From positions 1 to 64,000 of the forward strand of contig JNJQ01000014.1 of assembly GCA_000701725.1 (NCBI GenBank): a DNA stretch of 64,000 bases, read 5' to 3'. How positions within the stretch are numbered: the stretch's first letter is position 1; every line of letters begins with the position of its first letter. The notes under the pieces are model-generated. The model was not told the DNA's origin, did no database searches, and saw nothing but the letters and a program-made list of their open reading frames with translations. The translations under genes were made by a program, and so were the position numbers. Below are positions 1 to 64,000 of this stretch, piece after piece. The DNA comes from Erysipelotrichaceae bacterium NK3D112 (lineage in GTDB: Bacteria; Bacillota_I; Bacilli_A; Erysipelotrichales; Erysipelotrichaceae).

Positions 1-1
1 C

Positions 2-100
2 CCGCAGCACTTTAGAGCACTGCCAGAATCAGCTTCTTTTACTTACCCGGGAAAACTTGGGGCATACGTCATTTCCCGTCCAGATTTATATGTTCGATAA
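2..100 (+). CDS. C-terminal end of an unidentified gene (partial)
   Basis: An open frame enters from the left edge and ends at a TAA at 98-100, giving about 32 residues that finish ...RPDLYVR. A hairpin terminator follows 25 bases later, which supports a real gene end here. The fragment is too short to assign to a family. No start is in the window. Confidence 0.4.
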   Translation, partial: PQHFRALPESASFTYPGKLGAYVISRPDLYVR

Positions 101-124
101 AAAAGTGAATCAATGAAACAGAAT

Positions 125-168
125 ACCTGTTCTGAGTCAGACATCCTGTCTTTCAGAACAGGTTTTTC
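125..168 (+). terminator. Rho-independent terminator of the left-edge gene
   Basis: An 11-bp inverted repeat (125-135 with 153-163, ACCTGTTCTGA/TCAGAACAGGT) is followed by a run of T. It separates the partial left-edge gene from the opp operon. Confidence 0.8.
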
Positions 169-317
169 AGTTGCCTGATCTATAAGTTTTTCCTTCAGAT
201 CTTCGGATGTCATTAAGAGAATGACCATACCCGCGGCATCTTGTTTGAGTAATGAAAAATTTATGAAAATTATTTGAGGAAAATTTCAACATTTTGCAAA
301 TTATTACAGCAGATGCG

Positions 318-346
318 TTGTAAATGATTACACCCGATTTTATAAT
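318..346 (+). promoter_or_regulatory. Probable promoter of the opp operon
   Basis: TTGTAA (318-323) and TATAAT (341-346) are 17 bp apart, 55 bases upstream of oppB. The leader holds a small hairpin (ATCTGC at 357-362 with GCAGAT at 373-378). The rest of 170-400 is A+T-rich and shows no gene. Confidence 0.65.
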
Positions 347-400
347 GAAACATGTTATCTGCATGATGCATGGCAGATATGTGATTGGAAAGAGTATATT

Positions 401-1315
401 ATGGCAAAATATCTGGTTAAACGTATTCTGCTGGCTCTGCTCAGTATATTCCTGATCTGTATGATCACATTCTTCCTGATGAATGCCGTCCCGGGCGGAC
501 CGTTCAGCAGTGAAAAGGCGGTCAGTGCACAGGTAATGGCTGCGCTGGAAGCCAGGTTCAATCTCGATAAGCCGCTGTGGCAGCAGTTTATCATGTACAT
601 GAACAATATTCTTCATGGCGATTTCGGTATTTCCATGAAGACGGGAAGAGAGATTGCGGTCACCCTGAAATCCTGTTTCTCCGTCTCGGCCAAACTGGGC
701 GGAAGCGCCCTGATCGTTGCGATGATTCTGGGTATCATTTTCGGCTGTGTCGCGGCTCTTTACAGAAACCGTGTTCCTGACAGAATCATTGTCTTCATGA
801 CCACGCTGTTTACGGCAATGCCTTCCTTTGTGCTGGCAACGCTGCTGCTGCTTGTATTCTGCATTCAGCTGAAATGGTTCCCGGTCTGGGATGCCTCCAG
901 CAAGAGCTTCCTGCTTCCGGTCATTGCGCTGGCCGCATATCCCACCGCTTATATCACCCGTCTGACAAAGACGGCGATGCTCGACGCATTAAGCCAGGAC
1001 TATATCAGAACCGCAAGGGCGAAAGGTGTGCCGATGACAAGGGTTATTTTCAAGCATGCGCTCAGAAACGCCCTGATTCCTGTCATCACATATCTCGGAC
1101 CTGAACTCGCATACATTCTGACCGGTTCGCTTGTCATTGAAAACATCTTCACGATCGGCGGCCTTGGCCAGCAGTTTGTGCAGTCCATTAACAACCGTGA
1201 CTATTCCATGATCATGGGAACCACCATCTTCCTGGCGATCATCATGGTTTTCTGCAATCTGCTCAGTGACATCCTGTATAAGGTAGTCGATCCGAGAATC
1301 AAACTCGAAGCATAG
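401..1315 (+). CDS. oppB: Oligopeptide ABC transporter permease OppB
   Basis: Inner-membrane permease of an oligopeptide importer, 304 residues, the usual OppB length. The N-terminal signature MAKYLVKRILLALLSIFLI is typical of the family. About six hydrophobic segments follow, and the cytoplasmic EAA loop that docks on the ATPases lies near residues 199-215 (DYIRTARAKG). It is the first gene of a five-gene operon oppBCDFA and pairs with OppC to form the channel. The stop codon is TAG, so TAG is used as a genuine stop in this genome. The Shine-Dalgarno is weak (GGAAAGA). Confidence 0.93.
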   Translation: MAKYLVKRILLALLSIFLICMITFFLMNAVPGGPFSSEKAVSAQVMAALEARFNLDKPLWQQFIMYMNNILHGDFGISMKTGREIAVTLKSCFSVSAKLGGSALIVAMILGIIFGCVAALYRNRVPDRIIVFMTTLFTAMPSFVLATLLLLVFCIQLKWFPVWDASSKSFLLPVIALAAYPTAYITRLTKTAMLDALSQDYIRTARAKGVPMTRVIFKHALRNALIPVITYLGPELAYILTGSLVIENIFTIGGLGQQFVQSINNRDYSMIMGTTIFLAIIMVFCNLLSDILYKVVDPRIKLEA

Positions 1316-1332
1316 GAAAGGAGATCAAACAT

Positions 1333-2397
1333 ATGTCAGAAATCAATATGCCTAAAAAGAACCTCCTTTCCATGCAGATAGATCCTTCCGCATTCGAACC
1401 GGCAAGTGAGGAGGAAAAGCGTCAGGCGGACGTCATGAGCGAATCAACATCCTTCTTCAAGGACGGTATGCGCAAGCTCATGAAGAATCCGCTGGCGGTC
1501 GGCTCAATTATCGCCCTGGTGCTGATTGTGCTTCTGATTCTGATCGCCCCGAAGATTGTTCCTTACGGCTATGAGGAAATCATCAAAGTCGGCGGTTCCA
1601 AAGACAAGACAATCACCAATCTGGCACCGTTTGCCTGGAGTGAAAAGGAAACGGCTCTGATCGCTTCCGGCACAAAGCTGTTCCCGCATATCATGGGAAC
1701 CGACTCGCTTGGCCGTGATTACTTTATCAGAGTGATTTACGGAACCCGCGTTTCACTGACTGTCGGTCTGTTCGCAAGTATCCTCGTATTGATCATCGGT
1801 GTTCTCTATGGGGCTGTTTCCGGCTACCGCGGGGGCAGAACCGACATGATCATGATGAGAATTGTCGACATTATTTATTCACTGCCCGATGTTCTGATCA
1901 TTATCCTGCTGTCGGTCGTTCTGAACCAGACGCTGAATAAATCCAATCCGATTGTCAAACTGCTCGGTACGAACATGGTTGCGATCTTTATCGTCTTCGG
2001 TCTGCTCTACTGGGTCGGCATGGCAAGACTTGTAAGAGGCGAAGTGCTTAAGATCAAAAACAATGAGTACTTCCTGGCAGCCAAAGCCACGGGAGCTTCC
2101 AGCTGGCACATTATCAGAACGCATGTCATTCCCAACTGCATCAGCGTCATCATCATCACAACGGCGCTGCAGATTCCTTCATCAATCTTCACCGAGTCAT
2201 TCCTTTCCTTCATGGGAATGGGTGTCCAGGCACCGATGCCTTCGCTTGGCTCTTTGGCAAACAATGCCAGAGCCGGTCTGCAGAGCTATCCCTGGCAGCT
2301 GGTTTTCCCGGCGCTGATGATCGTTCTCATCGTTCTGGCATTCAATCTGCTCGGCGATGGTCTGCGTGATGCGTTTGACCCGAAACTCAGGAGGTAA
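1333..2397 (+). CDS. oppC: Oligopeptide ABC transporter permease OppC
   Basis: Second channel subunit of the oligopeptide importer, 354 residues. A cytoplasmic N-terminal extension of about 50 residues precedes the first membrane segment (near 55-75), as in the OppC_N/BPD_transp_1 architecture. A large extracytoplasmic loop follows, then the HMGTDSLGRDYF motif that is diagnostic for OppC/DppC, and the EAA loop EYFLAAKATG near residue 244. AAAGGAG lies 8-14 bases before the ATG. It is 17 bases after oppB and 3 bases before oppD, so it is co-transcribed. Confidence 0.94.
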   Translation: MSEINMPKKNLLSMQIDPSAFEPASEEEKRQADVMSESTSFFKDGMRKLMKNPLAVGSIIALVLIVLLILIAPKIVPYGYEEIIKVGGSKDKTITNLAPFAWSEKETALIASGTKLFPHIMGTDSLGRDYFIRVIYGTRVSLTVGLFASILVLIIGVLYGAVSGYRGGRTDMIMMRIVDIIYSLPDVLIIILLSVVLNQTLNKSNPIVKLLGTNMVAIFIVFGLLYWVGMARLVRGEVLKIKNNEYFLAAKATGASSWHIIRTHVIPNCISVIIITTALQIPSSIFTESFLSFMGMGVQAPMPSLGSLANNARAGLQSYPWQLVFPALMIVLIVLAFNLLGDGLRDAFDPKLRR

Positions 2398-2400
2398 CTT

Positions 2401-3432
2401 ATGGCTGTACTTGAACAGATACTTGAAGACGGTCAGGAACCTCTTCTCAAGGTGATTGACCTGCATACAAGCTTCACAACGGATAACGGCGAGGTCCAGG
2501 CTGTCAACGGTCTGAGCTTCAACCTGAATCCCGGAACCACACTCGGCATTGTCGGTGAATCCGGCTCGGGCAAATCGGTAACCGCTTATTCCATCATGAG
2601 AATTCTCGAATCCAACGGTCATGTGACCGGGGGAAAGATTCTCTTCAATGGCGAGGATATCGCTTCCTACACGGAAAAGCAGATGGCTGACTTCCGCGGC
2701 AACAAGATTTCAATTATCTTCCAGGACCCGATGACTTCACTCAATCCGGTCTATACCATCGGCAACCAGATTGTCGAGGCGATCATCCTGCACCAGAATG
2801 TCACAAAGGAGCAGGCGAAAGAAGAAGCCATTGAAATGCTGAAACAGGTCGGAATCAACGACGCGGAAAGACGTTTCAAACAGTATCCGCATGAACTCTC
2901 AGGCGGTATGAGACAGCGTGTCATGATTGCCATGGCGCTTGTCTCCAAGCCTTCCATCCTGATCGCGGATGAGCCCACAACCGCCCTTGATGTGACCATT
3001 CAGGCACAGATTCTCGAACTGATGCAGGAACTGCAGAAGAAATACCATATGGCAATCATCATTGTCACCCATGACCTTGGTGTCATTGCCCAGATGGCGG
3101 ATGAGATTGTCGTCATGTATGGCGGCCGGATCTGTGAAAGGGGAACTGCTGAAGACATCTTCTACAATCCCTGCCACGAATATACAAAAGGACTTCTGAA
3201 ATCCATTCCCAATGTGGACAACATGAAGGAAAAGCTGATTCCGATCGAAGGATCGCCGATCAACCTTCTGAACCTTCCCAAAGGATGCGCGTTCTGCGCA
3301 AGATGCGCGAAAGCGATGAAGATCTGCCTTGAGCAGGTGCCGCCGGAGCTGAGAATGCCGGACGGTCATCTGGCTTCCTGCTGGATGAATGTGAAAAACA
3401 ACAACTACATAGAAGTGGGGGCAGACGCATGA
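2401..3432 (+). CDS. oppD: Oligopeptide ABC transporter ATPase OppD
   Basis: Cytoplasmic ATPase of the Opp complex, 343 residues. Walker A GESGSGKS is near residue 52, the signature LSGGMRQR near 166, Walker B LIADEPTTALD near 185 and the switch His in VTHDLG. The C-terminal oligo_HPY extension with Cys motif GCAFCARC (near 295) is typical of Opp/Dpp ATPases, some of which carry a cluster-binding Cys set there. AGGAGG lies just before the start, inside the oppC end. It overlaps oppF by 4 bases (ATGA), implying coupled translation with its dimer partner. Confidence 0.94.
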   Translation: MAVLEQILEDGQEPLLKVIDLHTSFTTDNGEVQAVNGLSFNLNPGTTLGIVGESGSGKSVTAYSIMRILESNGHVTGGKILFNGEDIASYTEKQMADFRGNKISIIFQDPMTSLNPVYTIGNQIVEAIILHQNVTKEQAKEEAIEMLKQVGINDAERRFKQYPHELSGGMRQRVMIAMALVSKPSILIADEPTTALDVTIQAQILELMQELQKKYHMAIIIVTHDLGVIAQMADEIVVMYGGRICERGTAEDIFYNPCHEYTKGLLKSIPNVDNMKEKLIPIEGSPINLLNLPKGCAFCARCAKAMKICLEQVPPELRMPDGHLASCWMNVKNNNYIEVGADA

Positions 3433-4403
3433 GTACAGAAAACAAAAGCGAATACCTCGTTGAAGTAAAACATCTCAAACAGTACTTCCCGGTCAGAACG
3501 GGTTTCATGAAAACGATACCCCTCAAGGCTGTGGATGACGTCAGTTTTTCGATCAGACCCGGTGAGACACTCGGTCTGGTAGGTGAATCCGGCTGCGGCA
3601 AAACAACAGTCGGCAGAACACTGATGCATCTGTACAAGCCGACCGCCGGTGAGATTTATTTTGAGGGAAAACAGGTTACCGAGAAGAACATCGGTGAATT
3701 CCGCAAGGACATGCAGATGGTGTTCCAGGATCCCTATTCCTCACTTGATCCCAGAATGACAGTTGAAGACATCATCGGCGAGCCGCTTGATGTGCACAAG
3801 CTGTATTCCACAAAAGAAGAGCGCCGTCAGAAGGTTATGGATCTGATGAGCCTGGTCGGACTCAACGCTGAGCACGCAACCAGATATGTCCATGAATTCT
3901 CCGGCGGTCAGAGACAGAGAATCGGTATCGCCAGAGCGCTGGCTGTCAACCCGAAATTCATCGTCTGCGATGAACCGGTTTCCGCCCTTGACGTTTCCAT
4001 TCAGGCCCAGGTCATCAACATGTTTGAAGAGCTTCAGGAAAAGCTCGGTGTGGCATATCTGTTCATTGCCCATGATCTGCTGGTCGTCCACCACATTTCC
4101 GACCGGATCGCCGTTATGTACCTTGGCAGAATGGTTGAAATGGCCGACGCCGATGAACTGAATGAGAATCCGATCCATCCGTACACACTCTCGCTGCTGT
4201 CCGCGGTTCCGGTCCCTGATCCGAAAACCGCCAAGGCTTCGCAGAGAATTATCCTTGAGGGCGATGTACCAAGCCCGCTCAATATGCCTTCAGGCTGCGC
4301 GTTCCGCACCCGCTGCCGTTATGCGACAGAGCAGTGTGCAAAGGAATGCCCGGCTTTGACGGACAGAGGCAACGGCCATATGGTTGCCTGCTGGAATAAA
4401 TAA
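3429..4403 (+). CDS. oppF: Oligopeptide ABC transporter ATPase OppF
   Basis: Second ATPase of the importer, 324 residues, forming the heterodimer with OppD. Walker A GESGCGKTT is near residue 49, the signature FSGGQRQR near 156, Walker B CDEPVSALD near 178 and the C-terminal GCAFRTRC box near 288. The start overlaps the oppD stop. The oppA gene follows after 28 bases with a strong AAGGAGG. Confidence 0.94.
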   Translation: MSTENKSEYLVEVKHLKQYFPVRTGFMKTIPLKAVDDVSFSIRPGETLGLVGESGCGKTTVGRTLMHLYKPTAGEIYFEGKQVTEKNIGEFRKDMQMVFQDPYSSLDPRMTVEDIIGEPLDVHKLYSTKEERRQKVMDLMSLVGLNAEHATRYVHEFSGGQRQRIGIARALAVNPKFIVCDEPVSALDVSIQAQVINMFEELQEKLGVAYLFIAHDLLVVHHISDRIAVMYLGRMVEMADADELNENPIHPYTLSLLSAVPVPDPKTAKASQRIILEGDVPSPLNMPSGCAFRTRCRYATEQCAKECPALTDRGNGHMVACWNK

Positions 4404-4431
4404 GGTTTCAAACTCATAAGGAGGGAAAAAA

Positions 4432-6207
4432 ATGAGTATGAAAAAGATGATGGCCTCCGTCCTTGCAATCGCTCTTCTGGCTGGATGTTCTTCTTCTACA
4501 CCGGCAGACGGTTCTTCGGACGCAGAAGGTCAGAGTGCTGAAGCATTCGAATCAACACTCTATCCGACACCGGAAGGCGTCACTTACACAGCTTCTTCCA
4601 CAAACGCTGCCGCTCCTGACTGGGCAAAGTATGACGAGCTCGTCAGCCAGATCAGAACAACTCTTGACATGGATGAGCGTGTCAGTCTGCTCCACCAGGC
4701 TGAAGATATCCTGATGGGCACAGCTGCTGTTATCCCGCTGTATTACTACAATGACATCTTCATGCAGAAGACAGATGTTGACGGAATCTATTCCAACGTC
4801 TTCGGCAACAAGTTCTTCATGTTCGCAACTTCCCCGCGTGATGTCCTGAAGGTGAACCTGGCTTCCGAACCGGATAAGATTGACCCGGCTCTGAACTCCT
4901 CTGTTGACGGCGCATGCCTTGATGTCAACCTGTTCTCCGGTCTCTACACATATGACAAGGACGGCAACCTCGCACCGGATCTGCTTGATCATGAGAATCC
5001 TTATGAGATTTCTGAAGACGGTACAGAATACACATTCCATCTGCAGGAAGGTCTGAAGTGGTCCGACGGCGATCCGCTGACAATGAATGACTTCGCTTAT
5101 GCATGGAACCGTGCAATTGATCCCGCAACAGCCGCTGACTATGAGTATATGTATGCTCCGATCGCCGGCTATGAAGACGGTGCTCTGCAGATTGAAGTTG
5201 TTGATGATTACACAATGACAGTCAAGCTCAGCGCTCCGACTGCTTACTTCCTCGACCTCATGGCTTTCCCGGCATTCTTCCCGGTCAAGCAGAGTGAAGT
5301 TGAAGGCGCTGAAGGCTTCGCTGAGAACCCCGGCGCATGGGCAACTGAAGCAGGCTTCGTTTCCAACGGTGCTTACACACTGGAATCCTGGAAGCACGAA
5401 GAGTCCATGGTCTTCAAGAAGAACCCGAACTATTACAGAGCTGACGAAGTCACAATCGAAGAAATCGACTTCATGCTTTCCGCTGATGATACAGCAATCT
5501 TCGCTGCATTCAATGCCGGCAACCTCGATTTCGCTGACTCCGTTCCGACAAACGAAATCGCTTCCGTCAAGGACAGCCCTGAATTCCATGTCATTGACAA
5601 CCTCGGCACATACTATGCATGCTTCAACGTCAACAGCCCTGTATTCGAAGGCAAGACAGTTGATCAGGCAATCGCTATGAGAAAGGCATTCTCCCTGCTC
5701 ATCGACCGTCAGTACATCTGCGACACAGTCGGTCAGACCGGCCAGATCGCTGCTACTTCCTACATCCCTGCAGGTATGGCAGACGGCAACGGCGGCGTCT
5801 TCAAGACAGCCGGTGCCTGGAACTATCCAAACGGTTCTGACGGATACTATGATGCGGAAGTCAGTGAAACAGCAGTTGAAGAAGCCCGCAAGCTCCTTGA
5901 ATTCGCAGGCTACACATTCGATGACAGCGGCAAGCTTTCCGCTGACACACCGATCAACATCACATATCTGACAAATGATTCCTCAGGACACGTTGCAGCA
6001 GCTGAATCCATGCAGCAGGACTTCTCCGAGGTCGGCATCAACATGGAAATCAAGACTGAAGACTGGAACGTATTCCTTGATGACCGTAAGAACGGCAACT
6101 ATGACTTCGCCCGTGAAGGCTGGCTCGCCGACTTCAACGACCCGATCAACATGATCGAAATGTTTGCTTCCTACTCCGGAAACAACGATCCGCAGTTCGG
6201 CAAATAA
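4432..6207 (+). CDS. oppA: Oligopeptide-binding lipoprotein OppA, apparently circularly permuted
   Basis: Substrate-binding lipoprotein of the importer (SBP_bac_5 family), 591 residues. It has a signal peptide with lipobox LLAGC (Cys19) and a Ser/Ala/Gly-rich linker to about residue 57. The order of the rest is odd. Residues about 58-134 (PDWAKYDEL..., AEDILMG, IPLYYYNDI, GNKFFMFAT) match what normally forms the C-terminal end of OppA. The usual mature N-terminus (LKVNLASEPDKIDPAL, DGNLAPDL, LKWSDGDPLT) starts only near residue 138. The protein stops at NNDPQFGK, a loop that in ordinary OppA is followed by the WxxYD segment found here at the front. All parts are present once, so this is a permutation rather than a truncation. 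A terminator follows at once. Confidence 0.88.
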   Translation: MSMKKMMASVLAIALLAGCSSSTPADGSSDAEGQSAEAFESTLYPTPEGVTYTASSTNAAAPDWAKYDELVSQIRTTLDMDERVSLLHQAEDILMGTAAVIPLYYYNDIFMQKTDVDGIYSNVFGNKFFMFATSPRDVLKVNLASEPDKIDPALNSSVDGACLDVNLFSGLYTYDKDGNLAPDLLDHENPYEISEDGTEYTFHLQEGLKWSDGDPLTMNDFAYAWNRAIDPATAADYEYMYAPIAGYEDGALQIEVVDDYTMTVKLSAPTAYFLDLMAFPAFFPVKQSEVEGAEGFAENPGAWATEAGFVSNGAYTLESWKHEESMVFKKNPNYYRADEVTIEEIDFMLSADDTAIFAAFNAGNLDFADSVPTNEIASVKDSPEFHVIDNLGTYYACFNVNSPVFEGKTVDQAIAMRKAFSLLIDRQYICDTVGQTGQIAATSYIPAGMADGNGGVFKTAGAWNYPNGSDGYYDAEVSETAVEEARKLLEFAGYTFDDSGKLSADTPINITYLTNDSSGHVAAAESMQQDFSEVGINMEIKTEDWNVFLDDRKNGNYDFAREGWLADFNDPINMIEMFASYSGNNDPQFGK

Positions 6208-6230
6208 GATCTGATCAGAAAATGAAAAAG

Positions 6231-6269
6231 ACTCCGGTGAAAACATATGGCTCGCCGGAGCCTTTTTTC
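6231..6269 (+). terminator. Terminator of the opp operon
   Basis: CTCCGG (6232-6237) pairs with CCGGAG (6255-6260), with a TG/CG extension, and is followed by CCTTTTTTC. Confidence 0.8.
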
Positions 6270-6305
6270 TGCAAAGATCATCATAAAGAAGAAATCAGAA
6301 TCATT

Positions 6306-6335
6306 AAAAACGGGACGGCTGTTCAAAGCCGCCCC
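6306..6335 (-). terminator. Terminator of the xylBA operon
   Basis: The 9-bp stem 6312-6320/6327-6335 has one mismatch and a 6-base loop. On the minus strand it is followed by a T run (A run at 6306-6310). Confidence 0.8.
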
Positions 6336-6363
6336 GAAATTGTTTGTGGATTCACCCGGTGAA

Positions 6364-7677
6364 TTATCTGAAGAGAATGCTGTTGAAGACGTTTTCCAGA
6401 TATTCCTGTCTGCCGCTGCCCGGCAGTTCAGGTGCGCCGAGCTTTTCCGCATAAGCGGAGAGTTCTTCCAGAGTCGCCTGATTCGCGCGGATCTTACGGC
6501 CCAGTTCGCCATCCCATGAAGCGTATCTGTCTTTGATGAACTGATCGATGCGTCCGTCTTCAATCAGCTCTGCCGCCTTGATCAGGCCAAGCGCGAAGGT
6601 ATCCATACCCAGGATGAAGGCATAGAACATGTCTTCGTATGTGTAGCTGGGTCTTCTGTTTTTGGAGTCGAAGTTGAAGCCGCCGGTCAGACCGCCGTTT
6701 TTCAGAACTTCATACATGCATCTGGTTGCCTCATAGACATCGAAGGGGAATTCATCGGTGTCCCAGCCCAGCAGTGTGTCGCCCTGGTTGGCGTCGATGG
6801 AGCCGAGCATGCCGTTGATTGCGCTGATGCGCAGATCGTGCTGGAAGGTGTGGCCGGCAAGGGTCGCATGGTTGGCTTCGATGTTCATCTTGAAGTCCTT
6901 ATCCAGACCGTACTGGCGCAAAAAGCCGATTGCGGTTGCCGCATCGAAGTCATACTGATGCTTCATCGGTTCCTTCGGTTTGGGCTCAATATAGAAGTCG
7001 CCGGTAAAGCCGATGGATCTGCCGTAGTCAACCGCCATATGCATGAGAGATGCGATGTTTTCCTGTTCCAGTTTCACATCGGTATTGAGCAGGGTTTCAT
7101 AACCTTCACGTCCGCCCCAGAAGACATATCCGCGTCCGCCGAGCTTGACCGTCAGATCCAGAGCCTTTTTGATCTGGGCTGCCGCAAATGCGTAGACATC
7201 AACACTGTTGGTGGAACCTGCACCGTTCATGAAACGCGGGTTGGAGAACATGTTCGCGGTTCCCCAGAGGCACTTGATATCTGTGCCTTCCATCTTTTCC
7301 AGAATGTAGTCGCTGATCTCATCCAGACGTCTGTTTGTCTCCTTGATATCATCGGCTTCCGGAACCAGGTCGACATCATGGAAGCAGAAGTATTTGATTC
7401 CGAGCTTCTGCATGAATTCGAAGCCGGCATCAACCTTTGCCTTTGCGTGTTCCATTGTGCCTTTTTCGCATCCGAATGACTTGTCGGCTGTGTCACGTCC
7501 GAACATGTCTGTGCCGGCAGCGCCGAGGTTGTGCCACCATGCCATGGCGAAGGGCAGATGCTCACTCATCTTTTTGCCCATGATCACACGGTCGGCATCG
7601 TAATATCTGAATGCCAGGGGATTCTTTGATTCAGGTCCTTCAAACGGAATGACGGGGATGTTTTTGAATACAGTCAT
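6364..7677 (-). CDS. xylA: Xylose isomerase
   Basis: Converts D-xylose to D-xylulose in the cytoplasm. 437 residues, the length of class II xylose isomerases. The recognisable motifs, in order, are FHDVDL (His-Asp of ring opening), [14 protein letters not shown], the metal-ligand stretch [10 protein letters not shown], and [15 protein letters not shown] with further metal ligands. GGAGGAG stands just before the ATG. It lies 18 bases downstream of xylB on the same strand, so the transcript is xylB-xylA, ending at the terminator at 6306-6335. Regulation by the divergent AraC protein is likely. Confidence 0.96.
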
Positions 7678-7695
7678 GATTTTCTCCTCCTCTTT

Positions 7696-9156
7696 TTACA
7701 GTTCTTTGAATATCTCTTTGAGAGCCGGATAGATTTTCCGGAATGTCCAGTATTTTTTCTCATAGCGCGCGGCGGTTTCGGGATCAGGCAATACGGATTC
7801 CCGGACGGCTGCGAAGCTGTCCGCGCACTCCTGAATGGTGGCGAATTTACCGGATGCGGTCATGGCAAGCAAAGCGCCGCCATAGCCCGGTCCTTCCTCC
7901 GTGAGCGGAATATCAATGCGGATATTGAGCACGTTTGCGATGATTCTGCGCCATAATGCGGATCTGGCACCTCCGCCGCAAAGGGTGGAAGATGTGATTT
8001 TCTGATGTGCGCCGGCTGCTTCGAGGCAATCGCGGAAGGCGAAGGCAACACCTTCAAGAACCGCAAGATCCATCTCCGCTTTTGTGGTGGTCATGTCCAT
8101 GCCGACAAAGCAGGCGCGTGCTTCTGGATCATTGAGCGGGCTGCGCTCTCCCATCAGATAGGGCAGGAAATAAACGGTCCCGTTTCCGAGTTGATCCTCT
8201 TTGATGGAACTCAGAATTCCCGCATAGTCTTTGGTATCAAGAATATCCTCCAGGAACCACTTGTTTGCCGAAGCGGCGGAGAGGATGCATCCCATCAGAT
8301 GATATCTGCCGCTGGCATGGGCGAAGGAATGCAGAGAATTGGCCGGATCAACACTGAATTCATCATTTGCGATGAAGATGGTTCCGCTGGTTCCAAGCGA
8401 AATATTGCATGTGCCATCCGCCAAAGTGTTTGTGCCGATGGCAGCTGCCGCGTTGTCGCCCGCACCGGCGGCTACAATGACATCCTTGAGGAACGGCAGC
8501 TCCTCATTGTTCACAACACCGACAGGTTCATAGCTTTCAAACAGCTGCGGCAGCCACTCTTCCTGAACCGAGCAGATTCTGCACATCTGTTCGCTCCAGC
8601 ACTTGTGTTCCACATCCAGCAGCAATGTACCGGATGCATCGCTGTAATCGGTGCAGTGCACGCCGGTCAGTTTGAAATTGATATAGTCTTTCGGCAGCAT
8701 GATCTTTCTGATCTTCATGAAGTTGCCGGGCTCATTTTCTCTGAGCCATAAAAGTTTAGGCGCCGTGAAACCGGCAAATGCGATGTTTGCGGTGCAGCCG
8801 GAAAGAATATCCTTTCCGACTGTGTTGTTGAGCCATTCGGTCTGCTGTGCTGTCCGGCTGTCATTCCATAAAATACACGGGCGGATCACCTCATCATTTT
8901 CATCCAAAATGACCAGGCCGTGCATCTGACCGCCGCAGCCGATCCCTTTGATCATTGCGGGATCGATTCCTGCCGTCAGTTCCTTCAGACCTTTGACCGT
9001 CTGTTCCCACCAGTCCTGCGGATTCTGCTGTGACCAGCCGGGATTGGGAAATGAAATCGGGTAATCCTTTGAAATTGTTTTTTCGACTTTTCCGTGATCG
9101 TCAACCAGAAGAAGCTTGACAGAAGTCGTACCGAGATCAATGCCGATATAGAACAT
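7696..9156 (-). CDS. xylB: Xylulokinase
   Basis: Phosphorylates D-xylulose to xylulose 5-phosphate for the pentose phosphate or phosphoketolase route. 486 residues, FGGY family. The N-terminal phosphate-binding motif GIDLGTTSVK is followed by GIGCGGQMHGLV and LWNDSRT, which are typical of xylulokinases. The second domain has SLGTSGTIF and CGGGARSALWRRI. GGAGGAAG lies before the start. First gene of xylBA and divergent from the AraC regulator at 9279. Confidence 0.95.
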   Translation of the reverse strand: MFYIGIDLGTTSVKLLLVDDHGKVEKTISKDYPISFPNPGWSQQNPQDWWEQTVKGLKELTAGIDPAMIKGIGCGGQMHGLVILDENDEVIRPCILWNDSRTAQQTEWLNNTVGKDILSGCTANIAFAGFTAPKLLWLRENEPGNFMKIRKIMLPKDYINFKLTGVHCTDYSDASGTLLLDVEHKCWSEQMCRICSVQEEWLPQLFESYEPVGVVNNEELPFLKDVIVAAGAGDNAAAAIGTNTLADGTCNISLGTSGTIFIANDEFSVDPANSLHSFAHASGRYHLMGCILSAASANKWFLEDILDTKDYAGILSSIKEDQLGNGTVYFLPYLMGERSPLNDPEARACFVGMDMTTTKAEMDLAVLEGVAFAFRDCLEAAGAHQKITSSTLCGGGARSALWRRIIANVLNIRIDIPLTEEGPGYGGALLAMTASGKFATIQECADSFAAVRESVLPDPETAARYEKKYWTFRKIYPALKEIFKEL

Positions 9157-9278
9157 CTCTTCCTCCGTATTTAATATCTGTTTTTATTCTAAAAAACACA
9201 GAGTGCCTGAGCGATGGTATTATTGAGATAACCGATCGACAATCCTGCGATTTTTGTGTAAGAGGAAAAACGATTATT

Positions 9279-10202
9279 ATGATTGAATATGAAATCGTCA
9301 GACATGACAGAATGCGCGGAGTCAGGGTACTGATCAACTCCATCCGCATCCGCTCTCTGCATATGCATCATGATACGGAACTTCTGTATGTGATCCATGG
9401 CAGCGGCAGTGTCATCATCCGCAATTACCCGTACCATCTGGACCAGGATGACATTTTTGTGATCAATGCCTATGAACCGCACGAGATTCTTTCGGACGGA
9501 AATGACTTCACACTGATCATCATCCAGTTCTCCGGACATTTTCTGCAGGAGTATTGTTCACTGAACCGCATGCTGTTTTCAAACGGCCGTCTGAGCGAAC
9601 AGATGGACAAAGAAGATCTGGCAGATCTGAAAAGGGATATTTTTGATCTTTCCGTTTCCTATCTGGAAGGCGGTGAATATTTCAGTCTGTTATGTGTGAG
9701 CAGACTTTCCGCAATCCTGTATTCACTGATGAAACATACAGATATGATTTTATTGAGTGAAAGCGAGTATGCGAAACGGCGCAAAACCGAAAAACGGATG
9801 ATGCGCATCAGTGAATATATTGAAATGAATTATCAGGAGCCGCTTCGTCTTCGGGATCTGGCCGAGAAGGAGGGCGTTACCGAAACGCATCTTTCCCATT
9901 TCATCAGGCAGGAGTTCGGAATCAGTTTCCAGGAATATCTCCGCAATAAAAGGCTGGAATGCGCGGTGCGCATGATTCATACAAACCGCACGCTCTGCGA
10001 GATTTCCGATGCCTGCGGCTTTTCGGAACTCAAATATATGACAAAGGCATTCCGTGAAGCATTCCATATGACGCCGGCCCAATACCGTGCGCTTGCGGCA
10101 CCGGCTGTTCATCATGCGGGCAGCTCGGACAGCACGGAATACATTTATCCAGCCAAAGAGGCACTGGCGCTTCTCAAAGAAACCGCATCACTGTATAAGT
10201 GA
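9279..10202 (+). CDS. AraC-family regulator with cupin sensor domain
   Basis: Transcription factor of 307 residues. Residues about 1-140 form a cupin sugar-binding half (LHMHHDTELLYVIHGSG, then DDIFVINAYEPHEI). Residues about 180-275 are a double helix-turn-helix AraC domain (LRDLAEKEGVTETHLSHFIRQEFG, then FSELKYMTKAFREAFHMTPAQYR). It is transcribed away from xylBA across a 122-base gap, so it is the likely xylose activator. No clear consensus promoter is visible in that gap. AAGAGGAAAA precedes the ATG. Confidence 0.88.
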   Translation: MIEYEIVRHDRMRGVRVLINSIRIRSLHMHHDTELLYVIHGSGSVIIRNYPYHLDQDDIFVINAYEPHEILSDGNDFTLIIIQFSGHFLQEYCSLNRMLFSNGRLSEQMDKEDLADLKRDIFDLSVSYLEGGEYFSLLCVSRLSAILYSLMKHTDMILLSESEYAKRRKTEKRMMRISEYIEMNYQEPLRLRDLAEKEGVTETHLSHFIRQEFGISFQEYLRNKRLECAVRMIHTNRTLCEISDACGFSELKYMTKAFREAFHMTPAQYRALAAPAVHHAGSSDSTEYIYPAKEALALLKETASLYK

Positions 10203-10254
10203 ACCATTCCGCAGTGAAAAAGTGTGAAACGCATCGCATCATCCGGCATCAGAG

Positions 10255-10285
10255 ACGGTCTGCACTTATGGCGGATCGTTTTTTT
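10255..10285 (+). terminator. Terminator of the araC-type gene
   Basis: 9-bp stem with two G-U pairs, 10255-10263 with 10271-10279, then seven T. Confidence 0.65.
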
Positions 10286-10300
10286 CTTTTTCTTCAAAAA

Positions 10301-10456
10301 TGTGTGACCGGATCACCAAAGAATCTGTGTATGAAGGTGAAAGGGCAAAACAAACAGACCCGGACAGAAAAAAAGATTTCAAAAAGATGTGACCAGGCAC
10401 AATCAAAACCTGTGTATGAAAGTGAAAGGCAAAGAAAAAGCCAAAGGAGAAAGAAA
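10301..10456 (+). repeat. Leader block shared by both cystatin-like genes, with internal direct repeats
   Basis: The roughly 150 bases before this gene recur, nearly identical, before the second cystatin-like gene (15523-15673). Each block contains two related units about 80-85 bases apart. Each unit has TGTGACC (10303 and 10388) and, about 15 bases on, CTGTGTATGAARGTGAAAGG (10325 and 10410). No good promoter hexamers are obvious inside. The block may be a promoter or RNA leader that was duplicated with the gene. Confidence 0.6.
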
Positions 10457-10804
10457 ATGTTGAAATCAATGATCGCAGGCGCAGCGGTAATCGCCATGTT
10501 AACAGGAGCAGCCATGAACAATACAGCCAAAACAGAACAGACCATCGTCGGCGGATGGGAAAAGACAGAGGAGACAGTCATCAATGATGACGCAATGGCA
10601 ATCTTCGACGAAGCCACCGAAAAGCTGATCGGTGTCAATTATGAGGCCATCGAGCTGATTGAGACACAGCTGGTCAACGGAACCAACTACAAGTTCCGCG
10701 CAGAAAGCCAGGTTGTCTATCCGGGAGCCGAGAAGAAGGAAGTCATCATCACCATCCACAAGGCACTGGACGGCACCGTCACAATCCTTGACATCGAAGG
10801 ATAA
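10457..10804 (+). CDS. Small secreted cystatin/stefin-like protein, copy 1
   Basis: 115 residues from the ATG preceded by AAAGGAGAAAG; a longer upstream frame is rejected. Residues 1-24 look like a signal peptide (MLKSMIAGAAVIAMLTGAA). The rest reads like a stefin/cystatin: a Gly-Gly near the mature N-terminus (32-33), a helix (about 43-58), the QxVxG loop as QLVNG (71-75) running into GTNYKF, and a Pro-Gly turn (89-90) between the last strands. In known cystatins these three sites enter the cleft of papain-like proteases. A secreted cysteine-protease inhibitor is inferred, not shown. Copy 2 at 15674 differs at four residues. Confidence 0.65.
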   Translation: MLKSMIAGAAVIAMLTGAAMNNTAKTEQTIVGGWEKTEETVINDDAMAIFDEATEKLIGVNYEAIELIETQLVNGTNYKFRAESQVVYPGAEKKEVIITIHKALDGTVTILDIEG

Positions 10805-10832
10805 CAGACACAAAAGCAGCTGATTCGGCGTG

Positions 10833-10868
10833 CATGCACACCGGAACCATGTGTGCATGATGTATAAT
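10833..10868 (+). promoter_or_regulatory. Dyad and TATAAT before the sigma-factor gene
   Basis: A perfect 9-bp inverted repeat CATGCACAC/GTGTGCATG (10833-10841, 10851-10859) is followed by TATAAT (10863-10868), only 7 bases before the sigma ATG. No T run follows the dyad, so it looks more like an operator than a terminator. If TATAAT is a real -10, the mRNA would be leaderless, so this reading is tentative. Confidence 0.35.
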
Positions 10869-10875
10869 CGGAGAT

Positions 10876-11436
10876 ATGGAAGACTTTGAAATCGTTGAAA
10901 TGTACTGGGACAGGAATGAGAATGCCATCACCCAGACGGACAGAAAATACGGGAAATACTGCAGAAAGATCGCTTACAGCATCCTGTTTGACAGAGAGGA
11001 TACAGAGGAGTGCGTGAATGATACCTGGCTGCAGACATGGAACTCGATTCCTCCCCACCGTCCGGAGAGATTAAGCACATATCTCGGAAAAATCTGCCGC
11101 AATATTTCCATCAATTTATTCGAAAAGCTGAGCGCGGACAAGCGCGGCGGTACGGAAACGGACGCATGCCTGGATGAAATGGCCGAAGTGGTCGGTCAGA
11201 GCTCGGATGTGGAGGAACAGCTGGATCTGTCCGTCCTGACGGATGTGATCAACGGTTTCCTGAAACAGTGCGAGAAACAGGCAAGGACTGTGTTCGTGCA
11301 GAGATACTGGTACATGCTCAATGTCAAAGAGATCGCCAAAGAAAACGGAATGAGCGAAAGCAATGTCAAAATGACATTGATGAGAACCAGGGAGAAACTG
11401 AAAGAATACCTCATTGAGGAGGGATACAGCATATGA
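10876..11436 (+). CDS. ECF-type RNA polymerase sigma factor
   Basis: 186 residues. Sigma-70 region 2 occupies about residues 15-80 (RKIAYSILFDREDTEECVNDTWLQTWNSIPPHRP). Region 4 occupies about 120-180 (RTVFVQRYWYMLNVKEIAKENGMSESNVKMTL). This is the ECF architecture without regions 1 and 3. GGAG lies at the start. It overlaps the next gene by 4 bases, the usual sigma/anti-sigma arrangement. The target promoters are not evident. Confidence 0.9.
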   Translation: MEDFEIVEMYWDRNENAITQTDRKYGKYCRKIAYSILFDREDTEECVNDTWLQTWNSIPPHRPERLSTYLGKICRNISINLFEKLSADKRGGTETDACLDEMAEVVGQSSDVEEQLDLSVLTDVINGFLKQCEKQARTVFVQRYWYMLNVKEIAKENGMSESNVKMTLMRTREKLKEYLIEEGYSI

Positions 11437-12044
11437 AAAAAGAAACAATTCTGAAAGCGATGACAGACATCAATGATGACTTCATCCTTGAGGCTGCCCC
11501 GAAGGGGTATATGCCGAAAGAGAAAAAGGCCTTCAGCTGGTTCAATATGAAGGTGCTCGCAGGCGCCTTCGCGGTGCTGTTAATGGCAATTCTTCTGCCG
11601 CAGGTGCTGAAGCCGGGCCAGAATGTCCCGGGCGGCAGCGGCAATGTGGAGCTGGTGAGACCGTATGAGACGGTTGAATCCATGGCTCAGGCGGAGCAGA
11701 TAACCGGATTCTCAATTGACTATCCTGACACATTCCTGGAATGGACAAGTTCAGAAATCAACGTTTATAACAAGGAAATGATTGATGTCGCCTACACCGA
11801 TGCAAATGAGCAGATCATGATGCATGTGCGCAAGGCGGAAGGTGAAGAGGATATCAGCGGAGACTTCAACGCTTACGGATTCGAGACGGAAATCAACGGC
11901 GGAAACTACAAGGTTACAGTAAAAGGCAATGACGGACGTGTGCATCTGATGACCTGGATCAGGAGCGGATACAGCTACTCCATCAGCCTCACCGAAGGAA
12001 TCAGCCTGGATGATGCGGCACGGATTGTCAGCGACATTCATTGA
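11433..12044 (+). CDS. Membrane-anchored anti-sigma-like protein
   Basis: 203 residues: a short cytoplasmic N-terminus (about 1-36), one membrane segment (about 38-56, MKVLAGAFAVLLMAILLP) and an extracellular domain ending YSISLTEGISLDDAARIVSDI. The domain resembles the DUF4367 type found downstream of ECF sigma genes. The 4-base overlap with the sigma gene suggests that it holds the sigma factor at the membrane and senses something outside. No zinc-finger anti-sigma motif (HxxxCxxC) is present. The family assignment is from resemblance only. Confidence 0.65.
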   Translation: MKKETILKAMTDINDDFILEAAPKGYMPKEKKAFSWFNMKVLAGAFAVLLMAILLPQVLKPGQNVPGGSGNVELVRPYETVESMAQAEQITGFSIDYPDTFLEWTSSEINVYNKEMIDVAYTDANEQIMMHVRKAEGEEDISGDFNAYGFETEINGGNYKVTVKGNDGRVHLMTWIRSGYSYSISLTEGISLDDAARIVSDIH

Positions 12045-12055
12045 TTGAACTCTTT

Positions 12056-12107
12056 CATAACGGACAGGGCACCCGGAAGGGTGCCTTGTCTGTGTTATGA
12101 CCGTTTT
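12056..12107 (+). terminator. Long hairpin terminator after the anti-sigma gene
   Basis: A long stem runs from CATAAC (12056-12061) to GTTATG (12094-12099), with inner GGCACCC/GGGTGCC around a GGAA loop. CCGTTTTAT follows. Confidence 0.7.
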
Positions 12108-12174
12108 ATAACCACATTCCGCGCAAAACATCCGTGAGCGGTCCGGACATGCGGATATGTTCTTAAAAAATAAT

Positions 12175-12241
12175 TTGACACATCCTCTTGACAGGAATAT
12201 ATAAGCGTATTACTGTACTAGTGTATTAAGTGATTAATACA
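12175..12241 (+). promoter_or_regulatory. Promoter and dyad operator of the GntR-ABC operon
   Basis: TTGACA (12175-12180), 17 bp, TATATA (12198-12203). A second TTGACA begins at 12188. Directly downstream is a perfect 8-bp inverted repeat TGTATTAA-GTGA-TTAATACA (12222-12241), placed where a bound repressor would block transcription. YtrA-type GntR repressors commonly autoregulate in this way. Confidence 0.7.
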
Positions 12242-12264
12242 GTGATACACAAAGGGAGGGATAT

Positions 12265-12642
12265 ATGAGCTGGACATTCAAATCCGATCAGCCGATCTAC
12301 ATCCAGATCGTTGAACGAATCGAAATCCGGATTGTCAAAGGTGAATATCCGCCCGGCTCAAAACTTCCTTCCGTGCGTGAGCTTGCCCTGGAGGCAGGCG
12401 TCAATCCGAACACTGTGCAAAGAGCGTATGCGGACCTGGAGCAGAACGGATTTGTGCGTACGGAAAGGACAAGCGGGAAATATGTCACCGATGATGCGGA
12501 AATGCTCATCTCGCTGAGGAAATCACTCAGCAGCAAATACATCGAAGAGCTCTTTGTCAGAATGACAGAACTGGGCTATTCAGAAAAAGAAATCATCGAA
12601 GCCGTAAGGGCTGCGAAAGGAGAAACTGATGAATGTGCTTGA
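12265..12642 (+). CDS. GntR-family (YtrA-type) transcriptional repressor
   Basis: 125 residues. An N-terminal winged helix occupies about 10-75 (IYIQIVERIEIRIVKGEYPPGSKLPSVRELA, NPNTVQRAYADLEQNGFV), followed by a short helical tail. This short form is typical of YtrA regulators that precede ABC exporters. GGGAGGG lies before the ATG. It overlaps the ATPase gene by 14 bases. Likely autoregulated through the dyad at 12222-12241. Confidence 0.9.
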   Translation: MSWTFKSDQPIYIQIVERIEIRIVKGEYPPGSKLPSVRELALEAGVNPNTVQRAYADLEQNGFVRTERTSGKYVTDDAEMLISLRKSLSSKYIEELFVRMTELGYSEKEIIEAVRAAKGETDECA

Positions 12643-13333
12643 ATGCAGGAATCTGACCAAAAACTACGGTTCAAAGACCGCTCTGGATTCCGTCAATATC
12701 ACACTGGAAAGCGGCCGCATCACCGGTCTGCTGGGCCCAAACGGCTCCGGCAAGACCACACTGATCAAACTTGCATGCCGTCTGCTGGTGCCCACACAGG
12801 GCGATATCAGCATCTGCGGCAGTCAGCCCGGCGTGGAAACAAAGAAAATCGTTTCCTATCTTCCGGACAGAAATTATCTGCCGGAATGGATGAACTGCCG
12901 TGATCTGATTTATCTGTATGAGGATTTCTATGAGGATTTCGATACACAAAGGGCAGTCGATATGATCCGCTCACTGGACATCGATCACAAAATCCCGATG
13001 AAGAAAATGTCCAAGGGCACAAAGGAAAAGCTTCAGCTGATCCTGACCATGAGCAGAAGGGCAAAGCTGTATCTGCTTGATGAGCCGATTGCCGGTGTCG
13101 ATCCCGCCGCAAGAGACTATATCCTTCATACCATTCTGTCCAATTACGATGAGGATGCGTCCATTCTCATCAGCACTCATCTGATCGCCGATGTCGAGTC
13201 GGTGCTCGATGAAGCGATTTTCCTGAAAGATGGAAAAGTGATTCTCCAGGACTCCGTTGATTCCATCCGCGAGAAGTCCGGAAAGAGTCTGGATGAACAC
13301 TTCCGGGAGGTATTCAGATGCTGGGAAAGTTAA
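12629..13333 (+). CDS. ABC transporter ATP-binding protein
   Basis: 234 residues. Walker A is GPNGSGKTT near residue 35 and Walker B is LYLLDEPIAGVDP near 148. The signature is degenerate: MSKGTKEKLQL replaces the usual LSGGQ, as often seen in the YtrB/BcrA-like exporter class. It overlaps the repressor (14 bases) and the membrane gene (16 bases), so all three are one unit. The exported substrate is unknown; cell-envelope stress or peptide export is common for this class. Confidence 0.88.
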   Translation: MNVLECRNLTKNYGSKTALDSVNITLESGRITGLLGPNGSGKTTLIKLACRLLVPTQGDISICGSQPGVETKKIVSYLPDRNYLPEWMNCRDLIYLYEDFYEDFDTQRAVDMIRSLDIDHKIPMKKMSKGTKEKLQLILTMSRRAKLYLLDEPIAGVDPAARDYILHTILSNYDEDASILISTHLIADVESVLDEAIFLKDGKVILQDSVDSIREKSGKSLDEHFREVFRCWES

Positions 13334-14052
13334 TGAAATATGATCTGAAAGCAGCGTTCCGCTCATTCGCACCGCTGTATCTCGCATTGCTTGGCATGTC
13401 GCTGATCATCGGTCTGTTCGGCCGCTTCAATGCCGAGGGAAATTCCGTACTCGCCTTTATCGCGATTGTCTATGGCGTGACAATGATTATCTGCTGGGTG
13501 ATTCCGATTGTCATCCTGACACTGCGCTTTAAGAAAAACCTGCTTGAGGATGAAGGATATCTCAGCTTCTCCCTGCCGGTTTCCACCCTGGAACATATCG
13601 TGGCTAAAGTGCTTTCCGCCCTGGTGATTACGGTTGTGTGCGCGCTGGTTGTGGTGCTTTCCTTCCTGATCATCGGTCTGATCTCGGCTGACTTTGAGCA
13701 GTTGCGCAATGCCATGCAGCAGATCATGTCCGCATTCAATCAGATCTTTGATGCGAATCTGCTGCCGCAGATCTTCAAGGCGGTGGTGATTATGGTCCTT
13801 GGTTCCGTGGAGCTTATTTCGCAGATCTATCTGGCTCTGGCAATCGGTCATCTGTTCAAAGATCATGAGAGACTGGCAGCGGTCGGCGCATTCATCGGCA
13901 TCAATGTCATCCTGAGTCTTATCATGAATGTGATTCATCTGCCCAACATGCTGGAATCCGCAGGTCTGTATTATGTCTATTCAATCGCCCTGACCGCGAT
14001 CTTCACATCGCTGACCTGGCTGATTCTGGACCGCAATCTGAATCTCGGCTGA
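13318..14052 (+). CDS. ABC transporter membrane subunit
   Basis: 244 residues with about six hydrophobic segments (near 19-36, 43-66, 98-120, 150-175, 185-205 and 215-235), the size of ABC-2-like exporter permeases. It partners the upstream ATPase. The sequence has no motif that names a substrate. It ends 38 bases before a shared bidirectional terminator. Confidence 0.75.
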   Translation: MLGKLMKYDLKAAFRSFAPLYLALLGMSLIIGLFGRFNAEGNSVLAFIAIVYGVTMIICWVIPIVILTLRFKKNLLEDEGYLSFSLPVSTLEHIVAKVLSALVITVVCALVVVLSFLIIGLISADFEQLRNAMQQIMSAFNQIFDANLLPQIFKAVVIMVLGSVELISQIYLALAIGHLFKDHERLAAVGAFIGINVILSLIMNVIHLPNMLESAGLYYVYSIALTAIFTSLTWLILDRNLNLG

Positions 14053-14084
14053 TGATCAGATGTGCAGTAAAACAATCTGAAATG

Positions 14085-14114
14085 AAAAAAGGGAAACCGC
14101 GCGGTTTCCCTTTT
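14085..14114. terminator. Bidirectional terminator
   Basis: GGGAAACC-GCGC-GGTTTCCC (14091-14098, 14103-14110) has an A run before and a T run after. It ends both the ABC operon (plus) and the metallo-hydrolase gene (minus). Confidence 0.9.
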
Positions 14115-14128
14115 AAGTGAATGAGAGA

Positions 14129-14926
14129 TCAGTCTTTTGCGCCAAGCTCAAACGCTTCGCCGACCGCTTTCACATACAGTCTTTCCGGATTGACGATTCT
14201 TTCTTTGACGACAGCCGGATCGCCGTTGAATTCCTTCCACTCGGGAGCGTCCACACATCCCCAGTGAATCGGCAGCAGCGGTGTTTCAGGATAAGCGGCT
14301 GCCATTTTGTCGACACCGTCAAGACCGATATGCCATCTTGAATCAGAGATGTCCATGAGGATCAGATCCATCGGATCCTGCTCGAGCTGTTCCTGCATCA
14401 GTCTGGAATCACCGGGCATCCAGATGATGCCGTCTTCTGTTTCAATGCGGAATCCGCAGAAATCCTCCATTTCATAGTGACGGACCTTGCTGTGCTTGGG
14501 GGAATCATTCTGCCATGCGTGATCAGCCGGAGTCAGGGTGATCTTGATTCCGTTTACAGTAAAGGAATCATGAATATCATGGCCTTTTGCCTCAAGGCCG
14601 ATTTCCTCACTGAGCTGTGCCACATAGTGAGTGGTATGGATTTCATCAATCTGATCTTTGAGATCAAGAAGTGTGGATTTGCTGAAATGATCATTGTCAC
14701 AATGTGTGATCAGCACTGCATCGATATGGCCTGCATCCTTTACGCCGAAAGGCGCCTCGGTCAATACCGGCATGTCAAAGTCCTGCAGAAGGGGATCGAT
14801 CAGAATCACGGTTCCGCGGGAGTTGATCATCGCGCCGCCTCCGCCAAGCCAGTAAACTTTTGTATTGTTGATCTTTTCAAATGCACTCTGATTCATTTCA
14901 ATTCTTTCAGCTTTTGCCTGTGTCAT
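14129..14926 (-). CDS. MBL-fold metallo-hydrolase
   Basis: 265 residues, metallo-beta-lactamase fold of the UlaG/YtkL-like group. The metal motif reads HCDNDH, so the second His of the usual HxHxDH is Asp. Further ligands appear in TPADHAW, MPGDSR and LPIHWG. The reaction is unknown; relatives open lactones or cleave phosphoesters. AGGAGGT precedes the ATG. The promoter at 14956-14986 has the 19-bp spacer of MerR-activated genes, so the divergent MerR protein at 14999 is its likely activator. Confidence 0.82.
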   Translation of the reverse strand: MTQAKAERIEMNQSAFEKINNTKVYWLGGGGAMINSRGTVILIDPLLQDFDMPVLTEAPFGVKDAGHIDAVLITHCDNDHFSKSTLLDLKDQIDEIHTTHYVAQLSEEIGLEAKGHDIHDSFTVNGIKITLTPADHAWQNDSPKHSKVRHYEMEDFCGFRIETEDGIIWMPGDSRLMQEQLEQDPMDLILMDISDSRWHIGLDGVDKMAAAYPETPLLPIHWGCVDAPEWKEFNGDPAVVKERIVNPERLYVKAVGEAFELGAKD

Positions 14927-14955
14927 AGGAAACCTCCTGTCTGTTGTTCTGCTTA

Positions 14956-14986
14956 ATCTTAAAAATTAGAGTATACTCTAAGTCAA
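14956..14986 (-). promoter_or_regulatory. MerR-type promoter with 19-bp spacer and palindromic operator
   Basis: Read on the minus strand: TTGACT (14981-14986), a 19-bp spacer, TAAGAT (14956-14961). The spacer carries the perfect 16-bp palindrome TTAGAGTATACTCTAA (14966-14981). The over-long spacer plus palindrome is the hallmark of MerR-family activation. Confidence 0.8.
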
Positions 14987-14998
14987 GAGGGAAAATTA

Positions 14999-15472
14999 AT
15001 GAGCACATATTATACGATCAAAGACGTCGCAAAACGCACCGGCATCAGCGCATACACACTCCGCTATTATGACAAGGAAGGCCTTCTTCCCTTTGTCAGA
15101 CGCAGTGATTCGGGTATCCGTATTTTCACAGAAGAAGACTTTGAACCTCTCTATACAATCACCGTACTCAAAAAAAGCGGCATGCCGATCAGTAATATCC
15201 GCGCATTCATGGAACTGTATGTGAAGGGAGATGAAACCCTGCATGAAAGAAAACTTATGTTTGAAGAGCACAAAAAGAATCTTCAGGCAAAAATCGATGA
15301 ACTGAATGAAATGATGAAAATCGTGGATTACAAATGCTGGTATTTCGGCGAAGCGGAAAAACACGGTGATATCAATTATTATCAGAAGCTGCCTGAAAAT
15401 GAGATTGATCAGAGAATTATTGATTTCATGAACGTGCTGAATGATTTCCGCAAGGATCCGGCTGAAGACTGA
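14999..15472 (+). CDS. MerR-family transcriptional regulator
   Basis: 157 residues. The N-terminal winged helix (YTIKDVAKRTGISAYTLRYY, then GIRIFTEEDFEPL) runs to about residue 70, followed by a long dimerisation helix (about 78-110) and a short effector region. AAGAGGGAAAA precedes the ATG. There is no conserved Cys pair, so metal sensing of the CueR/ZntR kind is unlikely; a small electrophile or drug-like ligand fits better. It is divergent from the metallo-hydrolase it probably controls. Confidence 0.88.
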   Translation: MSTYYTIKDVAKRTGISAYTLRYYDKEGLLPFVRRSDSGIRIFTEEDFEPLYTITVLKKSGMPISNIRAFMELYVKGDETLHERKLMFEEHKKNLQAKIDELNEMMKIVDYKCWYFGEAEKHGDINYYQKLPENEIDQRIIDFMNVLNDFRKDPAED

Positions 15473-15486
15473 CACCGACTTTCAAT

Positions 15487-15514
15487 GAAGATCGCATATG
15501 ATCTTCTTTTTTTA
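15487..15514 (+). terminator. Terminator of the MerR gene
   Basis: GAAGATC (15487-15493) pairs with GATCTTC (15500-15506), followed by seven T. Confidence 0.85.
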
Positions 15515-15522
15515 TTCGGAAA

Positions 15523-15673
15523 TCTGTGACCTGATCATCAGAGAATCTGTATATGAAGGTGAAAGGGCAAAAGAAAGCCCGGACAGAAAAAGATTTCATA
15601 AAAATGTGACCAGGCACAATCAAAACCTGTGTATGAAAGTGAAAGGCAAAGAAAAAGCCAAAGGAGAAATAAA
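15523..15673 (+). repeat. Second copy of the cystatin-like gene's leader block
   Basis: Near-identical to the block before the first cystatin-like gene. It has the same two TGTGACC units (15525 and 15605) and the same GTGAAAGG stretches. Both duplicated blocks begin just after a terminator, so each probably carries its own signals. Confidence 0.6.
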
Positions 15674-16021
15674 ATGTTGAAATCAATGATCGCAGGCGCA
15701 GCGGTAATCGCCATGTTAACAGGAGCAGCCATGAACAATACAGCAAAAACAGAAGAGACGATTGTCGGCGGATGGGAAAAGACAGAAGAAACAGTCATCA
15801 ATGATGACGCAAAGGCAATCTTCGACGAAGCCACCGAAAAGCTGATCGGTGTCAATTATGAGGCCATTGAACTGATCGAGACACAGCTGGTCAACGGAAC
15901 CAACTACAAGTTCCGCGCAGAGAGTCAGGTTGTTTATCCGGGAGCCGAGAAGAAGGAAGCCATCATCACCATTCATAAGGCACTGGATGGAACCGTCACA
16001 ATCCTCGACATCGAAGCATAA
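15674..16021 (+). CDS. Small secreted cystatin/stefin-like protein, copy 2
   Basis: 115 residues, same ATG context (AAAGGAGAAAT) as copy 1. It differs from copy 1 at four positions by my reading: Q28E, M47K, V96A and G115A. The signal peptide, Gly-Gly, QLVNG loop and Pro-Gly turn are all kept. DNA identity is also very high and extends about 150 bases upstream, so the duplication is recent or is maintained by gene conversion. The copies lie 5.2 kb apart in the same orientation, flanking the sigma, ABC and MerR genes. Confidence 0.65.
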   Translation: MLKSMIAGAAVIAMLTGAAMNNTAKTEETIVGGWEKTEETVINDDAKAIFDEATEKLIGVNYEAIELIETQLVNGTNYKFRAESQVVYPGAEKKEAIITIHKALDGTVTILDIEA

Positions 16022-16048
16022 CAAAAAAACTATCAATAAGCAGTAATA

Positions 16049-16089
16049 CACCGGAGTCTTCTGATCAGATCGGAAGTTCCGGTGCTTTT
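16049..16089 (+). terminator. Terminator of cystatin-like copy 2
   Basis: CACCGGA (16049-16055) pairs with TCCGGTG (16078-16084), then CTTTTG. The inner GATC symmetry lengthens the hairpin. Confidence 0.7.
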
Positions 16090-16112
16090 GTCTCTGGTTT
16101 GAATGTCAATTG

Positions 16113-16682
16113 TTACAGCGGCATCATTGTGCGGAACCGTTTGTACAGCGCTCTGTAAAGCAGAATGGAGACAAACACACATACCACCGCATTGAATGCC
16201 GTCACCCCGCCCAGCCATGTGGTCAGGATCGCAGCCGCTTCCGCTCCGGTTCTCAGGATGAACCGTCTGTAAAGATAGCTGATGACAGGTTCAAAGATCA
16301 CATTGAAGCCCAGACCGGCAATGGCGCTGAGAGCGGTGATTTTTGTAATAGTTTTCGGATCATCGGTTTTATGCAGACCCATTTTCTGAGCAATTGTGCC
16401 GGCGATAAAGCCGATCATGAATTTCAGAAAGAAGGTTTTCGGTGCTGAAACAATATAGATGGGATCGAGAATGTCGGCGATTGAAAGACCGACAGCTCCG
16501 GCAAGACCGCCGTAGACGGGACCGATCAGCCATGCGGACAGAACGACAACAGCGTTTGCGACATGGATCGCGACCGCACTGCCTCCGGGAAGGGGAATAT
16601 TGATTTTCGCATATGTGAACACCACGAAGTTCACAGCTGCGAACATGACTGTGAAACTCAGCAGTTTTGTCTGTCTGTTCAT
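16113..16682 (-). CDS. ECF transporter S component (substrate unknown)
   Basis: 189 residues, about six membrane segments, ECF-transporter substrate-binding (S) fold. There is an AxxAxxxF-like start (LLSFTVMFAAVNFVVF), PLPGGSAVAIHVANAV in the first loop and YGGLAGAVGLSIADIL in the middle. S components bind vitamins or metals and share EcfA/T modules encoded elsewhere. Here the gene stands alone, with no riboswitch that I can recognise upstream, so the ligand cannot be named. GGAGGTGATT precedes the ATG. Confidence 0.75.
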   Translation of the reverse strand: MNRQTKLLSFTVMFAAVNFVVFTYAKINIPLPGGSAVAIHVANAVVVLSAWLIGPVYGGLAGAVGLSIADILDPIYIVSAPKTFFLKFMIGFIAGTIAQKMGLHKTDDPKTITKITALSAIAGLGFNVIFEPVISYLYRRFILRTGAEAAAILTTWLGGVTAFNAVVCVFVSILLYRALYKRFRTMMPL

Positions 16683-16771
16683 GGGGAATCACCTCCAGTC
16701 TTTGGTATGTGAATTACTATACACCAGTAACACTTACCGGTGAAATTGATTGCTCCTATAACCTGTAATTG

Positions 16772-16804
16772 AAAAAAACAGGACATCCGGTTACCAGGTG
16801 CCCT
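16772..16804 (-). terminator. Terminator of the GH13/kinase operon
   Basis: On the minus strand AGGGCACCTGG pairs, with one mismatch and G-U pairs, with CCGGATGTCCT, followed by a T run (A run at 16772-16778). Confidence 0.75.
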
Positions 16805-16820
16805 GCATACGTTACTGTTA

Positions 16821-18476
16821 TCAGTTTTCTTCCAGTTTGATGGAATAGGTTTCCTTTTCGAAGTCCACATCCAGTCTTGCGCAGCCGGCTGCGTTTTTCC
16901 AGATGATGCACATGAGAGAGCCGTTCAGATCACAGCTGATCTCAGCATCTTCCGAGAAGATTTCGCTGGTGTTTCTCATTCTGAGCATTTCCAGCTGCTT
17001 TTGTACGACATCCTTTTTCAGGCTTTCCTCAATCTGTTCCTTTGTCAGATTGGTGCGGTTGATTTCCTTGTGACCGCCTTCACCCGCTCTGCGCATGGCT
17101 TCATAGTCATTGGTTCCGGCAAACAGGTCAAGATACCAGACCTGCGGCTTGCCGGGCATGAACAGCTGAATGGCTCTTGCCATTAACATTCTCGCATCAC
17201 TCTCACCAAGCGCGCTGTAATAAGTCGCGTTGACCTGGTAATAGACATTCTTTGCGCCATGGAGATCCTTGACATAACCGCCTCTGTCGACGGTGGCCTT
17301 GATGACATTCTGGATGCTTTCCTCAGAGAGCAGTCCCTTGAGATCCAGCAGGGGGATGCCGTCATGGCAGCCGAGCATATTGACTGTACGGATCTTCTTT
17401 TCAATGATCTCGTCAAACCATTTTTTCAGATAGGTGCCGTTCTTTCTTTCAAACGCGTCAATGACCAGTCCCGGCAGGAAGAAGTCATAAACCATATAGC
17501 CCTTGGAGGCCAGTGTTTCATAGATTTTCTCCTCATAGGAGGCGTGGATTTCAGGCAGAACGGTGAGGTTGTTTTCCTTCGCGATGGCTGCGACTTTTTC
17601 CAGCAGATCCCATGTGCCCGGATCATTGAGGAAGTTCTTCTCGCCCGGCTCTTTGGGAGCGTAGGCAAACGCATCCAGACGCACAATCGATGTGCCGTAA
17701 TCAGCCAGTCTCTTCAGGGTGTCTCTGTAATAATCCCAGACCAGAGGGGATTTGATATTGAGATCCATCTGGCCGAGATAGGTGCGTCTTGCCTGCACAT
17801 AATCCAGGACCTGATCTTTGTATTTGTTCCATCTGCCGAAATCAATTGTTTCCGGTTTTTTGGAGGAGTGATTGAAGATATCGGCGATCTCACTTGCAAC
17901 GCAGTACTGCAGATTGAGATCTCTTACCAGTTCATAGGCGTTCAGATCGGGATAATTGATTTCCTGATAGAAGGTATTCCAGTAAGGCACATCTCTTCCG
18001 TCCGGGAAGCGCACCATGAGAATGGGCAGGCCCGCCTTGCGGAAGAACATGTCGCGGATATATTTCTCATCCGGCTGGATATAGCCGGCTTCCGTCATTT
18101 CACCGCAGCCTTCCCAGAAGCGGTTCCAGTCAATGAAGAAATCTCTGTATTCGGATTCATCCCCGTTTTTCAGGATGTCCTGGAACTGGGGAGAAAGGAC
18201 GGAAATGTGATTGAGAACGAAATCCATCATCAGACGGATGTTCAGCTTTTTCAGCTCTTCGATATCTTCTTTGGAAGCCAGTGACTCATTGAGGTCATAG
18301 TTGACCAGTGAGAATCCGCGGTCAAGATCGGAGTTGAAGACACTGGGCAGGATATAGAAGGATTCAAAAGTGTCTTTGAATTCATCTTTTTTCAGAACCT
18401 CGACGATATCCTTTAACTGTCCGCCCATGGAATCGCAGTAGGCGTTCAGAAGTGTTCCGGTTTTTGTTCTGTCCAT
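16821..18476 (-). CDS. GH13 glucoside phosphorylase, sucrose-phosphorylase-like
   Basis: 551 residues, GH13 subfamily 18 type. Motifs: MDFVLNHIS (region I), VRLDAFAY with the Asp nucleophile near 268, LPEIHASYEEK with the Glu acid/base near 310, LGCHDGI (region IV, near 370), then YQVNATYYSALG and LFMPGKPQVWYLDLFAG. Enzymes of this group phosphorolyse sucrose, sucrose 6-phosphate or glucosylglycerate to glucose 1-phosphate. It is longer than classic sucrose phosphorylases (about 490-505), with extra sequence near residues 120-230, so the acceptor is uncertain. It is cytoplasmic, with no signal peptide. It starts 1 base after the P-loop kinase gene, with which it is co-transcribed. Confidence 0.82.
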   Translation of the reverse strand: MDRTKTGTLLNAYCDSMGGQLKDIVEVLKKDEFKDTFESFYILPSVFNSDLDRGFSLVNYDLNESLASKEDIEELKKLNIRLMMDFVLNHISVLSPQFQDILKNGDESEYRDFFIDWNRFWEGCGEMTEAGYIQPDEKYIRDMFFRKAGLPILMVRFPDGRDVPYWNTFYQEINYPDLNAYELVRDLNLQYCVASEIADIFNHSSKKPETIDFGRWNKYKDQVLDYVQARRTYLGQMDLNIKSPLVWDYYRDTLKRLADYGTSIVRLDAFAYAPKEPGEKNFLNDPGTWDLLEKVAAIAKENNLTVLPEIHASYEEKIYETLASKGYMVYDFFLPGLVIDAFERKNGTYLKKWFDEIIEKKIRTVNMLGCHDGIPLLDLKGLLSEESIQNVIKATVDRGGYVKDLHGAKNVYYQVNATYYSALGESDARMLMARAIQLFMPGKPQVWYLDLFAGTNDYEAMRRAGEGGHKEINRTNLTKEQIEESLKKDVVQKQLEMLRMRNTSEIFSEDAEISCDLNGSLMCIIWKNAAGCARLDVDFEKETYSIKLEEN

Positions 18477-18477
18477 A

Positions 18478-19389
18478 TTACGGTCTTAAAACCTCGCCTT
18501 TCTTGGAAAGAATGATATCCGCGTTTTCCATTCTTCTGTCCAGCTTCTCCTGTTCGATTTCCAGAACCATTGTGACAAATGGCGAATCGGCGCCTGTGTC
18601 TCTGGCACGGAACAGACGGTATGCCTTTGTTTCTTCGGGAGTGGATCTGAGGCAGATGGAAATATCAACGCCTTTCACCTGATCGGCACCGCTGTGTGTC
18701 CATTCCAGCAGAAGCACGTCGGTGTCGCTGAAATCAACGTGGTCATACCATCTGGCATCCTCGGTTCTGCCCATGCGTTTGAGCCAGATCTTTTCATTTC
18801 CCTGCTTGAACGCATCCAGAACCCAGTTGATCTGGGCATAGTCCTGTTCCTTGTCCTCACCGAGATAGCCTTTCAGACCTTCTCTGCCATATGCCTGATA
18901 AGCCTTGAGCCATGGATAAGCTTCTGTTTCCTGAGGATCGGAGTCAGTCTCCTTCTTCCATAATTCATCGAGAACCTTCTGGGCATCCTCGCTGTAGAGT
19001 CCTTCTTTCAGCAGACCCTTGAGTCCTTCGGAGCGGAAAATGGAAAGACGCTCGGCATCGTTGTACATCGGAATGCGGCGCGGATAATTATCGCCGGAAA
19101 GGGCATAGGTTTTAATGCCGGCCGCATTGAGATAATAAGTGAGCAGGGATGTGGTCACGCTCTTTCCCGATCCGGAACCGCCGAAAATGGAAATGACATA
19201 TTTGCTGTCGCCCTTGTTTTTCATCATCTTGATGAGAAGTTTGAAAATGGTCTGCGCATGGGGCACAAGCGCATCTGAAATCATCACCTTGTCACCGGGC
19301 ATGTCGCCATGAGGCATGTCCTCAATCAGCTCGGGGAACTGCCATGTGTCGAGCTGGCCCAGGATCTGTTCAAGTCTGTTCTGAAGCAT
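18478..19389 (-). CDS. P-loop kinase, uridine-kinase/phosphoribulokinase-like
   Basis: 303 residues. An N-terminal helical region of about 65 residues precedes Walker A GGSGSGKS (near 70-77), then LSGDNYPRRIP, a typical Asp of small-molecule P-loop kinases, and a late DVLLLEWTHSG. It probably phosphorylates a sugar, nucleoside or acid released by the phosphorylase encoded 1 base downstream. Glycerate would fit a glucosylglycerate phosphorylase, but nothing in the sequence proves it. First gene of the two-gene operon, GGAGG before the ATG. Confidence 0.6.
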   Translation of the reverse strand: MLQNRLEQILGQLDTWQFPELIEDMPHGDMPGDKVMISDALVPHAQTIFKLLIKMMKNKGDSKYVISIFGGSGSGKSVTTSLLTYYLNAAGIKTYALSGDNYPRRIPMYNDAERLSIFRSEGLKGLLKEGLYSEDAQKVLDELWKKETDSDPQETEAYPWLKAYQAYGREGLKGYLGEDKEQDYAQINWVLDAFKQGNEKIWLKRMGRTEDARWYDHVDFSDTDVLLLEWTHSGADQVKGVDISICLRSTPEETKAYRLFRARDTGADSPFVTMVLEIEQEKLDRRMENADIILSKKGEVLRP

Positions 19390-19514
19390 ATAATTGTTTA
19401 TTCCTCCACCTTGTTACTAAAATCCATTTTATCAGTCTGTCCATATGACCGACAGTACTTTCACCAAGATTACACAAAAAATAACATCGTTATTTACATG
19501 GCACTAAAAACATC

Positions 19515-19553
19515 AAAAAAGAGGATTCAGTCCTCTTCATCACCGAATCCTCT
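19515..19553 (-). terminator. Terminator overlapping the 3' end of a coding region
   Basis: On the minus strand AGAGGATTC (19545-19553) pairs with GAATCCTCT (19520-19528) and six T follow. The left arm and loop are inside the last codons of the small gene at 19527, so coding and termination share the sequence. Confidence 0.8.
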
Positions 19554-19817
19554 CAGCAGTGTCTCATTGTATTTCTGATTGTAATATTCAGCTGATTTCT
19601 TCCTGATCCAGGCTTCCCGCTCTTCCATGATGGCAAGCATTTCATCCGCGATTTCCTCGGGATGTTTCGGCTTTGCCTGCCTGAGATAGCCGATCATTCT
19701 GCGCATTGCCTTTTCCGTACGAAGCTGTGATGCGACTGCTTTGCCGAAATCTTCGGGATAGCCCATCACTTTGAAAATGTATATCAGCTGTGCGGCTGTC
19801 TTCGCTCTTTCGTCCAT
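19527..19817 (-). CDS. Small unknown protein
   Basis: 96 residues from ATG 19817, which has GGAG ten bases before it; a GTG at 19835 in the same frame would add six residues. It is charged and helical, with IGYLRQAKPKHPEEIADEMLAIMEEREAW in the middle, a pattern I associate with uncharacterised Firmicutes proteins. There is no signal peptide and no membrane segment. It lies 52 bases downstream of the possible bilin-reductase-like gene on the same strand, so the two may form an operon. Confidence 0.6.
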   Translation of the reverse strand: MDERAKTAAQLIYIFKVMGYPEDFGKAVASQLRTEKAMRRMIGYLRQAKPKHPEEIADEMLAIMEEREAWIRKKSAEYYNQKYNETLLRGFGDEED

Positions 19818-19869
19818 ATCATTCAGTCTCCGCACATCATTTTACAGCAGGTCCTGCAAGACATCCATT

Positions 19870-20541
19870 TCAGATGCCGTACATGTGTTTCCTGATCATT
19901 CTTTCCGCGATCTCTTTGCCAAACAGCTTCACCATGGTATCAGCCGCCGGTCCGCCTTCTGCGATCAGACGGCCCGCGAATTCCGCCGTTTTTGCGGTCT
20001 TTTCATCAGCGGAACATTCCGGCGCATTCTTTAACTGCTTCACAAATGCGTCGATGTAATCATCTGCGGCTTTAGTGAACCGTGCGGAATATCCTTTGCC
20101 TTTCTTCGCCATGGAACACGGGAAGAGGATGGGATCATACCAGTGTCCGGAATGCTCATACTCAGGCAGATCTCTGTTCTGATCCTGAATCGCTTCAAAT
20201 GCTTTGTTTGCCTCAGGCGGCCACGGTTCAAGCTGTGTGTCATACAGTTCAGCCATGAATGTCTCCGTGCTGCCAAAGCGCATCGTGTCCACGTTGAACA
20301 GGGGAACATCCTTATGGACGGATGAGAGCACAACCGTCTCCATACTGACGAGATTGAACAGGAAGTTCATGCGCATGATGCACAGATGCCCGATGCCTTC
20401 GACTTCCCATGATTCTGTATTCAGACGGATTCCTTTTGCGTGCAGATGCGCATCGCTGCCGATGTCATTTTTTCTGAGAACATACTGTCTGTGCAGTGTC
20501 TCAAGCATATGGTTTCCGATTGTTGTATTGTTCATAATCAC
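19870..20541 (-). CDS. Unknown protein with resemblance to ferredoxin-dependent bilin reductases
   Basis: 223 residues, soluble. Three features recall phycocyanobilin:ferredoxin oxidoreductase relatives: a hydrophobic strand pair leading into DVPLFNVDTMRFG (compare the PxFGxDxV stretch with its catalytic Asp), an acidic strand MAELYDTQLEP soon after, and a C-terminal helix set ending KLFGKEIAERMIRKHMYG (compare FGxEWAExYI). This is pattern memory, not a search, so the call is tentative. AGGAG(T) precedes the start. It is divergent from a TetR regulator across 142 bases carrying two dyads. Confidence 0.4.
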   Translation of the reverse strand: MIMNNTTIGNHMLETLHRQYVLRKNDIGSDAHLHAKGIRLNTESWEVEGIGHLCIMRMNFLFNLVSMETVVLSSVHKDVPLFNVDTMRFGSTETFMAELYDTQLEPWPPEANKAFEAIQDQNRDLPEYEHSGHWYDPILFPCSMAKKGKGYSARFTKAADDYIDAFVKQLKNAPECSADEKTAKTAEFAGRLIAEGGPAADTMVKLFGKEIAERMIRKHMYGI

Positions 20542-20582
20542 TCCTTAAAACAACCACATTATACGCGCATCATAGACAACCG

Positions 20583-20663
20583 CAAGTTGCCTGTATCTAC
20601 TATGTTGCAACTTGTGAAAAAAATATTATAATGAAGCCAAGAAAACTGAACGCGTTCAGTTTT
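20583..20663 (+). promoter_or_regulatory. tetR promoter with two dyads
   Basis: Plus-strand promoter TTGCAA (20605-20610), 16 bp, TATAAT (20627-20632). A perfect 22-bp palindrome centred on GAACGCGTTC spans 20642-20663, just downstream of the -10. A second dyad, CAAGTTGC/GCAACTTG (20583-20590, 20607-20614), covers the -35 and points toward the divergent gene. The first fits a TetR autoregulatory operator. Confidence 0.7.
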
Positions 20664-20683
20664 AAAAAACCGGGGAGAACTAT

Positions 20684-21214
20684 ATGGCGGAAAAAGGCAG
20701 AAACACAAAGCTCAGAATACTTAATGCGACCAGGCGGTTCATGATGGAATCCCCGGATGAAACGCTGTCGATGCGCACAATCGCATCCCTGTGCGGCATT
20801 TCGGCAGGAACGATCTACAACCACTTTCCCGACAAGGACAGCCTGATGGCGGCGATCATGATCGAGGACTGGCACAAATCGCTCCATGACATGGAAACGG
20901 AATGCATGAATGCGCGCAGTCTGTCAGAAGGGGTTGCGGGAATCTATCATGCGCTTTTGGATTTCGTTGAAATCTACAGCGGTTTCTGGAAGGAATACCG
21001 TGTGCCCGGAAACTTTGATGATGTGAAGGGAAAACGCCACAGACAGCTGGTCACGGAGATTTCCGGATATATCAGAAAGCTTCTGGAGAAATTCGCGCAT
21101 GAGGAGGATCTCATCATGGACCGGATTCTTGCGGAAAACGTTCTTTCCGCAGCCGTGCAGAAGGAAATCACTCTGGAAATGCTGCTGCGGCTGGTTTCAT
21201 ACATTGCGGATTAG
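20684..21214 (+). CDS. TetR/AcrR-family regulator
   Basis: 176 residues. The N-terminal helix-turn-helix is about 10-55 (KLRILNATRRFMME..., TIASLCGISAGTIYNHFPDKDSL). The C-terminal ligand domain is unlike named subfamilies. The 22-bp palindrome right upstream is the likely operator. First gene of an apparent five-gene operon (tetR, flavin reductase, NmrA-like, steroid-reductase-like, membrane protein) with gaps of 13, 41, 2 and 0 bases. Stop codon is TAG. Confidence 0.88.
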   Translation: MAEKGRNTKLRILNATRRFMMESPDETLSMRTIASLCGISAGTIYNHFPDKDSLMAAIMIEDWHKSLHDMETECMNARSLSEGVAGIYHALLDFVEIYSGFWKEYRVPGNFDDVKGKRHRQLVTEISGYIRKLLEKFAHEEDLIMDRILAENVLSAAVQKEITLEMLLRLVSYIAD

Positions 21215-21227
21215 GAGGATATGAAAG

Positions 21228-22166
21228 ATGAGCAGTTTCAAGGATCTCAGAATTGTCGATAACTTTTATCAGACATCACTTTTCTTTCCGATGCCGGTGG
21301 TGCTGATCAGCACACTGACCGATGACGGAAAAACAACATGCGGACCGTATTCACTGGTTCAGCCGTTCTACATTGCGGGCAAGGATTACTATGCGATGTT
21401 ATTGAGCTGCCGCAATTCCAGCAACACGGCGCAGAATCTGATCAAACATAAAAAATGCGTCCTGAATTTCCTTCCGGACAAAAAGTCCTATTTCAAGGAG
21501 ACGGTACGTCTGGGCTGGCCGGGCGACACACCGGAAGAAAAGATGAAAGACTTCAAATTCACGCTGGAAGACGGTCTGATGAAACAGGCGGATCCGCAGG
21601 GCACATACCCGAAAGTGATTGCGGAAGCCTTCCAGGCGATGGAATGCACATGGATGGACAATCTGGAACACAGTGAGGACACTCAGCCGCTCAAAGAGGG
21701 AGAGGATCATTATGAGCTGGAATCCTATCATGATTTCAACGGCATCACCTCACCCTATGGCGCCCACTTCGTATTGAGAGTGGACAAGATTCTCATGAAA
21801 GAGAAGTATTACAACGCGATTGTCAACGGTGTGAAACGCTTTGACTTCCCGCCGGTGCCGGTGGATTACGGATACCGTGATTCCAAAAACTTCTGGTATC
21901 ACAAACATAACTTCATGATTCCGGAACTGCTGCCGATGAGACAGACAACCGTGCAGTCGGTGCGCTATGCGGCAGACCGTATCGATCCCTCCGTCACCTT
22001 TACGGATGAGGCGCTTGCCATGCTGGTCAATGTGCCCAGAGTCTTCCTTCCGACTGTCCTGAAGGGCTGCATCAAATGGGCGAAGGAAAACGGCGTGACC
22101 AATATCACCGAAAAGGAAATGAAGATCATCAACGACAAGAGAAACAAGGAAAAGAAAAAGAAATAA
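21228..22166 (+). CDS. Flavin reductase-like (FMN-binding split-barrel) protein
   Basis: 312 residues. Residues about 1-170 resemble the flavin-reductase domain: SLFFPMPVVLISTLTDDGKT, then GPYSLVQPFYIAGKDYYAMLL, then CRNSSNTAQNLIKHKKCVLNFL. The protein is longer than simple flavin reductases (about 180), with a C-terminal part rich in charged residues and ending in a Lys tail. It likely binds FMN and reduces a flavin or a small substrate. AGGAGG stands 9 bases before the ATG. Confidence 0.72.
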   Translation: MSSFKDLRIVDNFYQTSLFFPMPVVLISTLTDDGKTTCGPYSLVQPFYIAGKDYYAMLLSCRNSSNTAQNLIKHKKCVLNFLPDKKSYFKETVRLGWPGDTPEEKMKDFKFTLEDGLMKQADPQGTYPKVIAEAFQAMECTWMDNLEHSEDTQPLKEGEDHYELESYHDFNGITSPYGAHFVLRVDKILMKEKYYNAIVNGVKRFDFPPVPVDYGYRDSKNFWYHKHNFMIPELLPMRQTTVQSVRYAADRIDPSVTFTDEALAMLVNVPRVFLPTVLKGCIKWAKENGVTNITEKEMKIINDKRNKEKKKK

Positions 22167-22207
22167 TCCGTTTCGGATATACAGAACAACAAAGGAGTGT
22201 GCAGAAA

Positions 22208-23068
22208 ATGAAAGTATTGCTGGCAGGAGCTTATGGAAAGCTCGGAACCGATGTGTTGAAGACACTTGTACGCGAAGGCCATGATGTGCTGGCTGTTGAC
22301 ATGGTTACCAGAGACATTGACGGCATTGAAGGAAAGTATGAAAAGAAAAAGGTGGATGTCACAAAACCTGAACAGGTCAAAGGCATCTGCGCAGGCAGGG
22401 AGGTTGTGATCACAACCGTCGGTCTGACCGGAAGCAGCGCCACCGTGACCAATTATGATGTCGATTATCAGGGCAACCTGAACATCCTCAATGATGCCGT
22501 GAAGGAAGGCGTGAAGAACTTTGCGTATGTCTCCGTTCTCAAAGCCGATGATCCCAAAGCGGCAGGCGTGTCCATGCTGGATGCCAAGGCGAAGTTTGAG
22601 AAGAAGTTAAAGGAAAGCGGACTGCAGTATACCATTTACCGTCCGACCGGATATTTCTATGACATCGTCAAGGTGTTCAAGCCGATGATTGCCAAGGGCA
22701 AGGTCACACTGCTCGGCAAGGAGCCTGTCTCATGCAATGTCATTGATACAACCGATCTGGCTGATTTCATGGTCAAGCATATGCTGGATGACAACAAGAC
22801 CTATAACATCGGCGGCACCGAGACTTACACCTATGAGGAAATCGCCAATATGATGTTTGCGGTCAACGGCAAGACACCCAATATCTCAAGAGCGCCGGTA
22901 TGGCTGTTTGATGTGCTGGCCTGGATTCAGAAGGTGAAGAAGACCGGTAAGGAAAGCATCATCCGCTTCTCCAAGTGGACATTGAGCAATTCGATGGTCG
23001 CCGATACCGAATACGGAAAACTTTCCTTTAAGAAATACATTGAGGAAAACGGAAAGGTCGATGCGTGA
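22208..23068 (+). CDS. NAD(P)-binding NmrA/atypical SDR protein
   Basis: 286 residues from the ATG preceded by AAAGGAGTG; a longer frame upstream is rejected. Rossmann start MKVLLAGAYGKLGTDVLKTL, an Asp at the end of strand 2 (LAVDM), then VVITTVGLTGS, YVSVLKAD and YTIYRPTGYFYDI. It lacks the classical YxxxK, as expected for NmrA-like atypical SDRs. The substrate is unknown. Third gene of the TetR-led operon. Confidence 0.8.
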   Translation: MKVLLAGAYGKLGTDVLKTLVREGHDVLAVDMVTRDIDGIEGKYEKKKVDVTKPEQVKGICAGREVVITTVGLTGSSATVTNYDVDYQGNLNILNDAVKEGVKNFAYVSVLKADDPKAAGVSMLDAKAKFEKKLKESGLQYTIYRPTGYFYDIVKVFKPMIAKGKVTLLGKEPVSCNVIDTTDLADFMVKHMLDDNKTYNIGGTETYTYEEIANMMFAVNGKTPNISRAPVWLFDVLAWIQKVKKTGKESIIRFSKWTLSNSMVADTEYGKLSFKKYIEENGKVDA

Positions 23069-23070
23069 TC

Positions 23071-23859
23071 ATGGGATTTGAAAAACTCTGGATCGTCTTC
23101 GTTGTATGCCTGCTGGCATGCTCGGTCGGCTTTCACAACTTTATCTGGTTCATGTCTGTCGGCTACGGTCTGGCCGTGGCGGCAGGCGGAGCTGCGATTC
23201 TGATTCTCTTTTTCTCAAAACTGACATGGGTCACCGTGATTCAGTGCGCGGTTCTGCTGTTTTACGGCATCCGTCTGGCATATTTCCTGTGGTCGCGTGA
23301 GCGCACCAGCAAGTCCTACAAAGACGCGATGAAAGGCGTCACGGACAGCACTGTTCCGATGCCGGTCATGATTGTCATGTGGCTGTTTCTGGGTGTGCTT
23401 TACACCATGCAGGTGTCACCGGTGTTCTACCGTTTGTACAACGGTTCCACTGATACCGTGCTTCCTCTGATCGGTGCTGTGATTTCTTTCGCCGGTGCAG
23501 TCATTGAAGCGATGGCGGACGCCCAGAAGAGCGAGCAGAAAAAGAAGAATCCGAAGAAGGTCGCAACCGAAGGCCTCTTCAGGATCTGCCGCTGCCCGAA
23601 CTATTTCGGTGAACTGCTGATGTGGCTCGGCGTATTTGTCGGCGGATTAACCACATACACAGGAATCGGCCAGTGGCTGATGGCAATCATCTCCTTCATC
23701 GCCATTATCATCATCATGTTCAATGGCGCCCAGCGTCTTGAAAAGCGTCAGGCAAAACGCTATGGAAATGATCCGGAATTCAATCACTATTGTGATACAA
23801 CCCCGATCATCATTCCGTTTGTGCCGCTGTATCATCTGACAAAGAAAGAAGGCAGATAA
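23071..23859 (+). CDS. DUF1295/steroid 5-alpha-reductase-like membrane protein
   Basis: 262 residues, about six or seven membrane segments. The motif GLFRICRCPNYFGELLMWLGVF (split by eye at residues about 168-190) matches the conserved RxPNYxGE stretch of the steroid-reductase/isoprenylcysteine-methyltransferase-like superfamily. Members reduce C=C bonds of steroids or lipids with NADPH, or methylate. Here, next to flavin and NAD(P) proteins, lipid or sterol reduction is an attractive inference. The start is ATG 23071; a GTG at 23065 overlaps the previous stop. Confidence 0.72.
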   Translation: MGFEKLWIVFVVCLLACSVGFHNFIWFMSVGYGLAVAAGGAAILILFFSKLTWVTVIQCAVLLFYGIRLAYFLWSRERTSKSYKDAMKGVTDSTVPMPVMIVMWLFLGVLYTMQVSPVFYRLYNGSTDTVLPLIGAVISFAGAVIEAMADAQKSEQKKKNPKKVATEGLFRICRCPNYFGELLMWLGVFVGGLTTYTGIGQWLMAIISFIAIIIIMFNGAQRLEKRQAKRYGNDPEFNHYCDTTPIIIPFVPLYHLTKKEGR

Positions 23860-24468
23860 ATGAGCATCCCCATGGCTCTTGCCGACTTCATCCCGGTTGT
23901 GTTGTTTCTGATCGCCTCATTCACACTGATGCATGATCTCTATCACATGATGTCCAAAGGCGCATTCGCTCTGTTTGCGGCAGGCATGATCGTGATTCTC
24001 ACAGCCGGATTCTATAAAGCTTCCTGGAAATTTCTCTATACGATGAACATCTGCGATTTCACCGCTCTCAATCAGTCCTTCTTCCCGATGCAGTCAACCG
24101 GGTTCATGCTCGGGGGCATCGGTATGGCCGGCCTGCTGTTTTTCAGACAGAAGCGCACAATCATGACAGCGGTTCCCGCCGTATTCGGAGGAACCATGAT
24201 CTTTGTGTTCTTCACGATCATCGGCACCGCCCTGATCTGGAGCGGCATGGCGGACATTTCCGCGAAGATGAAAAAGAAAAACTGCATGATTCTCTTCCTG
24301 GTCTCATTTGTGTGCATGCTGGGAATGGGATATCTTTCCTCAAAGGATTTCACGAATCCGATGTTCAACTGGATCGGTGAGTTTGTCAACATCGCCGGCA
24401 TGTCACTGTTTTTATGCGGAGTGAAGCTGCTGCACAAAGCAGGTCTGGAAACATTTGAAATGCATTGA
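23860..24468 (+). CDS. Unknown polytopic membrane protein
   Basis: 202 residues with six hydrophobic segments (near 8-24, 32-52, 75-95, 100-130, 142-158 and 170-190). No recognisable motif. It begins directly after the stop of the DUF1295 gene, so it is translated from the same message, and it ends the operon at a strong terminator. Confidence 0.7.
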   Translation: MSIPMALADFIPVVLFLIASFTLMHDLYHMMSKGAFALFAAGMIVILTAGFYKASWKFLYTMNICDFTALNQSFFPMQSTGFMLGGIGMAGLLFFRQKRTIMTAVPAVFGGTMIFVFFTIIGTALIWSGMADISAKMKKKNCMILFLVSFVCMLGMGYLSSKDFTNPMFNWIGEFVNIAGMSLFLCGVKLLHKAGLETFEMH

Positions 24469-24476
24469 AAAAAAAG

Positions 24477-24519
24477 AATACGCGTCCGGCTCACTTCTGA
24501 GCACAGATGCGTATTTTTT
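24477..24519. terminator. Bidirectional terminator
   Basis: AATACGC (24477-24483 with its flanking base) pairs with GCGTATT (24509-24515), with an inner GCTCA/TGAGC stem. An A run lies before and a T run after. Shared by the TetR operon and the convergent HAD gene. Confidence 0.85.
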
Positions 24520-24523
24520 CAAT

Positions 24524-25159
24524 TCAGTCCATGTTTTCAATGATATCCGGCAGTTCTCTCATGCTGTCGCAGCGGTATGCCGCATCCGGCACATCGCCGA
24601 ATCCCCATGAGACAAAGATGAAGGGAACACCGGCAATTTCACAGCATTCCTCATCCCGTTTTGTGTCGCCGACATAGACGGGATTTTTCAAGTCATAATC
24701 AGCGATCATCTTTTTCAGATTGTCCGGTTTGTCCAGACCGTTGTCGCCAAAACATAAATGCCCTTTGACAAACGGTTCAATGCCCGCATGAGCCATGACC
24801 GCCTCGATATATCCTCTGCCGCAGTTGGAGAGGATGAACAGCTGATAATCTTTGCTCAACAGTTCAAATGTCGCTCTGACATCCGGATATAGATCCGTTC
24901 CGTTTGTGCGGATCTCATCATTTTCAAGCCGCTCCATCTCTTCGGTGATTTCCCTGGAAACAGACAGGGGCAGCTCAGGAAGTACCGCCGTTGCCCAATC
25001 GTCCATCGTTTTGCCCATCAGAGAACCCGCCAGCGTTTCATCCAGAAGCCGGTGGGGATGGGGAAGGGAATCAAGATGTCTGTTCCATGAGGCGATGATT
25101 GCCCTGGTGCTGTTGGTAAGCGTTCCGTCAATATCAAAGATGATGGCGTCTTTTTTCAT
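24524..25159 (-). CDS. HAD-family hydrolase (phosphoglycolate-phosphatase-like)
   Basis: 211 residues. HAD motif I is IFDIDGTLTNS (near 6-16), motif II LFILSNCGRG (near 113), and motif III/IV YVGDTKRDEE (near 167). A helical cap lies between motifs I and II. It is a likely phosphatase on a small phosphorylated metabolite. It is a single gene, divergent from the transglutaminase-like gene. Confidence 0.85.
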   Translation of the reverse strand: MKKDAIIFDIDGTLTNSTRAIIASWNRHLDSLPHPHRLLDETLAGSLMGKTMDDWATAVLPELPLSVSREITEEMERLENDEIRTNGTDLYPDVRATFELLSKDYQLFILSNCGRGYIEAVMAHAGIEPFVKGHLCFGDNGLDKPDNLKKMIADYDLKNPVYVGDTKRDEECCEIAGVPFIFVSWGFGDVPDAAYRCDSMRELPDIIENMD

Positions 25160-25279
25160 AATATTTCTCCGTCTTCAGCGGCTTCAGAATACATCAGATT
25201 GTGCCTGATGGCAAAAGTTTTCCATGCGTGCTTTCACACAGGCTATAATGAAATCATAAAGACAAGAGGAAAATCATCT

Positions 25280-26302
25280 ATGGCAAAACAGCTGGATATG
25301 AATCACGGATTTTATTATCAGTTTCTCAATAATGCGCAGAAGCAGACCTATGACACGCTTCTGACTCACATGCGTCAGTTTGAAACGGCATTCGAGATTG
25401 ATCCTGTCTCAACGGCGGATTATCTGATTGCCAACCGCGCGGTTCTCGATGACCATCCCGAATTATGGTGGGCGGACACACCGGCAAGATATTCGTTCAA
25501 CATCATGGGCAAGGTCACAAAACACCAGTTCCTTGAACTCAAAGGCAATGAAAAGCAGATCACCGCGGCAATGGCCCAGGCGATTCAGCAGGTGATGGAA
25601 CAGTCCCGCCAACTGGACAGTGACTGGAAAAAGGCGCTTCTGTTCCATGATTACATTGTGCAGAAAACAAAATTCAACACCGGCAGAGACACCGACGGCT
25701 ATCTCGACCAGAATATCAGCAGTGTCTTCATGGGCGGCAATTCCGTCTGTGCAGGCTATGCCAGAGCGTTCATGCTGTTATGCAGAAGCGCCGGTATTGA
25801 GTGCATCTATGTGAGCGGTCCGGCAGTCAAAAACGGAAACAACATCCGTCATGCATGGAATCTTGCCCTGATCGACGGCAGCTGGACATGGATTGACTGC
25901 ACCTGGGATGACCTGATTCTGAATGACGGAACGGAGAGCTGCGAACATGATTACTTCTGCCTCAATGACACATGGATTTCAAAGGAACATCCGATTCCTT
26001 CTTATCTTGAGACGGGCAATGCCCAGGCAAGACTGAAGATTTCATTCCCGAAGGCCTCCTCGCTCAAGATGGAATATCACAGACTGGCCGGCACATATTT
26101 TGAGAAATACGATGCGAATGCGGTGCTGGCAAGCACGCAGGCACAGGCGCCGGGCGGAAAGGTGAGACTGCGCTTTGGCTCAACCCAGGCTCTTGCCCAG
26201 GCGGTTCAGGCGATTGTCGTGCAGAACAATCTGCTCAATCAGCCGCAGCTGCGGGTGAACAAGGATGATGTGATGTGCGTTCTGCGCATTGACCGCAAGT
26301 AA
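25280..26302 (+). CDS. Transglutaminase-like domain protein
   Basis: 340 residues from the ATG preceded by AAGAGGAAAA. The Cys-His-Asp triad of the transglutaminase/papain-like fold is visible: NSVCAGYARAFMLLCR (Cys near 160), then HAWNLALIDGSW (His near 195) and DCTWDD (Asp near 209). There is no signal peptide, so it acts in the cytoplasm unless exported otherwise. Members are usually proteases or amidases; the target is unknown. An -10-like TATAAT lies at 25242-25247. Confidence 0.78.
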   Translation: MAKQLDMNHGFYYQFLNNAQKQTYDTLLTHMRQFETAFEIDPVSTADYLIANRAVLDDHPELWWADTPARYSFNIMGKVTKHQFLELKGNEKQITAAMAQAIQQVMEQSRQLDSDWKKALLFHDYIVQKTKFNTGRDTDGYLDQNISSVFMGGNSVCAGYARAFMLLCRSAGIECIYVSGPAVKNGNNIRHAWNLALIDGSWTWIDCTWDDLILNDGTESCEHDYFCLNDTWISKEHPIPSYLETGNAQARLKISFPKASSLKMEYHRLAGTYFEKYDANAVLASTQAQAPGGKVRLRFGSTQALAQAVQAIVVQNNLLNQPQLRVNKDDVMCVLRIDRK

Positions 26303-26409
26303 AAACATCATGCATTCATGAAAGACGGCCGGTCCGTCTTTCTTTCATTCTTCCCGCCGCATGGTATGATGATTGACATATACCGGCATATATTTAAAAG
26401 GGGTATTCT

Positions 26410-27489
26410 ATGGCAGTGAAAACAATCTCAGTGATGATCAAACCGGCTTCATCCTTATGCAATCTGAGATGCAGATATTGTTTCTATGCGGATATTTCCG
26501 AAAACCGGACAGTCGCTTCCAACGGCGTGATGAGCGAGGAAACAACCGATATCATCATTGACAGAATCGCAGAGGCGCTCGAAGGCAAAGGAACCGCCAA
26601 TGTCAGCTTCCAGGGAGGGGAGCCGACCGTGGCAGGACTTCCGTATTTCATTCATTTTGCGGAAAAGATGAAGGAATACCCTGATATCAAAGTCAACTAT
26701 GCACTGCAGACCAATGGCACGCTCATCAATGAGGAATGGGTGAAATTCTTCGCGGACAATCACTTCCTGATCGGTGTTTCCCTTGACGGGTACAAACTGA
26801 ATATGGATCATTTCCGCTTTGATGCAGAGAACAGGTCGGTTTATTACACCATCTTGGACAATATCAGACTGCTGAAGAAACATAAGGTTGACTTCAATAT
26901 CCTCACCGTTGTCACAAAAGATCTCGCAAAACATGCAAAGGCGCTGCTCCGCTTTTATAAAGACAACCGGTTTCAGTTTGTGCAGCTGATTCCGTGTCTG
27001 CCCGGCTTCCATGAAAGCACTGACGCGTTCGCACTTACAGTCAATGAATATGCGTCCTTCTATATCGAATTCTTTGATGAATGGCTGAAGGAATTGAAAA
27101 ATGGAAATCCAATCAGTGTGAATCTGTTTGAGAATCTTTATGGTATGGCGCATGGGCAGCCGCCGTATCAGTGCGGCATGCTCGGCATGTGCATGATGCA
27201 GTATGTCATCGAGTCAAACGGAGACACATATCCATGCGACTTCTATTGCCTGGACGAATATCTGCTCGGCAATCTTCATGAACACTCATTCAACGATTTC
27301 AATGCATCCCAAACCGCAAAGAAATTCATCGCCGATTCGAAATGCACGAAGAAGCCATGTGAAACATGCCGCTATGTGAAAATGTGCAGCGGCGGATGCA
27401 GAAGGCAGAATATCTGTTATCTGACAGATGAGGAATGCGCATATCAGAAAGTTCTTGATCATGTGCTTCCCGTATTGAGCAGAATGTAA
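26410..27489 (+). CDS. Radical SAM/SPASM protein, anaerobic sulfatase-maturase-like
   Basis: 359 residues. The radical SAM cluster motif CNLRCRYCF (Cys near 17, 21 and 24) is followed by SFQGGEPTVAG and NGTLIN. The C-terminal SPASM Cys set includes CGMLGMCMM, GDTYPCDFYC, and CTKKPCETCRYVKMCSGGC. This order matches anSME enzymes that make formylglycine on sulfatases without oxygen. No sulfatase gene is in the window, so it must act on one elsewhere or on another target. GGGG(T) precedes the start. A second such protein ends the window. Confidence 0.85.
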   Translation: MAVKTISVMIKPASSLCNLRCRYCFYADISENRTVASNGVMSEETTDIIIDRIAEALEGKGTANVSFQGGEPTVAGLPYFIHFAEKMKEYPDIKVNYALQTNGTLINEEWVKFFADNHFLIGVSLDGYKLNMDHFRFDAENRSVYYTILDNIRLLKKHKVDFNILTVVTKDLAKHAKALLRFYKDNRFQFVQLIPCLPGFHESTDAFALTVNEYASFYIEFFDEWLKELKNGNPISVNLFENLYGMAHGQPPYQCGMLGMCMMQYVIESNGDTYPCDFYCLDEYLLGNLHEHSFNDFNASQTAKKFIADSKCTKKPCETCRYVKMCSGGCRRQNICYLTDEECAYQKVLDHVLPVLSRM

Positions 27490-27493
27490 AAAG

Positions 27494-27532
27494 AAAGGGA
27501 ATGAACCATCTGAACAGGTTCATTCCCTTTTT
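27494..27532. terminator. Bidirectional terminator
   Basis: A 14-bp stem (27494-27507 with 27517-27530), TTT after and AAA before, lies between the maturase and the convergent cyclophilin gene. Confidence 0.9.
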
Positions 27533-27550
27533 ATAAGAATCGCAGTTACT

Positions 27551-28024
27551 TCACTCTTCGATATAAACTCTCTTCATGACAACCGGTGTCAGCGGCTTGT
27601 CTCTGAAATTGGTTTTGACTGAAGCAATCTCATCCACTGCCTCAATGCCTTCAACAACTTTGCCGAATGCGGCATAGCTGCCGTCAAGATGCGGTGCGTC
27701 CTGATGCATGATGAAGAACTGTGAGGAGGCGGAATCAGGATTCATGGATCTTGCCATGGAAATCACGCCGCGGGTGTGCTTGAGCGGATTGTTCACACCG
27801 TTGGATGAGAATTCGCCCTTGATGGTTTTGGAACTGCCGCCCATGCCTGTGCCGGTCGGATCGCCGCCCTGGATCATGAATCCCTTGATCACGCGGTGGA
27901 AGGTCAGGCCGTCATAGAATCCTTCTTTGACAAGTTTGCGGAAGTTGGCTGCGGTGATGGGTGCTGCTTTGTCATCGAGTTCGATCTTAATGACTCTGCC
28001 GTTGTCCATTTCGATAATGACCAT
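27551..28024 (-). CDS. Cyclophilin-type peptidyl-prolyl isomerase
   Basis: 157 residues, a single cyclophilin domain without signal peptide. Motifs: FHRVIKGFMIQGGDPTGTG (catalytic Arg, and the Phe-Met-Gln of the active site), RGVISMARS and SQFFIMHQDAPHLDG. It speeds proline cis-trans isomerisation in protein folding. It sits 15 bases downstream of glgP and may be co-transcribed. Confidence 0.95.
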   Translation of the reverse strand: MVIIEMDNGRVIKIELDDKAAPITAANFRKLVKEGFYDGLTFHRVIKGFMIQGGDPTGTGMGGSSKTIKGEFSSNGVNNPLKHTRGVISMARSMNPDSASSQFFIMHQDAPHLDGSYAAFGKVVEGIEAVDEIASVKTNFRDKPLTPVVMKRVYIEE

Positions 28025-28039
28025 GCGTTTCTCCTTCTT

Positions 28040-30298
28040 TTATTTGATATGCCAGATATCCCAGTTGTAATCGTTGATTGTGCGGTCGCTGGAGAAGAAG
28101 CCTGCCTTGGCAGTGTTTACCAGTGACTTTCTCTTCCACCATGCGCGGTTTTCGTAATCGTAGAGAACTGTTTCCTTGACGGAGCAGTAGCTTTCGATAT
28201 CAAGCAGGGTCATGAACCAGTCTTTGTGGATCAGGTTTTCCTTCAGTTCGCCCAGCATGTTCACATCGCCGATCTTACTCAGTTCAGGTCCGGTGATGAA
28301 ATCGACGATTTCACGGATGGAGGCAGAACGGTTGTAGTAGTCGATGGAATGGTAGCCTCTGGAATTGTAGAGACCGATGACCTCATCGCTTGTTCTGCCG
28401 AAGATGTAGATGTTGTCATTGCCGACCAGATTGCGGATTTCCACATTCGCGCCGTCCGCTGTTCCCAGTGTCACCGCGCCGTTGAGCATGAACTTCATAT
28501 TGCCGGTGCCGGAAGCCTCCTTGGAAGCCAGGGAGATCTGTTCGGAAATATCGCATGCGGGAACCAGCTTCTCCGCCTTGTGGACGTTGTAGTTGGTGAT
28601 CATGACAACCTTGAGCCAGGGTGAGACATCCGGATCATTGTTGATGAGCTCCTGCAGGCAGAGAATCAGATGGATGATATTCTTTGCCATCTTATAGGCA
28701 GGAGCGGCCTTTCCGCCGAAGATCACGGTGATCGGACGCTGCGGTCTGTTTCCGCGCTTGATCTGCAGATAAGTATAGATGACCCAGAGGGCGTTCATCT
28801 GCTGTCTCTTGTATTCGTGCATGCGCTTGATCTGCACATCGAAGATGGAATCCGGATCAACGGAAATGCCTTCGCGCTCCGCGATCATCTTCGCGCATCT
28901 GATCTTATTGTTGTGTTTGATCTCAACCAGACGGTCAAGAACGTTTTCATCATTATAATAGCGTAACAGTTCCTCCAGATGGGAAGCATCTGATTTCCAG
29001 CCTTCACCGATCAGAGAATCGATGAAATCGGAAAGCTCATGGTTTGAATGCATGAGGAAGCGTCTGAAGGTGATGCCGTTTGTCTTGTTGTTGAACTTGC
29101 TGGCATAAACGTTATAGAACGGTTTGAGCTCCTGGCGCTTGAGAATTTCAGTATGCAGGGCTGCCACACCGTTGATGGAATGGGAGAAGTGCATATCCAT
29201 TCTGGCCATATGAACACGGTTTTCCTCATCGATGATGGCGAGATCCGGATTCGCGTTGAAGGCGCAGTAGGCCGCATAGTCCATACCCTCAATAATCGGT
29301 ACCAGATGGGGAACCACTTCCATAAGATAGGAAAGCGGCCACTTTTCCAGGGCTTCCGCCAGGATGGTATGGTTGGTATATCCGCAGACATTGGAGACAA
29401 TATCCGCAGCTTTCTTCATTGTGATGCCTTCATTGATCAGCAGGCGCATCAGTTCGGGAATGATCAGGGAAGGGTGGGTGTCATTGATCTGAACAGCCAC
29501 ATAACGGTCCAGATGGCGGATGTCATGACCCTTCTCACGCTCTTCCTTCAGAATGAGCTGAGCCGCATTGGCAACCATGAAATACTGCTGATAGATTCTT
29601 AAGAGCTGGCCGTCCTTGTCGGAATCATCCGGATAGAGGAAGAGCGTCAGGTTCTTCGCGATATCCTTTTTATCAAACTGGATGCCGTCATGAACAATGC
29701 TTTCATCCACACTGTCCAGATCGAACAGGTGCAGGGTGTTCTTGTTTCCCTTGTAGCCGATGACATCCATGTCATACATTCTGGAAACATATTCTTTTCC
29801 CGCCAGCATGACCGGGAACTGCACACCGGTATCCTTTAACATGTTTTTGCATGAGAGCCACTCATCGGGAATCTCATACTGCTTGTGATCGCGGAACTGC
29901 TGCTTGAAGAGACCGAAGTGATAATTCAGACCGACGCCGTCTCCCTCCATGCCCAGTGTGGCGATGGAATCAAGGAAACACGCGGCCAGTCTGCCCAGAC
30001 CGCCATTGCCGAGAGAAGGCTCCTGTTCCTTGTCTTCGACATCCTCAATGTTTCTGCCGTGGTTTTTGAGAATCCTTGCCATCTCGTCATAGATGCCGAG
30101 ATTGATCAGATTCTTGCCCAGCTGTTTTCCGACCAGGAATTCAGCGCTGATATAATAGACCTTCTTACCGCCGCGGATTTTAGGCAGGGCGTTGGCTCTG
30201 TCTTTGACCAGATCGCACATTGCTTCATAGAGCTCGCGCCCGCTGGCGTCTTCGATCGGTTTTTTCAGATAGCCCAGATACTCATTTTCGAGTGACAT
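28040..30298 (-). CDS. glgP: Glycogen/maltodextrin phosphorylase
   Basis: 752 residues, GT35. Phosphorolyses alpha-1,4-glucan to glucose 1-phosphate. The PLP-lysine motif [14 protein letters not shown] is near residue 600; [15 protein letters not shown] and [14 protein letters not shown] are the other signatures. It is shorter than the usual 800-840 residues, mainly at the N-terminal regulatory part. AGGAGG precedes the ATG. It is divergent from malQ, with which it forms the maltodextrin or glycogen breakdown pair. Confidence 0.95.
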
Positions 30299-30347
30299 AG
30301 CTGTTGACCTCCTTTGGATCCGGCATTATCCGGATTCAATCCCGTGT

Positions 30348-30376
30348 AGTATAGCATAAATTGAATTTTGTGCCAC
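30348..30376 (-). promoter_or_regulatory. Probable glgP promoter
   Basis: On the minus strand GTGGCA (30371-30376), 17 bp, TATACT (30348-30353). Between it and the gene the leader has a small hairpin (GGATCCGG/CCGGATTC near 30317-30337). Confidence 0.55.
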
Positions 30377-30438
30377 ATTATGGAAAAACATGTCTGTTTG
30401 GTTTAACATTATTCTGAATCATTATGAGGTAATCCGGT

Positions 30439-31899
30439 ATGAGAAAAGCAGGAATATTGATGCCTGTTGCCAGCCTGCCTGACAGACACGGCTGCGGAAC
30501 ATTCGGCAAAGAAGCATATCATTTTGTTGACCTGGCGCAAAGGGCAGGTTTTTCCATCTGGCAGATACTGCCGCTGAATCCGCTGGGATACGGCAATTCC
30601 CCGTATCAGCCCTATTCCTCCTTCGCGATGGATGATATTTATATCTCCCTGGACAGACTGCATGAGATGGGGCTGATTGAAAAGGCTCCTTCCTATCATA
30701 AATATGCGGCGCAGATCGATTACGAGGCAGTGCGGAAATTCCGTGAGCCTTATCTGAAAGAGGCCTATGCCAATTTCAAGCCCGATCTGAACTACTCCAC
30801 ATTCTCCTATCAGGAGTGGGTCAAGAACTTTGCCATCTTCATGGCTCTCAAGCGCAGAAACGGCATGCGTTCATGGCTCGAATGGGAAAATGCGGATGAG
30901 AAGAACCAGCCGGTGAACGGAAAACTTGATCTGAAGCCTTATCAGGATGAGATCCTCTATGAGGTGTTCAAGCAGTATATCCTTTATCTGCAGTGGAAGG
31001 ATCTGAAACAGTATGCCAATGACCGCGGCATTGAGATCATGGGCGACATTCCGTTCTATGTGGGCATTGACAGCGCCGATGTCTGGGCAAACAGAGAGAA
31101 CTTCCTGCTCGATGATGACGGCAGACCGATCTTCATCGCCGGTGTACCGCCGGATTATTTCTCCGCGACAGGTCAGAGATGGGGCAACCCGATCTATGAC
31201 TGGGATTATATGGAAAAGAATGATTTCGCTTTCTGGGTGGAGAGAATCTCCTATACACAGAGGCTTTTCGATATCATCCGCGTCGATCACTTCCGTGCCT
31301 TTGACACTTACTGGAAGATCAATGCGGAATGTCCGACCGCCATTGACGGCGTCTGGGTGGAAGCACCGGGCTATCAGCTGTTTGACACGCTGCTTGGCAA
31401 GACAGAAAATCTTCAGCTGGTGGCGGAGGATCTCGGCGATCTTCGTCCCGAAGTGCATATCCTGCGCGACCATTACGATTTCCGCGGCATGAGAGTCATT
31501 CAGTTCGCCTTCCTGCCGGAGGAATCCGATGTGCATGACAGACCGCATCAACTGGTCTATACCGGCACCCATGACAACGACACGCTGTTTGCGTGGTACC
31601 GTGAAAAGCCGCAGGCGGAAAAGAGAAAACTCAGAAGGTATCTCAGAAGCGAAGGCTTCAACACGCACAGCTTTGTCAATGACGTGATCAGCTATGCCTT
31701 AACCAGAGAGGCTGACCTGGTTATGATCCCGTTAAGCGACTGGCTCCATAAGGGCCATGAGGCAAGACTCAATACGCCGGGAACGGTTGGCGCGCCTAAC
31801 TGGATGTACCGCATGAGCTCGCTGGCACCTTTTGCGGCAAAGACCGCTTATATGCGCAAGGAGCTTGAAAGGGCCGGACGCATCAATACTGAAGAATAG
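30439..31899 (+). CDS. malQ: 4-alpha-glucanotransferase (amylomaltase)
   Basis: 486 residues, GH77, typical size for the short bacterial form. Motifs: LPLNPLGYGNSPYQPYSSFA near the N-terminus, IMGDIPFYVGIDSADVW, IIRVDHFRAFDTYW with the Asp nucleophile, LVAEDLGDL with the acid/base Glu, and YTGTHDNDT. It moves maltodextrin segments so that GlgP can continue. ATGAGG precedes the start. It lies 12 bases upstream of uppP. Stop is TAG. Confidence 0.96.
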   Translation: MRKAGILMPVASLPDRHGCGTFGKEAYHFVDLAQRAGFSIWQILPLNPLGYGNSPYQPYSSFAMDDIYISLDRLHEMGLIEKAPSYHKYAAQIDYEAVRKFREPYLKEAYANFKPDLNYSTFSYQEWVKNFAIFMALKRRNGMRSWLEWENADEKNQPVNGKLDLKPYQDEILYEVFKQYILYLQWKDLKQYANDRGIEIMGDIPFYVGIDSADVWANRENFLLDDDGRPIFIAGVPPDYFSATGQRWGNPIYDWDYMEKNDFAFWVERISYTQRLFDIIRVDHFRAFDTYWKINAECPTAIDGVWVEAPGYQLFDTLLGKTENLQLVAEDLGDLRPEVHILRDHYDFRGMRVIQFAFLPEESDVHDRPHQLVYTGTHDNDTLFAWYREKPQAEKRKLRRYLRSEGFNTHSFVNDVISYALTREADLVMIPLSDWLHKGHEARLNTPGTVGAPNWMYRMSSLAPFAAKTAYMRKELERAGRINTEE

Positions 31900-31911
31900 A
31901 GAGGACTATCA

Positions 31912-32766
31912 ATGGGATTTTTGATGAATCTGATCAAATCCGTCATATACGGCATTGTCCAGGGAATCACGGAGTGGCTGCCGATCAGCTCGACCGCGCA
32001 TCTGATCATGATGAATTCCTTCATGCCGCTGAATCTGTTTGAGGATGCGGCGGCCAATGCCGAATTCTGGAACCTTTACAAGGTGGTGATCCAGCTGGGC
32101 AGTATCCTGGCTGTGATCTTTGTGTACAACCGCCGTCTCAATCCGTTTCAGAAAAAGATCAGCGCCAAACGCAAAAGCAGTATTCTGCGCATGTGGACAC
32201 TGATCCTGATCGCCTGTGTTCCCACCGGCATCGCCGGCATCCTGCTGGATGATCTGATCGACGCGAAGCTCAGTTCCGCATGGGTGATGTCATTCATGCT
32301 GATATGCGTGGGCATTCTGCTGATCTGGATGGAACTCACCCCGCGCAAACAGACCGTGACATCGATCGGACGCATTTCGCCGCTCAAGGCATTCCAGACC
32401 GGCTGCTGGCAGATCCTTGCCCTGATTCCGGGCACCAGCAGATCCGGCGCCACGATCTTCGGTGAGACAATGATGGGCTTTGACCGTGTGACTGCGGTCG
32501 AGTTCTCATTCTTCCTCGCCATTCCGGTCATGTTCGGGGCAAGCCTTCTGAAAGTGATCAAATACATCGCGGCCGGTGCGGCATTCAGCGCGGGCAGTGC
32601 GGTGGTATTGCTGGCGGGAATGATTGCGGCATTTGCGGTTTCGCTTGTGGTGATCAATTTCATGATGGATTATATCCGCAAAAACAACTTCAGCATTTTC
32701 GGTCTTTACCGGATCGCCCTCGGCATCGTCATGCTTGTGTTCACCGCCTTCGGTGTGCTGGCATGA
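31912..32766 (+). CDS. uppP: Undecaprenyl-diphosphatase UppP (BacA)
   Basis: 284 residues, polytopic. Recycles the cell-wall lipid carrier by removing a phosphate from undecaprenyl diphosphate, and can raise bacitracin tolerance. The two signatures are present: GIVQGITEWLPISSTAHL near residue 15 and PGTSRSGATIFGETMMGF near 172. AGAGAGGA lies before the start. It follows malQ closely, so the two are probably transcribed together, though they are functionally unrelated. Confidence 0.96.
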   Translation: MGFLMNLIKSVIYGIVQGITEWLPISSTAHLIMMNSFMPLNLFEDAAANAEFWNLYKVVIQLGSILAVIFVYNRRLNPFQKKISAKRKSSILRMWTLILIACVPTGIAGILLDDLIDAKLSSAWVMSFMLICVGILLIWMELTPRKQTVTSIGRISPLKAFQTGCWQILALIPGTSRSGATIFGETMMGFDRVTAVEFSFFLAIPVMFGASLLKVIKYIAAGAAFSAGSAVVLLAGMIAAFAVSLVVINFMMDYIRKNNFSIFGLYRIALGIVMLVFTAFGVLA

Positions 32767-32779
32767 TGCGGAGTGAATT

Positions 32780-33976
32780 ATGAATACACAGCTTGGTATC
32801 GGCAGTCTTTTCCTGGAAGGACTGCTTTCATTCTTCTCTCCATGCGTTCTGCCTCTGATTCCGGTGTATTTCGCCTATCTCAGCGGCGGTTCAAAACCCT
32901 TGGATGAGAATGGAAGTGTTCATTACGACCGTTTAAAGACCTTTCTTCTGACAACCGGTTTTGTGCTTGGCATCATCACCGTTTTCGCCATTGCCTCACT
33001 GGCGGCGCCGCTGTTGCGCAATGTGTTTCAGTCATACCGTGTGCTGTTTGAAGTGATCGGCGGCATGTTTCTGGTTTTCATGGGCCTCTATGCCCTGGAA
33101 ATCATCCAGATCCCGCTGCTTTCAAAGCTGATGCACAACCGCACCATGGAAGGCTCAATGAGCTTTGTGAAGGCATATCTGTTCGGCTTCACGGTCAGCT
33201 TTGCCTGGACACCATGCGTGGGTCCGATGCTGGCGCAGGCGATCATGGCAGCCTCACGGGCACAGAACGCACTGACCGGCTGGCTTTACATGGGTAGTTA
33301 CACGCTCGGTTTTGTTCTAATCTTCTTAATTGCGGGACTGTTTACTTCCGAAGTGCTTGAGGCATTGAAAAAGTTCCGCAATGTGACAAAGTATACCGGC
33401 ATTCTCTGCGGCCTGATCGTGCTTGGCATGGGTGTATGGATGATTGCGCAGGGATGTCAGGATTATTCAAATCTTTTGAAAAACGGTACGTCTGAAAGTG
33501 AGATCACCCCGGCTGAAACAAGTGAGGAAAGCGGTGAAACGGATCAGGGAAACGCAACTGTTGACCAGTATGACTTTGAACTCAAGGACGGGGACGGAAA
33601 TACTGTTTCCTTAAAAGATTACAATGGCCAGGTCGTGATCCTGGATTTCTATGAAACCTGGTGCACCTATTGCAATGAGTCGCTCGGCACTCTGGCCAAA
33701 GCGGATGCCATGGATGATGTGCAGGTGCTCATGGTGGTGACGCCTTCCCTTGGCTCGGAAGGAGATCTGAAATATATCCAGAGCTTCCTGGCTGAAAAGG
33801 GTCATTCCTTCCATCTGCTGATCGATGAAACCGCCGAAGTCACACGCCTTTACGGTGTGTCAGGCTATCCGACAACCTACTTCATCACACCGAAGGGAGA
33901 GTATTACGGATATATCCCCGGATACCTGCCTGAAGAGGATTTCATGAATCTCATCGAGGAATGCAGAAACCGCTGA
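32780..33976 (+). CDS. CcdA-type membrane thiol reductase fused to a TlpA-like thioredoxin
   Basis: 398 residues in two parts. Residues about 1-235 are a CcdA/DsbD-like membrane domain with six segments and the paired Cys motifs FFSPCVLPLIPVYFAYLSGG (near 20) and FAWTPCVGPMLAQA (near 140). After an acidic linker (about 236-260), an extracytoplasmic thioredoxin-like domain carries WCTYC (near 294) and a cis-Pro GYPTTYF (near 360). It carries electrons out of the cell to reduce disulfides or methionine sulfoxide partners. The fusion removes the need for a separate partner. Confidence 0.9.
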   Translation: MNTQLGIGSLFLEGLLSFFSPCVLPLIPVYFAYLSGGSKPLDENGSVHYDRLKTFLLTTGFVLGIITVFAIASLAAPLLRNVFQSYRVLFEVIGGMFLVFMGLYALEIIQIPLLSKLMHNRTMEGSMSFVKAYLFGFTVSFAWTPCVGPMLAQAIMAASRAQNALTGWLYMGSYTLGFVLIFLIAGLFTSEVLEALKKFRNVTKYTGILCGLIVLGMGVWMIAQGCQDYSNLLKNGTSESEITPAETSEESGETDQGNATVDQYDFELKDGDGNTVSLKDYNGQVVILDFYETWCTYCNESLGTLAKADAMDDVQVLMVVTPSLGSEGDLKYIQSFLAEKGHSFHLLIDETAEVTRLYGVSGYPTTYFITPKGEYYGYIPGYLPEEDFMNLIEECRNR

Positions 33977-34018
33977 AATACCAACAAACAATCTCAGCAG
34001 CACTTTTATCCAGCAGAC

Positions 34019-34062
34019 AAGAAGACCCCATCCAAGCCTGTCAGCTGTGGATGGGGCTTCTT
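34019..34062 (+). terminator. Hairpin terminator after the CcdA-thioredoxin gene
   Basis: The stem 34019-34034 with 34048-34062 (CCCCATCCA/TGGATGGGG plus AAGAAG/CTTCTT) is long, with a weak T tail. The rest of 33977-34143 is A+T-rich, with a small CTGAAAA/TTTTCAG palindrome at 34099-34114 and no gene. Confidence 0.65.
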
Positions 34063-34143
34063 GCCGGTCAGATAAACAAAAATCATAAAGAATTATCTCT
34101 GAAAACATTTTCAGAAAAAATCTGGAAAGTATTGAAAATACTG

Positions 34144-34172
34144 TTGACACGAAATAATCAGAATTCTATACT
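34144..34172 (+). promoter_or_regulatory. Strong promoter of the pyrG-glmS-guaA operon
   Basis: Consensus TTGACA (34144-34149), 17 bp, TATACT (34167-34172). It predicts a leader of about 125 bases before pyrG. No GGG initiation is seen, so the CTP-sensing slippage mechanism of Bacillus pyrG is not evident. Confidence 0.85.
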
Positions 34173-34189
34173 GATAAAGTATTTTTGAG

Positions 34190-34205
34190 TTGTACGGCCG
34201 TACAA
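34190..34205 (+). promoter_or_regulatory. Perfect palindrome in the pyrG leader, operator candidate
   Basis: TTGTACGGCCGTACAA, 16 bp and perfectly symmetric, starts about 12 bases after the expected transcription start. The position suits a repressor that blocks elongation or re-initiation. It is G+C-rich against an A+T-rich background. Confidence 0.6.
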
Positions 34206-34223
34206 AATGATATTCACGTATAG

Positions 34224-35909
<1,686 letters not shown>

Positions 35910-35933
35910 AAAGCGTAAAGCAGGAGACAGATT

Positions 35934-37757
35934 ATGTGTGGAATTACAGGATTTACAGGAAAGGGAACAGCGCTGCCCGTATTGATGCAGGGGCTGGAGA
36001 AACTGGAATACCGCGGCTATGATTCTGCCGGGGTAACACTGGCGGATGATCAGGGACTGCGCACTTTCAAAGCGAAGGGGAGATTGAGTGAGCTGCGGAG
36101 CATAGTGGAAAACCGTGAGCTGCACCAGCATACCGGGATCGGGCATACGAGATGGGCAACACACGGTGTCCCCAACAACCTGAATGCGCATCCCCATACC
36201 AACAGTACGAATACGATCTCGTTAGTTCATAACGGGATCATTGAAAACTATGTTTCCTTGAAACAGATGCTTGAGAACAACGGCTATGTGTTCCAGTCGG
36301 AAACAGACAGTGAAGCAGTCGTGCATCTGATCGATTATTATTACAGACGTTTTCAGGATATGGAAACGGCGTTCAAGCGGGCTGTACGGGATCTGGAAGG
36401 AAGTTATGGTTTATGTGTCATTTCCACATATGCGCCGGATACCGTATTTGTCGCGAGAAAAGAAAGCCCGATGATCCTGGGAATCAGTGATGAGGGTACG
36501 TACTGTGCCTCCGATGCGCCGGCGCTTCTGGAATATACAAGGAAGCTGATGACGCTGAATGACGGGGATATCGCGGTATTGAAACCGGAGCATATTGCAC
36601 TGTTCGATGCAAAGGGAAATGAGAAAAAAGAAGAATGGATGGAATTTCCATATGATCTGCAGTCAGCCCAGAAGGGCGGATATGACACATTTATGGAGAA
36701 GGAGATCCATGAACAGCCGCAGACGATCCGGGAAACCATGAGAGGAAGAATTGAAGGCAAGTCTATCGTTCTGCCGGAACTGGATCCGATCCTGGGACGG
36801 ATTCTGCGGGCAGATCATGTTTTATGGATTGCATGCGGTACGGCATATCATGCCTGTGTTTACGGGCAGATGGTTCTCAACCGTCTTGTTCCGATCAACA
36901 GCGCGGCTATACCGGCAAGTGAATTCCGGTACGGGAATTACTATGTGGATAAAAACACTTTATGTATCTTTGTGTCCCAGTCCGGTGAAACAGCGGATAC
37001 ACTGGCGGCGATCAAGCGTGCAAAATCATCCGGTGCCGCGACCATTGCGGTGGCGAATGTCTTAGGGTCTTCCCTGACCAGGATCGCGGACGCAACAGTA
37101 TATACCTGCGCCGGACTGGAGATTGCGGTTGCCAGTACAAAGGCATATACCGCCCAGCTGACCCTGATCTATCTTCTGGCGCAGAAACTTGCCGAGATCA
37201 TGGGATATTCCACCCGTGAACATGATGAGATCATTACGTATCTCAATGAGCTGGATCGTCTGACACAGGAAACGATCGACATTGCCAAACCGGTGATCCG
37301 TGAATATGCGTCCATGTTAAAGAATGAACATGATGTCTATTTTATCGGCAGGCAGCTGGATTATGTCAGTGCCATGGAAGGTGCGCTTAAACTAAAGGAA
37401 ATATCGTATATTCACGCAGATGCGTATTATGCCGGTGAGCTGAAGCACGGTCCTATCGCGCTGATCCAGGATCAGACGGTGGTAATTGCATTCGCCACAC
37501 AGCCGGAAGTTGCATCAAAAACAATATCCAATATCAAAGAAACAGTCGCCAGAGGTGCAAAGATCATTCTGATCACCGATCAGAATACGCCGGCGGAAGG
37601 TTTCACTTACGTCATCCGGATTCCGGAGATCCGGCCGGATCTTGCCTGCATCATTTCCGCGGTTATTTTTCAGTTCCTGGCTTATTATGCCGCGTCTGAG
37701 AGAGGCTGCGATATTGACAAACCGAGAAATCTGGCTAAATCTGTAACAGTGGAATAA
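35934..37757 (+). CDS. glmS: Glutamine-fructose-6-phosphate aminotransferase (GlcN-6-P synthase)
   Basis: 607 residues. Makes glucosamine 6-phosphate for peptidoglycan. The N-terminal class II amidotransferase starts MCGITGF with the Cys nucleophile exposed after Met removal; TRWATHGVP follows. Two SIS sugar domains carry [13 protein letters not shown] and the C-terminal [13 protein letters not shown], which is diagnostic. Only 24 bases separate it from pyrG, too few for a glmS ribozyme, so the usual GlcN-6-P feedback is absent from this copy. AGGAGACAG precedes the start. Confidence 0.96.
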
Positions 37758-37770
37758 CGGAGGAACAGAT

Positions 37771-39303
37771 ATGGATAAAATACTTGTACTTGATTTTGGC
37801 GGTCAGTATGATCAGCTGATCGCGCGAAGGGTCAGGGAACTGCATGTTTACGCGGAGATCCGTTCCTGCCGGAAAATAACCCTCAATGAAATTGAAGAGA
37901 ATGGATATAAAGGCATTATCTTTACCGGCGGGCCGAACAGTGTGTATGATCCGGCTTCCCCGACATTTGACAAAGAGATTCTGGAACTTGGTGTTCCGGT
38001 TCTGGGCATTTGTTACGGGGCGCAGCTGATCGCATATCTCGCCGGCGGCAAGGTCGAAAGCGCAGCCAACTCCAGTGAATACGGCAAAACGACTGTTTAT
38101 GCGGAAAAGGATCCGCTGTTTGAACATACAAAAGAAAAAAGCATCTGCTGGATGTCGCATACAGACTACATTTCCGAACTGCCTTCCGGATTCAGAAGGA
38201 CAGCATATACGGATAAATGTCCCTGTGCCGCAATGTCGAACGAACAGAAAAAGATCTACGCGGTTCAGTTCCATCCGGAAGTGACGCATACAGAGATCGG
38301 GAAACAGATCTTTTCCAATTTTGTTTTCGCTGTCTGCGGATGTACTCCGGACTGGAACATGGATGATTTCATAGATCGTTCAGTGGAAAAATTCCGTGAT
38401 GAATTAAAAGGCAAAAAAGTCTTGCTCGCCTTGTCCGGCGGTGTGGATTCCTCGGTTACAGCAGTCCTTCTGCATAAAGCGATCGGTGAACGTCTGGTCT
38501 GTGTATTTGTGGATCACGGTCTCCTCAGGAAAGATGAAGGGGATTATGTGGAGAAAACATTTAAGGACAGATTCGGACTGAACCTGATCCGGGCAAATGT
38601 GCAGGAAGTTTTCCTGGCAAAACTGAAGGGTGTCACAGATCCTGAAAGCAAGAGAAAGATCATCGGGGAAGAGTTTATCCGTGTCTTTGAACAGGAAGCA
38701 GGGAAACTGGATAATGTTCAGGTACTGGCACAGGGAACCATCTATCCGGATGTTATTGAGAGCGGAAAAGGGGATTCGGCTGTAATCAAGTCTCATCACA
38801 ATGTAGGCGGTCTGCCGGAATCCATGTCATTTGAAAAGATCGTGGAACCGCTGCGGGATCTGTTCAAGGATGAAGTCCGGGAAGTTGGTGTTAAACTGGG
38901 CATACCTGCTGATCTCGTGTATCGTCAGCCATTCCCGGGACCGGGTCTTGGTGTCAGGATCATCGGTGAGATCACAGAAAAGAAACTGCATATTCTCAAA
39001 GAAGCTGATGCAATCTTCCGTGAAGAAATCAGAAAATCATTTCCCGGGAAAGAACCGGATCAGTATTTTGCGGTGTTGACAGATTCACGTTCTGTAGGTG
39101 TTATGGGGGATGCCAGAACATACGGTTATACCCTTGCGCTGAGGGCTGTAGATACAGATGACTTTATGACGGCGGAATGGACAAGACTATCCTATGAATG
39201 TCTGGCAGAGACCAGCCGCCGGATTACCAATGAAGTACAAGGTATATCCAGGGTGGTTTATGATATAACATCGAAACCTCCGGGCACAGTGGAGTGGGAA
39301 TAA
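37771..39303 (+). CDS. guaA: GMP synthase (glutamine-hydrolysing)
   Basis: 510 residues. Converts XMP to GMP using glutamine. The N-terminal class I amidotransferase has [10 protein letters not shown], the Cys nucleophile in LGICYGAQ and FHPEVTH. The PP-loop ATP pyrophosphatase has [11 protein letters not shown], and the C-terminal dimerisation domain ends [12 protein letters not shown], the canonical terminus. Third and last gene of the amidotransferase operon, 13 bases after glmS with CGGAGG. A hairpin terminator follows. Confidence 0.97.
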
Positions 39304-39309
39304 GTCGAT

Positions 39310-39386
39310 CGGAAAAGTGCACTAAATATAATAAAACACGCTTGGAAAAGTGTGTTTTATTATTGGGAAGTCGCTTGGAAAAGTGT
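39310..39386 (+). repeat. Short direct repeats and terminator after guaA
   Basis: A 12-bp inverted repeat, ATAATAAAACAC (39328-39339) with GTGTTTTATTAT (39352-39363), is a likely bidirectional terminator. Overlapping it, the phrase (C/A)T(T/C)GGAAAAGTG occurs three times within 77 bases (near 39307, 39341 and 39374). The repeats look like recombination scars at the edge of the amidotransferase operon. Confidence 0.55.
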
Positions 39387-39404
39387 AAAATCATAGTATG
39401 TTCA

Positions 39405-39450
39405 AAAGAAAAAGGGATCGCTTCCGGTTAAACCGGATTTGCGGTCCCTT
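39405..39450 (-). terminator. Terminator of the GH43 gene
   Basis: On the minus strand AAGGGACCGC...GCGATCCCTT, with an inner CCGGTTTAACCGG stem (39412-39450), is followed by T runs. Confidence 0.8.
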
Positions 39451-39466
39451 CTTTAAAACAGAGTAT

Positions 39467-41224
39467 TCAGCGGGCTGTCATCGATGGCAGTCTGAAGACT
39501 TTTCCGGCGGTGATCCCGCCTTCCCCAAAGGCATCCACAGCGGCGCAGTATTCCTGATCAGCCGCCAGCATTGTAAGCAATACTTCCGTCTGCCCGTAAA
39601 CCATGTGGCTTGAATAAAGTTTGTCCGGAGCGGTTCCGTAGCGGACATTGTAGCCGATGGCACGCTCTGAAGACTTCCATTTAAGTGCGGCTGTCATCGG
39701 ATCGCTGCGAAGTGATGTGAGCGCAGTAACCTTTTCCGGCTTTTCTGAATATCCGGTACCGAAAACACGGAGTCCCGACAGAGCGAACGGCTCATCATAG
39801 GGAAGTTTTTCTGCGGTTATGCGGATATAGCGCATCTTCATGCCGTCTGTTTCGACATAATCATGAGGAAGGTTTGTTTCCGCATTCCTTTTATCTGCGA
39901 TGACAAACCATGTTTTTCCGTCAGTGCTTCCCTCCATCAGCCAGCGGGTACGCATGTCCGGATCCGGATCAATATAGCGGTTGGAAGTATAGACATTGGA
40001 ACGCAGGGATTTATCGACGTCCAGCATCGGCACATTCACATCCGCGAAGTTGATCTGGATGAAGTATACCGGGTACTCTTCTTCAAGATCGAGGCAATAC
40101 CATTCACCGGCGCTTCCTTCTGCACACCAGCATGTGCGGATGTCTTCATTGAGCGCCAGTTCAGCGCCATGTCCTTCTTTTGAGGAGGAAACCTCCGCAG
40201 ATTTCTGATATGACAGCAGCATCCACTTCGGCGTGATCTGCATGGGATCGAATTTTCCTTCGGGAATTTCCAGCGGGTAATCCGCGAAATTCTAGTTGCA
40301 GAAGAGGATTCCGTCTTTGTCAAATCCTGCCGGGAAAAGACCCAGACGCCTTTCAAAGTTGGCGTTCACAGAGATCCGCATGGTGGAAGCGTGCCAGAGA
40401 TTGCCGTATTGATCTTCGATTGTTGATCCATGGCCGGCGCCTGTAATGAACCCTCCGGGCTTTGATGAGAAGGGATTATGTGTCTGCGCTTCGAACGGAC
40501 CGAGCGGACTGTCCCCGGTGTAAACACCATCGCAGTAAGTGGCAAATTCCGTTCCCGGGGCAGCGTACTGCAGATAATACCTGCCGCTGTGCTTTGTCAT
40601 AAATGCCCCTTCGATAAAAGGCTTTGAATCGGAGCCGGAAATCTTCATTGCCAGATGATAAAGCCGCATTGAGAGTGCTTCTTTTCCTTTTTCTTTCGGT
40701 TTTCCCGGATAATCCGGTCTTTCCCAGCCGAATTTTTCCGGATGACCGGAAATCAGTTCTTTCCTGTCTGAGGCAGGTGTCATTGTTTCAGGATCGAATT
40801 CCTGTCCATAGATCGGCTTTTTATTGTCACAGCCCCAGTAGAAATACACCCGTCCGTCATCGTCCTGGAATGTATCGGGATCCCAGAAAGGAAACGGCTC
40901 ACTGAGCTTTTCGAACTGATCGCTCAGCGGATCTTTTGTACGGTAGATTTCACTGGGACCGCGGTCTGATGAGGAAAAGATCAGCCAGTCATTTACCTGC
41001 CGGACATCCGGTGCGTACCGGAACGGCGTCAGGCTGCGGTTTTCGTGCCACTGCCAGTGAAGCATGTCGTCAGAATAATAGAAACCTCCGGACATGGACG
41101 CAAACAGGTAGTAGCTGCCTTTGAAATAAACAAGCGTGGGGTCCGCGGCCTCCCGGGAAGCCTGCTTGTTGTAATGCTGGAACTGATAGGGAATATTCAG
41201 TGGGTTGCATAAGATTCGCTGCAT
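39467..41224 (-). pseudogene. GH43-type glycosidase with F5/8 and Fn3-like domains, interrupted by an in-frame TAG
   Basis: One continuous reading frame of 585 codons broken only by a TAG at 40292-40294. Upstream of it (about 310 residues) is a GH43 five-bladed propeller with the Asp/Asp/Glu set in ADPTLVYFKG, WDPDTFQDDDG and IEGAFMTK. Downstream come LEIPEGKFDP, a discoidin-like carbohydrate module (about residues 340-490) and an Fn3-like end. There is no signal peptide, so it is an intracellular beta-xylosidase or arabinosidase type. The sequence after TAG is intact, so the mutation is recent, or is read through, or is a sequencing error. The start lies 28 bases inside the AraC gene. Confidence 0.78.
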
Positions 41225-42429
41225 AATAATCCATCCTTTCGGTATTGGCTGGGCGAAACGCCGTAGTGTCTGCGGAAATTGTCAGTGAAATAGCTTTGTG
41301 AGCAGAATTGCATACGGATCGCGATCTGCTGGATATCCAGATCTGTGGAACGCAGCAGGATGGCGGCTTTTTCAAGCCTTTTCTGACGCAGATAGCCGGC
41401 GACGCTCATTCCGGTTTCACGTTTGAATTTTTTGGAAAAGTAGTATTCGGTATATCCCGCATACGCAGCCAGGGAAGCAATGCTCAGCTCATCTTCCAGA
41501 TGGCGTTCCATATAACTGCATGCGGATTCAATTGTCTTTGAAAGCTGCTGCGTGCGCACCGCATGAACTCTTCTGACAAAATCCTGATGCATTGTCTGGG
41601 AAATGCCGGTCAGTTCGGAGAGGGATCCTGCTTTTTCAACACTCTGGAAATACATATCGCACAGCGTGTATGCTGTCTCGGGACTAAGCCCGCCCTCGAT
41701 CGCCGCGCGTGAAAACAGTGTCGCGCATACCTGCACACTGTTTTTCATCTGCCGCAGAGTGTCGCCCGTTTCAGCCAGCTGGCCGATACTGCCGGTCACA
41801 GCGATCCGGTCAATATGTCTGATCAGTTCCAGATCTCCTTCCCGTACCATTCTGAGCATTTCCTGCTCAGCCAGATAAGTGCCGTGTGTATCGTTTGCCG
41901 GCTGCTCCTGAGAACTGCCTGTTTCTGAAGAACTGTCACTGAAAAAACGGAGATCGGACTGCCGGATCTTTTCTTCGGTGATCAGATAATGCAGCATCAG
42001 CGCATATTCCTGAATTCTTCCCCAGCTGAGCACAGGAAGCCTGCTGATCAGGTTTTCCGCTTTCTGCCGCAATGTGAAGGTTGCCCCGGCTTCCGTCAGA
42101 CCGGCGCTGACTGCGCGGGCGGAAATATCATCCATAAAGAACGGTCCGAGGACATGGATCAGTTTTAAAGAACCGCCTTCGTATTCAGGGCACAGCAGCC
42201 ACATCATACTGAATCTGCTGGTGAAGAGGACAGGCGTCGTGCCGGACGAAACTTCTTCAAGAAGATTCGCGTCAGGCAATGATATGAACAGCAGCTCTTC
42301 TGCTGTCCGTTCCTCTTCTGTCTCGTTTCCGAGCCGGAAAAAGTCATGATCATAAGTGCATAGCAGCAGCTGATGACATGTGGATATCATCTCCTTAAAG
42401 AGGTTCAGCTTTTCTTCCGTCTTTTCCAT
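41197..42429 (-). CDS. AraC-family regulator
   Basis: 410 residues from the ATG behind GGGAGG; an in-frame ATG six codons earlier lacks a ribosome-binding site. The long N-terminal part (about 1-290) has no cupin that I can recognise. The C-terminal AraC domain (about 305-402) reads DELSIASLAAYAGYTEYYFSKKFKRETG, then FCSQSYFTDNFRRHYGVSPSQYR. It overlaps the GH43 gene downstream by 28 bases and is divergent from the symporter-GH1 operon, so it probably controls both. Confidence 0.85.
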   Translation of the reverse strand: MEKTEEKLNLFKEMISTCHQLLLCTYDHDFFRLGNETEEERTAEELLFISLPDANLLEEVSSGTTPVLFTSRFSMMWLLCPEYEGGSLKLIHVLGPFFMDDISARAVSAGLTEAGATFTLRQKAENLISRLPVLSWGRIQEYALMLHYLITEEKIRQSDLRFFSDSSSETGSSQEQPANDTHGTYLAEQEMLRMVREGDLELIRHIDRIAVTGSIGQLAETGDTLRQMKNSVQVCATLFSRAAIEGGLSPETAYTLCDMYFQSVEKAGSLSELTGISQTMHQDFVRRVHAVRTQQLSKTIESACSYMERHLEDELSIASLAAYAGYTEYYFSKKFKRETGMSVAGYLRQKRLEKAAILLRSTDLDIQQIAIRMQFCSQSYFTDNFRRHYGVSPSQYRKDGLLCSESYATH

Positions 42430-42487
42430 TGATTTTCTGCCTCCCATCCATAGCTTACCGGCATCAGAATAATTTCGCTGTCGTAAA

Positions 42488-42590
42488 TTAGATTTAAATT
42501 CATCAAATTGGCTAATATAAGAAACTAAATCTAAAATGCTGAAATTGGAACGAATATATTATATCTGAGAACTGCCGCCGTTGCTATACT
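42488..42590 (+). promoter_or_regulatory. Activator-type promoter with inverted half-sites
   Basis: TTAGATTTA (42488-42496) and TAAATCTAA (42526-42534) are perfect inverted copies 29 bases apart. TATACT (42585-42590) lies downstream with a poor -35 (TATCTG, 42562-42567), which suggests dependence on an activator such as the divergent AraC protein. Confidence 0.5.
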
Positions 42591-42623
42591 GAGCCTGCTT
42601 ACATGGAAATAGGAGGCAATCAA

Positions 42624-43784
42624 ATGAACAATTCTGACAAAGTCGGATTCCGTGAAATTTTCGGAACCGCAGCCATGGGCCTGACCGACGGACTGGCGGC
42701 AGCCTTAATGACTTCATTCTTTCTGCAGTATCTGACCGATTATGCCGGGCTGGGTGCTTTCGGGGCGGTTGTAGGCTCGAGTGTTCTTCTGTTCTCACGG
42801 ATATTTGATGCAGTGAATGATCCGATCGAAGGGTGGATCATGGACCGTGCAAAAGTGGGAAAACATGGCAAATACAAACCATTTATCATTCTTTCCATTC
42901 TCACTGCCTTCGTCGGCGTCACCGCGCTGTTCTTCATTCCCGAAGGAATCAGCCCCGCACTCGCGGTTGTCTGGGTCATCTTCTTCTATCTTCTCTATGA
43001 TATGGGTTCCTCATTCTATGCGCCTAACCTGATCTTCAGAACCCTGACGCTTGATCAGAATGAGCGCGGAAAGCTGCTGATCGCTCCCCGTATTGTTTCG
43101 ATGATGACCGGCATGGTGACAGCGGTGCTGATCGCTATGGTGACGGGCGTAAACAAATCCATCAACAATATGCATACTTCCTTCGGTCTGACCGTAGGCG
43201 GCCTTCTGCTCGTAACAACAGTCATTTCGCTGATCGGCATCTCGCTGGTAAAGGAACGTCATCATGCCGAACGGGATGAAGATGAAAAAGTCAGAATCAC
43301 GGATATTTTCAAACTTCTCAAAGAAAACAAAGCGCTTCGCGTCAATGTGAGCGCGGCCCTGTTCTCCGGCTTCATCTGGACATTCCTGTTTGCGACAATG
43401 CTGTATTACATCAAGTGGGGACTGTGCGCGGATCTCACGACCGGCGCGGTGGACAACGCGAAATATGCGCTTTACTCCGGTATTTCCTCCATGCTGATGT
43501 TTGTTCCGCTGGTCGGCGGCACATTGATCGCGGCACCGATTATGAAGAAAATAGGTGATCCGATGAAATTTATACGAATCCTTCTGCTCTGCCAGGCAAT
43601 CCCCTGCGGCGTGGTGTTCCTGCTTCAGGTTCTCGGTATTCTTCAGAAAATGCCGTGGCTGTTCCTTGTCTGCGCGGCTGTCACAACCACCGCGGTCGGC
43701 ATGGGCTATATTCCCGGCTCAACCGTTGATATTGAGATTATGGATTATGAAATCTATAAGAACGGCAAAGACCGTTCCGGTCTC
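42624..43784 (+). pseudogene. Sugar:cation symporter (GPH/MelB type), 5' part, split by an IS
   Basis: The first 387 codons of a glycoside-pentoside-hexuronide symporter, starting at an ATG behind TAGGAGG. Typical features are TDGLAAALMTSFFLQYLTDY, the Asp-rich FDAVNDPIEGWIMDRA and repeated membrane segments. The frame continues at 45492 after the inserted element: GKDRSGL here joins CNAVNRFLSKAQG there without a gap, giving 483 residues. As it stands the protein would read about 32 element-encoded residues and stop at 43880, losing the last two or three membrane segments. Confidence 0.88.
43768..43784 (+). repeat. Target-site duplication, left copy
   Basis: AAGACCGTTCCGGTCTC, 17 bp, is repeated exactly at 45475-45491 on the other side of the element. 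It contains a small hairpin GACCG-TTC-CGGTC. Confidence 0.9.
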
Positions 43785-45474
43785 CAGATTGTTGACAAAG
43801 TGACTTCTAACGTAAAAATTAGAAGTCACTTTTCATTTTTTAACTCAGAACGTGGAGTGATAGTAGTCGTTCTCACCTGATTATCACCTTTTATGTGCTG
43901 ATTCACGTAAAAAAATAAGACTCATCCGAGCCATTTTGCCATCTTTTTCAAATTGTGACAGCCGAAAATGATCAGCGCCTGGTGCTGATTCTTTTTCAGT
44001 CCTCTTAGCCGTGTATATCGCAGTCCATGATTCTCTTTTGACATAGCAAACACACGCTCTATTGTCTCTTTTCGCTGCGGATATATTTCCTTCCACTCCG
44101 GTGTGTGCCGGATCCGCTCGCATTGATCCAGATAATCTGCCCACACATGCCGTGTCACTGTTTTCTGGTGATTCCTGCTGTTTGTACATTTGCCAAGCAT
44201 TGGACAGTTTTTGCATTTCTCCGGATCGCTTTTGTATTCCATGTAGCCTTTCCGGTTGGTTGTTGTGTACTTCAGAACTTCACCCTGCGGACATCTGTAT
44301 TCATTTTTGTCATGGTTATATGTGTATTCATATTTTCTGAAGAAGCCCGCTTTCGTCATTGGTCTTTTATATGGCAGATAAGGTACTTGACCATTCTCTA
44401 TGATTTCTCTGGCTATTGCCGGTGTCTTGTATCCTGAATCAAGACAAACATTCTTAATTGAGCTGCCAAACTGTTCACACACCTGTTCATATGCGCCATA
44501 GAAGCTGATACTATCATGGACATTTCCGGGTACTGTACACGTCGCCAGCACAAATCCGTTCTTTTCACATATTGTCTGCAGACAATATGCGAAACACTCT
44601 TCGTGTTCACCTTTATGAAAATTGCCTGATTCAGGATCGGTCAGACTTTGCTTGACTGTCTTTGTGTCGATCCGCTCTTTCACTTCGCCGGTTTCTTCAT
44701 CATAGTCATATTCGGTTCTGCGCAATGAATCAAATTCTTTCTGCCCGTTATGTCTGCGCACTTCATTGATCTCATCGAGCAGATCATCCTCAAACTTCTT
44801 TTTTGTCAGTTCAACTTCCTCAGATATGCTTTTTCTTTTATTAGCACTTGCTTTCATATGTGTGGAATCACCGAATACTGTCTCTGTATTAATGAATCCA
44901 TGTCTGATTGCCTGCTCAAGTATCTTCTTGAAGATCACATCAAATATGTCACTGTCTTTATATCTGCGAATATAGTTCTGCGACCACGTTGAATAATTGG
45001 GAACAGGTTCATATATTCCAATTCCTAGAAACCACCTGTAGGCCAGATTCACTTCAATTTCCCGGCATGTACGGCGCATGGAATTGATCCCAAAAGTGTA
45101 ATTGATCATTATCATCTTAAACAAAATCACAGGATCAATACTTGGTCTTCCAAAATCGCTGTAAAGATGCTTGACTTCCGGGTAAATGAATTCCCAGTTG
45201 ACTGCTCTTTCCAGACGTCTGACCTCATGATCCTGCGGTACAATATCTTCAATTGTGCACAAAATAAAACAATCATTCTTTCTGTTTGAACGATTACTCA
45301 TTGCCATAATAATTTCCTCCGTACACCTACCATAATTATACCATGCATGCATGTCCACTTTTACAAAATAAAAGCAGAGAACGCTGCCAAATTTGGGTGT
45401 ACGGAGTCGTTCTCTGCTTATTCATTCTAGCATGTCGGCACAGTTTTTACTATTTCTACTTTGTCAACAAGCTG
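43785..45474 (-). mobile_element. IS1182-like insertion sequence, 1690 bp
   Basis: Terminal inverted repeats CAG(A/C)TTGTTGACAAAGT at 43785-43801 and 45458-45474, with one transposase gene on the minus strand. Inside each end is a strong hairpin. AAGTGACTTCTAA/TTAGAAGTCACTT (43798-43831) stops plus-strand reading into the element, and AAGCAGAGAACG/CGTTCTCTGCTT (near 45370-45420) precedes the transposase. It is inserted in the symporter gene within the 17-bp duplication. A 112-bp relative lies at 60830. Confidence 0.9.
43922..45307 (-). CDS. IS1182-family DDE transposase
   Basis: 461 residues from ATG 45307, which has GGAGG nine bases ahead and TATAAT at 45335-45340 on the minus strand. A frame-extension start at 45358 lies on the promoter and is rejected. 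The N-terminal region includes FGRPSIDPVILFKMIMI and ETVFGDSTHMKASANKRK with a catalytic Asp. The middle has NVCLDSGYKTP with the second Asp, and Glu is in QRKETIERVFAMSKENHGLRYTRLRG. A Cys4 cluster (CPQGE, CKNCPMLGKC) is typical. It appears intact. Confidence 0.92.
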   Translation of the reverse strand: MAMSNRSNRKNDCFILCTIEDIVPQDHEVRRLERAVNWEFIYPEVKHLYSDFGRPSIDPVILFKMIMINYTFGINSMRRTCREIEVNLAYRWFLGIGIYEPVPNYSTWSQNYIRRYKDSDIFDVIFKKILEQAIRHGFINTETVFGDSTHMKASANKRKSISEEVELTKKKFEDDLLDEINEVRRHNGQKEFDSLRRTEYDYDEETGEVKERIDTKTVKQSLTDPESGNFHKGEHEECFAYCLQTICEKNGFVLATCTVPGNVHDSISFYGAYEQVCEQFGSSIKNVCLDSGYKTPAIAREIIENGQVPYLPYKRPMTKAGFFRKYEYTYNHDKNEYRCPQGEVLKYTTTNRKGYMEYKSDPEKCKNCPMLGKCTNSRNHQKTVTRHVWADYLDQCERIRHTPEWKEIYPQRKETIERVFAMSKENHGLRYTRLRGLKKNQHQALIIFGCHNLKKMAKWLG

Positions 45475-45491
45475 AAGACCGTTCCGGTCTC
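45475..45491 (+). repeat. Target-site duplication, right copy
   Basis: Exact copy of the 17 bp at 43768-43784. The symporter frame resumes at 45492. Confidence 0.9.
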
Positions 45492-45782
45492 TGCAATGCG
45501 GTTAACCGTTTCCTTTCCAAAGCACAGGGAGCGGTCGGCGCCAGTGTTGTCGGATTTATGCTGGCAGGGATCGGCTACGTTGTTGATTCCGAAACCGGTG
45601 ACTTTGCCGGAGATCTTGCCAAAATGCCGGTCATGCTCAACTGGTTTGTTGTCATCATGGGACTGATTCCCTTCATCCTTGGAATGATCGCGTGGTTCAT
45701 TGAACGCAGATATCCGATTGACAACGTACTGCGCGCGGAAATGCGTGATGCGCTGAACAAAGCTGAAAAAACAGAGGAGTAA
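45492..45782 (+). pseudogene. Sugar:cation symporter, 3' part
   Basis: 96 codons in the frame that continues the 5' part exactly: CNAVNRFLSKAQGAVGASVVGFM, two further membrane segments (WFVVIMGLIPFILGMIAWFI) and the tail ALNKAEKTEE. It has no ribosome-binding site of its own. It ends 8 bases before the GH1 gene, so the original unit was symporter-GH1. Precise loss of the element and one duplicate copy would restore the gene. Confidence 0.88.
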
Positions 45783-45790
45783 AAAAGATT

Positions 45791-47089
45791 ATGAGCTTTC
45801 CGAAAGATTTCTTATGGGGCGCAGCGAGCGCCGCGGCACAGATTGAAGGTGCCTGGGATGAGGACGGCAAATGCCCGAGCATCTGGGATGTCGCCGGGGA
45901 TCATATTGAAAACGGCCAGACCTGTCACACTGCCTGTGATCACTACCATCGTTATAAAGAAGACGTTGCCCTGATGAAAGAACTGGGACTGAAGAGCTAC
46001 CGCTTTTCAATCTCATGGGGAAGGATCATACCCGAAAAAGGAAGGATCAATCCCAAAGGTATTGAATTCTACAGAAATCTGATCAGTGAACTCAGGGCAG
46101 CCGGGATTGAACCGCTTGTGACTCTGTACCATTGGGATCTGCCGCTGTGGGTCCATGAAGAAGGCGGCTGGCCTGATCCGAAGATCATTGATTACTATCT
46201 TGAGTATGTCAGAGCTGCTGTTGACGCATTTTCTGATCAGGTTCAGTACTGGATGACATTCAATGAACCTTCGGTATTTATCATGCTGTCGTATGCCGTA
46301 GGCACCTTCGCGCCGTTCCAGAAGGATATAGAGGCATGCATGGAGGCGTTAAGGAATATGCTGCTGGCCCATGGCAAAGCGGTCAGGCTGATCCGTGAGA
46401 CCGCCAGAACAAAGCCTGTCATCGGCCTGGCAATGGCAGCCACCACGTATATCCCTGACAGTGAGGATGAGGAAGGCCTGAAAGACGCTGCTGAAAAATC
46501 ATTCCTCTCCCAGGTCGGCGAAGGCAGCAACTCCTTATATATGGATCTGATCGCGCTCGGCAAGGCAAGCCCGATTCTTTCGCAGAAACTCAGCGAAGAG
46601 GATCTGAAGATCATTTCCGAACCGATGGATTTTGTCGGCGTGAATGTCTACCAGCCCTCAAATCCTCTGCTCAATAAAGAAGGTTATGATACAGAAAAGC
46701 TTCCGAAAACGATGCTGGACTGGGTGATTGACGGCCGCTGCCTGTACTGGACGATCCGTCAGTACTGGGAACGGTATCATCTGCCTGTCATGGTAACGGA
46801 AAACGGAATGGCCAACCCCGATGAAGTGGGAGCGGATGGATGCGTGCATGATGAAATCCGCAGAACGTTCCTGCATGATTTCCTGCAGGGAGTCAGCCGG
46901 GCCGTTGATGAGGGAATTCCGGTGCTCGGTTACCAGCATTGGAGCATTATGGATATCTTTGAGTGGTGCAGCGGCTACGGTCCCCGTTTCGGCTTGATTC
47001 ATATCGATTATGAAACACAGAAGAGAACGATCAAGGACTCTGCCCGTTATTATGCAGAAATTATCCGTACAAACGGTGAAGCGCTCTGA
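45791..47089 (+). CDS. GH1 beta-glucosidase
   Basis: 432 residues. Hydrolyses beta-glucosides or related beta-glycosides in the cytoplasm. Starts SFPKDFLWGAASAAAQIEGAWDEDGK. The acid/base Glu is in YWMTFNEPSVF (near 157), the nucleophile in VMVTENGMA (near 337), and the substrate Trp in GYQHWSIMD. There is no phospho-glucosidase signature that I can pick out, and the partner transporter is a symporter rather than a PTS, so free disaccharides are more likely substrates. The split symporter upstream means the element may reduce its transcription. Confidence 0.93.
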   Translation: MSFPKDFLWGAASAAAQIEGAWDEDGKCPSIWDVAGDHIENGQTCHTACDHYHRYKEDVALMKELGLKSYRFSISWGRIIPEKGRINPKGIEFYRNLISELRAAGIEPLVTLYHWDLPLWVHEEGGWPDPKIIDYYLEYVRAAVDAFSDQVQYWMTFNEPSVFIMLSYAVGTFAPFQKDIEACMEALRNMLLAHGKAVRLIRETARTKPVIGLAMAATTYIPDSEDEEGLKDAAEKSFLSQVGEGSNSLYMDLIALGKASPILSQKLSEEDLKIISEPMDFVGVNVYQPSNPLLNKEGYDTEKLPKTMLDWVIDGRCLYWTIRQYWERYHLPVMVTENGMANPDEVGADGCVHDEIRRTFLHDFLQGVSRAVDEGIPVLGYQHWSIMDIFEWCSGYGPRFGLIHIDYETQKRTIKDSARYYAEIIRTNGEAL

Positions 47090-47108
47090 GCGTACAGTCT
47101 GAAAAGAA

Positions 47109-47612
47109 ATGAAAGGGAATGTCCGCAGACTGAAAATGATTCTGGTTCTGAGAAAACTCGGTTTTTCGGTTTCCGAGATTGAGGATCAGTTTGAGAACAG
47201 AGCCGGCTTTGAGGAATTGCTGAATGAGCGGATCGAAACACTTGAACAGCAGAAACAGGAAGTCCAGGGAGCCATTGCGCTCTGCAGGGAAATGAAGAAT
47301 GCTTCGGTCCGCATGGAAACATTCGATGCGGATGATTACTGGCGGAAGATCCGTGAAAAGGAAACGGCCGGTTATTCATTTTTCGATATTGTTTCAGCTG
47401 AAATGCAGAATGTTATGTACAAAGCAGCATCGCAGATTGAGTATTCTCCCGGACACGGACCAAGAACACCGGATCTCATTTTCAATCCGATGCGCAAGAC
47501 AACAGACAGGATCAATGCTTTCTGGCAAAAGCATTCCGTCATTCAGCTGGTTCTGGTTGTGATCATACTTGCGCTCAGTCTGGCGTTTGTGATCTTTCTG
47601 GGAAACATGTAA
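47109..47612 (+). CDS. MerR-like protein lacking the DNA-reading helix, with a C-terminal membrane segment
   Basis: 167 residues. It opens with RRLKMILVLRKLGFSVSEIEDQF, which in MerR proteins is the second half of the winged-helix domain; the helix-turn-helix start (usually about 40 residues) is missing. A coiled coil follows (about 30-65) and a single membrane segment ends the protein (about 143-164). Such membrane-tailed MerR-like proteins exist, but here the DNA-binding head is gone, so this is a truncated gene or an anti-regulator. It lies 19 bases after the GH1 gene with a poor ribosome-binding site. Confidence 0.55.
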   Translation: MKGNVRRLKMILVLRKLGFSVSEIEDQFENRAGFEELLNERIETLEQQKQEVQGAIALCREMKNASVRMETFDADDYWRKIREKETAGYSFFDIVSAEMQNVMYKAASQIEYSPGHGPRTPDLIFNPMRKTTDRINAFWQKHSVIQLVLVVIILALSLAFVIFLGNM

Positions 47613-47652
47613 GGCAGATCATCTGATCCGCTTCTGAAATGCAGTGAATATG

Positions 47653-47704
47653 AAAAAAGGATTGGAGAACCGGGAACTTCCGGATATCTCTCAATCCTTT
47701 TTTT
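47653..47704. terminator. Bidirectional terminator
   Basis: AAAAAAGGATTG (from 47653) pairs with CAATCCTTTTTTT (to 47704), with an inner CCGGgaacttCCGG hairpin. It lies between the truncated MerR gene and the convergent permease. Confidence 0.85.
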
Positions 47705-47724
47705 GTATAGATATTGCTGAATGA

Positions 47725-48993
47725 TCAGCCCATAATCAGGAACAGCAGAACACTGACAATTGTGCTGGTCAGACCGACACATGCCTCATAGGGGATCAGT
47801 TTGGCACGGTCGCTGATTGACATGTTCACCGAACCGCCGGTCGCATGGAAGAAAGAGCCGTGGGGCAAAGAGTCGACAACTGTCGCACCGGCATGAACCA
47901 TGGCGCCTGCTGCCAGAGCCGGAACACCTTCCGAAAGAAGCGTCGGAGCGAATGTCTGGGCTGCGATGGTTGCGCCGGCAGTGGTGGAAGCGGTGGCACC
48001 GGCCATGAGAATACCGGCAAGAGGTGCCAGAACAAACGCGGGCATATGCATGGCTTCGAGCACATTGATCACATCATACTGCAGAGCGGAAGCTTTGATG
48101 ATGCCGGCGATGGTGCCGGTGCCGATCAGAAGGATGGATACACCGACAACCTTGGAGAGACCGTATTCGGTATAAGCGACGGTATCTTTCGCATTGCCTG
48201 TGACAAGAATGCTGACCAGACCGCCAAGGGGAAGAGCGATCAGGGGATCAATACTGATGCCGGCAATGGGACGAAGGGCAAGAAGGATAATGACAACCAA
48301 CGGTCCGAGCACCGCCGCGAAGAAACCGGGCAGCTCGTTTTCTGATGAATCACAGTCGGAATCCTGGACGGCAAGTCCATTGTCCTTCTTGGCAAGCATG
48401 GACGCCAGAGTGATGGCGACGATCAGTGCGCATAATGCGGGAATCGCATTCTTTACCATGAGCGATGTCAGATCAACCCCGAAGGCCTCGGAAGCCGCAA
48501 TCGTGTTGGGGTTGGGGGAGATGATATTGCCGGCTTTGCCGCCGCCGATCATGGCGAGCAGAAGGCTCTGCTTGGAAATGCCTGCCTTTTTGCCGATGGC
48601 AAGAGCGATCGGGGCAACGGTAATGACAGAGATATCGATGAATACGCCGACCGCGCAGATGATCATGGTTGCGATGGCGATGGCCGCGACGGCTTTCTTT
48701 TCGCCCATCTTGTCAACGATGGTTTCGGCAATCCGCTGGGCGGAACCGGTTTTGATCAAAGCGCCGGCAAGAATTCCCGAGGTCATGATTCTGAGAACGG
48801 ATGACATCATGCTCTGGGCACCGGAAATCATGGTGTTGACGGTGGTGACAAGTCCGCCGCCGCCGATCACGCCGCCGATCAGTGCGCCGAGAATCAGGGA
48901 GTAGGCGGGATGGACTTTCTTGATGATCAGAACGATCGCGATGACGAGACCGGCCAGTGCGCCGATTGTTGAAAATTCATATGCTGCCTGCAT
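47725..48993 (-). CDS. GntP-family organic acid permease (probable glycerate/gluconate)
   Basis: 422 residues, about 12 membrane segments, GntP fold. Features: GGVIGGGGLVTTVNTM near 40, SGILAGALIKTGSA near 92, GGGKAGNIISPNPNTIAASEAFG near 155, and ATASTTAGATIAAQTFAP near 335. It imports sugar acids with protons. It is next to glycerate kinase on the same strand, 29 bases downstream, so glycerate is the likely substrate. Confidence 0.86.
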   Translation of the reverse strand: MQAAYEFSTIGALAGLVIAIVLIIKKVHPAYSLILGALIGGVIGGGGLVTTVNTMISGAQSMMSSVLRIMTSGILAGALIKTGSAQRIAETIVDKMGEKKAVAAIAIATMIICAVGVFIDISVITVAPIALAIGKKAGISKQSLLLAMIGGGKAGNIISPNPNTIAASEAFGVDLTSLMVKNAIPALCALIVAITLASMLAKKDNGLAVQDSDCDSSENELPGFFAAVLGPLVVIILLALRPIAGISIDPLIALPLGGLVSILVTGNAKDTVAYTEYGLSKVVGVSILLIGTGTIAGIIKASALQYDVINVLEAMHMPAFVLAPLAGILMAGATASTTAGATIAAQTFAPTLLSEGVPALAAGAMVHAGATVVDSLPHGSFFHATGGSVNMSISDRAKLIPYEACVGLTSTIVSVLLFLIMG

Positions 48994-49022
48994 GTTGATG
49001 TACTTTTTATCCTTTCATTATT

Positions 49023-50168
49023 TTAACGGTTGGCAATGGCGATTCCGCATCTGATGAAACGGAACATGTTGACGGCTGCCTGATAGTAGAGTTCTTCAGC
49101 GCGTTCAATCGCTTCCTCCACATGCATCGGGCCGTTGACGGAGGTGATGAGAGCTTCGATTCCGCAGTCATAAATCTTGGTGGCATCCTTTCCGAGCGAT
49201 CCGGAAAGACCGACTGTGGCGACACCTTTCGCGCGGCTTCTTTCACCGACACCCTGCATGACTTTACCGAAGCAGCTCTGCCAGTCGGTACGGCCTTCGC
49301 CTGTGACGACCAGATCCACGCCTTCAAGTCTTTCGTCAAAGTGAATCAGATCCAGAACGGTATCGATCCCTGACTTCATTTCGCCTTTGAGGAAAACCAT
49401 CAGGGCTGTGCCGAGTCCGCCGGCGGCGCCCGCACCGCTGATATCATCCGGATTGATGCCGAACTGGCTGATGATGATGTCACGGTAGTGACGCATGCCT
49501 GCCTCAAGGCGTTCCTGGATTTCCGGAGTTGCGCCTTTCTGTGCGCCGAATGTCCAGGTTGCGCCGTTTTCACCGCACAGCGGATTAGTCACATCGCACA
49601 TGACGGTGATTTTTGTTTCATTGATGCGGGCATCCAGGCCGGACATGTCGATTTTCATGACTTTCTCCAGATCCGCTCCTGTTCCCTGCAGCTCATTGCC
49701 GCGGGCATCGAGGAAACGGACACCGAGCGCTCTTGCGCATCCCATGCCGCCGTCATTGGTGGCACTGCCGCCGATCGCGATGGAAATATCACGGAAGCCT
49801 CTGTCCAGCGCGTCACGGATCAGTTCACCGGTGCCGTAGCTGGTGGTATAGAGCGGATTTCTCATGGATCTCGGAATCAGCGGAAGACCGGATGCGGCAG
49901 CCATTTCAATGACTGCTCTGTGATCATCGAGCCTGCCGTATGCGGCATCGAGCCTGTCCATGAGAGGTCCGTATACCTCGGCGTGAATGAGTTCGCCTTT
50001 TTCAGCGGCGATGACCGCGTCCACTGTGCCTTCACCGCCATCGGCTACCGGCACACCGCTGCATTCGACTTCGCCGAATACTTCCTTCGCGGCTGCAGTG
50101 AGCAGCTCCTGTGTCTTTTCACTGCTCAGCGATCCCTTGAATGAGTCAGAAGCGAATAAGAGTTTCAT
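49023..50168 (-). CDS. Glycerate kinase (GlxK/GarK family)
   Basis: 381 residues. Phosphorylates glycerate to 2- or 3-phosphoglycerate, feeding lower glycolysis. Starts FASDSFKGSLSSEKTQELL, with VADGGEGTVDA near 43, AIGGSATNDGGMGCARALG near 132 and GEGRTDWQSCFGK near 290, all family signatures. GGAGAAAG precedes the ATG. Upstream is the divergent CdaR regulator and a GTAAGCGCTTAC palindrome. Confidence 0.93.
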   Translation of the reverse strand: MKLLFASDSFKGSLSSEKTQELLTAAAKEVFGEVECSGVPVADGGEGTVDAVIAAEKGELIHAEVYGPLMDRLDAAYGRLDDHRAVIEMAAASGLPLIPRSMRNPLYTTSYGTGELIRDALDRGFRDISIAIGGSATNDGGMGCARALGVRFLDARGNELQGTGADLEKVMKIDMSGLDARINETKITVMCDVTNPLCGENGATWTFGAQKGATPEIQERLEAGMRHYRDIIISQFGINPDDISGAGAAGGLGTALMVFLKGEMKSGIDTVLDLIHFDERLEGVDLVVTGEGRTDWQSCFGKVMQGVGERSRAKGVATVGLSGSLGKDATKIYDCGIEALITSVNGPMHVEEAIERAEELYYQAAVNMFRFIRCGIAIANR

Positions 50169-50184
50169 GGGCTTTCTCCTTTGC

Positions 50185-50268
50185 CAGGTAAGCGCTTACC
50201 TGTATTTCTGTAAATATAATAATTAAGTTCCACGGTTTAACATATGTTTCATATAATTAATATGAAAC
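50185..50268. promoter_or_regulatory. Two palindromes between the glycerate genes and cdaR
   Basis: CAGGTAAGCGCTTACCTG (50185-50202) is a perfect 18-bp palindrome of LacI/CcpA (cre-like) type close to the kinase start. GTTTCATAT-AATTA-ATATGAAAC (50246-50268) is a 23-bp dyad nearer to cdaR and may be the CdaR site. The pair suggests catabolite control plus specific induction. Confidence 0.65.
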
Positions 50269-50313
50269 TAAATATAAAAACAAAATTGTTATAAATGACA
50301 AATGGAGGTGAAT

Positions 50314-51456
50314 ATGTCCCTGCCTGTGCATATCCGTCTGGCTCAGCAGATTGTCGACACGCTGAAATCCATCTGCGATCATGACATCAACTACATCGAT
50401 CCGTCCGGTCTGATCCGGGCGAGCACGGACCGTACCCGTGTGAGTGAATATCATGAGGACGGACTGACTGCGGCCCGCACCGGCAAAACGGTCATCGTTG
50501 AAAAGGATGATCCCGAGCGCGGTGTCAGACGCGGCATCAACATGCCGATTCTTTCGCATGGCGATGTGGTGGCGGTCATCGGCATCACCGGGGATCCGGA
50601 TGAAGTCAGCCGCTATGCGGATCTGGCCAGAAGGATCACGCGTCTTTTGCTGCGTGAGCAGGAAATCGATCTGCGCGAGCGTAATCTGCGCACCCGCACC
50701 GCCCATCTGATCCGCTGCCTGTGTGAGAATGAGCCGCTCAATCCGGTTTATATGAAGGAAGTGCTGCATGCCAACGGCATTGAGCACAGAGGCGGCACAT
50801 GGTGCACAGCCGTCATTGCGGTCAAATCAGAGGAACAGACGGAAGCGTTCACCGCCCTGGAACCGGAACTGAATCAGGTCTTCGGCAGTTTTGAAAACAC
50901 TCTGTTTACATTTTTCTATCCGCTGGAATATGTTCTGATCATGCCGGCTGAAACGATGCAGAGACAAAGCTCTCTGCTGAGGGCAATCGCAGCCCAATAC
51001 AGCGGGATTCTGAAAATCGGCACGGGAAGCCCGGGCAAGCTCACCCGTCAGCACATCTCCGTGCGCTTTGCAAGGCTTGCCATCGCTTCAATGGGTCCGG
51101 GAATCAATTATGCGGGAATTGATGATATGGATCTGGAACTGCTGTTTTCAGAAGTCTCCGGCGATACGGCGCAGGCTTATCTGCACAAATGCATGGACAG
51201 GATCAATGACAAGGACAGGGAGCTTCTGGAAGCCTATTTTGAATGCGACATGTCATTGAAAAAGACTTCGGAACTGCTGTTCATCCATAAAAACACCCTG
51301 CAGTATCAGCTCAACAGGATTCAGCAGCGCACCGGTTATGATCCAAGATCCTTCCGCGATGCCGCGGTGCTTTACACCGGTCTGAAACTGGAGAAGATTT
51401 ATCCACTTCAGCAAGGCAACACTGCCGCCCATAATGTTGAAAAAGACAAAATATGA
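50314..51456 (+). CDS. cdaR: CdaR-family sugar-diacid/glycerate regulator
   Basis: 380 residues from the ATG with GGAGGTG ahead; an in-frame ATG four codons earlier overlaps that ribosome-binding site. Residues about 1-135 are a diacid recognition domain (LAQQIVDTLKSICDHDINYID, ASTDRTRVSEYHEDG, then RRGINMPILSHGDVVAVIGITG). The C-terminal HTH_30 helix-turn-helix is about 315-368 (LLEAYFECDMSLKKTSELLFIHKNTLQYQLNRI). It is divergent from the kinase-permease unit it probably activates when glycerate or a related acid is bound. Confidence 0.88.
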   Translation: MSLPVHIRLAQQIVDTLKSICDHDINYIDPSGLIRASTDRTRVSEYHEDGLTAARTGKTVIVEKDDPERGVRRGINMPILSHGDVVAVIGITGDPDEVSRYADLARRITRLLLREQEIDLRERNLRTRTAHLIRCLCENEPLNPVYMKEVLHANGIEHRGGTWCTAVIAVKSEEQTEAFTALEPELNQVFGSFENTLFTFFYPLEYVLIMPAETMQRQSSLLRAIAAQYSGILKIGTGSPGKLTRQHISVRFARLAIASMGPGINYAGIDDMDLELLFSEVSGDTAQAYLHKCMDRINDKDRELLEAYFECDMSLKKTSELLFIHKNTLQYQLNRIQQRTGYDPRSFRDAAVLYTGLKLEKIYPLQQGNTAAHNVEKDKI

Positions 51457-51514
51457 TTCGAAGCCGGTATGCATACTGATAAAATAAACATAGCTTTATG
51501 CCTTCAAAGGCGAT

Positions 51515-51545
51515 GTCATTCCATGCGGAATGACCTGAATATAAT
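51515..51545 (+). promoter_or_regulatory. Dyad and TATAAT before the CotH-type gene
   Basis: The perfect inverted repeat GTCATTCC-ATGC-GGAATGAC (51515-51534) overlaps the expected -35 of a promoter with TATAAT at 51540-51545, twelve bases before the ATG. There is no T run, so an operator is likelier than a terminator. Confidence 0.45.
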
Positions 51546-51557
51546 GGCGGTGATCAC

Positions 51558-54194
51558 ATGAAAAAATTATTCAGACACGGACTTTTTACGAGAATTGTTC
51601 TGCCGGTATTCTTTCTGCTCATCATCTTCTGCTTCCATGGCGCTGTGCATGCCGAGGAAACAGATGAAACCATGCCCGACAACGGTATCCCCGTGGTTTA
51701 TGTCAATGTCGATGAATCACAGGGAACCATCGAAGATATGCTGAGCAGCCCCGATCATTCGGTTTACTGCTATGGCACGGTCAGTATTGAAGTGCCGGAA
51801 GGCTTTCATTATGCCGATCTGCCGGATATTGATCAGGCAAGTGTTCATGATCTTGCCATGAGTATCCGCGGCCGCGGCAATTCCACCTGGGAAAGAAAGG
51901 ACAAGAAACCTTTCAAAATCAAGCTGGACAAGAAAACGGATCTGTTCGGCTTCGGTAAAAACAAGCACTGGGTGCTGGTCGCCAATGCCATGGATCCCTC
52001 ATTGTTAAGAGACAGAATCACCGCATGGCTCGGTGATGCGCTCGGCTTTGAATTCACTCCGCGCGGTGTGCCGGTGGATCTGGTCATGCGCGGCGAACAG
52101 TACGGCACAAAATATCTCGGCGCCTATTATCTGAGTGAGAATGTGCGCGTGGATACAAACCGTCTGGAAATCGATGAACTGAAAGAGGATGATGTGGATG
52201 AGCCGACGATCACCGGCGGTTATCTGCTGCAGGATGCGCTGCAGGTCCGCCAGGGATCGCCTGACCGTTTCTTCACTTCACGCCATGTGGACTGGGCAAC
52301 CCATACACCGTCCTTTGATACCGAAGCTGAAGCGGCGCTGGGTGCTTCAGAGGGTGAGAAAGAAAATGGCGAGGAAAACTTCGCCGCTGCCGAACTTGGC
52401 GACGCATATGAAAATCACGTTCAGCAGACCTATATCCAGAATCATATTCAGGAAGTGGAGGATGCGCTGTTTGCGGGAACAGCTGATTACCGTGAGCTGA
52501 TGGACCTTGAAACAGCCGCCAAATACTGGCTGGTCAATGACTTCTCGCTCAACGCTGATTCCTATGGAACCGGCAGTACATATATTTATAAAAAGCGCGA
52601 TGTCGACGGCGTGGTCGGAAAGATCTACTGGGGCCCGTTATGGGACTTTGACTTCTCCTGGGACAACCGTCCGGTCACATCCGGCTTCACCGTGAGACAT
52701 GAATGGCTCAAACCGCTGTTCTGTGACAGATCGGAAGGCGGCTTTGTGGAGGAAATCCGGAAACAGTGGCCTGTATTCAGGGAAAAGATTGTCATGCTTG
52801 TGGAGGATGGCGGTCTGATCGATCAGTACGCCGCTGAAACCGAAGCATCCGCAATCCGCGATGATGAGATCAATCACGCCGGTGAATATGAGCAGACATA
52901 TCTGGAGAGAGTCGAAAATCTCAAGAACTGGATCAAGGAAAGACTGGCATGGGTGGATGCGAATCTGGACATGCTTGACAGCCTGGCTCACAGGGTTGAG
53001 TTCATGAGTGATGACAGTCTTTACGCACTTGCTTTCAAGGCACATTCAGAAAAAGTCGAGGATATCGCTGATATCTGCGATCCGCCCGAAAAGGAAGGCT
53101 ATGTCTTTACAGGCTGGGCTGATGAAGATGGAAATCTGATCGAAGACGAATTCATTGTGGACAGAGAAATGGTGCTGACCGCCCAGTTCATTTCCGAAAG
53201 TGAAGCGGTTCATGCGCAGGATATCACCTTCCGCAAGGACAGCGATGTGACAGTATTCGGCTTCTGGAGCCGCATGTATGAAATCCAGTATGAGATCATT
53301 CCTGCAGATGCGCAGGAAAAGAAAGTGACATGGACTTCATCAGATGAAAGCTTCGCAACGGTTGATCCGTATGGCGTGGTATCTTTCAATGGTCCGGGCA
53401 CGGTTACAATCACGGCAACACTGGCAAACGGTGTGAGCAGGGGTTTCACCCTGACTGTGACCGATGCGGATCTGCCCATACCGGATGAGGTCATCCCGGA
53501 ACAGGAAGTCTATGAAATGGAGCCGGGACAGCTGCTTCCGGTGATTGTGGAAACAGAACCGACGCCGGCAAGAATCGTTACTTATCAATATGTTTCGGAT
53601 GATGAAAGTGTTGTCACCGTGGACGCATTCGGTGTTCTGAGCGCCGTCGGTCCCGGTGAAACCACCGTGCGTATCATTACAACTTCTCCCGATGGCACAC
53701 CGGAAGGAAAAGTGATCGAAACGGTTGTCACGGTCATTGTCTCCGAAGAAAAACCGGAGCCCACACCTGAGCCCGCAGAGATCACATATACTGTGACTAA
53801 TGGAGCGGATGGCAGCTGGACAAAGGGTTCCAGCAAAGACTTCACCCTGACAATCAAGCGTTCAGAAGCGGACGAGACCTGCTTCGCGCATTTCACAAGC
53901 GTGAAGATTGACGGAAAACTGATCGGCAAGGATAAGGATTATACCGCCGCGCCAGGCAGCACCGTCATCACCATCAAGGCTTCCATGCTTGAAACGTTAA
54001 AGGACGGCAGCCATACGGTCAGTGTCATCTTCGATGACGGCACAGCAGAAACGACACTGAAGATCGCACCGAAGGGTGTGACACCCGCTCCGGACACATC
54101 CGACCATGCAAATACCGGCTGGGCCTTCCTGATGGCAGGTGCACTGCTCGCATCCGCACTGGCTCTGATTCTGAGACTGAAAACAGCCAGATAA
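51558..54194 (+). CDS. CotH-domain surface protein with Ig-like repeats
   Basis: 878 residues. It has a signal peptide (about 1-31), then a CotH kinase-like domain (about 90-480): SIRGRGNSTWERKDKKPFKIKL, HWVLVANAMDPSLLRDRI, YLGAYYLSENVRV and WGPLWDFDFSWDN. A Listeria-type bacterial repeat follows (YVFTGWADEDG, near 515), then two BIG2-like Ig domains (about 560-640 and 645-735), a PEPTPEP linker, another beta domain and a C-terminal membrane segment (about 850-870). The tail APDTSDHANTGW is not LPxTG but resembles the PKTGD-type surface anchors. CotH proteins phosphorylate proteins or organise spore or cell-surface layers; here a surface role is inferred. Confidence 0.86.
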   Translation: MKKLFRHGLFTRIVLPVFFLLIIFCFHGAVHAEETDETMPDNGIPVVYVNVDESQGTIEDMLSSPDHSVYCYGTVSIEVPEGFHYADLPDIDQASVHDLAMSIRGRGNSTWERKDKKPFKIKLDKKTDLFGFGKNKHWVLVANAMDPSLLRDRITAWLGDALGFEFTPRGVPVDLVMRGEQYGTKYLGAYYLSENVRVDTNRLEIDELKEDDVDEPTITGGYLLQDALQVRQGSPDRFFTSRHVDWATHTPSFDTEAEAALGASEGEKENGEENFAAAELGDAYENHVQQTYIQNHIQEVEDALFAGTADYRELMDLETAAKYWLVNDFSLNADSYGTGSTYIYKKRDVDGVVGKIYWGPLWDFDFSWDNRPVTSGFTVRHEWLKPLFCDRSEGGFVEEIRKQWPVFREKIVMLVEDGGLIDQYAAETEASAIRDDEINHAGEYEQTYLERVENLKNWIKERLAWVDANLDMLDSLAHRVEFMSDDSLYALAFKAHSEKVEDIADICDPPEKEGYVFTGWADEDGNLIEDEFIVDREMVLTAQFISESEAVHAQDITFRKDSDVTVFGFWSRMYEIQYEIIPADAQEKKVTWTSSDESFATVDPYGVVSFNGPGTVTITATLANGVSRGFTLTVTDADLPIPDEVIPEQEVYEMEPGQLLPVIVETEPTPARIVTYQYVSDDESVVTVDAFGVLSAVGPGETTVRIITTSPDGTPEGKVIETVVTVIVSEEKPEPTPEPAEITYTVTNGADGSWTKGSSKDFTLTIKRSEADETCFAHFTSVKIDGKLIGKDKDYTAAPGSTVITIKASMLETLKDGSHTVSVIFDDGTAETTLKIAPKGVTPAPDTSDHANTGWAFLMAGALLASALALILRLKTAR

Positions 54195-54213
54195 AAACTG
54201 AAATTCATCCGCA

Positions 54214-54239
54214 GGCACTCCGCATCCGGGGTGCCTTTT
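54214..54239 (+). terminator. Terminator of the CotH-type gene
   Basis: GGCACTCC pairs with GGGGTGCC (54214-54235, one G-U), then TTTT. Confidence 0.75.
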
Positions 54240-54290
54240 CAAAAACATCTGAATGAAAATTGAGTAAACTGATATCAGAGGTGTGAATCC

Positions 54291-55586
54291 ATGCGAAATG
54301 AAAAAGAATATTTTCCCGACGGGACTGAAATCGGGGAATGGTTTTATGAAACAGAAATACCAAAGCTGTCTGAACTGGGCAGACCTTACAGTCTGAAAGA
54401 TTTCGCCATCCCGGCTGACGGCACTGTGCAGACGGAAAGAATCCAGAATGTGATTGATCAGGCGGCGGAAAACGGCGGCGGAGTGATTGTTGTCAGCGGG
54501 GGAACCTGGACATCGGGAGCCCTGTATTTCCCGCAGTCCGTCAATCTGTATGTTGCCAAAGACGGCGTCCTCAACGGCAGTGAGGATATTTCCGATTTTC
54601 CGTTATGCCAGACCAGAATTGAAGGGCAGATCTGCACCTATTTTCCGGCTTTGATCAATGTCAGCAATGTGCATGGATTTGTCATAGCGGGAGAGGGAAC
54701 CATCGACGGCAGCGGAGAGCGCTACTGGAAAAACTTCTGGCTCAGAAGGGCATGGAATCCGGAATGCACCAACAAGGATGAACAGCGGCCGAGACTGCTG
54801 TATATTTCCAACAGTTCGGATGTGCTGATCAGCGGCGTCACATTTCAGAATTCCCCGTTCTGGACCACCCATATTTACAAATGCGATCATGTGAAATACC
54901 TTGGCTGCAGAATGCTGTCACCGCATGAAGGCATCAAAGGCCCGAGCACAGACGCGATCGATATCGATGCCTGCAGCGATGTGCTGGTGAAAAACTGCTA
55001 TATGGCGGTCAATGATGACGCGGTGGCGCTCAAAGGCGGCAAGGGTCCCTGGGCGGACAGCGATCCTGCCAACGGAGCCAATGAAAGAATCATTATCGAG
55101 GATTGTGAGTACGGCTTCTGCCATGGCTGTGTGACATTCGGATCGGAATCCGTCCATGACCGCAATATCATCATCCGCAATATCACGGTGGACACCGGAT
55201 ACAACCTGCTCTGGATGAAATTCCGTCCGGACACACCGCAATGTTATGAATATGTGCTGATGGAGAATATCAGAGGAAGGGCAGCCCATTTCCTCAATAT
55301 CAATCCATGGAGACAGTTTTATGACAACGGAGGCAGAACCGATATCCCCGTTTCAAAGGCAAGGCATATCACTCTGCGCAACTGTGAATTTGACAGTGAT
55401 GTGTTCTTCAATGTCAAAGCGGATGAGGAACAGTATCACCTCAGTGATTTCACTTTGGAGAATATTACAGTCAGGGCGGCGGACATTTCCTTCTATACGG
55501 AAACAATTGAGAATCTGAAGCAGAATGAGTTTGTCCTGATTCAGAAAGAGGAAAGAAGCTATACCGACGCGGTCACAACCCTTTAA
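54291..55586 (+). CDS. GH28 polygalacturonase-like glycosidase
   Basis: 431 residues, right-handed beta-helix, GH28. Key regions: VSGGTWTSGALYFPQSVNLYV, the catalytic Asp pair in YMAVNDDAVALKGGKG, HGCVTFGSESVHD (with the active-site Gly-Ser and His), and an RFRP-like MKFRPDTP. It cleaves galacturonic acid ends from pectin fragments. There is no signal peptide, so it acts inside the cell on imported oligomers, as the exo-type gut enzymes do. It stands alone, with an AGAGGTG ribosome-binding site. Confidence 0.9.
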   Translation: MRNEKEYFPDGTEIGEWFYETEIPKLSELGRPYSLKDFAIPADGTVQTERIQNVIDQAAENGGGVIVVSGGTWTSGALYFPQSVNLYVAKDGVLNGSEDISDFPLCQTRIEGQICTYFPALINVSNVHGFVIAGEGTIDGSGERYWKNFWLRRAWNPECTNKDEQRPRLLYISNSSDVLISGVTFQNSPFWTTHIYKCDHVKYLGCRMLSPHEGIKGPSTDAIDIDACSDVLVKNCYMAVNDDAVALKGGKGPWADSDPANGANERIIIEDCEYGFCHGCVTFGSESVHDRNIIIRNITVDTGYNLLWMKFRPDTPQCYEYVLMENIRGRAAHFLNINPWRQFYDNGGRTDIPVSKARHITLRNCEFDSDVFFNVKADEEQYHLSDFTLENITVRAADISFYTETIENLKQNEFVLIQKEERSYTDAVTTL

Positions 55587-55658
55587 TAAGACAAGGACAT
55601 TCAGCTGCTCTGAAATTGTCTTTCGCCATTATTGCCACAGTGTAGTAAGATATTAGAC

Positions 55659-56510
55659 ATGGACAAGAGAGTTGATTTACATTGCCATTCAACCTTCTCG
55701 GATGGCACGATGACACCGGAAGAACTGGTCAGCCTGGCAGAGAAACAGGGCCTTTCCGCTCTGGCTCTGACGGATCACAACACCGCCCGCGGACTTCCGG
55801 ATTTCATGGCGGCAGGCAGAAACAGCAGCGTGATCACGGTGCCGGGATGCGAATTCACAACCGAATGGAGAAAAAAGGAAATCCATATCGTCGGCCTGTT
55901 TTTCCGCGAAGAGCACTGGGCTGAAATCGAGGACTTCCTTGAACTGGCGCATCTGGCCAAAATCAATTCCAATAACAGTCTGATTACAAGACTCAATGAC
56001 GCCGGTTATGAAGTCAGTGTGGAAGAAGCTTCCGCCCTGACCCAGGGCGATGATTTCAACCGTGCCCATGTGGCAAGAGTCCTGATGGCAAAAGGCTATG
56101 TCAAAAGCGTTTCCGAAGCTTTCGCGACATTGCTGAAGGAAGGCAACGGCTTCTATGTTCCGCCGCGGCGCATCACATCGATGGCTGCGATCCGCTTTAT
56201 CAAAACCTTCAGCGCCACAGCCATCTTCGCGCATCCATTGCTCAATCTGAGCTATGAGGAAATGCTGGAATTTCTGCCGGAGGCCAAAGAGGCGGGACTT
56301 GACGCGATTGAAACGCACTATACCGAATATGATGAGGAAATGACCGAGGTGGCCGTCTCACTGGCTGAACAGTTCGGTCTGAAACAGAGCGGCGGTTCGG
56401 ATTTCCATGGCGCTGCCAAACCGCATATTCAGCTTGGCGTCGGCCGCGGCGATCTGGTGGTTCCTTATTCCTTCTATGAGGATATGCTCGGCTGTGCCGA
56501 TTATGAATGA
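55659..56510 (+). CDS. PHP-domain phosphoesterase (YciV/RnaAM-like)
   Basis: 283 residues from ATG 55659; a TTG start nine codons earlier is possible but less likely. Metal motifs: DLHCHSTFSDG (near 5-15), ALTDHNTARG (near 40), EFTTEWRKKEIHIVGLF (near 73), and SGGSDFHG near the end. This order matches the 3',5'-nucleoside bisphosphate or RNA-end phosphatases of the PHP family. The Shine-Dalgarno is weak. Single gene. Confidence 0.85.
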   Translation: MDKRVDLHCHSTFSDGTMTPEELVSLAEKQGLSALALTDHNTARGLPDFMAAGRNSSVITVPGCEFTTEWRKKEIHIVGLFFREEHWAEIEDFLELAHLAKINSNNSLITRLNDAGYEVSVEEASALTQGDDFNRAHVARVLMAKGYVKSVSEAFATLLKEGNGFYVPPRRITSMAAIRFIKTFSATAIFAHPLLNLSYEEMLEFLPEAKEAGLDAIETHYTEYDEEMTEVAVSLAEQFGLKQSGGSDFHGAAKPHIQLGVGRGDLVVPYSFYEDMLGCADYE

Positions 56511-56652
56511 TGAGAATGATCTTCTTCTGAACGAGGAGATCATTTTTTGTGACCAAGGCATTTCTTAAGTCTGAGGGCAGCACAGATGCGGATACTTACA
56601 ATTTCCGATGAGCGGCGGTATGATGAAAAGGCGGAAAACAATGGAGGACAAT

Positions 56653-57126
56653 ATGAAAACAAGTGTTCTGAATGATGCTCTGGTATTTGCTTATCCGGAT
56701 GATTTCGAAGAAATGAGCAAAGAGGAAATCAGCAATATGGCAAACTACGGAGAGGCGCCGCAGTTCGTCATCCGCAATGCGCAGCGTCATATGGTTGTTT
56801 CAGTCGGTTATAAAGTGATCAACGGTTTCTCGGCGATGATGCTCAATACAGCGGATATGGCCAAAAAGACACAGTCGGAAATTTCCAAAGTGATGAAAGA
56901 CTCCGGCTATGAACTGATCTGCAATGTGAAAGAAAACATCGCAGACAAAACAGCGGAAGGCTTCCGTTACAGATATCAGGTGCAGGATGTTGATATGAGT
57001 TCGGAAAGTCTGATCCTCAAGGAGGGCAAGGTTGTGTATTACATCCAGTGCTACTACAGAACAGCGATGAGTGAAGACAGTCTGCCCGTCTTTGATCAGA
57101 TGCTGAAGAATTCCTCCTGGAAATAA
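56653..57126 (+). CDS. Small unknown soluble protein
   Basis: 157 residues from the ATG placed 9 bases after GGAGG; upstream in-frame ATGs are rejected. It starts SVLNDALVFAYPDDFEEMSKEE and has alternating strands (QFVIRNAQRHMVVSVGYKVI, then EGKVVYYIQCYYRT), which suggests a PsbP/Mog1-like alpha-beta fold. There is no signal peptide. A similar stress-type protein is a guess only. It ends 16 bases before a bidirectional terminator. Confidence 0.65.
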   Translation: MKTSVLNDALVFAYPDDFEEMSKEEISNMANYGEAPQFVIRNAQRHMVVSVGYKVINGFSAMMLNTADMAKKTQSEISKVMKDSGYELICNVKENIADKTAEGFRYRYQVQDVDMSSESLILKEGKVVYYIQCYYRTAMSEDSLPVFDQMLKNSSWK

Positions 57127-57137
57127 GCATAGATATG

Positions 57138-57169
57138 AAAAACTCTGATCACACGGTCAGAGTTTTTTT
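57138..57169. terminator. Bidirectional terminator
   Basis: AAAACTCTGA pairs with TCAGAGTTTTTTT (57138-57169), shared with the convergent oxidoreductase gene. Confidence 0.85.
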
Positions 57170-57174
57170 AAAGC

Positions 57175-58140
57175 TCATTTTTCGAAAGACTGATACAGTT
57201 TTTCGCACCAGCCGATATAGCGGGCGGTATTGGTCACCGGAGTGATCGGCGAGAAGGAGAACTGGCTGCGGATGCATTCGTTGTAGTGTGCAAGCTCATA
57301 CCGGAATTCATATTCACACTCCGCCTTGACCGTTTCAATCAGCTGATCATCTTTGTAAATATATGCGGCTTTTGCTTTCCAGTAATCGGGGATCTCGATC
57401 CTTGCCTGATCCAGATGGATCGTGAGTCCGTTATGGAACAGCACTTTCTGCGATACGCACAGTGTCGCAAGGATGCCGCCTTCGAGAGTTGCCATGACCG
57501 CGCACTGATCCTCCTACTCATCCGGATCGCTGTATGAGGCACATCCCTGAGCGGAAAGAACCTTTCCTCCCAGAAACTCCGCCATATGGAAGAAGTAGGC
57601 CTCATTGGCTATGAGAACTCCGCCGCCGTATTCCTTTTTTCTGTTCCAGCCCTGTGTATACGGACCGTCTGTATAGGATTGTCTGAATTCCATGAAGCGG
57701 ATGTTTCCGTACGTCTTATCCTCGATGAGTTTTCTGATTCTCGCATAGACCGGCAGGAAAGGCGTCTTGACCGCCTCGGTGATAAAGAGATGTTTTTCAG
57801 CGGCCAGGGATGCGAGCTCCTGCGCCTCCCGTTCATGCAGAACAAACGGCTTTTCGACGATGACATGCTTGCCCGCCAGCAGGGCTTTTTTCGCATACGG
57901 ATAATGCATGGAATTGATTAACGGAATATAAACCGCATCGATTCCGGGATGCTGAATGACCTTTTCGTAATCATCATAATACTCCGGAATTTCAAGCAGC
58001 TGCGCCATGGCGGCCGCCTTTTCGGATGATCTGGATGCGATCGCAATGACCGTGCCGGAGCCGGTCAGATTCAGTCCCCGCACAAAGCGCGGGACAATGG
58101 ATGAAGTGGAAAGAATTCCGTATCTGACTGTCTTTTTCAT
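57175..58140 (-). pseudogene. Gfo/Idh/MocA oxidoreductase interrupted by an in-frame TAG
   Basis: A single frame of 321 codons broken only by TAG at 57514-57516. The first 208 residues hold the Rossmann domain (RYGILSTSSIVPRFVRGL), the EKP motif (GKHVIVEKPFVLHE) and the start of the C-terminal domain up to ASYSDPDE. After the stop the frame goes on without loss: EDQCAVMATLEGGILATL, to the end YQSFEK. Relatives oxidise sugars or inositols with NAD(P). GGTCAGAATC lies before the ATG, a weak ribosome-binding site. It is the second gene here with this kind of lesion. Confidence 0.8.
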
Positions 58141-58348
58141 GATTCTGACCTCTCTGATCTGTCTGTTTTTTCAGGGAATGATTCCTGAATGCATTATAGC
58201 CTCTCATGCATGATGCTCCATGAGGCACACATTCACTTAACATGCATATAAGAATAAATGACACACAATGGTGCTGTATGGATGAAAAATATGTTAGCTG
58301 GTGCTGATTCATTTCCATCAATCCTCAAATTTGTAGTATGATTTTTAT

Positions 58349-58376
58349 GTGGCAATGAAGATATTGTTCATATAAT
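58349..58376 (+). promoter_or_regulatory. Candidate promoter of the HPr-lactate dehydrogenase gene
   Basis: TATAAT (58371-58376) with GTGGCA 16 bp upstream (58349-58354), 26 bases before the ATG. An alternative is TATGAT at 58337-58342. The gap 58141-58402 is A+T-rich and otherwise empty, apart from near-palindromic CATGCATGATG and AACATGCATAT stretches. Confidence 0.45.
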
Positions 58377-58402
58377 TCATACATTAATTAAGGAGAGGAA
58401 AA

Positions 58403-59701
58403 ATGAAACAGATTACGTATGAAATCACCAACCCGCTTGGAATGCATGCACGTCCGGCTGCTTTTGTTGCACAGGCATGTGTAGCTCTTCCTTCTCAGAT
58501 CACCATCAAATGCAACGGCAAGGTTGCCAACGGTGATAACGTTCTTCAGATCCTCGCACTGAATGCCCAGCAGGGCAACGTCCTCTATATTACCGCTGAA
58601 GGCGGCGATGAGGATGCGGCACTTGAGGCAGTCAGAAAAGAACTCGATCAGAGAATGAAAAAGTACGAGGAAGTTCCGGTTCTCAAGATCGCTTTCTTCG
58701 GTGCGAAAGACTATGACAGAATCTTCTTCAGTGAGCTGGCAAGAGATGTGGGCGAAGGTGCTTACAACTGCGATATCAAATACTTCAATGCCCGTCTGAC
58801 TCCTGAAACAGCCGGTCTGGCCAAGGGATTCGACGCTGTATGTATTTTCGTCAATGACGAGTGCCCCCGCATTGCGGTTGAGAAACTCCATGAATGCGGC
58901 GTCAAGCTGATCCTTCTGCGCTGCGCAGGCTTCAACAATGTTGACCTGCAGGCTGCCAAGGAATGCGGCATCCGTGTCGCACGTGTTCCGGCTTACTCAC
59001 CTTACGCAGTCGCTGAACATGCAATCACTCTGGCAATGACCTGCAACAGACGTATGCACAAGGCTGTCAACAAGGTCAAGGACAACAACTTCGCGCTGAG
59101 CGGACTGCTCGGTGTTGACCTGCACAACAAGGTTGCCGGTATCATGGGTACAGGCAAGATCGGTCAGTGCATGGCTTCCATCTGCAAGGGCTTTGGCATG
59201 ACAGTTCTGGGCTGGGACGCATTCCCGAACCAGAAGCTGGTTGACGATGGTCTGCTGACCTATGTCGACAAGGATGAGCTGCTTGAAAAGGCTGACCTGA
59301 TTTCACTGCACGCACCGCTGATCATGGGTCCTAAGGGCACATATCACCTGATCGATGCGGAAGCGATCTCCAAGATGAAGGATACAGCAATCCTGGTCAA
59401 TACAGCCCGCGGCGGACTGATTGATACAGAAGCTCTGATTGAAGCGCTGAAGAACGGCAAGTTCCACGCTGTCGGTCTTGATGTTTACGAAGGCGAAGAT
59501 GCCAACGTCTACACAGACCATTCCGATGACTTCCTGGTCAATGACATCACAGCCAGACTGACAATGTTCCCGAACGTTGTCCTGACATCGCACCAGGCAT
59601 TCTTCACCAGAGAAGCACTCCAGGCAATTGCGGCTGTCACTCTCGAAAACGCCCGCAACTTCAACCAGGGTGTTGATCTTGGCGCAGCTGAAGTCAAATA
59701 A
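58403..59701 (+). CDS. HPr domain fused to D-lactate dehydrogenase
   Basis: 432 residues. Residues 1-88 are a PTS HPr domain: NPLGMHARPAAFVAQ keeps the phosphorylatable His15, and CNGKVANGDNVLQILAL replaces the regulatory Ser46 by Asn46. Residues about 93-432 are a complete D-2-hydroxyacid dehydrogenase: RCAGFNNVD (173-181), the NAD motif GTGKIGQ (249-255), Arg336 in NTARGG, Glu365 in DVYEGE and His397 in SHQAFF. The expected reaction is pyruvate + NADH to D-lactate. The HPr part could couple it to the PEP/PTS phosphorylation state. AAGGAGAGG precedes the ATG, and codon use looks like that of a highly expressed gene. It is a monocistronic gene with its own terminator. Confidence 0.93.
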   Translation: MKQITYEITNPLGMHARPAAFVAQACVALPSQITIKCNGKVANGDNVLQILALNAQQGNVLYITAEGGDEDAALEAVRKELDQRMKKYEEVPVLKIAFFGAKDYDRIFFSELARDVGEGAYNCDIKYFNARLTPETAGLAKGFDAVCIFVNDECPRIAVEKLHECGVKLILLRCAGFNNVDLQAAKECGIRVARVPAYSPYAVAEHAITLAMTCNRRMHKAVNKVKDNNFALSGLLGVDLHNKVAGIMGTGKIGQCMASICKGFGMTVLGWDAFPNQKLVDDGLLTYVDKDELLEKADLISLHAPLIMGPKGTYHLIDAEAISKMKDTAILVNTARGGLIDTEALIEALKNGKFHAVGLDVYEGEDANVYTDHSDDFLVNDITARLTMFPNVVLTSHQAFFTREALQAIAAVTLENARNFNQGVDLGAAEVK

Positions 59702-59717
59702 TCAGATATTCATAAAG

Positions 59718-59745
59718 GACTTCCGGAAAAATCCGGAAGTCTTTT
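59718..59745 (+). terminator. Terminator of the HPr-lactate dehydrogenase gene
   Basis: A perfect 9-bp stem GACTTCCGG/CCGGAAGTC (59718-59726, 59733-59741) followed by TTTTGTTTT. Confidence 0.9.
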
Positions 59746-59804
59746 GTTTTATGCATGGCAAATGCATTAAAATGGATTTAACAATATTTGAGGAGAATAT
59801 AATC

Positions 59805-60761
59805 ATGAAATTTCTGGCATTTGACTTCGGCGGCACATTCGTTAAACACTGCATCATGGATGATGAGGCGAATATCACTGACCGCGGTGAGATTCCCGCA
59901 CCGCTTGATTCCAGCGAGCACTTCGTTCAGGTGATCGCCGATCTTTATGCAAAATATAAAGGGGAAGTGGACGGCGTTGCCATCTCCATGCCCGGTGTCA
60001 TCGACAGCAGCACAGGCCATCTGTTCTCGGCCGGCGCCTACACGATGGTGATGTCGGGAAAGAATCTGTTCGAACTGCTCAAGGATAAAGTCGATGTGCC
60101 CGTCGCGGTTGAAAACGACGGCAAATCGGCTGTATTGGCTGAGAAGTGGAAGGGCTCCCTGGAAGGCGTTACGGATGGCGCGGCAGTCATCATCGGAAGC
60201 GGTCTTGGCGGCGGTATCATCCTGGATGGAAAACTGCGCAAAGGCGCTCATTTCGCATCCGGTGAAATCAGCGGACTGCTCAGAGTTCCCGGAAACTACG
60301 GCTTTGACAATCTGGCAGCCGGCGGCGCATCCACAAGCGCACTGCTCACCATGGTCGCCTATGCCAAGGGCATGACACCGAAACAGTTCGAGGTATCCCC
60401 GTTCATGACCCAGGGTGCTCCGGAACCTGATCCCAATCTTCCGATCTATACCGGAAGAGATGTGTTTGAATGGATTGATCAGGGAGATCCCGCAACCTGC
60501 GCTGTTTATCAGACATGGCTTGGCAATCTCTGCCAGGTGATCATTAATCTGAAAATGACTCTCGATCCCGAAAAGATCGTGCTCGGCGGCGGTGTTTCCA
60601 GAAATCCGAGACTTCTGCCGGATGTGATCGCGGAATACAATAAATTCGCTCCCATCATGAACGGCTTCGGCATGCCCGAAACCGGAATCGATATCTGCAA
60701 ATACAGCGCGGACGCGAACATGGTCGGTGCCGTATACAACTGGCTTCTGCTGAACAAATAA
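59805..60761 (+). CDS. ROK-family sugar kinase
   Basis: 318 residues from the ATG preceded by GAGGAGAA; a long in-frame extension into the previous gene is rejected. Phosphate loop FDFGGTFVKHCIMD at the start, then VENDGKSAVLAEKWKG, VIIGSGLGGGIILDGKLRKGAHF and VLGGGVSRNPRL. The His-Cys zinc motif of classic ROK regulators and glucokinases (CxCGxxGC) is absent, as in some ManNAc or fructokinase-like ROKs. It phosphorylates a hexose; which one is not clear. Confidence 0.88.
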   Translation: MKFLAFDFGGTFVKHCIMDDEANITDRGEIPAPLDSSEHFVQVIADLYAKYKGEVDGVAISMPGVIDSSTGHLFSAGAYTMVMSGKNLFELLKDKVDVPVAVENDGKSAVLAEKWKGSLEGVTDGAAVIIGSGLGGGIILDGKLRKGAHFASGEISGLLRVPGNYGFDNLAAGGASTSALLTMVAYAKGMTPKQFEVSPFMTQGAPEPDPNLPIYTGRDVFEWIDQGDPATCAVYQTWLGNLCQVIINLKMTLDPEKIVLGGGVSRNPRLLPDVIAEYNKFAPIMNGFGMPETGIDICKYSADANMVGAVYNWLLLNK

Positions 60762-60771
60762 GCATCATCAG

Positions 60772-60797
60772 GAAAAGGCGCACAGCGTCTTTTCTTT
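60772..60797 (+). terminator. Terminator of the ROK kinase gene
   Basis: AAAAGGCGC-ACA-GCGTCTTTT with one mismatch, then CTTTTG. Confidence 0.65.
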
Positions 60798-60807
60798 TGC
60801 ATACAAA

Positions 60808-60829
60808 TGAAAAAAGCGCATGCGCGCTT
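60808..60829. repeat. Direct repeat, left copy (target duplication of a hairpin)
   Basis: The 22-bp sequence starting TGAAAAAAGCGCATGC recurs exactly at 60942-60963. With the following T run, the unit is a terminator-type hairpin, AAAAAGCGC-ATGC-GCGCTTTTT. Confidence 0.85.
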
Positions 60830-60941
60830 ATGCATAACAAAAGCAGAGAACGCTGCCAAATTTGGGTGTACGGAGTCGTTCTCTGCTTATTCATTTTAGC
60901 ATGTCGGCGCAGCTTTTACTATTTCTATTTTGTTAACAATT
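60830..60941. mobile_element. 112-bp miniature element related to the end of the IS1182-like element
   Basis: About 100 bases match the transposase-proximal end of the full element (45368-45467), including the AAGCAGAGAACG/CGTTCTCTGCTT hairpin and the terminal (T)TTGTTAACAAA-like repeat. It has no coding capacity. Its ends share TAACAAAA in inverted orientation. The flanking 22-bp duplication shows that it arrived by transposition, presumably using the transposase of the full copy. Confidence 0.82.
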
Positions 60942-60963
60942 TGAAAAAAGCGCATGCGCGCTT
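60942..60963. repeat. Direct repeat, right copy (also a hairpin terminator)
   Basis: Second copy of the 22-bp duplication. With the extra TTT it keeps a perfect stem AAAAAGCGC/GCGCTTTTT and can still end both the ROK transcript and the convergent YfbR-like gene's transcript. Confidence 0.85.
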
Positions 60964-60979
60964 TTTGAAATGCATTCTG

Positions 60980-61579
60980 TTACCGGCCCATCAGCTCATC
61001 AAGGGTGCGGCCGTAATCGGGAATGAATGATTCCAGGAAATCCTTTACCATGGGACATTCGGGAATCATTTCCTCAATCGCCTTTCGGGTTGAAACGGCG
61101 GCGGTGGCGAACTCGCTGTTGCCGGCGGTTTCCTCCTCGATGCATTTGATCAGGGCGGAGAGCTTGTCGGCGGCCTTGACGATTTTCTTCAGTTCATCGT
61201 CATTCTCATGAAGGATATCATGATACGCATCCCTGAGATCTTCGGGCAGCTGTTTGAGCAGCTCATTGACAGCCACGCTTTCCACCTTGCGGTAGGCGCT
61301 TTCGATTTCATCGTTGAAATACTTGACCGGAGTGGGCAGATCGCCGGTGATGATTTCCGAAACATCATGATACACAGCGAGCACAGCCGCTCTGTCCGCG
61401 TTCAGATTCATGCCGTAGCGGATATTGCCGATGATGCATAAGGCATGGGCAATCTGGGCGACTTCCAGGGAGTGCTCACTGAGATTCTCCGGCCGCGAGT
61501 TGCGCATCAGTGCCCAGCGCTCAATGTATTTCATCCGTGAAACGGTTGCGAAAAACGGATAATCTTTCATGGAATTCAT
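60980..61579 (-). CDS. yfbR: HD-domain 5'-deoxynucleotidase, YfbR-like
   Basis: 199 residues. Removes phosphate from 5'-deoxynucleotides. HD-fold metal and substrate motifs: SRMKYIERWALMRNSRPENLSEHSLEVAQIAH (N-terminal His), YHDVSEIITGDLPTPVKYFN (HD pair) and KAADKLSALIKCIEE. Length matches YfbR (about 199). It overlaps the upstream YczE-like gene by 4 bases (ATGA). Confidence 0.93.
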   Translation of the reverse strand: MNSMKDYPFFATVSRMKYIERWALMRNSRPENLSEHSLEVAQIAHALCIIGNIRYGMNLNADRAAVLAVYHDVSEIITGDLPTPVKYFNDEIESAYRKVESVAVNELLKQLPEDLRDAYHDILHENDDELKKIVKAADKLSALIKCIEEETAGNSEFATAAVSTRKAIEEMIPECPMVKDFLESFIPDYGRTLDELMGR

Positions 61580-62193
61580 TTTGCCATTTCCGGCATGACC
61601 TTAAAGGAGACCGCCTTGTCGAAGAACTGGGTGAACGGGCCCAGGCAAAGCGCGCATAACAGGGTTCCGATGCCGATCAGTCCTCCCATTAAGAAGGCTG
61701 CGATGGCACACATGGAATCGGTGAAGATGCGGCATGCGAAATAGGGGAAGTGAAGATGATCGCGAAGACCCAGAGCGAGATAGTCATACGGTCCGACGCC
61801 GAGATCCGCGGTCTGATACAGCGAAATGCCCAGCGAAATCACGATCACCGCCGGAATCAGCCAGACAAGCTTGATCACAAGCGAAGAAGGATCTCCGAAC
61901 ATGCCGTTGATCAGTTTGAAGAAGAAATCAACGATGTATCCCAGCAGCACTCCGTTGAGAATGGTGCCGATGTTGATATACTTTCTGCCCCAGATCAGCG
62001 GTGCGATCAGATAGATGCAGTTCATGATGACCGTCATGGTGCCAAGTGAAATTCCGGTCTTTTCGGAAAGGGTGATATTCAGCGCGGTGAAGGCGTCATT
62101 GCCGCAGGCGGACTGCTTGAACAGCGCGCAGCCGAGCCCGATAATCACAACCCCGAGCAGACACCAGATAATACGTTTGATTTTTGTGTCCAT
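61576..62193 (-). CDS. YczE/YitT-like membrane protein
   Basis: 205 residues from the ATG behind GGAGG; an extended frame upstream is rejected. Five membrane segments. GLGCALFKQSACGNDAFTALNITLSEKTG and SLGISLYQTADLGVGPYDYLALGLRD form the internal repeat characteristic of the YczE group. Its function is unknown; relatives are thought to be transporters or regulators. It is translationally coupled to the nucleotidase downstream. Confidence 0.82.
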   Translation of the reverse strand: MDTKIKRIIWCLLGVVIIGLGCALFKQSACGNDAFTALNITLSEKTGISLGTMTVIMNCIYLIAPLIWGRKYINIGTILNGVLLGYIVDFFFKLINGMFGDPSSLVIKLVWLIPAVIVISLGISLYQTADLGVGPYDYLALGLRDHLHFPYFACRIFTDSMCAIAAFLMGGLIGIGTLLCALCLGPFTQFFDKAVSFKVMPEMAK

Positions 62194-62308
62194 AGGAACC
62201 TCCGGATATGCATTCAATGTAACACAAAAGACAGCCGATGGCATCATCTTTGAATAGGCATGAAGGCCATGCATCATGTATAATTTCCCGGGAAAAGGAA
62301 AGATGCTT

Positions 62309-63082
62309 ATGGAAAAGAAATACTTCTTCTTTGATATCGACGGAACACTCACAGTCGCCGCCAGAGATGCCTCCTATGTGCCTCAAAGCACAAAGATGGC
62401 ACTTGCGAAACTGCGCGAAAAAGGCCACTTTCTGGCGATTGCGACCGGAAGAAGCTATGCCAAGGCGCTGCCTGTCATGAAAGCCCTCGGCTTTGAGAAT
62501 ATGGTCCATGACGGCGGCTATGGCATCACATTGAACAATGAACTGATTGATATTGAACCTCTGAACCGTGATGACTGCATCGCCCTGGTAAGAGAATGCC
62601 AGGCAAAGGGCATCCTCTGGGGCATCCAGCCGGAAAACTCCGACACCCGCTTTGTGCCGGATGAGAGATTCATGGAATTCACCCATGATCAATACATGAA
62701 GTCAAAGATCATTCCGGGACTGGATCCGGAAAATTACGAGAAGATTTACAAGGTCTATGTGGCCTGCTATGAGCCGGTTGAGCATTCTCTTGAAACATTG
62801 AAGAAACTGCCCTGGTGCAGGTTCATGAAAGAATATATCTTTGTCGAGCCTTCGGACAAGGCCCGCGGCATCCGCAGAATTGTCGATCATTTCGGCGGCG
62901 ATTACAGGGATGTGGTGGTATTCGGCGACCACCGCAATGACCTTTCCATGTTTACGGGAGAGTGGACAGGCATTGCCATGGGCAACGCGGTGGAAGAGCT
63001 CAAGGCAAAGGCTGATTATGTGACAAGCGACATCGAGGATGACGGCATCTGGAATGCCTGTGTCCGCTTTGGCTGGATCTGA
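62309..63082 (+). CDS. Cof-type HAD phosphatase
   Basis: 257 residues. HAD motif I is FFDIDGTLT at the N-terminus, motif II LAIATGRSYAKA, the C2 cap sits between, and motif IV FGDHRNDLSMF is followed by AMGNAVEELKAKADYVT, the signature of the Cof/YidA group. It dephosphorylates sugar phosphates or flavin precursors. ATG 62309 is preferred over 62303 by its spacing from AAAGGAAAG. Confidence 0.88.
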   Translation: MEKKYFFFDIDGTLTVAARDASYVPQSTKMALAKLREKGHFLAIATGRSYAKALPVMKALGFENMVHDGGYGITLNNELIDIEPLNRDDCIALVRECQAKGILWGIQPENSDTRFVPDERFMEFTHDQYMKSKIIPGLDPENYEKIYKVYVACYEPVEHSLETLKKLPWCRFMKEYIFVEPSDKARGIRRIVDHFGGDYRDVVVFGDHRNDLSMFTGEWTGIAMGNAVEELKAKADYVTSDIEDDGIWNACVRFGWI

Positions 63083-63102
63083 AATACGGAAGATGTATCA
63101 TG

Positions 63103-63131
63103 CAAGCTCTGCAATGCGCGGGGCTTTTTTT
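63103..63131 (+). terminator. Terminator of the Cof-type gene
   Basis: AAGCTC pairs with GGGGCTT (one G-U), then seven T. Confidence 0.6.
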
Positions 63132-63138
63132 GTAATGA

Positions 63139-63684
63139 TCAGTTTGAACCGGAAAGTCTGTTGAGCAGTCTCATCAGCCAGCCCTCGGGATGTTTTGCGG
63201 ATTCGGTCTGATAGGTGACACCCTGCACATGAAGACCTTCCTCATTGATGGTGACAAGCATGTAGGTGGGCGAGGAGCCGTCGCGGTTATGAAAGATGGA
63301 GCCCGGATTGAGCAGGCGCACGCCATCCAGCTCAGTGTCATGATAGGTGTGCACATGGCCGAAGAAGACGGTATCACATCCATGCGCTTTTGCGTGCATG
63401 ACCATGGGCTTGTAATGATAGTAGGATAAGAAATCCTTGTGCCCGTGGCAGAGATAGATGCGGTGCGCACCGATCTCAAGAATACGGTAATCCGGCACTT
63501 TGTCATGATACTGGATATCATGATTCCCGCAGACACAGAGGAAACCTTCCATCTCCTCAGCCATGAGATCCGAGTCGCCGAGGTGGATCAGATAATCATA
63601 GTCCGCATATGTTTCGCGGATGAACTGCAATGATTTTCTGTCCCCGTGATTGTCGGAAACCAGGACAATTCTGACATCTTTCAT
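63139..63684 (-). CDS. YfcE/MJ0936-type metallophosphodiesterase
   Basis: 181 residues. Binuclear-metal motifs: LVSDNHGD, IHLGDSDL, VCGNHDIQYH, YLCHGHKDF and FFGHVHTYHD, with PGSIFHNRDG, in the order of the calcineurin-like YfcE family. It hydrolyses phosphodiesters of unknown natural identity. It lies 13 bases downstream of the radical SAM gene on the same strand, so the two are probably co-transcribed. Confidence 0.9.
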   Translation of the reverse strand: MKDVRIVLVSDNHGDRKSLQFIRETYADYDYLIHLGDSDLMAEEMEGFLCVCGNHDIQYHDKVPDYRILEIGAHRIYLCHGHKDFLSYYHYKPMVMHAKAHGCDTVFFGHVHTYHDTELDGVRLLNPGSIFHNRDGSSPTYMLVTINEEGLHVQGVTYQTESAKHPEGWLMRLLNRLSGSN

Positions 63685-63697
63685 AATTCACCAGATT

Positions 63698-64000
63698 CTA
63701 AAGCAGTTTCTCTTTACGGATGATCTGCCTGATTTCATCCGCTCTTACGCGCTGATGAAGAAGTTCTGAAATGCGCCTGAATACCGGATCGCCATATTCG
63801 TAAAACCGTTTCAGGCCTTCGCATAAATGATTTTCATTGTTTTCCCTGATCCGGTCCTTGAGGCAGCCGCCATGGCATATGGAAAGCCATGGACATTCTT
63901 TGCATGTTTCACTGAGCGCATCTTTTTTGCTCTGACCGAAAGAGCGCTGCAGATTGGAATCAACAGCCTCTGCAAATGACATGGACGCGATATTGCCGAT
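63698..64000 (-). CDS. C-terminal part of a second anaerobic sulfatase-maturase-like radical SAM protein (partial)
   Basis: The frame is open to the right edge and shows 100 residues (IGNIASMSFAEAV to the stop). The SPASM end is clear: CKECPWLSICHGGC plus a later Cys in HLCEGLKRFYEYG, typical of anSME proteins. The radical SAM core would lie beyond 64000. An internal ATG at 63982 is not a real start. Confidence 0.8.
   Translation of the reverse strand: MGNIASMSFAEAVDSNLQRSFGQSKKDALSETCKECPWLSICHGGCLKDRIRENNENHLCEGLKRFYEYGDPVFRRISELLHQRVRADEIRQIIRKEKLL

Follow-up and report, generated by a model that had tools for sequence, protein, structure and literature searches.

We consider it very probable that the gene at positions 4432–6207 of the window (the whole stretch of DNA analysed here, 64,000 nucleotides of contig JNJQ01000014.1 from Erysipelotrichaceae bacterium NK3D112) encodes a permuted OppA lipoprotein of the neighbouring oppBCDF importer, and that its subfamily has undergone in-place permutation at least nine times, with breaks in three domain III loops. 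One permuted substrate-binding protein (SBP) is already known by structure; what is surprising is that permutation has happened repeatedly and in place, at three different loops of lobe 2.

Chain order of the window protein

The oppB, oppC, oppD and oppF genes lie directly upstream of the SBP gene, as assigned with NCBIfam and Pfam. The features of the operon and of the permuted gene are as follows.

401–1315 (+): oppB, permease of the same operon (Pfam PF00528, PF19300; best NCBIfam model Opp3B, below cut-off)
1333–2397 (+): oppC, permease (Pfam PF00528, OppC_N PF12911)
2401–3432 (+): oppD, ATPase (Pfam ABC_tran, oligo_HPY; best NCBIfam model OppD, below cut-off)
3429–4403 (+): oppF, ATPase (Pfam ABC_tran, oligo_HPY; best NCBIfam model OppF, below cut-off)
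4418–4425 (+): Shine-Dalgarno-like aaggaggg, 6 bases 5' of the ATG (read in the sequence)
4432–6207 (+): circularly permuted oppA-like SBP gene, 591 aa (ORF translation, Pfam, phmmer)
4432–4485 (+): predicted signal peptide, residues 1–18 (translation read by eye)
4486–4488 (+): lipobox cysteine, residue 19 (LLAGC, residues 15–19; translation read by eye)
4489–4602 (+): linker, residues 20–57 (low pLDDT at 1–36 in the model; variable in the alignment)
4603–4833 (+): old C-terminal piece, residues 58–134 (phmmer, comparison with the ordinary relative L006, profile score)
4834–4842 (+): join of the old termini, residues 135–137, within 131–138 (phmmer, alignment)
4843–6204 (+): old N-terminus to break site gamma, residues 138–591, end SGNNDPQFGK (phmmer, L006, alignment)

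The window SBP thus reads signal peptide, lipobox, linker, old C-terminus, and then old N-terminus to near the old end. Residues 136–586 correspond to residues 19–449 of B. subtilis OppA (8are), and residues 66–130 to 8are 456–520 (phmmer against the PDB). For DppE (8ay0), residues 132–582 correspond to 17–441 and residues 63–125 to 447–511, the latter, short stretch having an independent E value of 3.7e-9. B. subtilis OppA and DppE are therefore homologous to nearly the whole window chain, in two stretches, but they have the ordinary order with both termini in domain I, whereas the window SBP is permuted. Residues 58–134 scored 78.9 bits against a profile of ordinary-order OppA, at profile positions 444–512; shuffled versions of the piece gave any match in 140 of 200 cases, the best at 4.3 bits. 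In the ordinary relative L006 the parts stand in the opposite order, 47–498 and then 503–575, with 4 residues between them. Pfam PF00496 matched the window SBP a single time, at residues 189–585 (277 bits against a cut-off of 32.4). Against the NCBIfam OppA equivalog NF011684, the window protein scored 232 bits, the cut-off being 947, and its order departs from that of ordinary OppA, in which the domains run I-II-I-III-I with both termini in domain I.

These results support the natural circular permutation of a class C SBP that had been proposed from the letters alone in a preliminary description of this DNA. That description had named a lack of homology between the N-terminal piece and the OppA C-terminus as fatal to the proposal; the phmmer matches and the profile score, set against the shuffles, establish the homology. 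It had placed the old N-terminus at about residue 138, which agrees with a first old N-terminal residue at about 137–138, and the chain end, NNDPQFGK, where the C-terminal piece normally continues; in L006 the body indeed ends at the same place and the piece follows. Each part occurs once, as it had stated, with one PF00496 match and two phmmer stretches in reversed order. The old C-terminal piece does lie near the N-terminus, but it starts at about residue 58–63, after a linker of about 40 residues, and not directly after the lipobox. Residues 1–18 are presumably a signal peptide, to judge from their pattern, and the lipobox with its cysteine follows, as read by eye.

Beyond the operon, genes for xylose isomerase (6364–7677, − strand) and xylulokinase (7696–9156, − strand), both above the NCBIfam cut-offs, run convergent to it, and at 9279 an AraC-like regulator, identified by eye, points in the other direction. 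Further along lie two copies of a small protein about 5 kb apart (10412–10804 and 15629–16021, both + strand), which are 95% identical over 130 residues and carry an N-terminal signal-like stretch; no Pfam match was found for this pair.

Conservation and break sites

The same gamma order, named after the break site of the window SBP, occurs in 33 non-identical sequences that belong to Erysipelotrichaceae, Lachnospiraceae, other Clostridia and Treponemataceae. Orthologues with the same order, for which the preliminary description had suggested a search, include 20 genome-contig loci from several projects (L033–L052), each in a single frame; they come from Erysipelotrichaceae, Lachnospiraceae, other clostridial metagenome-assembled genomes, ‘Candidatus Treponema caballi’ and the cultured Porcincola intestinalis (L047). 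With the near-copies L033, L036, L038 and L046 set aside, 19 gamma-type proteins (the window SBP and 18 others at 55–91% identity to it) can be aligned over their full length, and SGNNDxQFGK/R closes every one of them, followed in L005 by one extra residue. Compared with six relatives, the window gene has dN/dS ratios of 0.07–0.18 over its whole length and 0 to 0.19 within the moved piece; it is under purifying selection.

These observations bear on an assembly artefact, in which tandem oppA copies would have been collapsed or misjoined and which the preliminary description had named as one finding that would refute its reading. The window genome does consist of 95 contigs, and most of the sequences come from metagenome assemblies. 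However, the same order recurs in independent assemblies, 20 loci including that of the isolate Porcincola intestinalis, dN/dS is low, and the window genome holds 3 PF00496 proteins in all, with one close match to the window SBP. An artefact is already refuted at the level of the clade, and for the window gene its probability is negligible.

Other permuted types were sought by an order scan of three pieces in 167 loci and with a profile of 65 ordinary proteins. The 54 permuted ORFs found fall into nine groups and use three break sites, alpha, beta and gamma, each located in domain III (lobe 2).

Main gamma clade: 33 non-identical permuted ORFs
Second gamma group: 3 ORFs (G054, G1378, G1382)
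Beta group CP2: 6 ORFs, one split over two contigs
Alpha, G668: 1 ORF
Beta, G001: 1 ORF
Alpha, five genomes: G004, G1330, G1337, G1340, G1347
Alpha, three genomes of genus g16
Alpha, G003: 1 ORF
Beta, G1243: 1 ORF

Site alpha lies at profile position 272–278, just before the NVRKA..iDR helix, site beta at 349–358, before the next strand, and site gamma at 442–444 in most rows; the N-terminal match of the window SBP itself begins at profile position 431, inside its linker. At every break, one piece stops no more than a few residues from where the other begins. As read manually off the phmmer alignment, alpha, beta and gamma correspond approximately to residues 281–287, 357/358 and 438–443 of E. 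coli-type OppA, and domain III spans residues 270–486 in the OppA of entry 1B58, according to the available part of PMC6305025. Because all three sites lie inside domain III, each permutation found shifts the new terminus to lobe 2. In a scan with a doubled profile, L054, L003, L114, L089, L028 and L010 were ordinary or partial, with a doubled score not above the single one, and were left uncounted.

The tally of 54 ORFs comes mostly from searches begun from permuted queries and does not give rates. A less biased count, made by hand with an ordinary-order profile in 60 genomes of the window's genus (E ≤ 1e-60), gave, among the matches listed, 12 permuted and 84 ordinary ORFs among 96 complete SBP ORFs, and 2 further ORFs cut by contig ends; among these matches a permuted ORF was present in 12 of the 60 genomes. 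Permuted SBPs are scarcer in broad draws: 2 of 392 genomes in the window's phylum carried a collinear permuted SBP (E ≤ 1e-80), as did 1 of 398 in the phylum of Porcincola (E ≤ 1e-90), not counting G668 with its alpha protein. Among 195 genomes of the T. caballi family, 7 had permuted SBPs.

Separate origins and in-place exchange

With the order restored in silico, SBP trees of 143, 145 and 41 rows set the permuted groups apart, each among ordinary proteins. The 143-row tree excludes L094, which is cut by a contig end; the 145-row tree holds the 154 of 219 rows kept after near-copies of at least 93% were dropped, minus nine ordinary rows below 300 bits; the rows of the 41-row tree were chosen by hand. 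The oppBCDF proteins encoded next to the SBP gave a tree of their own (44 loci, 1331 columns), independent of the SBP, and it agrees for the groups that it includes. For G003 and G1243 the placement comes from the SBP trees alone, and the G1243 row has a long branch.

In AU tests, for which the groups were named after the trees had been seen, one clade of all permuted rows was rejected (p = 3.8e-7), as were both gamma groups as one (p = 5e-45). In a second set, the two alpha groups as one (p = 2.7e-22), alpha and beta as one (p = 3.9e-60) and all nine rows as one (p = 1e-40) were likewise rejected. A clade of CP2 beta with G668 alpha was not rejected (p = 0.263); the two are counted as separate events because their break sites differ. 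These results indicate that the permutation appears in at least nine separate lineages among proteins of ordinary order, as judged from the SBP trees, the oppBCDF tree and the AU tests. The preliminary description had called such a permutation rare, which is wrong for the OppA family in these bacteria.

The opposite direction of change also has to be weighed. Two ordinary-order lineages, G030/G035 (L217) and G475 (L218), nest in the main gamma clade in both the SBP and the oppBCDF trees, in the latter at starred nodes, and the ordinary L006/L007 and L112 also fall inside the permuted clade in the SBP trees. The nesting of L217 and L218 suggests a return to the ordinary order. If such returns had been many, one or a few ancient permutations might account for the distribution in place of nine gains, and all of these nested ordinary proteins would fit that account. 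It is, however, very improbable: the break sites are of three different kinds, the AU tests reject both the single permuted clade and the three groups of the second tree as one, and even one return is unproven, since the main gamma clade held together without the two ordinary lineages was not rejected (p = 0.224). Separate gains are therefore the reading adopted here.

Wherever the flank suffices, permuted and ordinary orthologues occupy the same operon slot, with the SBP gene either after oppBCDF or before it; as far as the flanks reach, no second SBP gene was found in tandem with a permuted one. The closest pair consists of the permuted L210 (G001) and the ordinary L212 (G022), whose proteins are 84.3% identical once re-ordered. 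In L210, the upstream region with the signal peptide (2823–2987) matches 6848–7010 of L212, segment MC (3063–3542) matches 8124–8603, segment N (3552–4577) matches 7083–8108, and the downstream region (4618–10003) matches 8644–13975. These matches leave unaccounted for only some 15 bases between the two segments in the ordinary gene. The promoter, signal peptide and flanks of L210 are thus common to it and its ordinary orthologue, and the difference between the two is a clean swap of two adjacent gene segments. A comparison of L210 with L211 at the DNA level also gave an in-place swap, and four further pairs of permuted and ordinary genes showed swapped blocks with collinear flanks as far as the loci reach.

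The same pair speaks to a chimeric origin, in which the moved piece would derive from a different oppA gene. For the window clade a close ordinary orthologue was not found and the piece is not traceable at the DNA level, which leaves room for such an origin. In L210, however, the moved segment and the rest are identical to the same ordinary orthologue in 80.8% and 81.3% of bases, respectively, within the same flanks, and we regard a chimera as improbable compared with an exchange within one gene.

As for the route, the preliminary description had proposed a tandem duplication followed by partial loss, with the signal peptide kept or recaptured. A kept signal peptide is what the L210 pair displays; the duplication with partial loss is neither demonstrated nor contradicted, an in-place exchange being what is seen. 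Duplication and fission-fusion are general routes to circular permutation, with intermediates documented for DNA methyltransferases, in the available text of PMC3320104. Unlike in those models, no fused-tandem or split intermediate was found among the loci, the closest pair showing an in-place swap, and a fused-tandem intermediate of the NMCNMC type was absent among the orders found in the piece and profile scans.

A separate observation concerns L172 (G589, 211–3585), a 1125-aa ORF that was considered as a fused tandem oppA. It instead consists of a large extra N-terminal domain, putatively BMP/Med-like, joined to one complete ordinary OppA.

Fold, tether and significance

The window SBP is most likely the peptide-binding lipoprotein of the adjacent oppBCDF importer, acting like OppA. 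Its chain is a natural circular permutation in which the old N- and C-termini, which are neighbours in domain I of an ordinary OppA, have become joined, and new termini have opened in the domain III loop of site gamma. In the proposed mechanism, the N-terminal signal peptide would direct export and Cys19 would be lipidated; the tether would then hang from lobe 2 instead of lobe 1, and the chain would fold to the usual two lobes and may close on a peptide between them. In the subfamily, permutations at sites alpha, beta and gamma have arisen in place, with the signal peptide and operon kept.

An AlphaFold2 model from the 19-row alignment (pLDDT 82.2, pTM 0.79) has pLDDT below 50 only at residues 1–36, 565–568 and 583–590, and mostly 78–94 in the moved piece. 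Its best Foldseek match was B. subtilis OppA 8are_A (TM 0.70 by target length), to which VIA-align fitted 412 residues at an rmsd of 3.2 (Z 28.9); both programs follow chain order, and these values test residues ~131–591 and not the position of the moved piece 58–134. The model has a two-lobed OppA-like fold over residues 135–584, the part that the comparison covers. A model of the beta CP2 type, built from five sequences only, gave pLDDT 46.2 and pTM 0.39. Two residues, W564 and D567, do not vary among the 19 permuted proteins; matched by motif, they may correspond to the W and D by which AliD holds the N-terminus of the peptide, as described in the accessible part of PMC11192437.

The moved piece might instead complete a neighbouring molecule, giving domain-swapped assemblies of chains that do not close on themselves. 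The join of the old termini is short, and the relative AliC was crystallised as a lobe-swapped dimer, according to the same part of PMC11192437. Nevertheless, the ordinary termini of OppA-type proteins lie close together in domain I, as the available text of PMC10924461 has it, a distance that a short join can span within a single chain, and the AlphaFold2 model is confident over the join. Domain swapping is accordingly unlikely, and we favour a chain that would close on itself.

Lipid anchoring was considered as the reason for the permutation and was not adopted, since several members of the main clade, including that of Porcincola, seem to be without a lipobox. By a crude pattern the lipobox is absent in 10 of 29 gamma rows, about a third, so relocation of a lipid anchor cannot explain the clade as a whole. 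Six Gram-positive permuted SBPs (L042, L045, L047, L049, L050 and L051) have type I-like signal peptides without the lipobox cysteine.

The usual account of a natural circular permutation is of one old event whose steps can no longer be traced. In this one family there are at least nine events, one of them between 84%-identical orthologues with intact flanks. The permutation is thus a recurring evolutionary event and not a freak accident, and the before-and-after pairs let its mechanism, cost and benefit be studied. A practical consequence is that family models will mis-score permuted SBPs, and tools built on a single order will drop or mis-align them.

The permuted SBP with a crystal structure is TpMglB-2 (Tp0684) of Treponema pallidum, classed as ‘Type Ic / Cluster Bc’ in the available part of PMC4990184, to which the following statements on this protein also refer. 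Like the window SBP, it is a natural circular permutation of a membrane-tethered ABC-importer SBP, and its relatives occur in treponemes and in Gram-positive bacteria of the gut, hosts of the kinds that also carry the permuted OppA. It differs in its fold class, being a Cluster B protein that binds sugar; the window SBP matches OppA-type Cluster C chains and not the Cluster B fold with the Bc strand order. In TpMglB-2 the permuted end shows poor similarity in sequence, and another gene may be its source, whereas the moved part of OppA is clearly homologous. Three break sites and repeated origins further distinguish the permuted OppA from it. Our literature search, in the partial texts it covered, found no permuted OppA or Cluster C SBP described in print. 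The guess of Brautigam et al. (PMC4990184, same part) that SBP topology changes with membrane tethering becomes testable.

Tentatively, and with somewhat less than even confidence, we suggest that OppA-type SBP genes of gut Bacillota and treponemes may be repeatedly permuted by a local, near-lossless and reversible segment exchange that always moves the tether from lobe 1 to any of three lobe 2 loops. If so, this would point to an unnamed DNA mechanism or to a shared selective pressure, such as one on tether position or on the folding order of the lobes, and the same driver perhaps gave rise to TpMglB-2 in similar hosts.

What the first reader, a model, noticed from the sequence alone, without database searches (positions are those of the whole stretch)
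58403..59701. HPr phosphocarrier domain fused to a D-lactate dehydrogenase, with Ser46 replaced by Asn
Seen: residues 1-88 read as HPr with His15 in GMHARPA, followed without a break by a complete D-2-hydroxyacid dehydrogenase with Arg336, Glu365, His397 and the NAD motif. Known: HPr is phosphorylated at His15 by enzyme I from PEP, and at Ser46 by HPr kinase. Here position 46 is Asn, so only the PEP-dependent mark remains possible. Inference: lactate formation could be switched by the PEP/pyruvate balance through His15, which would be a direct PTS-to-fermentation link. I do not know of a described protein of this kind.
Basis: partly seen in the sequence, partly recalled or inferred. Interest (0 to 1): 0.88.

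Follow-up and report, generated by a model that had tools for sequence, protein, structure and literature searches.

The report
HPr-regulated D-lactate dehydrogenase fusion protein
Many rumen and gut bacteria make a lactate-producing enzyme with a sugar-uptake signalling domain (HPr) permanently attached, which suggests that the state of sugar uptake directly sets how much pyruvate becomes D-lactate, although nobody seems to have tested it.

Summary
ORF 58403-59701 (+) encodes 432 aa: a complete HPr domain (aa 1-84), a short linker, and a complete LdhA-type D-lactate dehydrogenase (aa 94-432). It is neither an artefact nor a decaying fusion. I found it in 74 of 295 genomes of the same order, and in cultured species (Kandleria vitulina, Eggerthia catenaformis, Eubacterium pyruvativorans). 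All fused LDHs form one fully supported clade (100/100), and every truncated copy I checked ends at a contig edge. In 55 distinct proteins His15 and Arg17 are invariant, and the HPr half is under purifying selection (dN/dS about 0.10). Position 46 is Asn (47), Asp (7) or Ser (1), although the genomes carry HPr kinase and a separate canonical Ser46 HPr. Enzyme I is present in all 26 fused genomes searched. Fused genomes usually lack an L-LDH/MDH-family enzyme (7/25 versus 18/22 unfused; p = 4e-4). Best explanation: the HPr domain is phosphorylated at His15 by enzyme I, is exempt from HPr kinase, and acts in cis to tie LDH activity to PTS state and PEP/pyruvate. Phosphorylation and its effect are inferred, not shown. 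I found no published description. New variant of a known kind.

The parts
58403..59701 (+). HPr-D-LDH fusion gene, 432 aa plus stop
58403..58654 (+). HPr domain, aa 1-84 (Pfam PTS-HPr aa 3-79)
   Evidence: closest solved chains are ordinary HPrs, best 3le1 E 1.4e-15
58439..58456 (+). HPr active-site loop G13-M-H15-A-R17-P18; G13, H15, A16, R17 invariant in 55 of 55, P18 in 53 of 55
58538..58540 (+). codon 46 (AAC, Asn) where canonical HPr has regulatory Ser46; N47/D7/S1 in 55 homologues
58655..58681 (+). linker, aa 85-93; variable sequence but nearly constant length
58682..59698 (+). LdhA-type D-lactate dehydrogenase, aa 94-432, with Arg336/Glu365/His397 and NAD motif G249-T-G251-K-I-G254...D272
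58349..58376 (+). promoter-like sequence GTGGCA-16-TATAAT (number of such matches close to the shuffled expectation, so weak)
59712..59747 (+). stem-loop in a U-rich context just after the stop codon, likely terminator; suggests a single-gene transcript
   Evidence: -22.6 kcal/mol, z -6.6; not listed by the consensus scan

Best explanation
The protein is a pyruvate-reducing, NADH-dependent D-lactate dehydrogenase of the E. coli LdhA type that carries its own HPr domain as an in-cis regulatory module. Enzyme I phosphorylates the domain on His15 at the expense of PEP and in equilibrium with pyruvate, and the domain can return the phosphate to enzyme I or pass it to EIIA proteins. Its state therefore follows sugar uptake and the PEP/pyruvate ratio: dephosphorylated during rapid PTS sugar uptake, phosphorylated when sugar is scarce. 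The unphosphorylated and phosphorylated forms contact the LDH differently, most likely favouring activity when unphosphorylated, so lactate is made when glycolytic flux is high and PEP and pyruvate are spared when it is low. Because residue 46 is Asn or Asp, HPr kinase cannot add its mark and CcpA should not be engaged, so the sensor keeps reading enzyme I even when ordinary HPr is mostly Ser-phosphorylated. Shown: the architecture, single origin, conservation of the active site, selection on both halves, loss of Ser46, and presence of enzyme I, HPr kinase and canonical HPr. Inferred: phosphorylation, the effect on LDH, and its direction.
For: His15-Ala16-Arg17 are all among only 8 strictly invariant positions of the 82 HPr residues in 55 proteins whose HPr domains share on average 54% identity (minimum 34%) (chance of that overlap about 6e-4). 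Exposed hydrophobics of helix 2 that canonical HPr uses to bind partners are kept (V47 in 52, L48 in 54, L51 in 52 of 55). dN/dS HPr 0.10, linker 0.30, LDH 0.05. One clade, 100/100, no loss seen. His15-to-LDH spacing 79 in 40 of the 50 proteins where the LDH start matched, 78-81 in the rest. Enzyme I in all 26 fused genomes searched, with catalytic GGRTSHSAIMAR motif in G000; HPr kinase in 25 of 26. LDH catalytic residues and NAD motif conserved; closest solved structures are LdhA of E. coli, Salmonella, P. aeruginosa and F. nucleatum, 45-48% identity, Z about 35, rmsd 2.8-3.9 over 316-329 residues. Fused genomes usually lack an Ldh_1-family enzyme (7/25 versus 18/22, p 4e-4), consistent with this being the main fermentative LDH. 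Precedent: unphosphorylated E. coli HPr binds MtlR in a phosphorylation-dependent way, and HPr is almost fully dephosphorylated on glucose (PMC5320558); HPr is reported to regulate several E. coli metabolic enzymes (cited in PMC11793828).
Against: No biochemical data. Invariant His15 suggests that phosphotransfer is used, but not that it acts on the LDH. The AF2 model was of a monomer and no inter-domain confidence was available, so contact between HPr and the LDH active site is not shown. Few LDH residues are specific to the fused clade (11 sites), so there is no clear docking footprint. The Ldh_1 association is not corrected for phylogeny and PF00056 also covers malate dehydrogenase. No PTS gene neighbours or conserved operon.
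Confidence: 0.55

Rival explanations
1. Tethering: the HPr domain docks enzyme I (or EII complexes) on the LDH so that pyruvate released by enzyme I is reduced on the spot, pulling the PTS forward and recycling NADH. The LDH itself is not allosterically changed.
For: The partner-binding surface and His15 are conserved; pyruvate is both the product of the enzyme I reaction and the LDH substrate (established PTS biochemistry); no fused-clade docking footprint on the LDH.
Against: Tethering alone does not need invariant His15/Arg17 unless turnover matters; HPr-enzyme I binding is transient; pyruvate diffuses fast (general knowledge).
Confidence: 0.15
2. Moonlighting phosphocarrier: the HPr part is simply an additional HPr that passes phosphate to EIIA proteins, immune to HPr kinase, and the fusion gives coordinated expression of transport capacity and LDH.
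For: All phosphotransfer residues are kept; Asn46 would keep it working when canonical HPr is Ser-phosphorylated. In G058 (96% complete, 320 contigs) the fusion is the only HPr found.
Against: A further, stand-alone HPr exists in nearly all fused genomes; G058's sister genomes have one on a contig that may simply be missing there. This does not explain why the domain has never been seen separated from the LDH.
Confidence: 0.17
3. Structural role: the HPr domain serves folding, stability or oligomerisation of the LDH, and phosphorylation is irrelevant.
For: The domain has not been lost within the clade; nearly constant spacing to the LDH.
Against: His15 and Arg17 are not needed for the HPr fold (Crh, a natural HPr relative, lacks His15; own knowledge), yet both are invariant in 55 of 55; unfused relatives at about 50-58% identity manage without it.
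Confidence: 0.08
4. Assembly artefact or decaying fusion.
For: The window comes from a 95-contig draft assembly.
Against: Same junction in 70 full-length copies of one order, in isolates Kandleria vitulina, Eggerthia catenaformis and Eubacterium pyruvativorans; purifying selection.
Confidence: 0.01

Closest known systems
LdhA-type fermentative D-lactate dehydrogenases (E. coli, Salmonella, P. aeruginosa, F. nucleatum; PDB 5z1z, 4cuk, 5z20, 5z21)
   Same: 45-48% identity over the whole LDH part, same catalytic Arg/Glu/His, same NAD fold
   Different: None has an N-terminal HPr domain; the fused proteins form their own clade
Canonical Firmicutes HPr (PtsH)
   Same: Sequence family, His15/Arg17 active site, helix-2 hydrophobic patch
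   Different: Asn/Asp instead of Ser46; covalently fused to a metabolic enzyme; Cys26 and Ala42 conserved, unlike the canonical HPrs seen here
Crh (HPr-like regulator of Bacillus)
   Same: HPr-fold protein with an altered set of the two phosphorylation sites
   Different: Opposite alteration: Crh lacks His15 and keeps Ser46 (own knowledge); the fusion keeps His15 and lacks Ser46; lower similarity than to HPr
Multiphosphoryl transfer proteins (FPr, FruB, DhaM-type HPr fusions)
   Same: HPr as part of a multidomain protein
   Different: Those are fusions among PTS phosphotransfer domains (PMC2405797); here the partner is a non-PTS metabolic enzyme
HPr regulation in trans (E. coli MtlR; metabolic enzymes)
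   Same: HPr binding controls a protein partner; for MtlR it depends on the His15 state (PMC5320558; PMC11793828)
   Different: There it acts in trans through reversible binding; here the regulator would be built in, and LDH was not named as a target in what I could read

Membership tests
HPr (PTS phosphocarrier) family | Scores above the Pfam PF00381 and NCBIfam TIGR01003 cut-offs | tested here: met
   73.6 versus 23 bits; 69.5 versus 47.9 bits
HPr (PTS phosphocarrier) family | Active-site His15 with Arg17 | tested here: met
   55 of 55 homologues
HPr (PTS phosphocarrier) family | Regulatory Ser46 (feature of Firmicutes HPr as HPr kinase substrate) | tested here: not met
   Asn in the window; N47/D7/S1 in 55. 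So it is not a member of the HPr kinase-regulated subset; phosphocarrier membership does not depend on it
HPr (PTS phosphocarrier) family | Phosphorylated by enzyme I and PEP | not testable with these tools
   Needs purified proteins
LdhA-type D-lactate dehydrogenase | Both 2-Hacid_dh Pfam domains, catalytic Arg/Glu/His, NAD motif with Asp | tested here: met
LdhA-type D-lactate dehydrogenase | Reaches an NCBIfam D-LDH equivalog or exception cut-off | tested here: not met
   Best: vanH_gen 212.9 versus 540; PRK12480 191 versus 579. So filed as LdhA-like by homology and active site, not as a named NCBIfam equivalog
LdhA-type D-lactate dehydrogenase | Reduces pyruvate to D-lactate with NADH | not testable with these tools
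   Substrate residues match E. coli LdhA by alignment only
Multiphosphoryl transfer protein | HPr fused to other PTS domains (EI, IIA) | tested here: not met
   Only HPr plus dehydrogenase domains found
Crh | His15 replaced, Ser46 kept | tested here: not met
   His15 kept, Ser46 replaced

The most novel reading that the evidence does not exclude
A clade-wide built-in flux sensor: an HPr domain that reads only the PEP/pyruvate signal through His15 has replaced small-molecule allostery (such as the FBP activation of classical Firmicutes L-LDH) as the switch that commits pyruvate to lactate in a large group of rumen and gut bacteria.
Probability: 0.4. Interest if true: 0.88.

Novelty: new variant of a known kind. 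Interest (0 to 1): 0.74.

Why it matters
If true, phosphorylation by the sugar transport system would directly gate a fermentation enzyme in cis, joining the PEP/pyruvate ratio to the branch point that uses pyruvate. The carriers include rumen bacteria: D-LDH of the related Sharpea azabuensis was among genes 12-fold up in low-methane sheep (PMC5069950), although I could not verify that Sharpea's enzyme is the fused one. A built-in control of D-lactate would bear on rumen acidosis and methane yield. It also makes a general question directly testable: whether HPr control of metabolic enzymes, so far reported in trans, is strong enough to be fixed as a covalent design.

Tried and rejected
Artefact or frameshift: rejected. 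Secondary loss of HPr in some clade members: looked for; the partial copies G629:C77 and G602:C205 end at their contig edges, G603:C81 starts at base 2 of its contig and G017 is split between two contigs. Conserved operon or PTS neighbours: none in 36 named loci plus the window. Conserved Rex or cre sites upstream: scattered weak matches only, none in the window. Phylum-wide spread: in the phylum draw the fusion occurs only in this order (11 of 392); it is known outside it from E. pyruvativorans and Clostridia MAGs. LDH residues specific to the fused clade as a docking footprint: only 11 sites, no clear pattern. PDB comparison of the full model returned only the dehydrogenase part; the HPr part was identified by sequence instead. 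Literature: searches for HPr with (D-)lactate dehydrogenase or 2-hydroxyacid dehydrogenase found no description of the fusion, but only open-licence papers are held.

Full report
What is there. The ORF at 58403-59701 (+) is intact and encodes 432 residues. Pfam finds PTS-HPr at aa 3-79 and the two D-2-hydroxyacid dehydrogenase domains over aa 122-423. By sequence the HPr part is nearest to ordinary HPrs (3le1, E 1.4e-15), and the LDH part to LdhA of E. coli, Salmonella, P. aeruginosa and F. nucleatum. The AlphaFold2 model has mean pLDDT 89 (HPr blocks 93-96), with HPr strands and helices at 2-84 and the LDH from 94; VIA-align gives Z about 35 to the LdhA structures. A strong stem-loop follows the stop codon, and no neighbours are conserved across loci, so the gene is probably transcribed alone.

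It is a conserved protein, not an accident. Full-length copies occur in many species of the same genus and order, in 74 of 295 genomes drawn from the order (75 matches minus one unfused relative, G001; 4 of the 74 are fragments at contig edges or split contigs) and in 13 genera. The genome-contig scan adds named carriers: Solobacterium sp., Kandleria vitulina DSM 20405, Eggerthia catenaformis DSM 20559, Eubacterium pyruvativorans i6, and MAGs labelled Lachnospiraceae, Oscillospiraceae and Clostridia. A tree of 84 LDH parts puts all 59 fused ones in a single clade with 100/100 support; unfused relatives at 48-58% identity lie outside. That indicates one fusion event and no loss so far: the partial copies that I checked end at contig edges.

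Selection and anatomy. Among nine close relatives, median dN/dS is 0.10 for HPr, 0.30 for the linker and 0.05 for the LDH (dS is near 0.8-1.0, so these are approximate). In 55 distinct proteins His15, Ala16 and Arg17 belong to the 8 strictly invariant HPr positions (M1, G13, H15, A16, R17, A42, L53, G67). The helix-2 patch V47/L48/L51 is nearly invariant. Pairwise identities of the two halves correlate (0.76) and the spacing between them is nearly fixed. This argues that the HPr part still exchanges phosphate at His15 and works with the LDH as one unit. The LDH keeps its catalytic Arg336 and His397 in 55 of 55, Glu365 in 54 of 55, and NAD-specific Asp272 in 55 of 55.

Position 46. The window has Asn; across 55 proteins N 47, D 7, S 1. 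The single Ser (L057) lies inside the fused clade, so it looks like a reversion. The same genome has HPr kinase and a separate canonical HPr with Ser46. The fusion is therefore outside the Ser-phosphorylation circuit in 54 of 55 cases. Asn, Asp and Ser are all good helix N-caps (general knowledge) and position 46 sits at the start of helix 2, so the change need not be adaptive. In the seven Asp46 proteins a permanent mimic of Ser-P is possible.

Cellular setting. Enzyme I is present in all 26 fused genomes searched and intact in the window's genome. HPr kinase is present in 25 of 26; it was not found in the E. pyruvativorans genome. Of 25 fused genomes in two families only 7 have an Ldh_1-family enzyme over the cut-off, against 18 of 22 unfused ones (Fisher p 4e-4 overall, 0.036 and 0.003 in the two families). 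The window's genome has none. So the fusion is probably the main fermentative LDH here. Caveats: relatedness is not corrected for, and PF00056 also covers malate dehydrogenase.

How it most likely works. Enzyme I equilibrates HPr with PEP and pyruvate (established PTS biochemistry), and pyruvate is the LDH substrate. The simplest reading is an in-cis switch: low PEP/pyruvate during rapid PTS uptake leaves the domain unphosphorylated and the LDH active; high PEP/pyruvate phosphorylates it and restrains the LDH. In E. coli HPr is almost fully dephosphorylated on glucose, and only that form binds MtlR (PMC5320558); HPr is reported to regulate several metabolic enzymes allosterically (cited in PMC11793828). 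Phosphorylation, effect and direction are all inferred. Rivals are enzyme I tethering, an extra phosphocarrier, and a structural role; the last is the weakest because His15 and Arg17 would then be free to drift.

Known or new. Described HPr fusions join HPr to other PTS domains (PMC2405797). Four literature searches found no HPr-LDH fusion; the library is open-licence only, so a description elsewhere is possible. Automatic annotation has presumably listed the two domains together (inference). I rate it a new variant of a known kind: HPr control of metabolism, here hard-wired to a fermentation enzyme.

Noticed in passing
window 57172-58140 (-): Gene that reads as a Gfo/Idh/MocA-type oxidoreductase (identified by eye only) next to the fusion, with an in-frame stop at codon 209 (57514-57516) and the remaining third open in the same frame: a nonsense-interrupted pseudogene or a sequencing error.
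   Followed up: partly
L114 (G039), L120 (G041), L122 (G005): A further stand-alone HPr paralogue with His15 but Lys at position 46 (YDLKKLL or YDVKKLL) in several genomes of the order: another HPr that escapes HPr kinase.
   Followed up: no
L057 679-1986: The only fused protein with Ser46, in a MAG labelled Selenomonadaceae, nested inside the Asn46 clade.
   Followed up: partly
L064 6001-7302 and L067 3651-4946: Fused proteins with the Pro18 after HAR changed to Leu or Val; His15 and Arg17 still kept.
   Followed up: no
G062 (Eubacterium pyruvativorans, L065): Carries the fusion and enzyme I, but no HPr kinase was found at E <= 0.001; I recall the species as non-saccharolytic, which would be an odd setting for a PTS-read LDH.
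   Followed up: no
G058: The fusion is the only HPr domain found in this 96% complete genome in 320 contigs; either an assembly gap or a genome where the fused HPr is the sole HPr.
   Followed up: no
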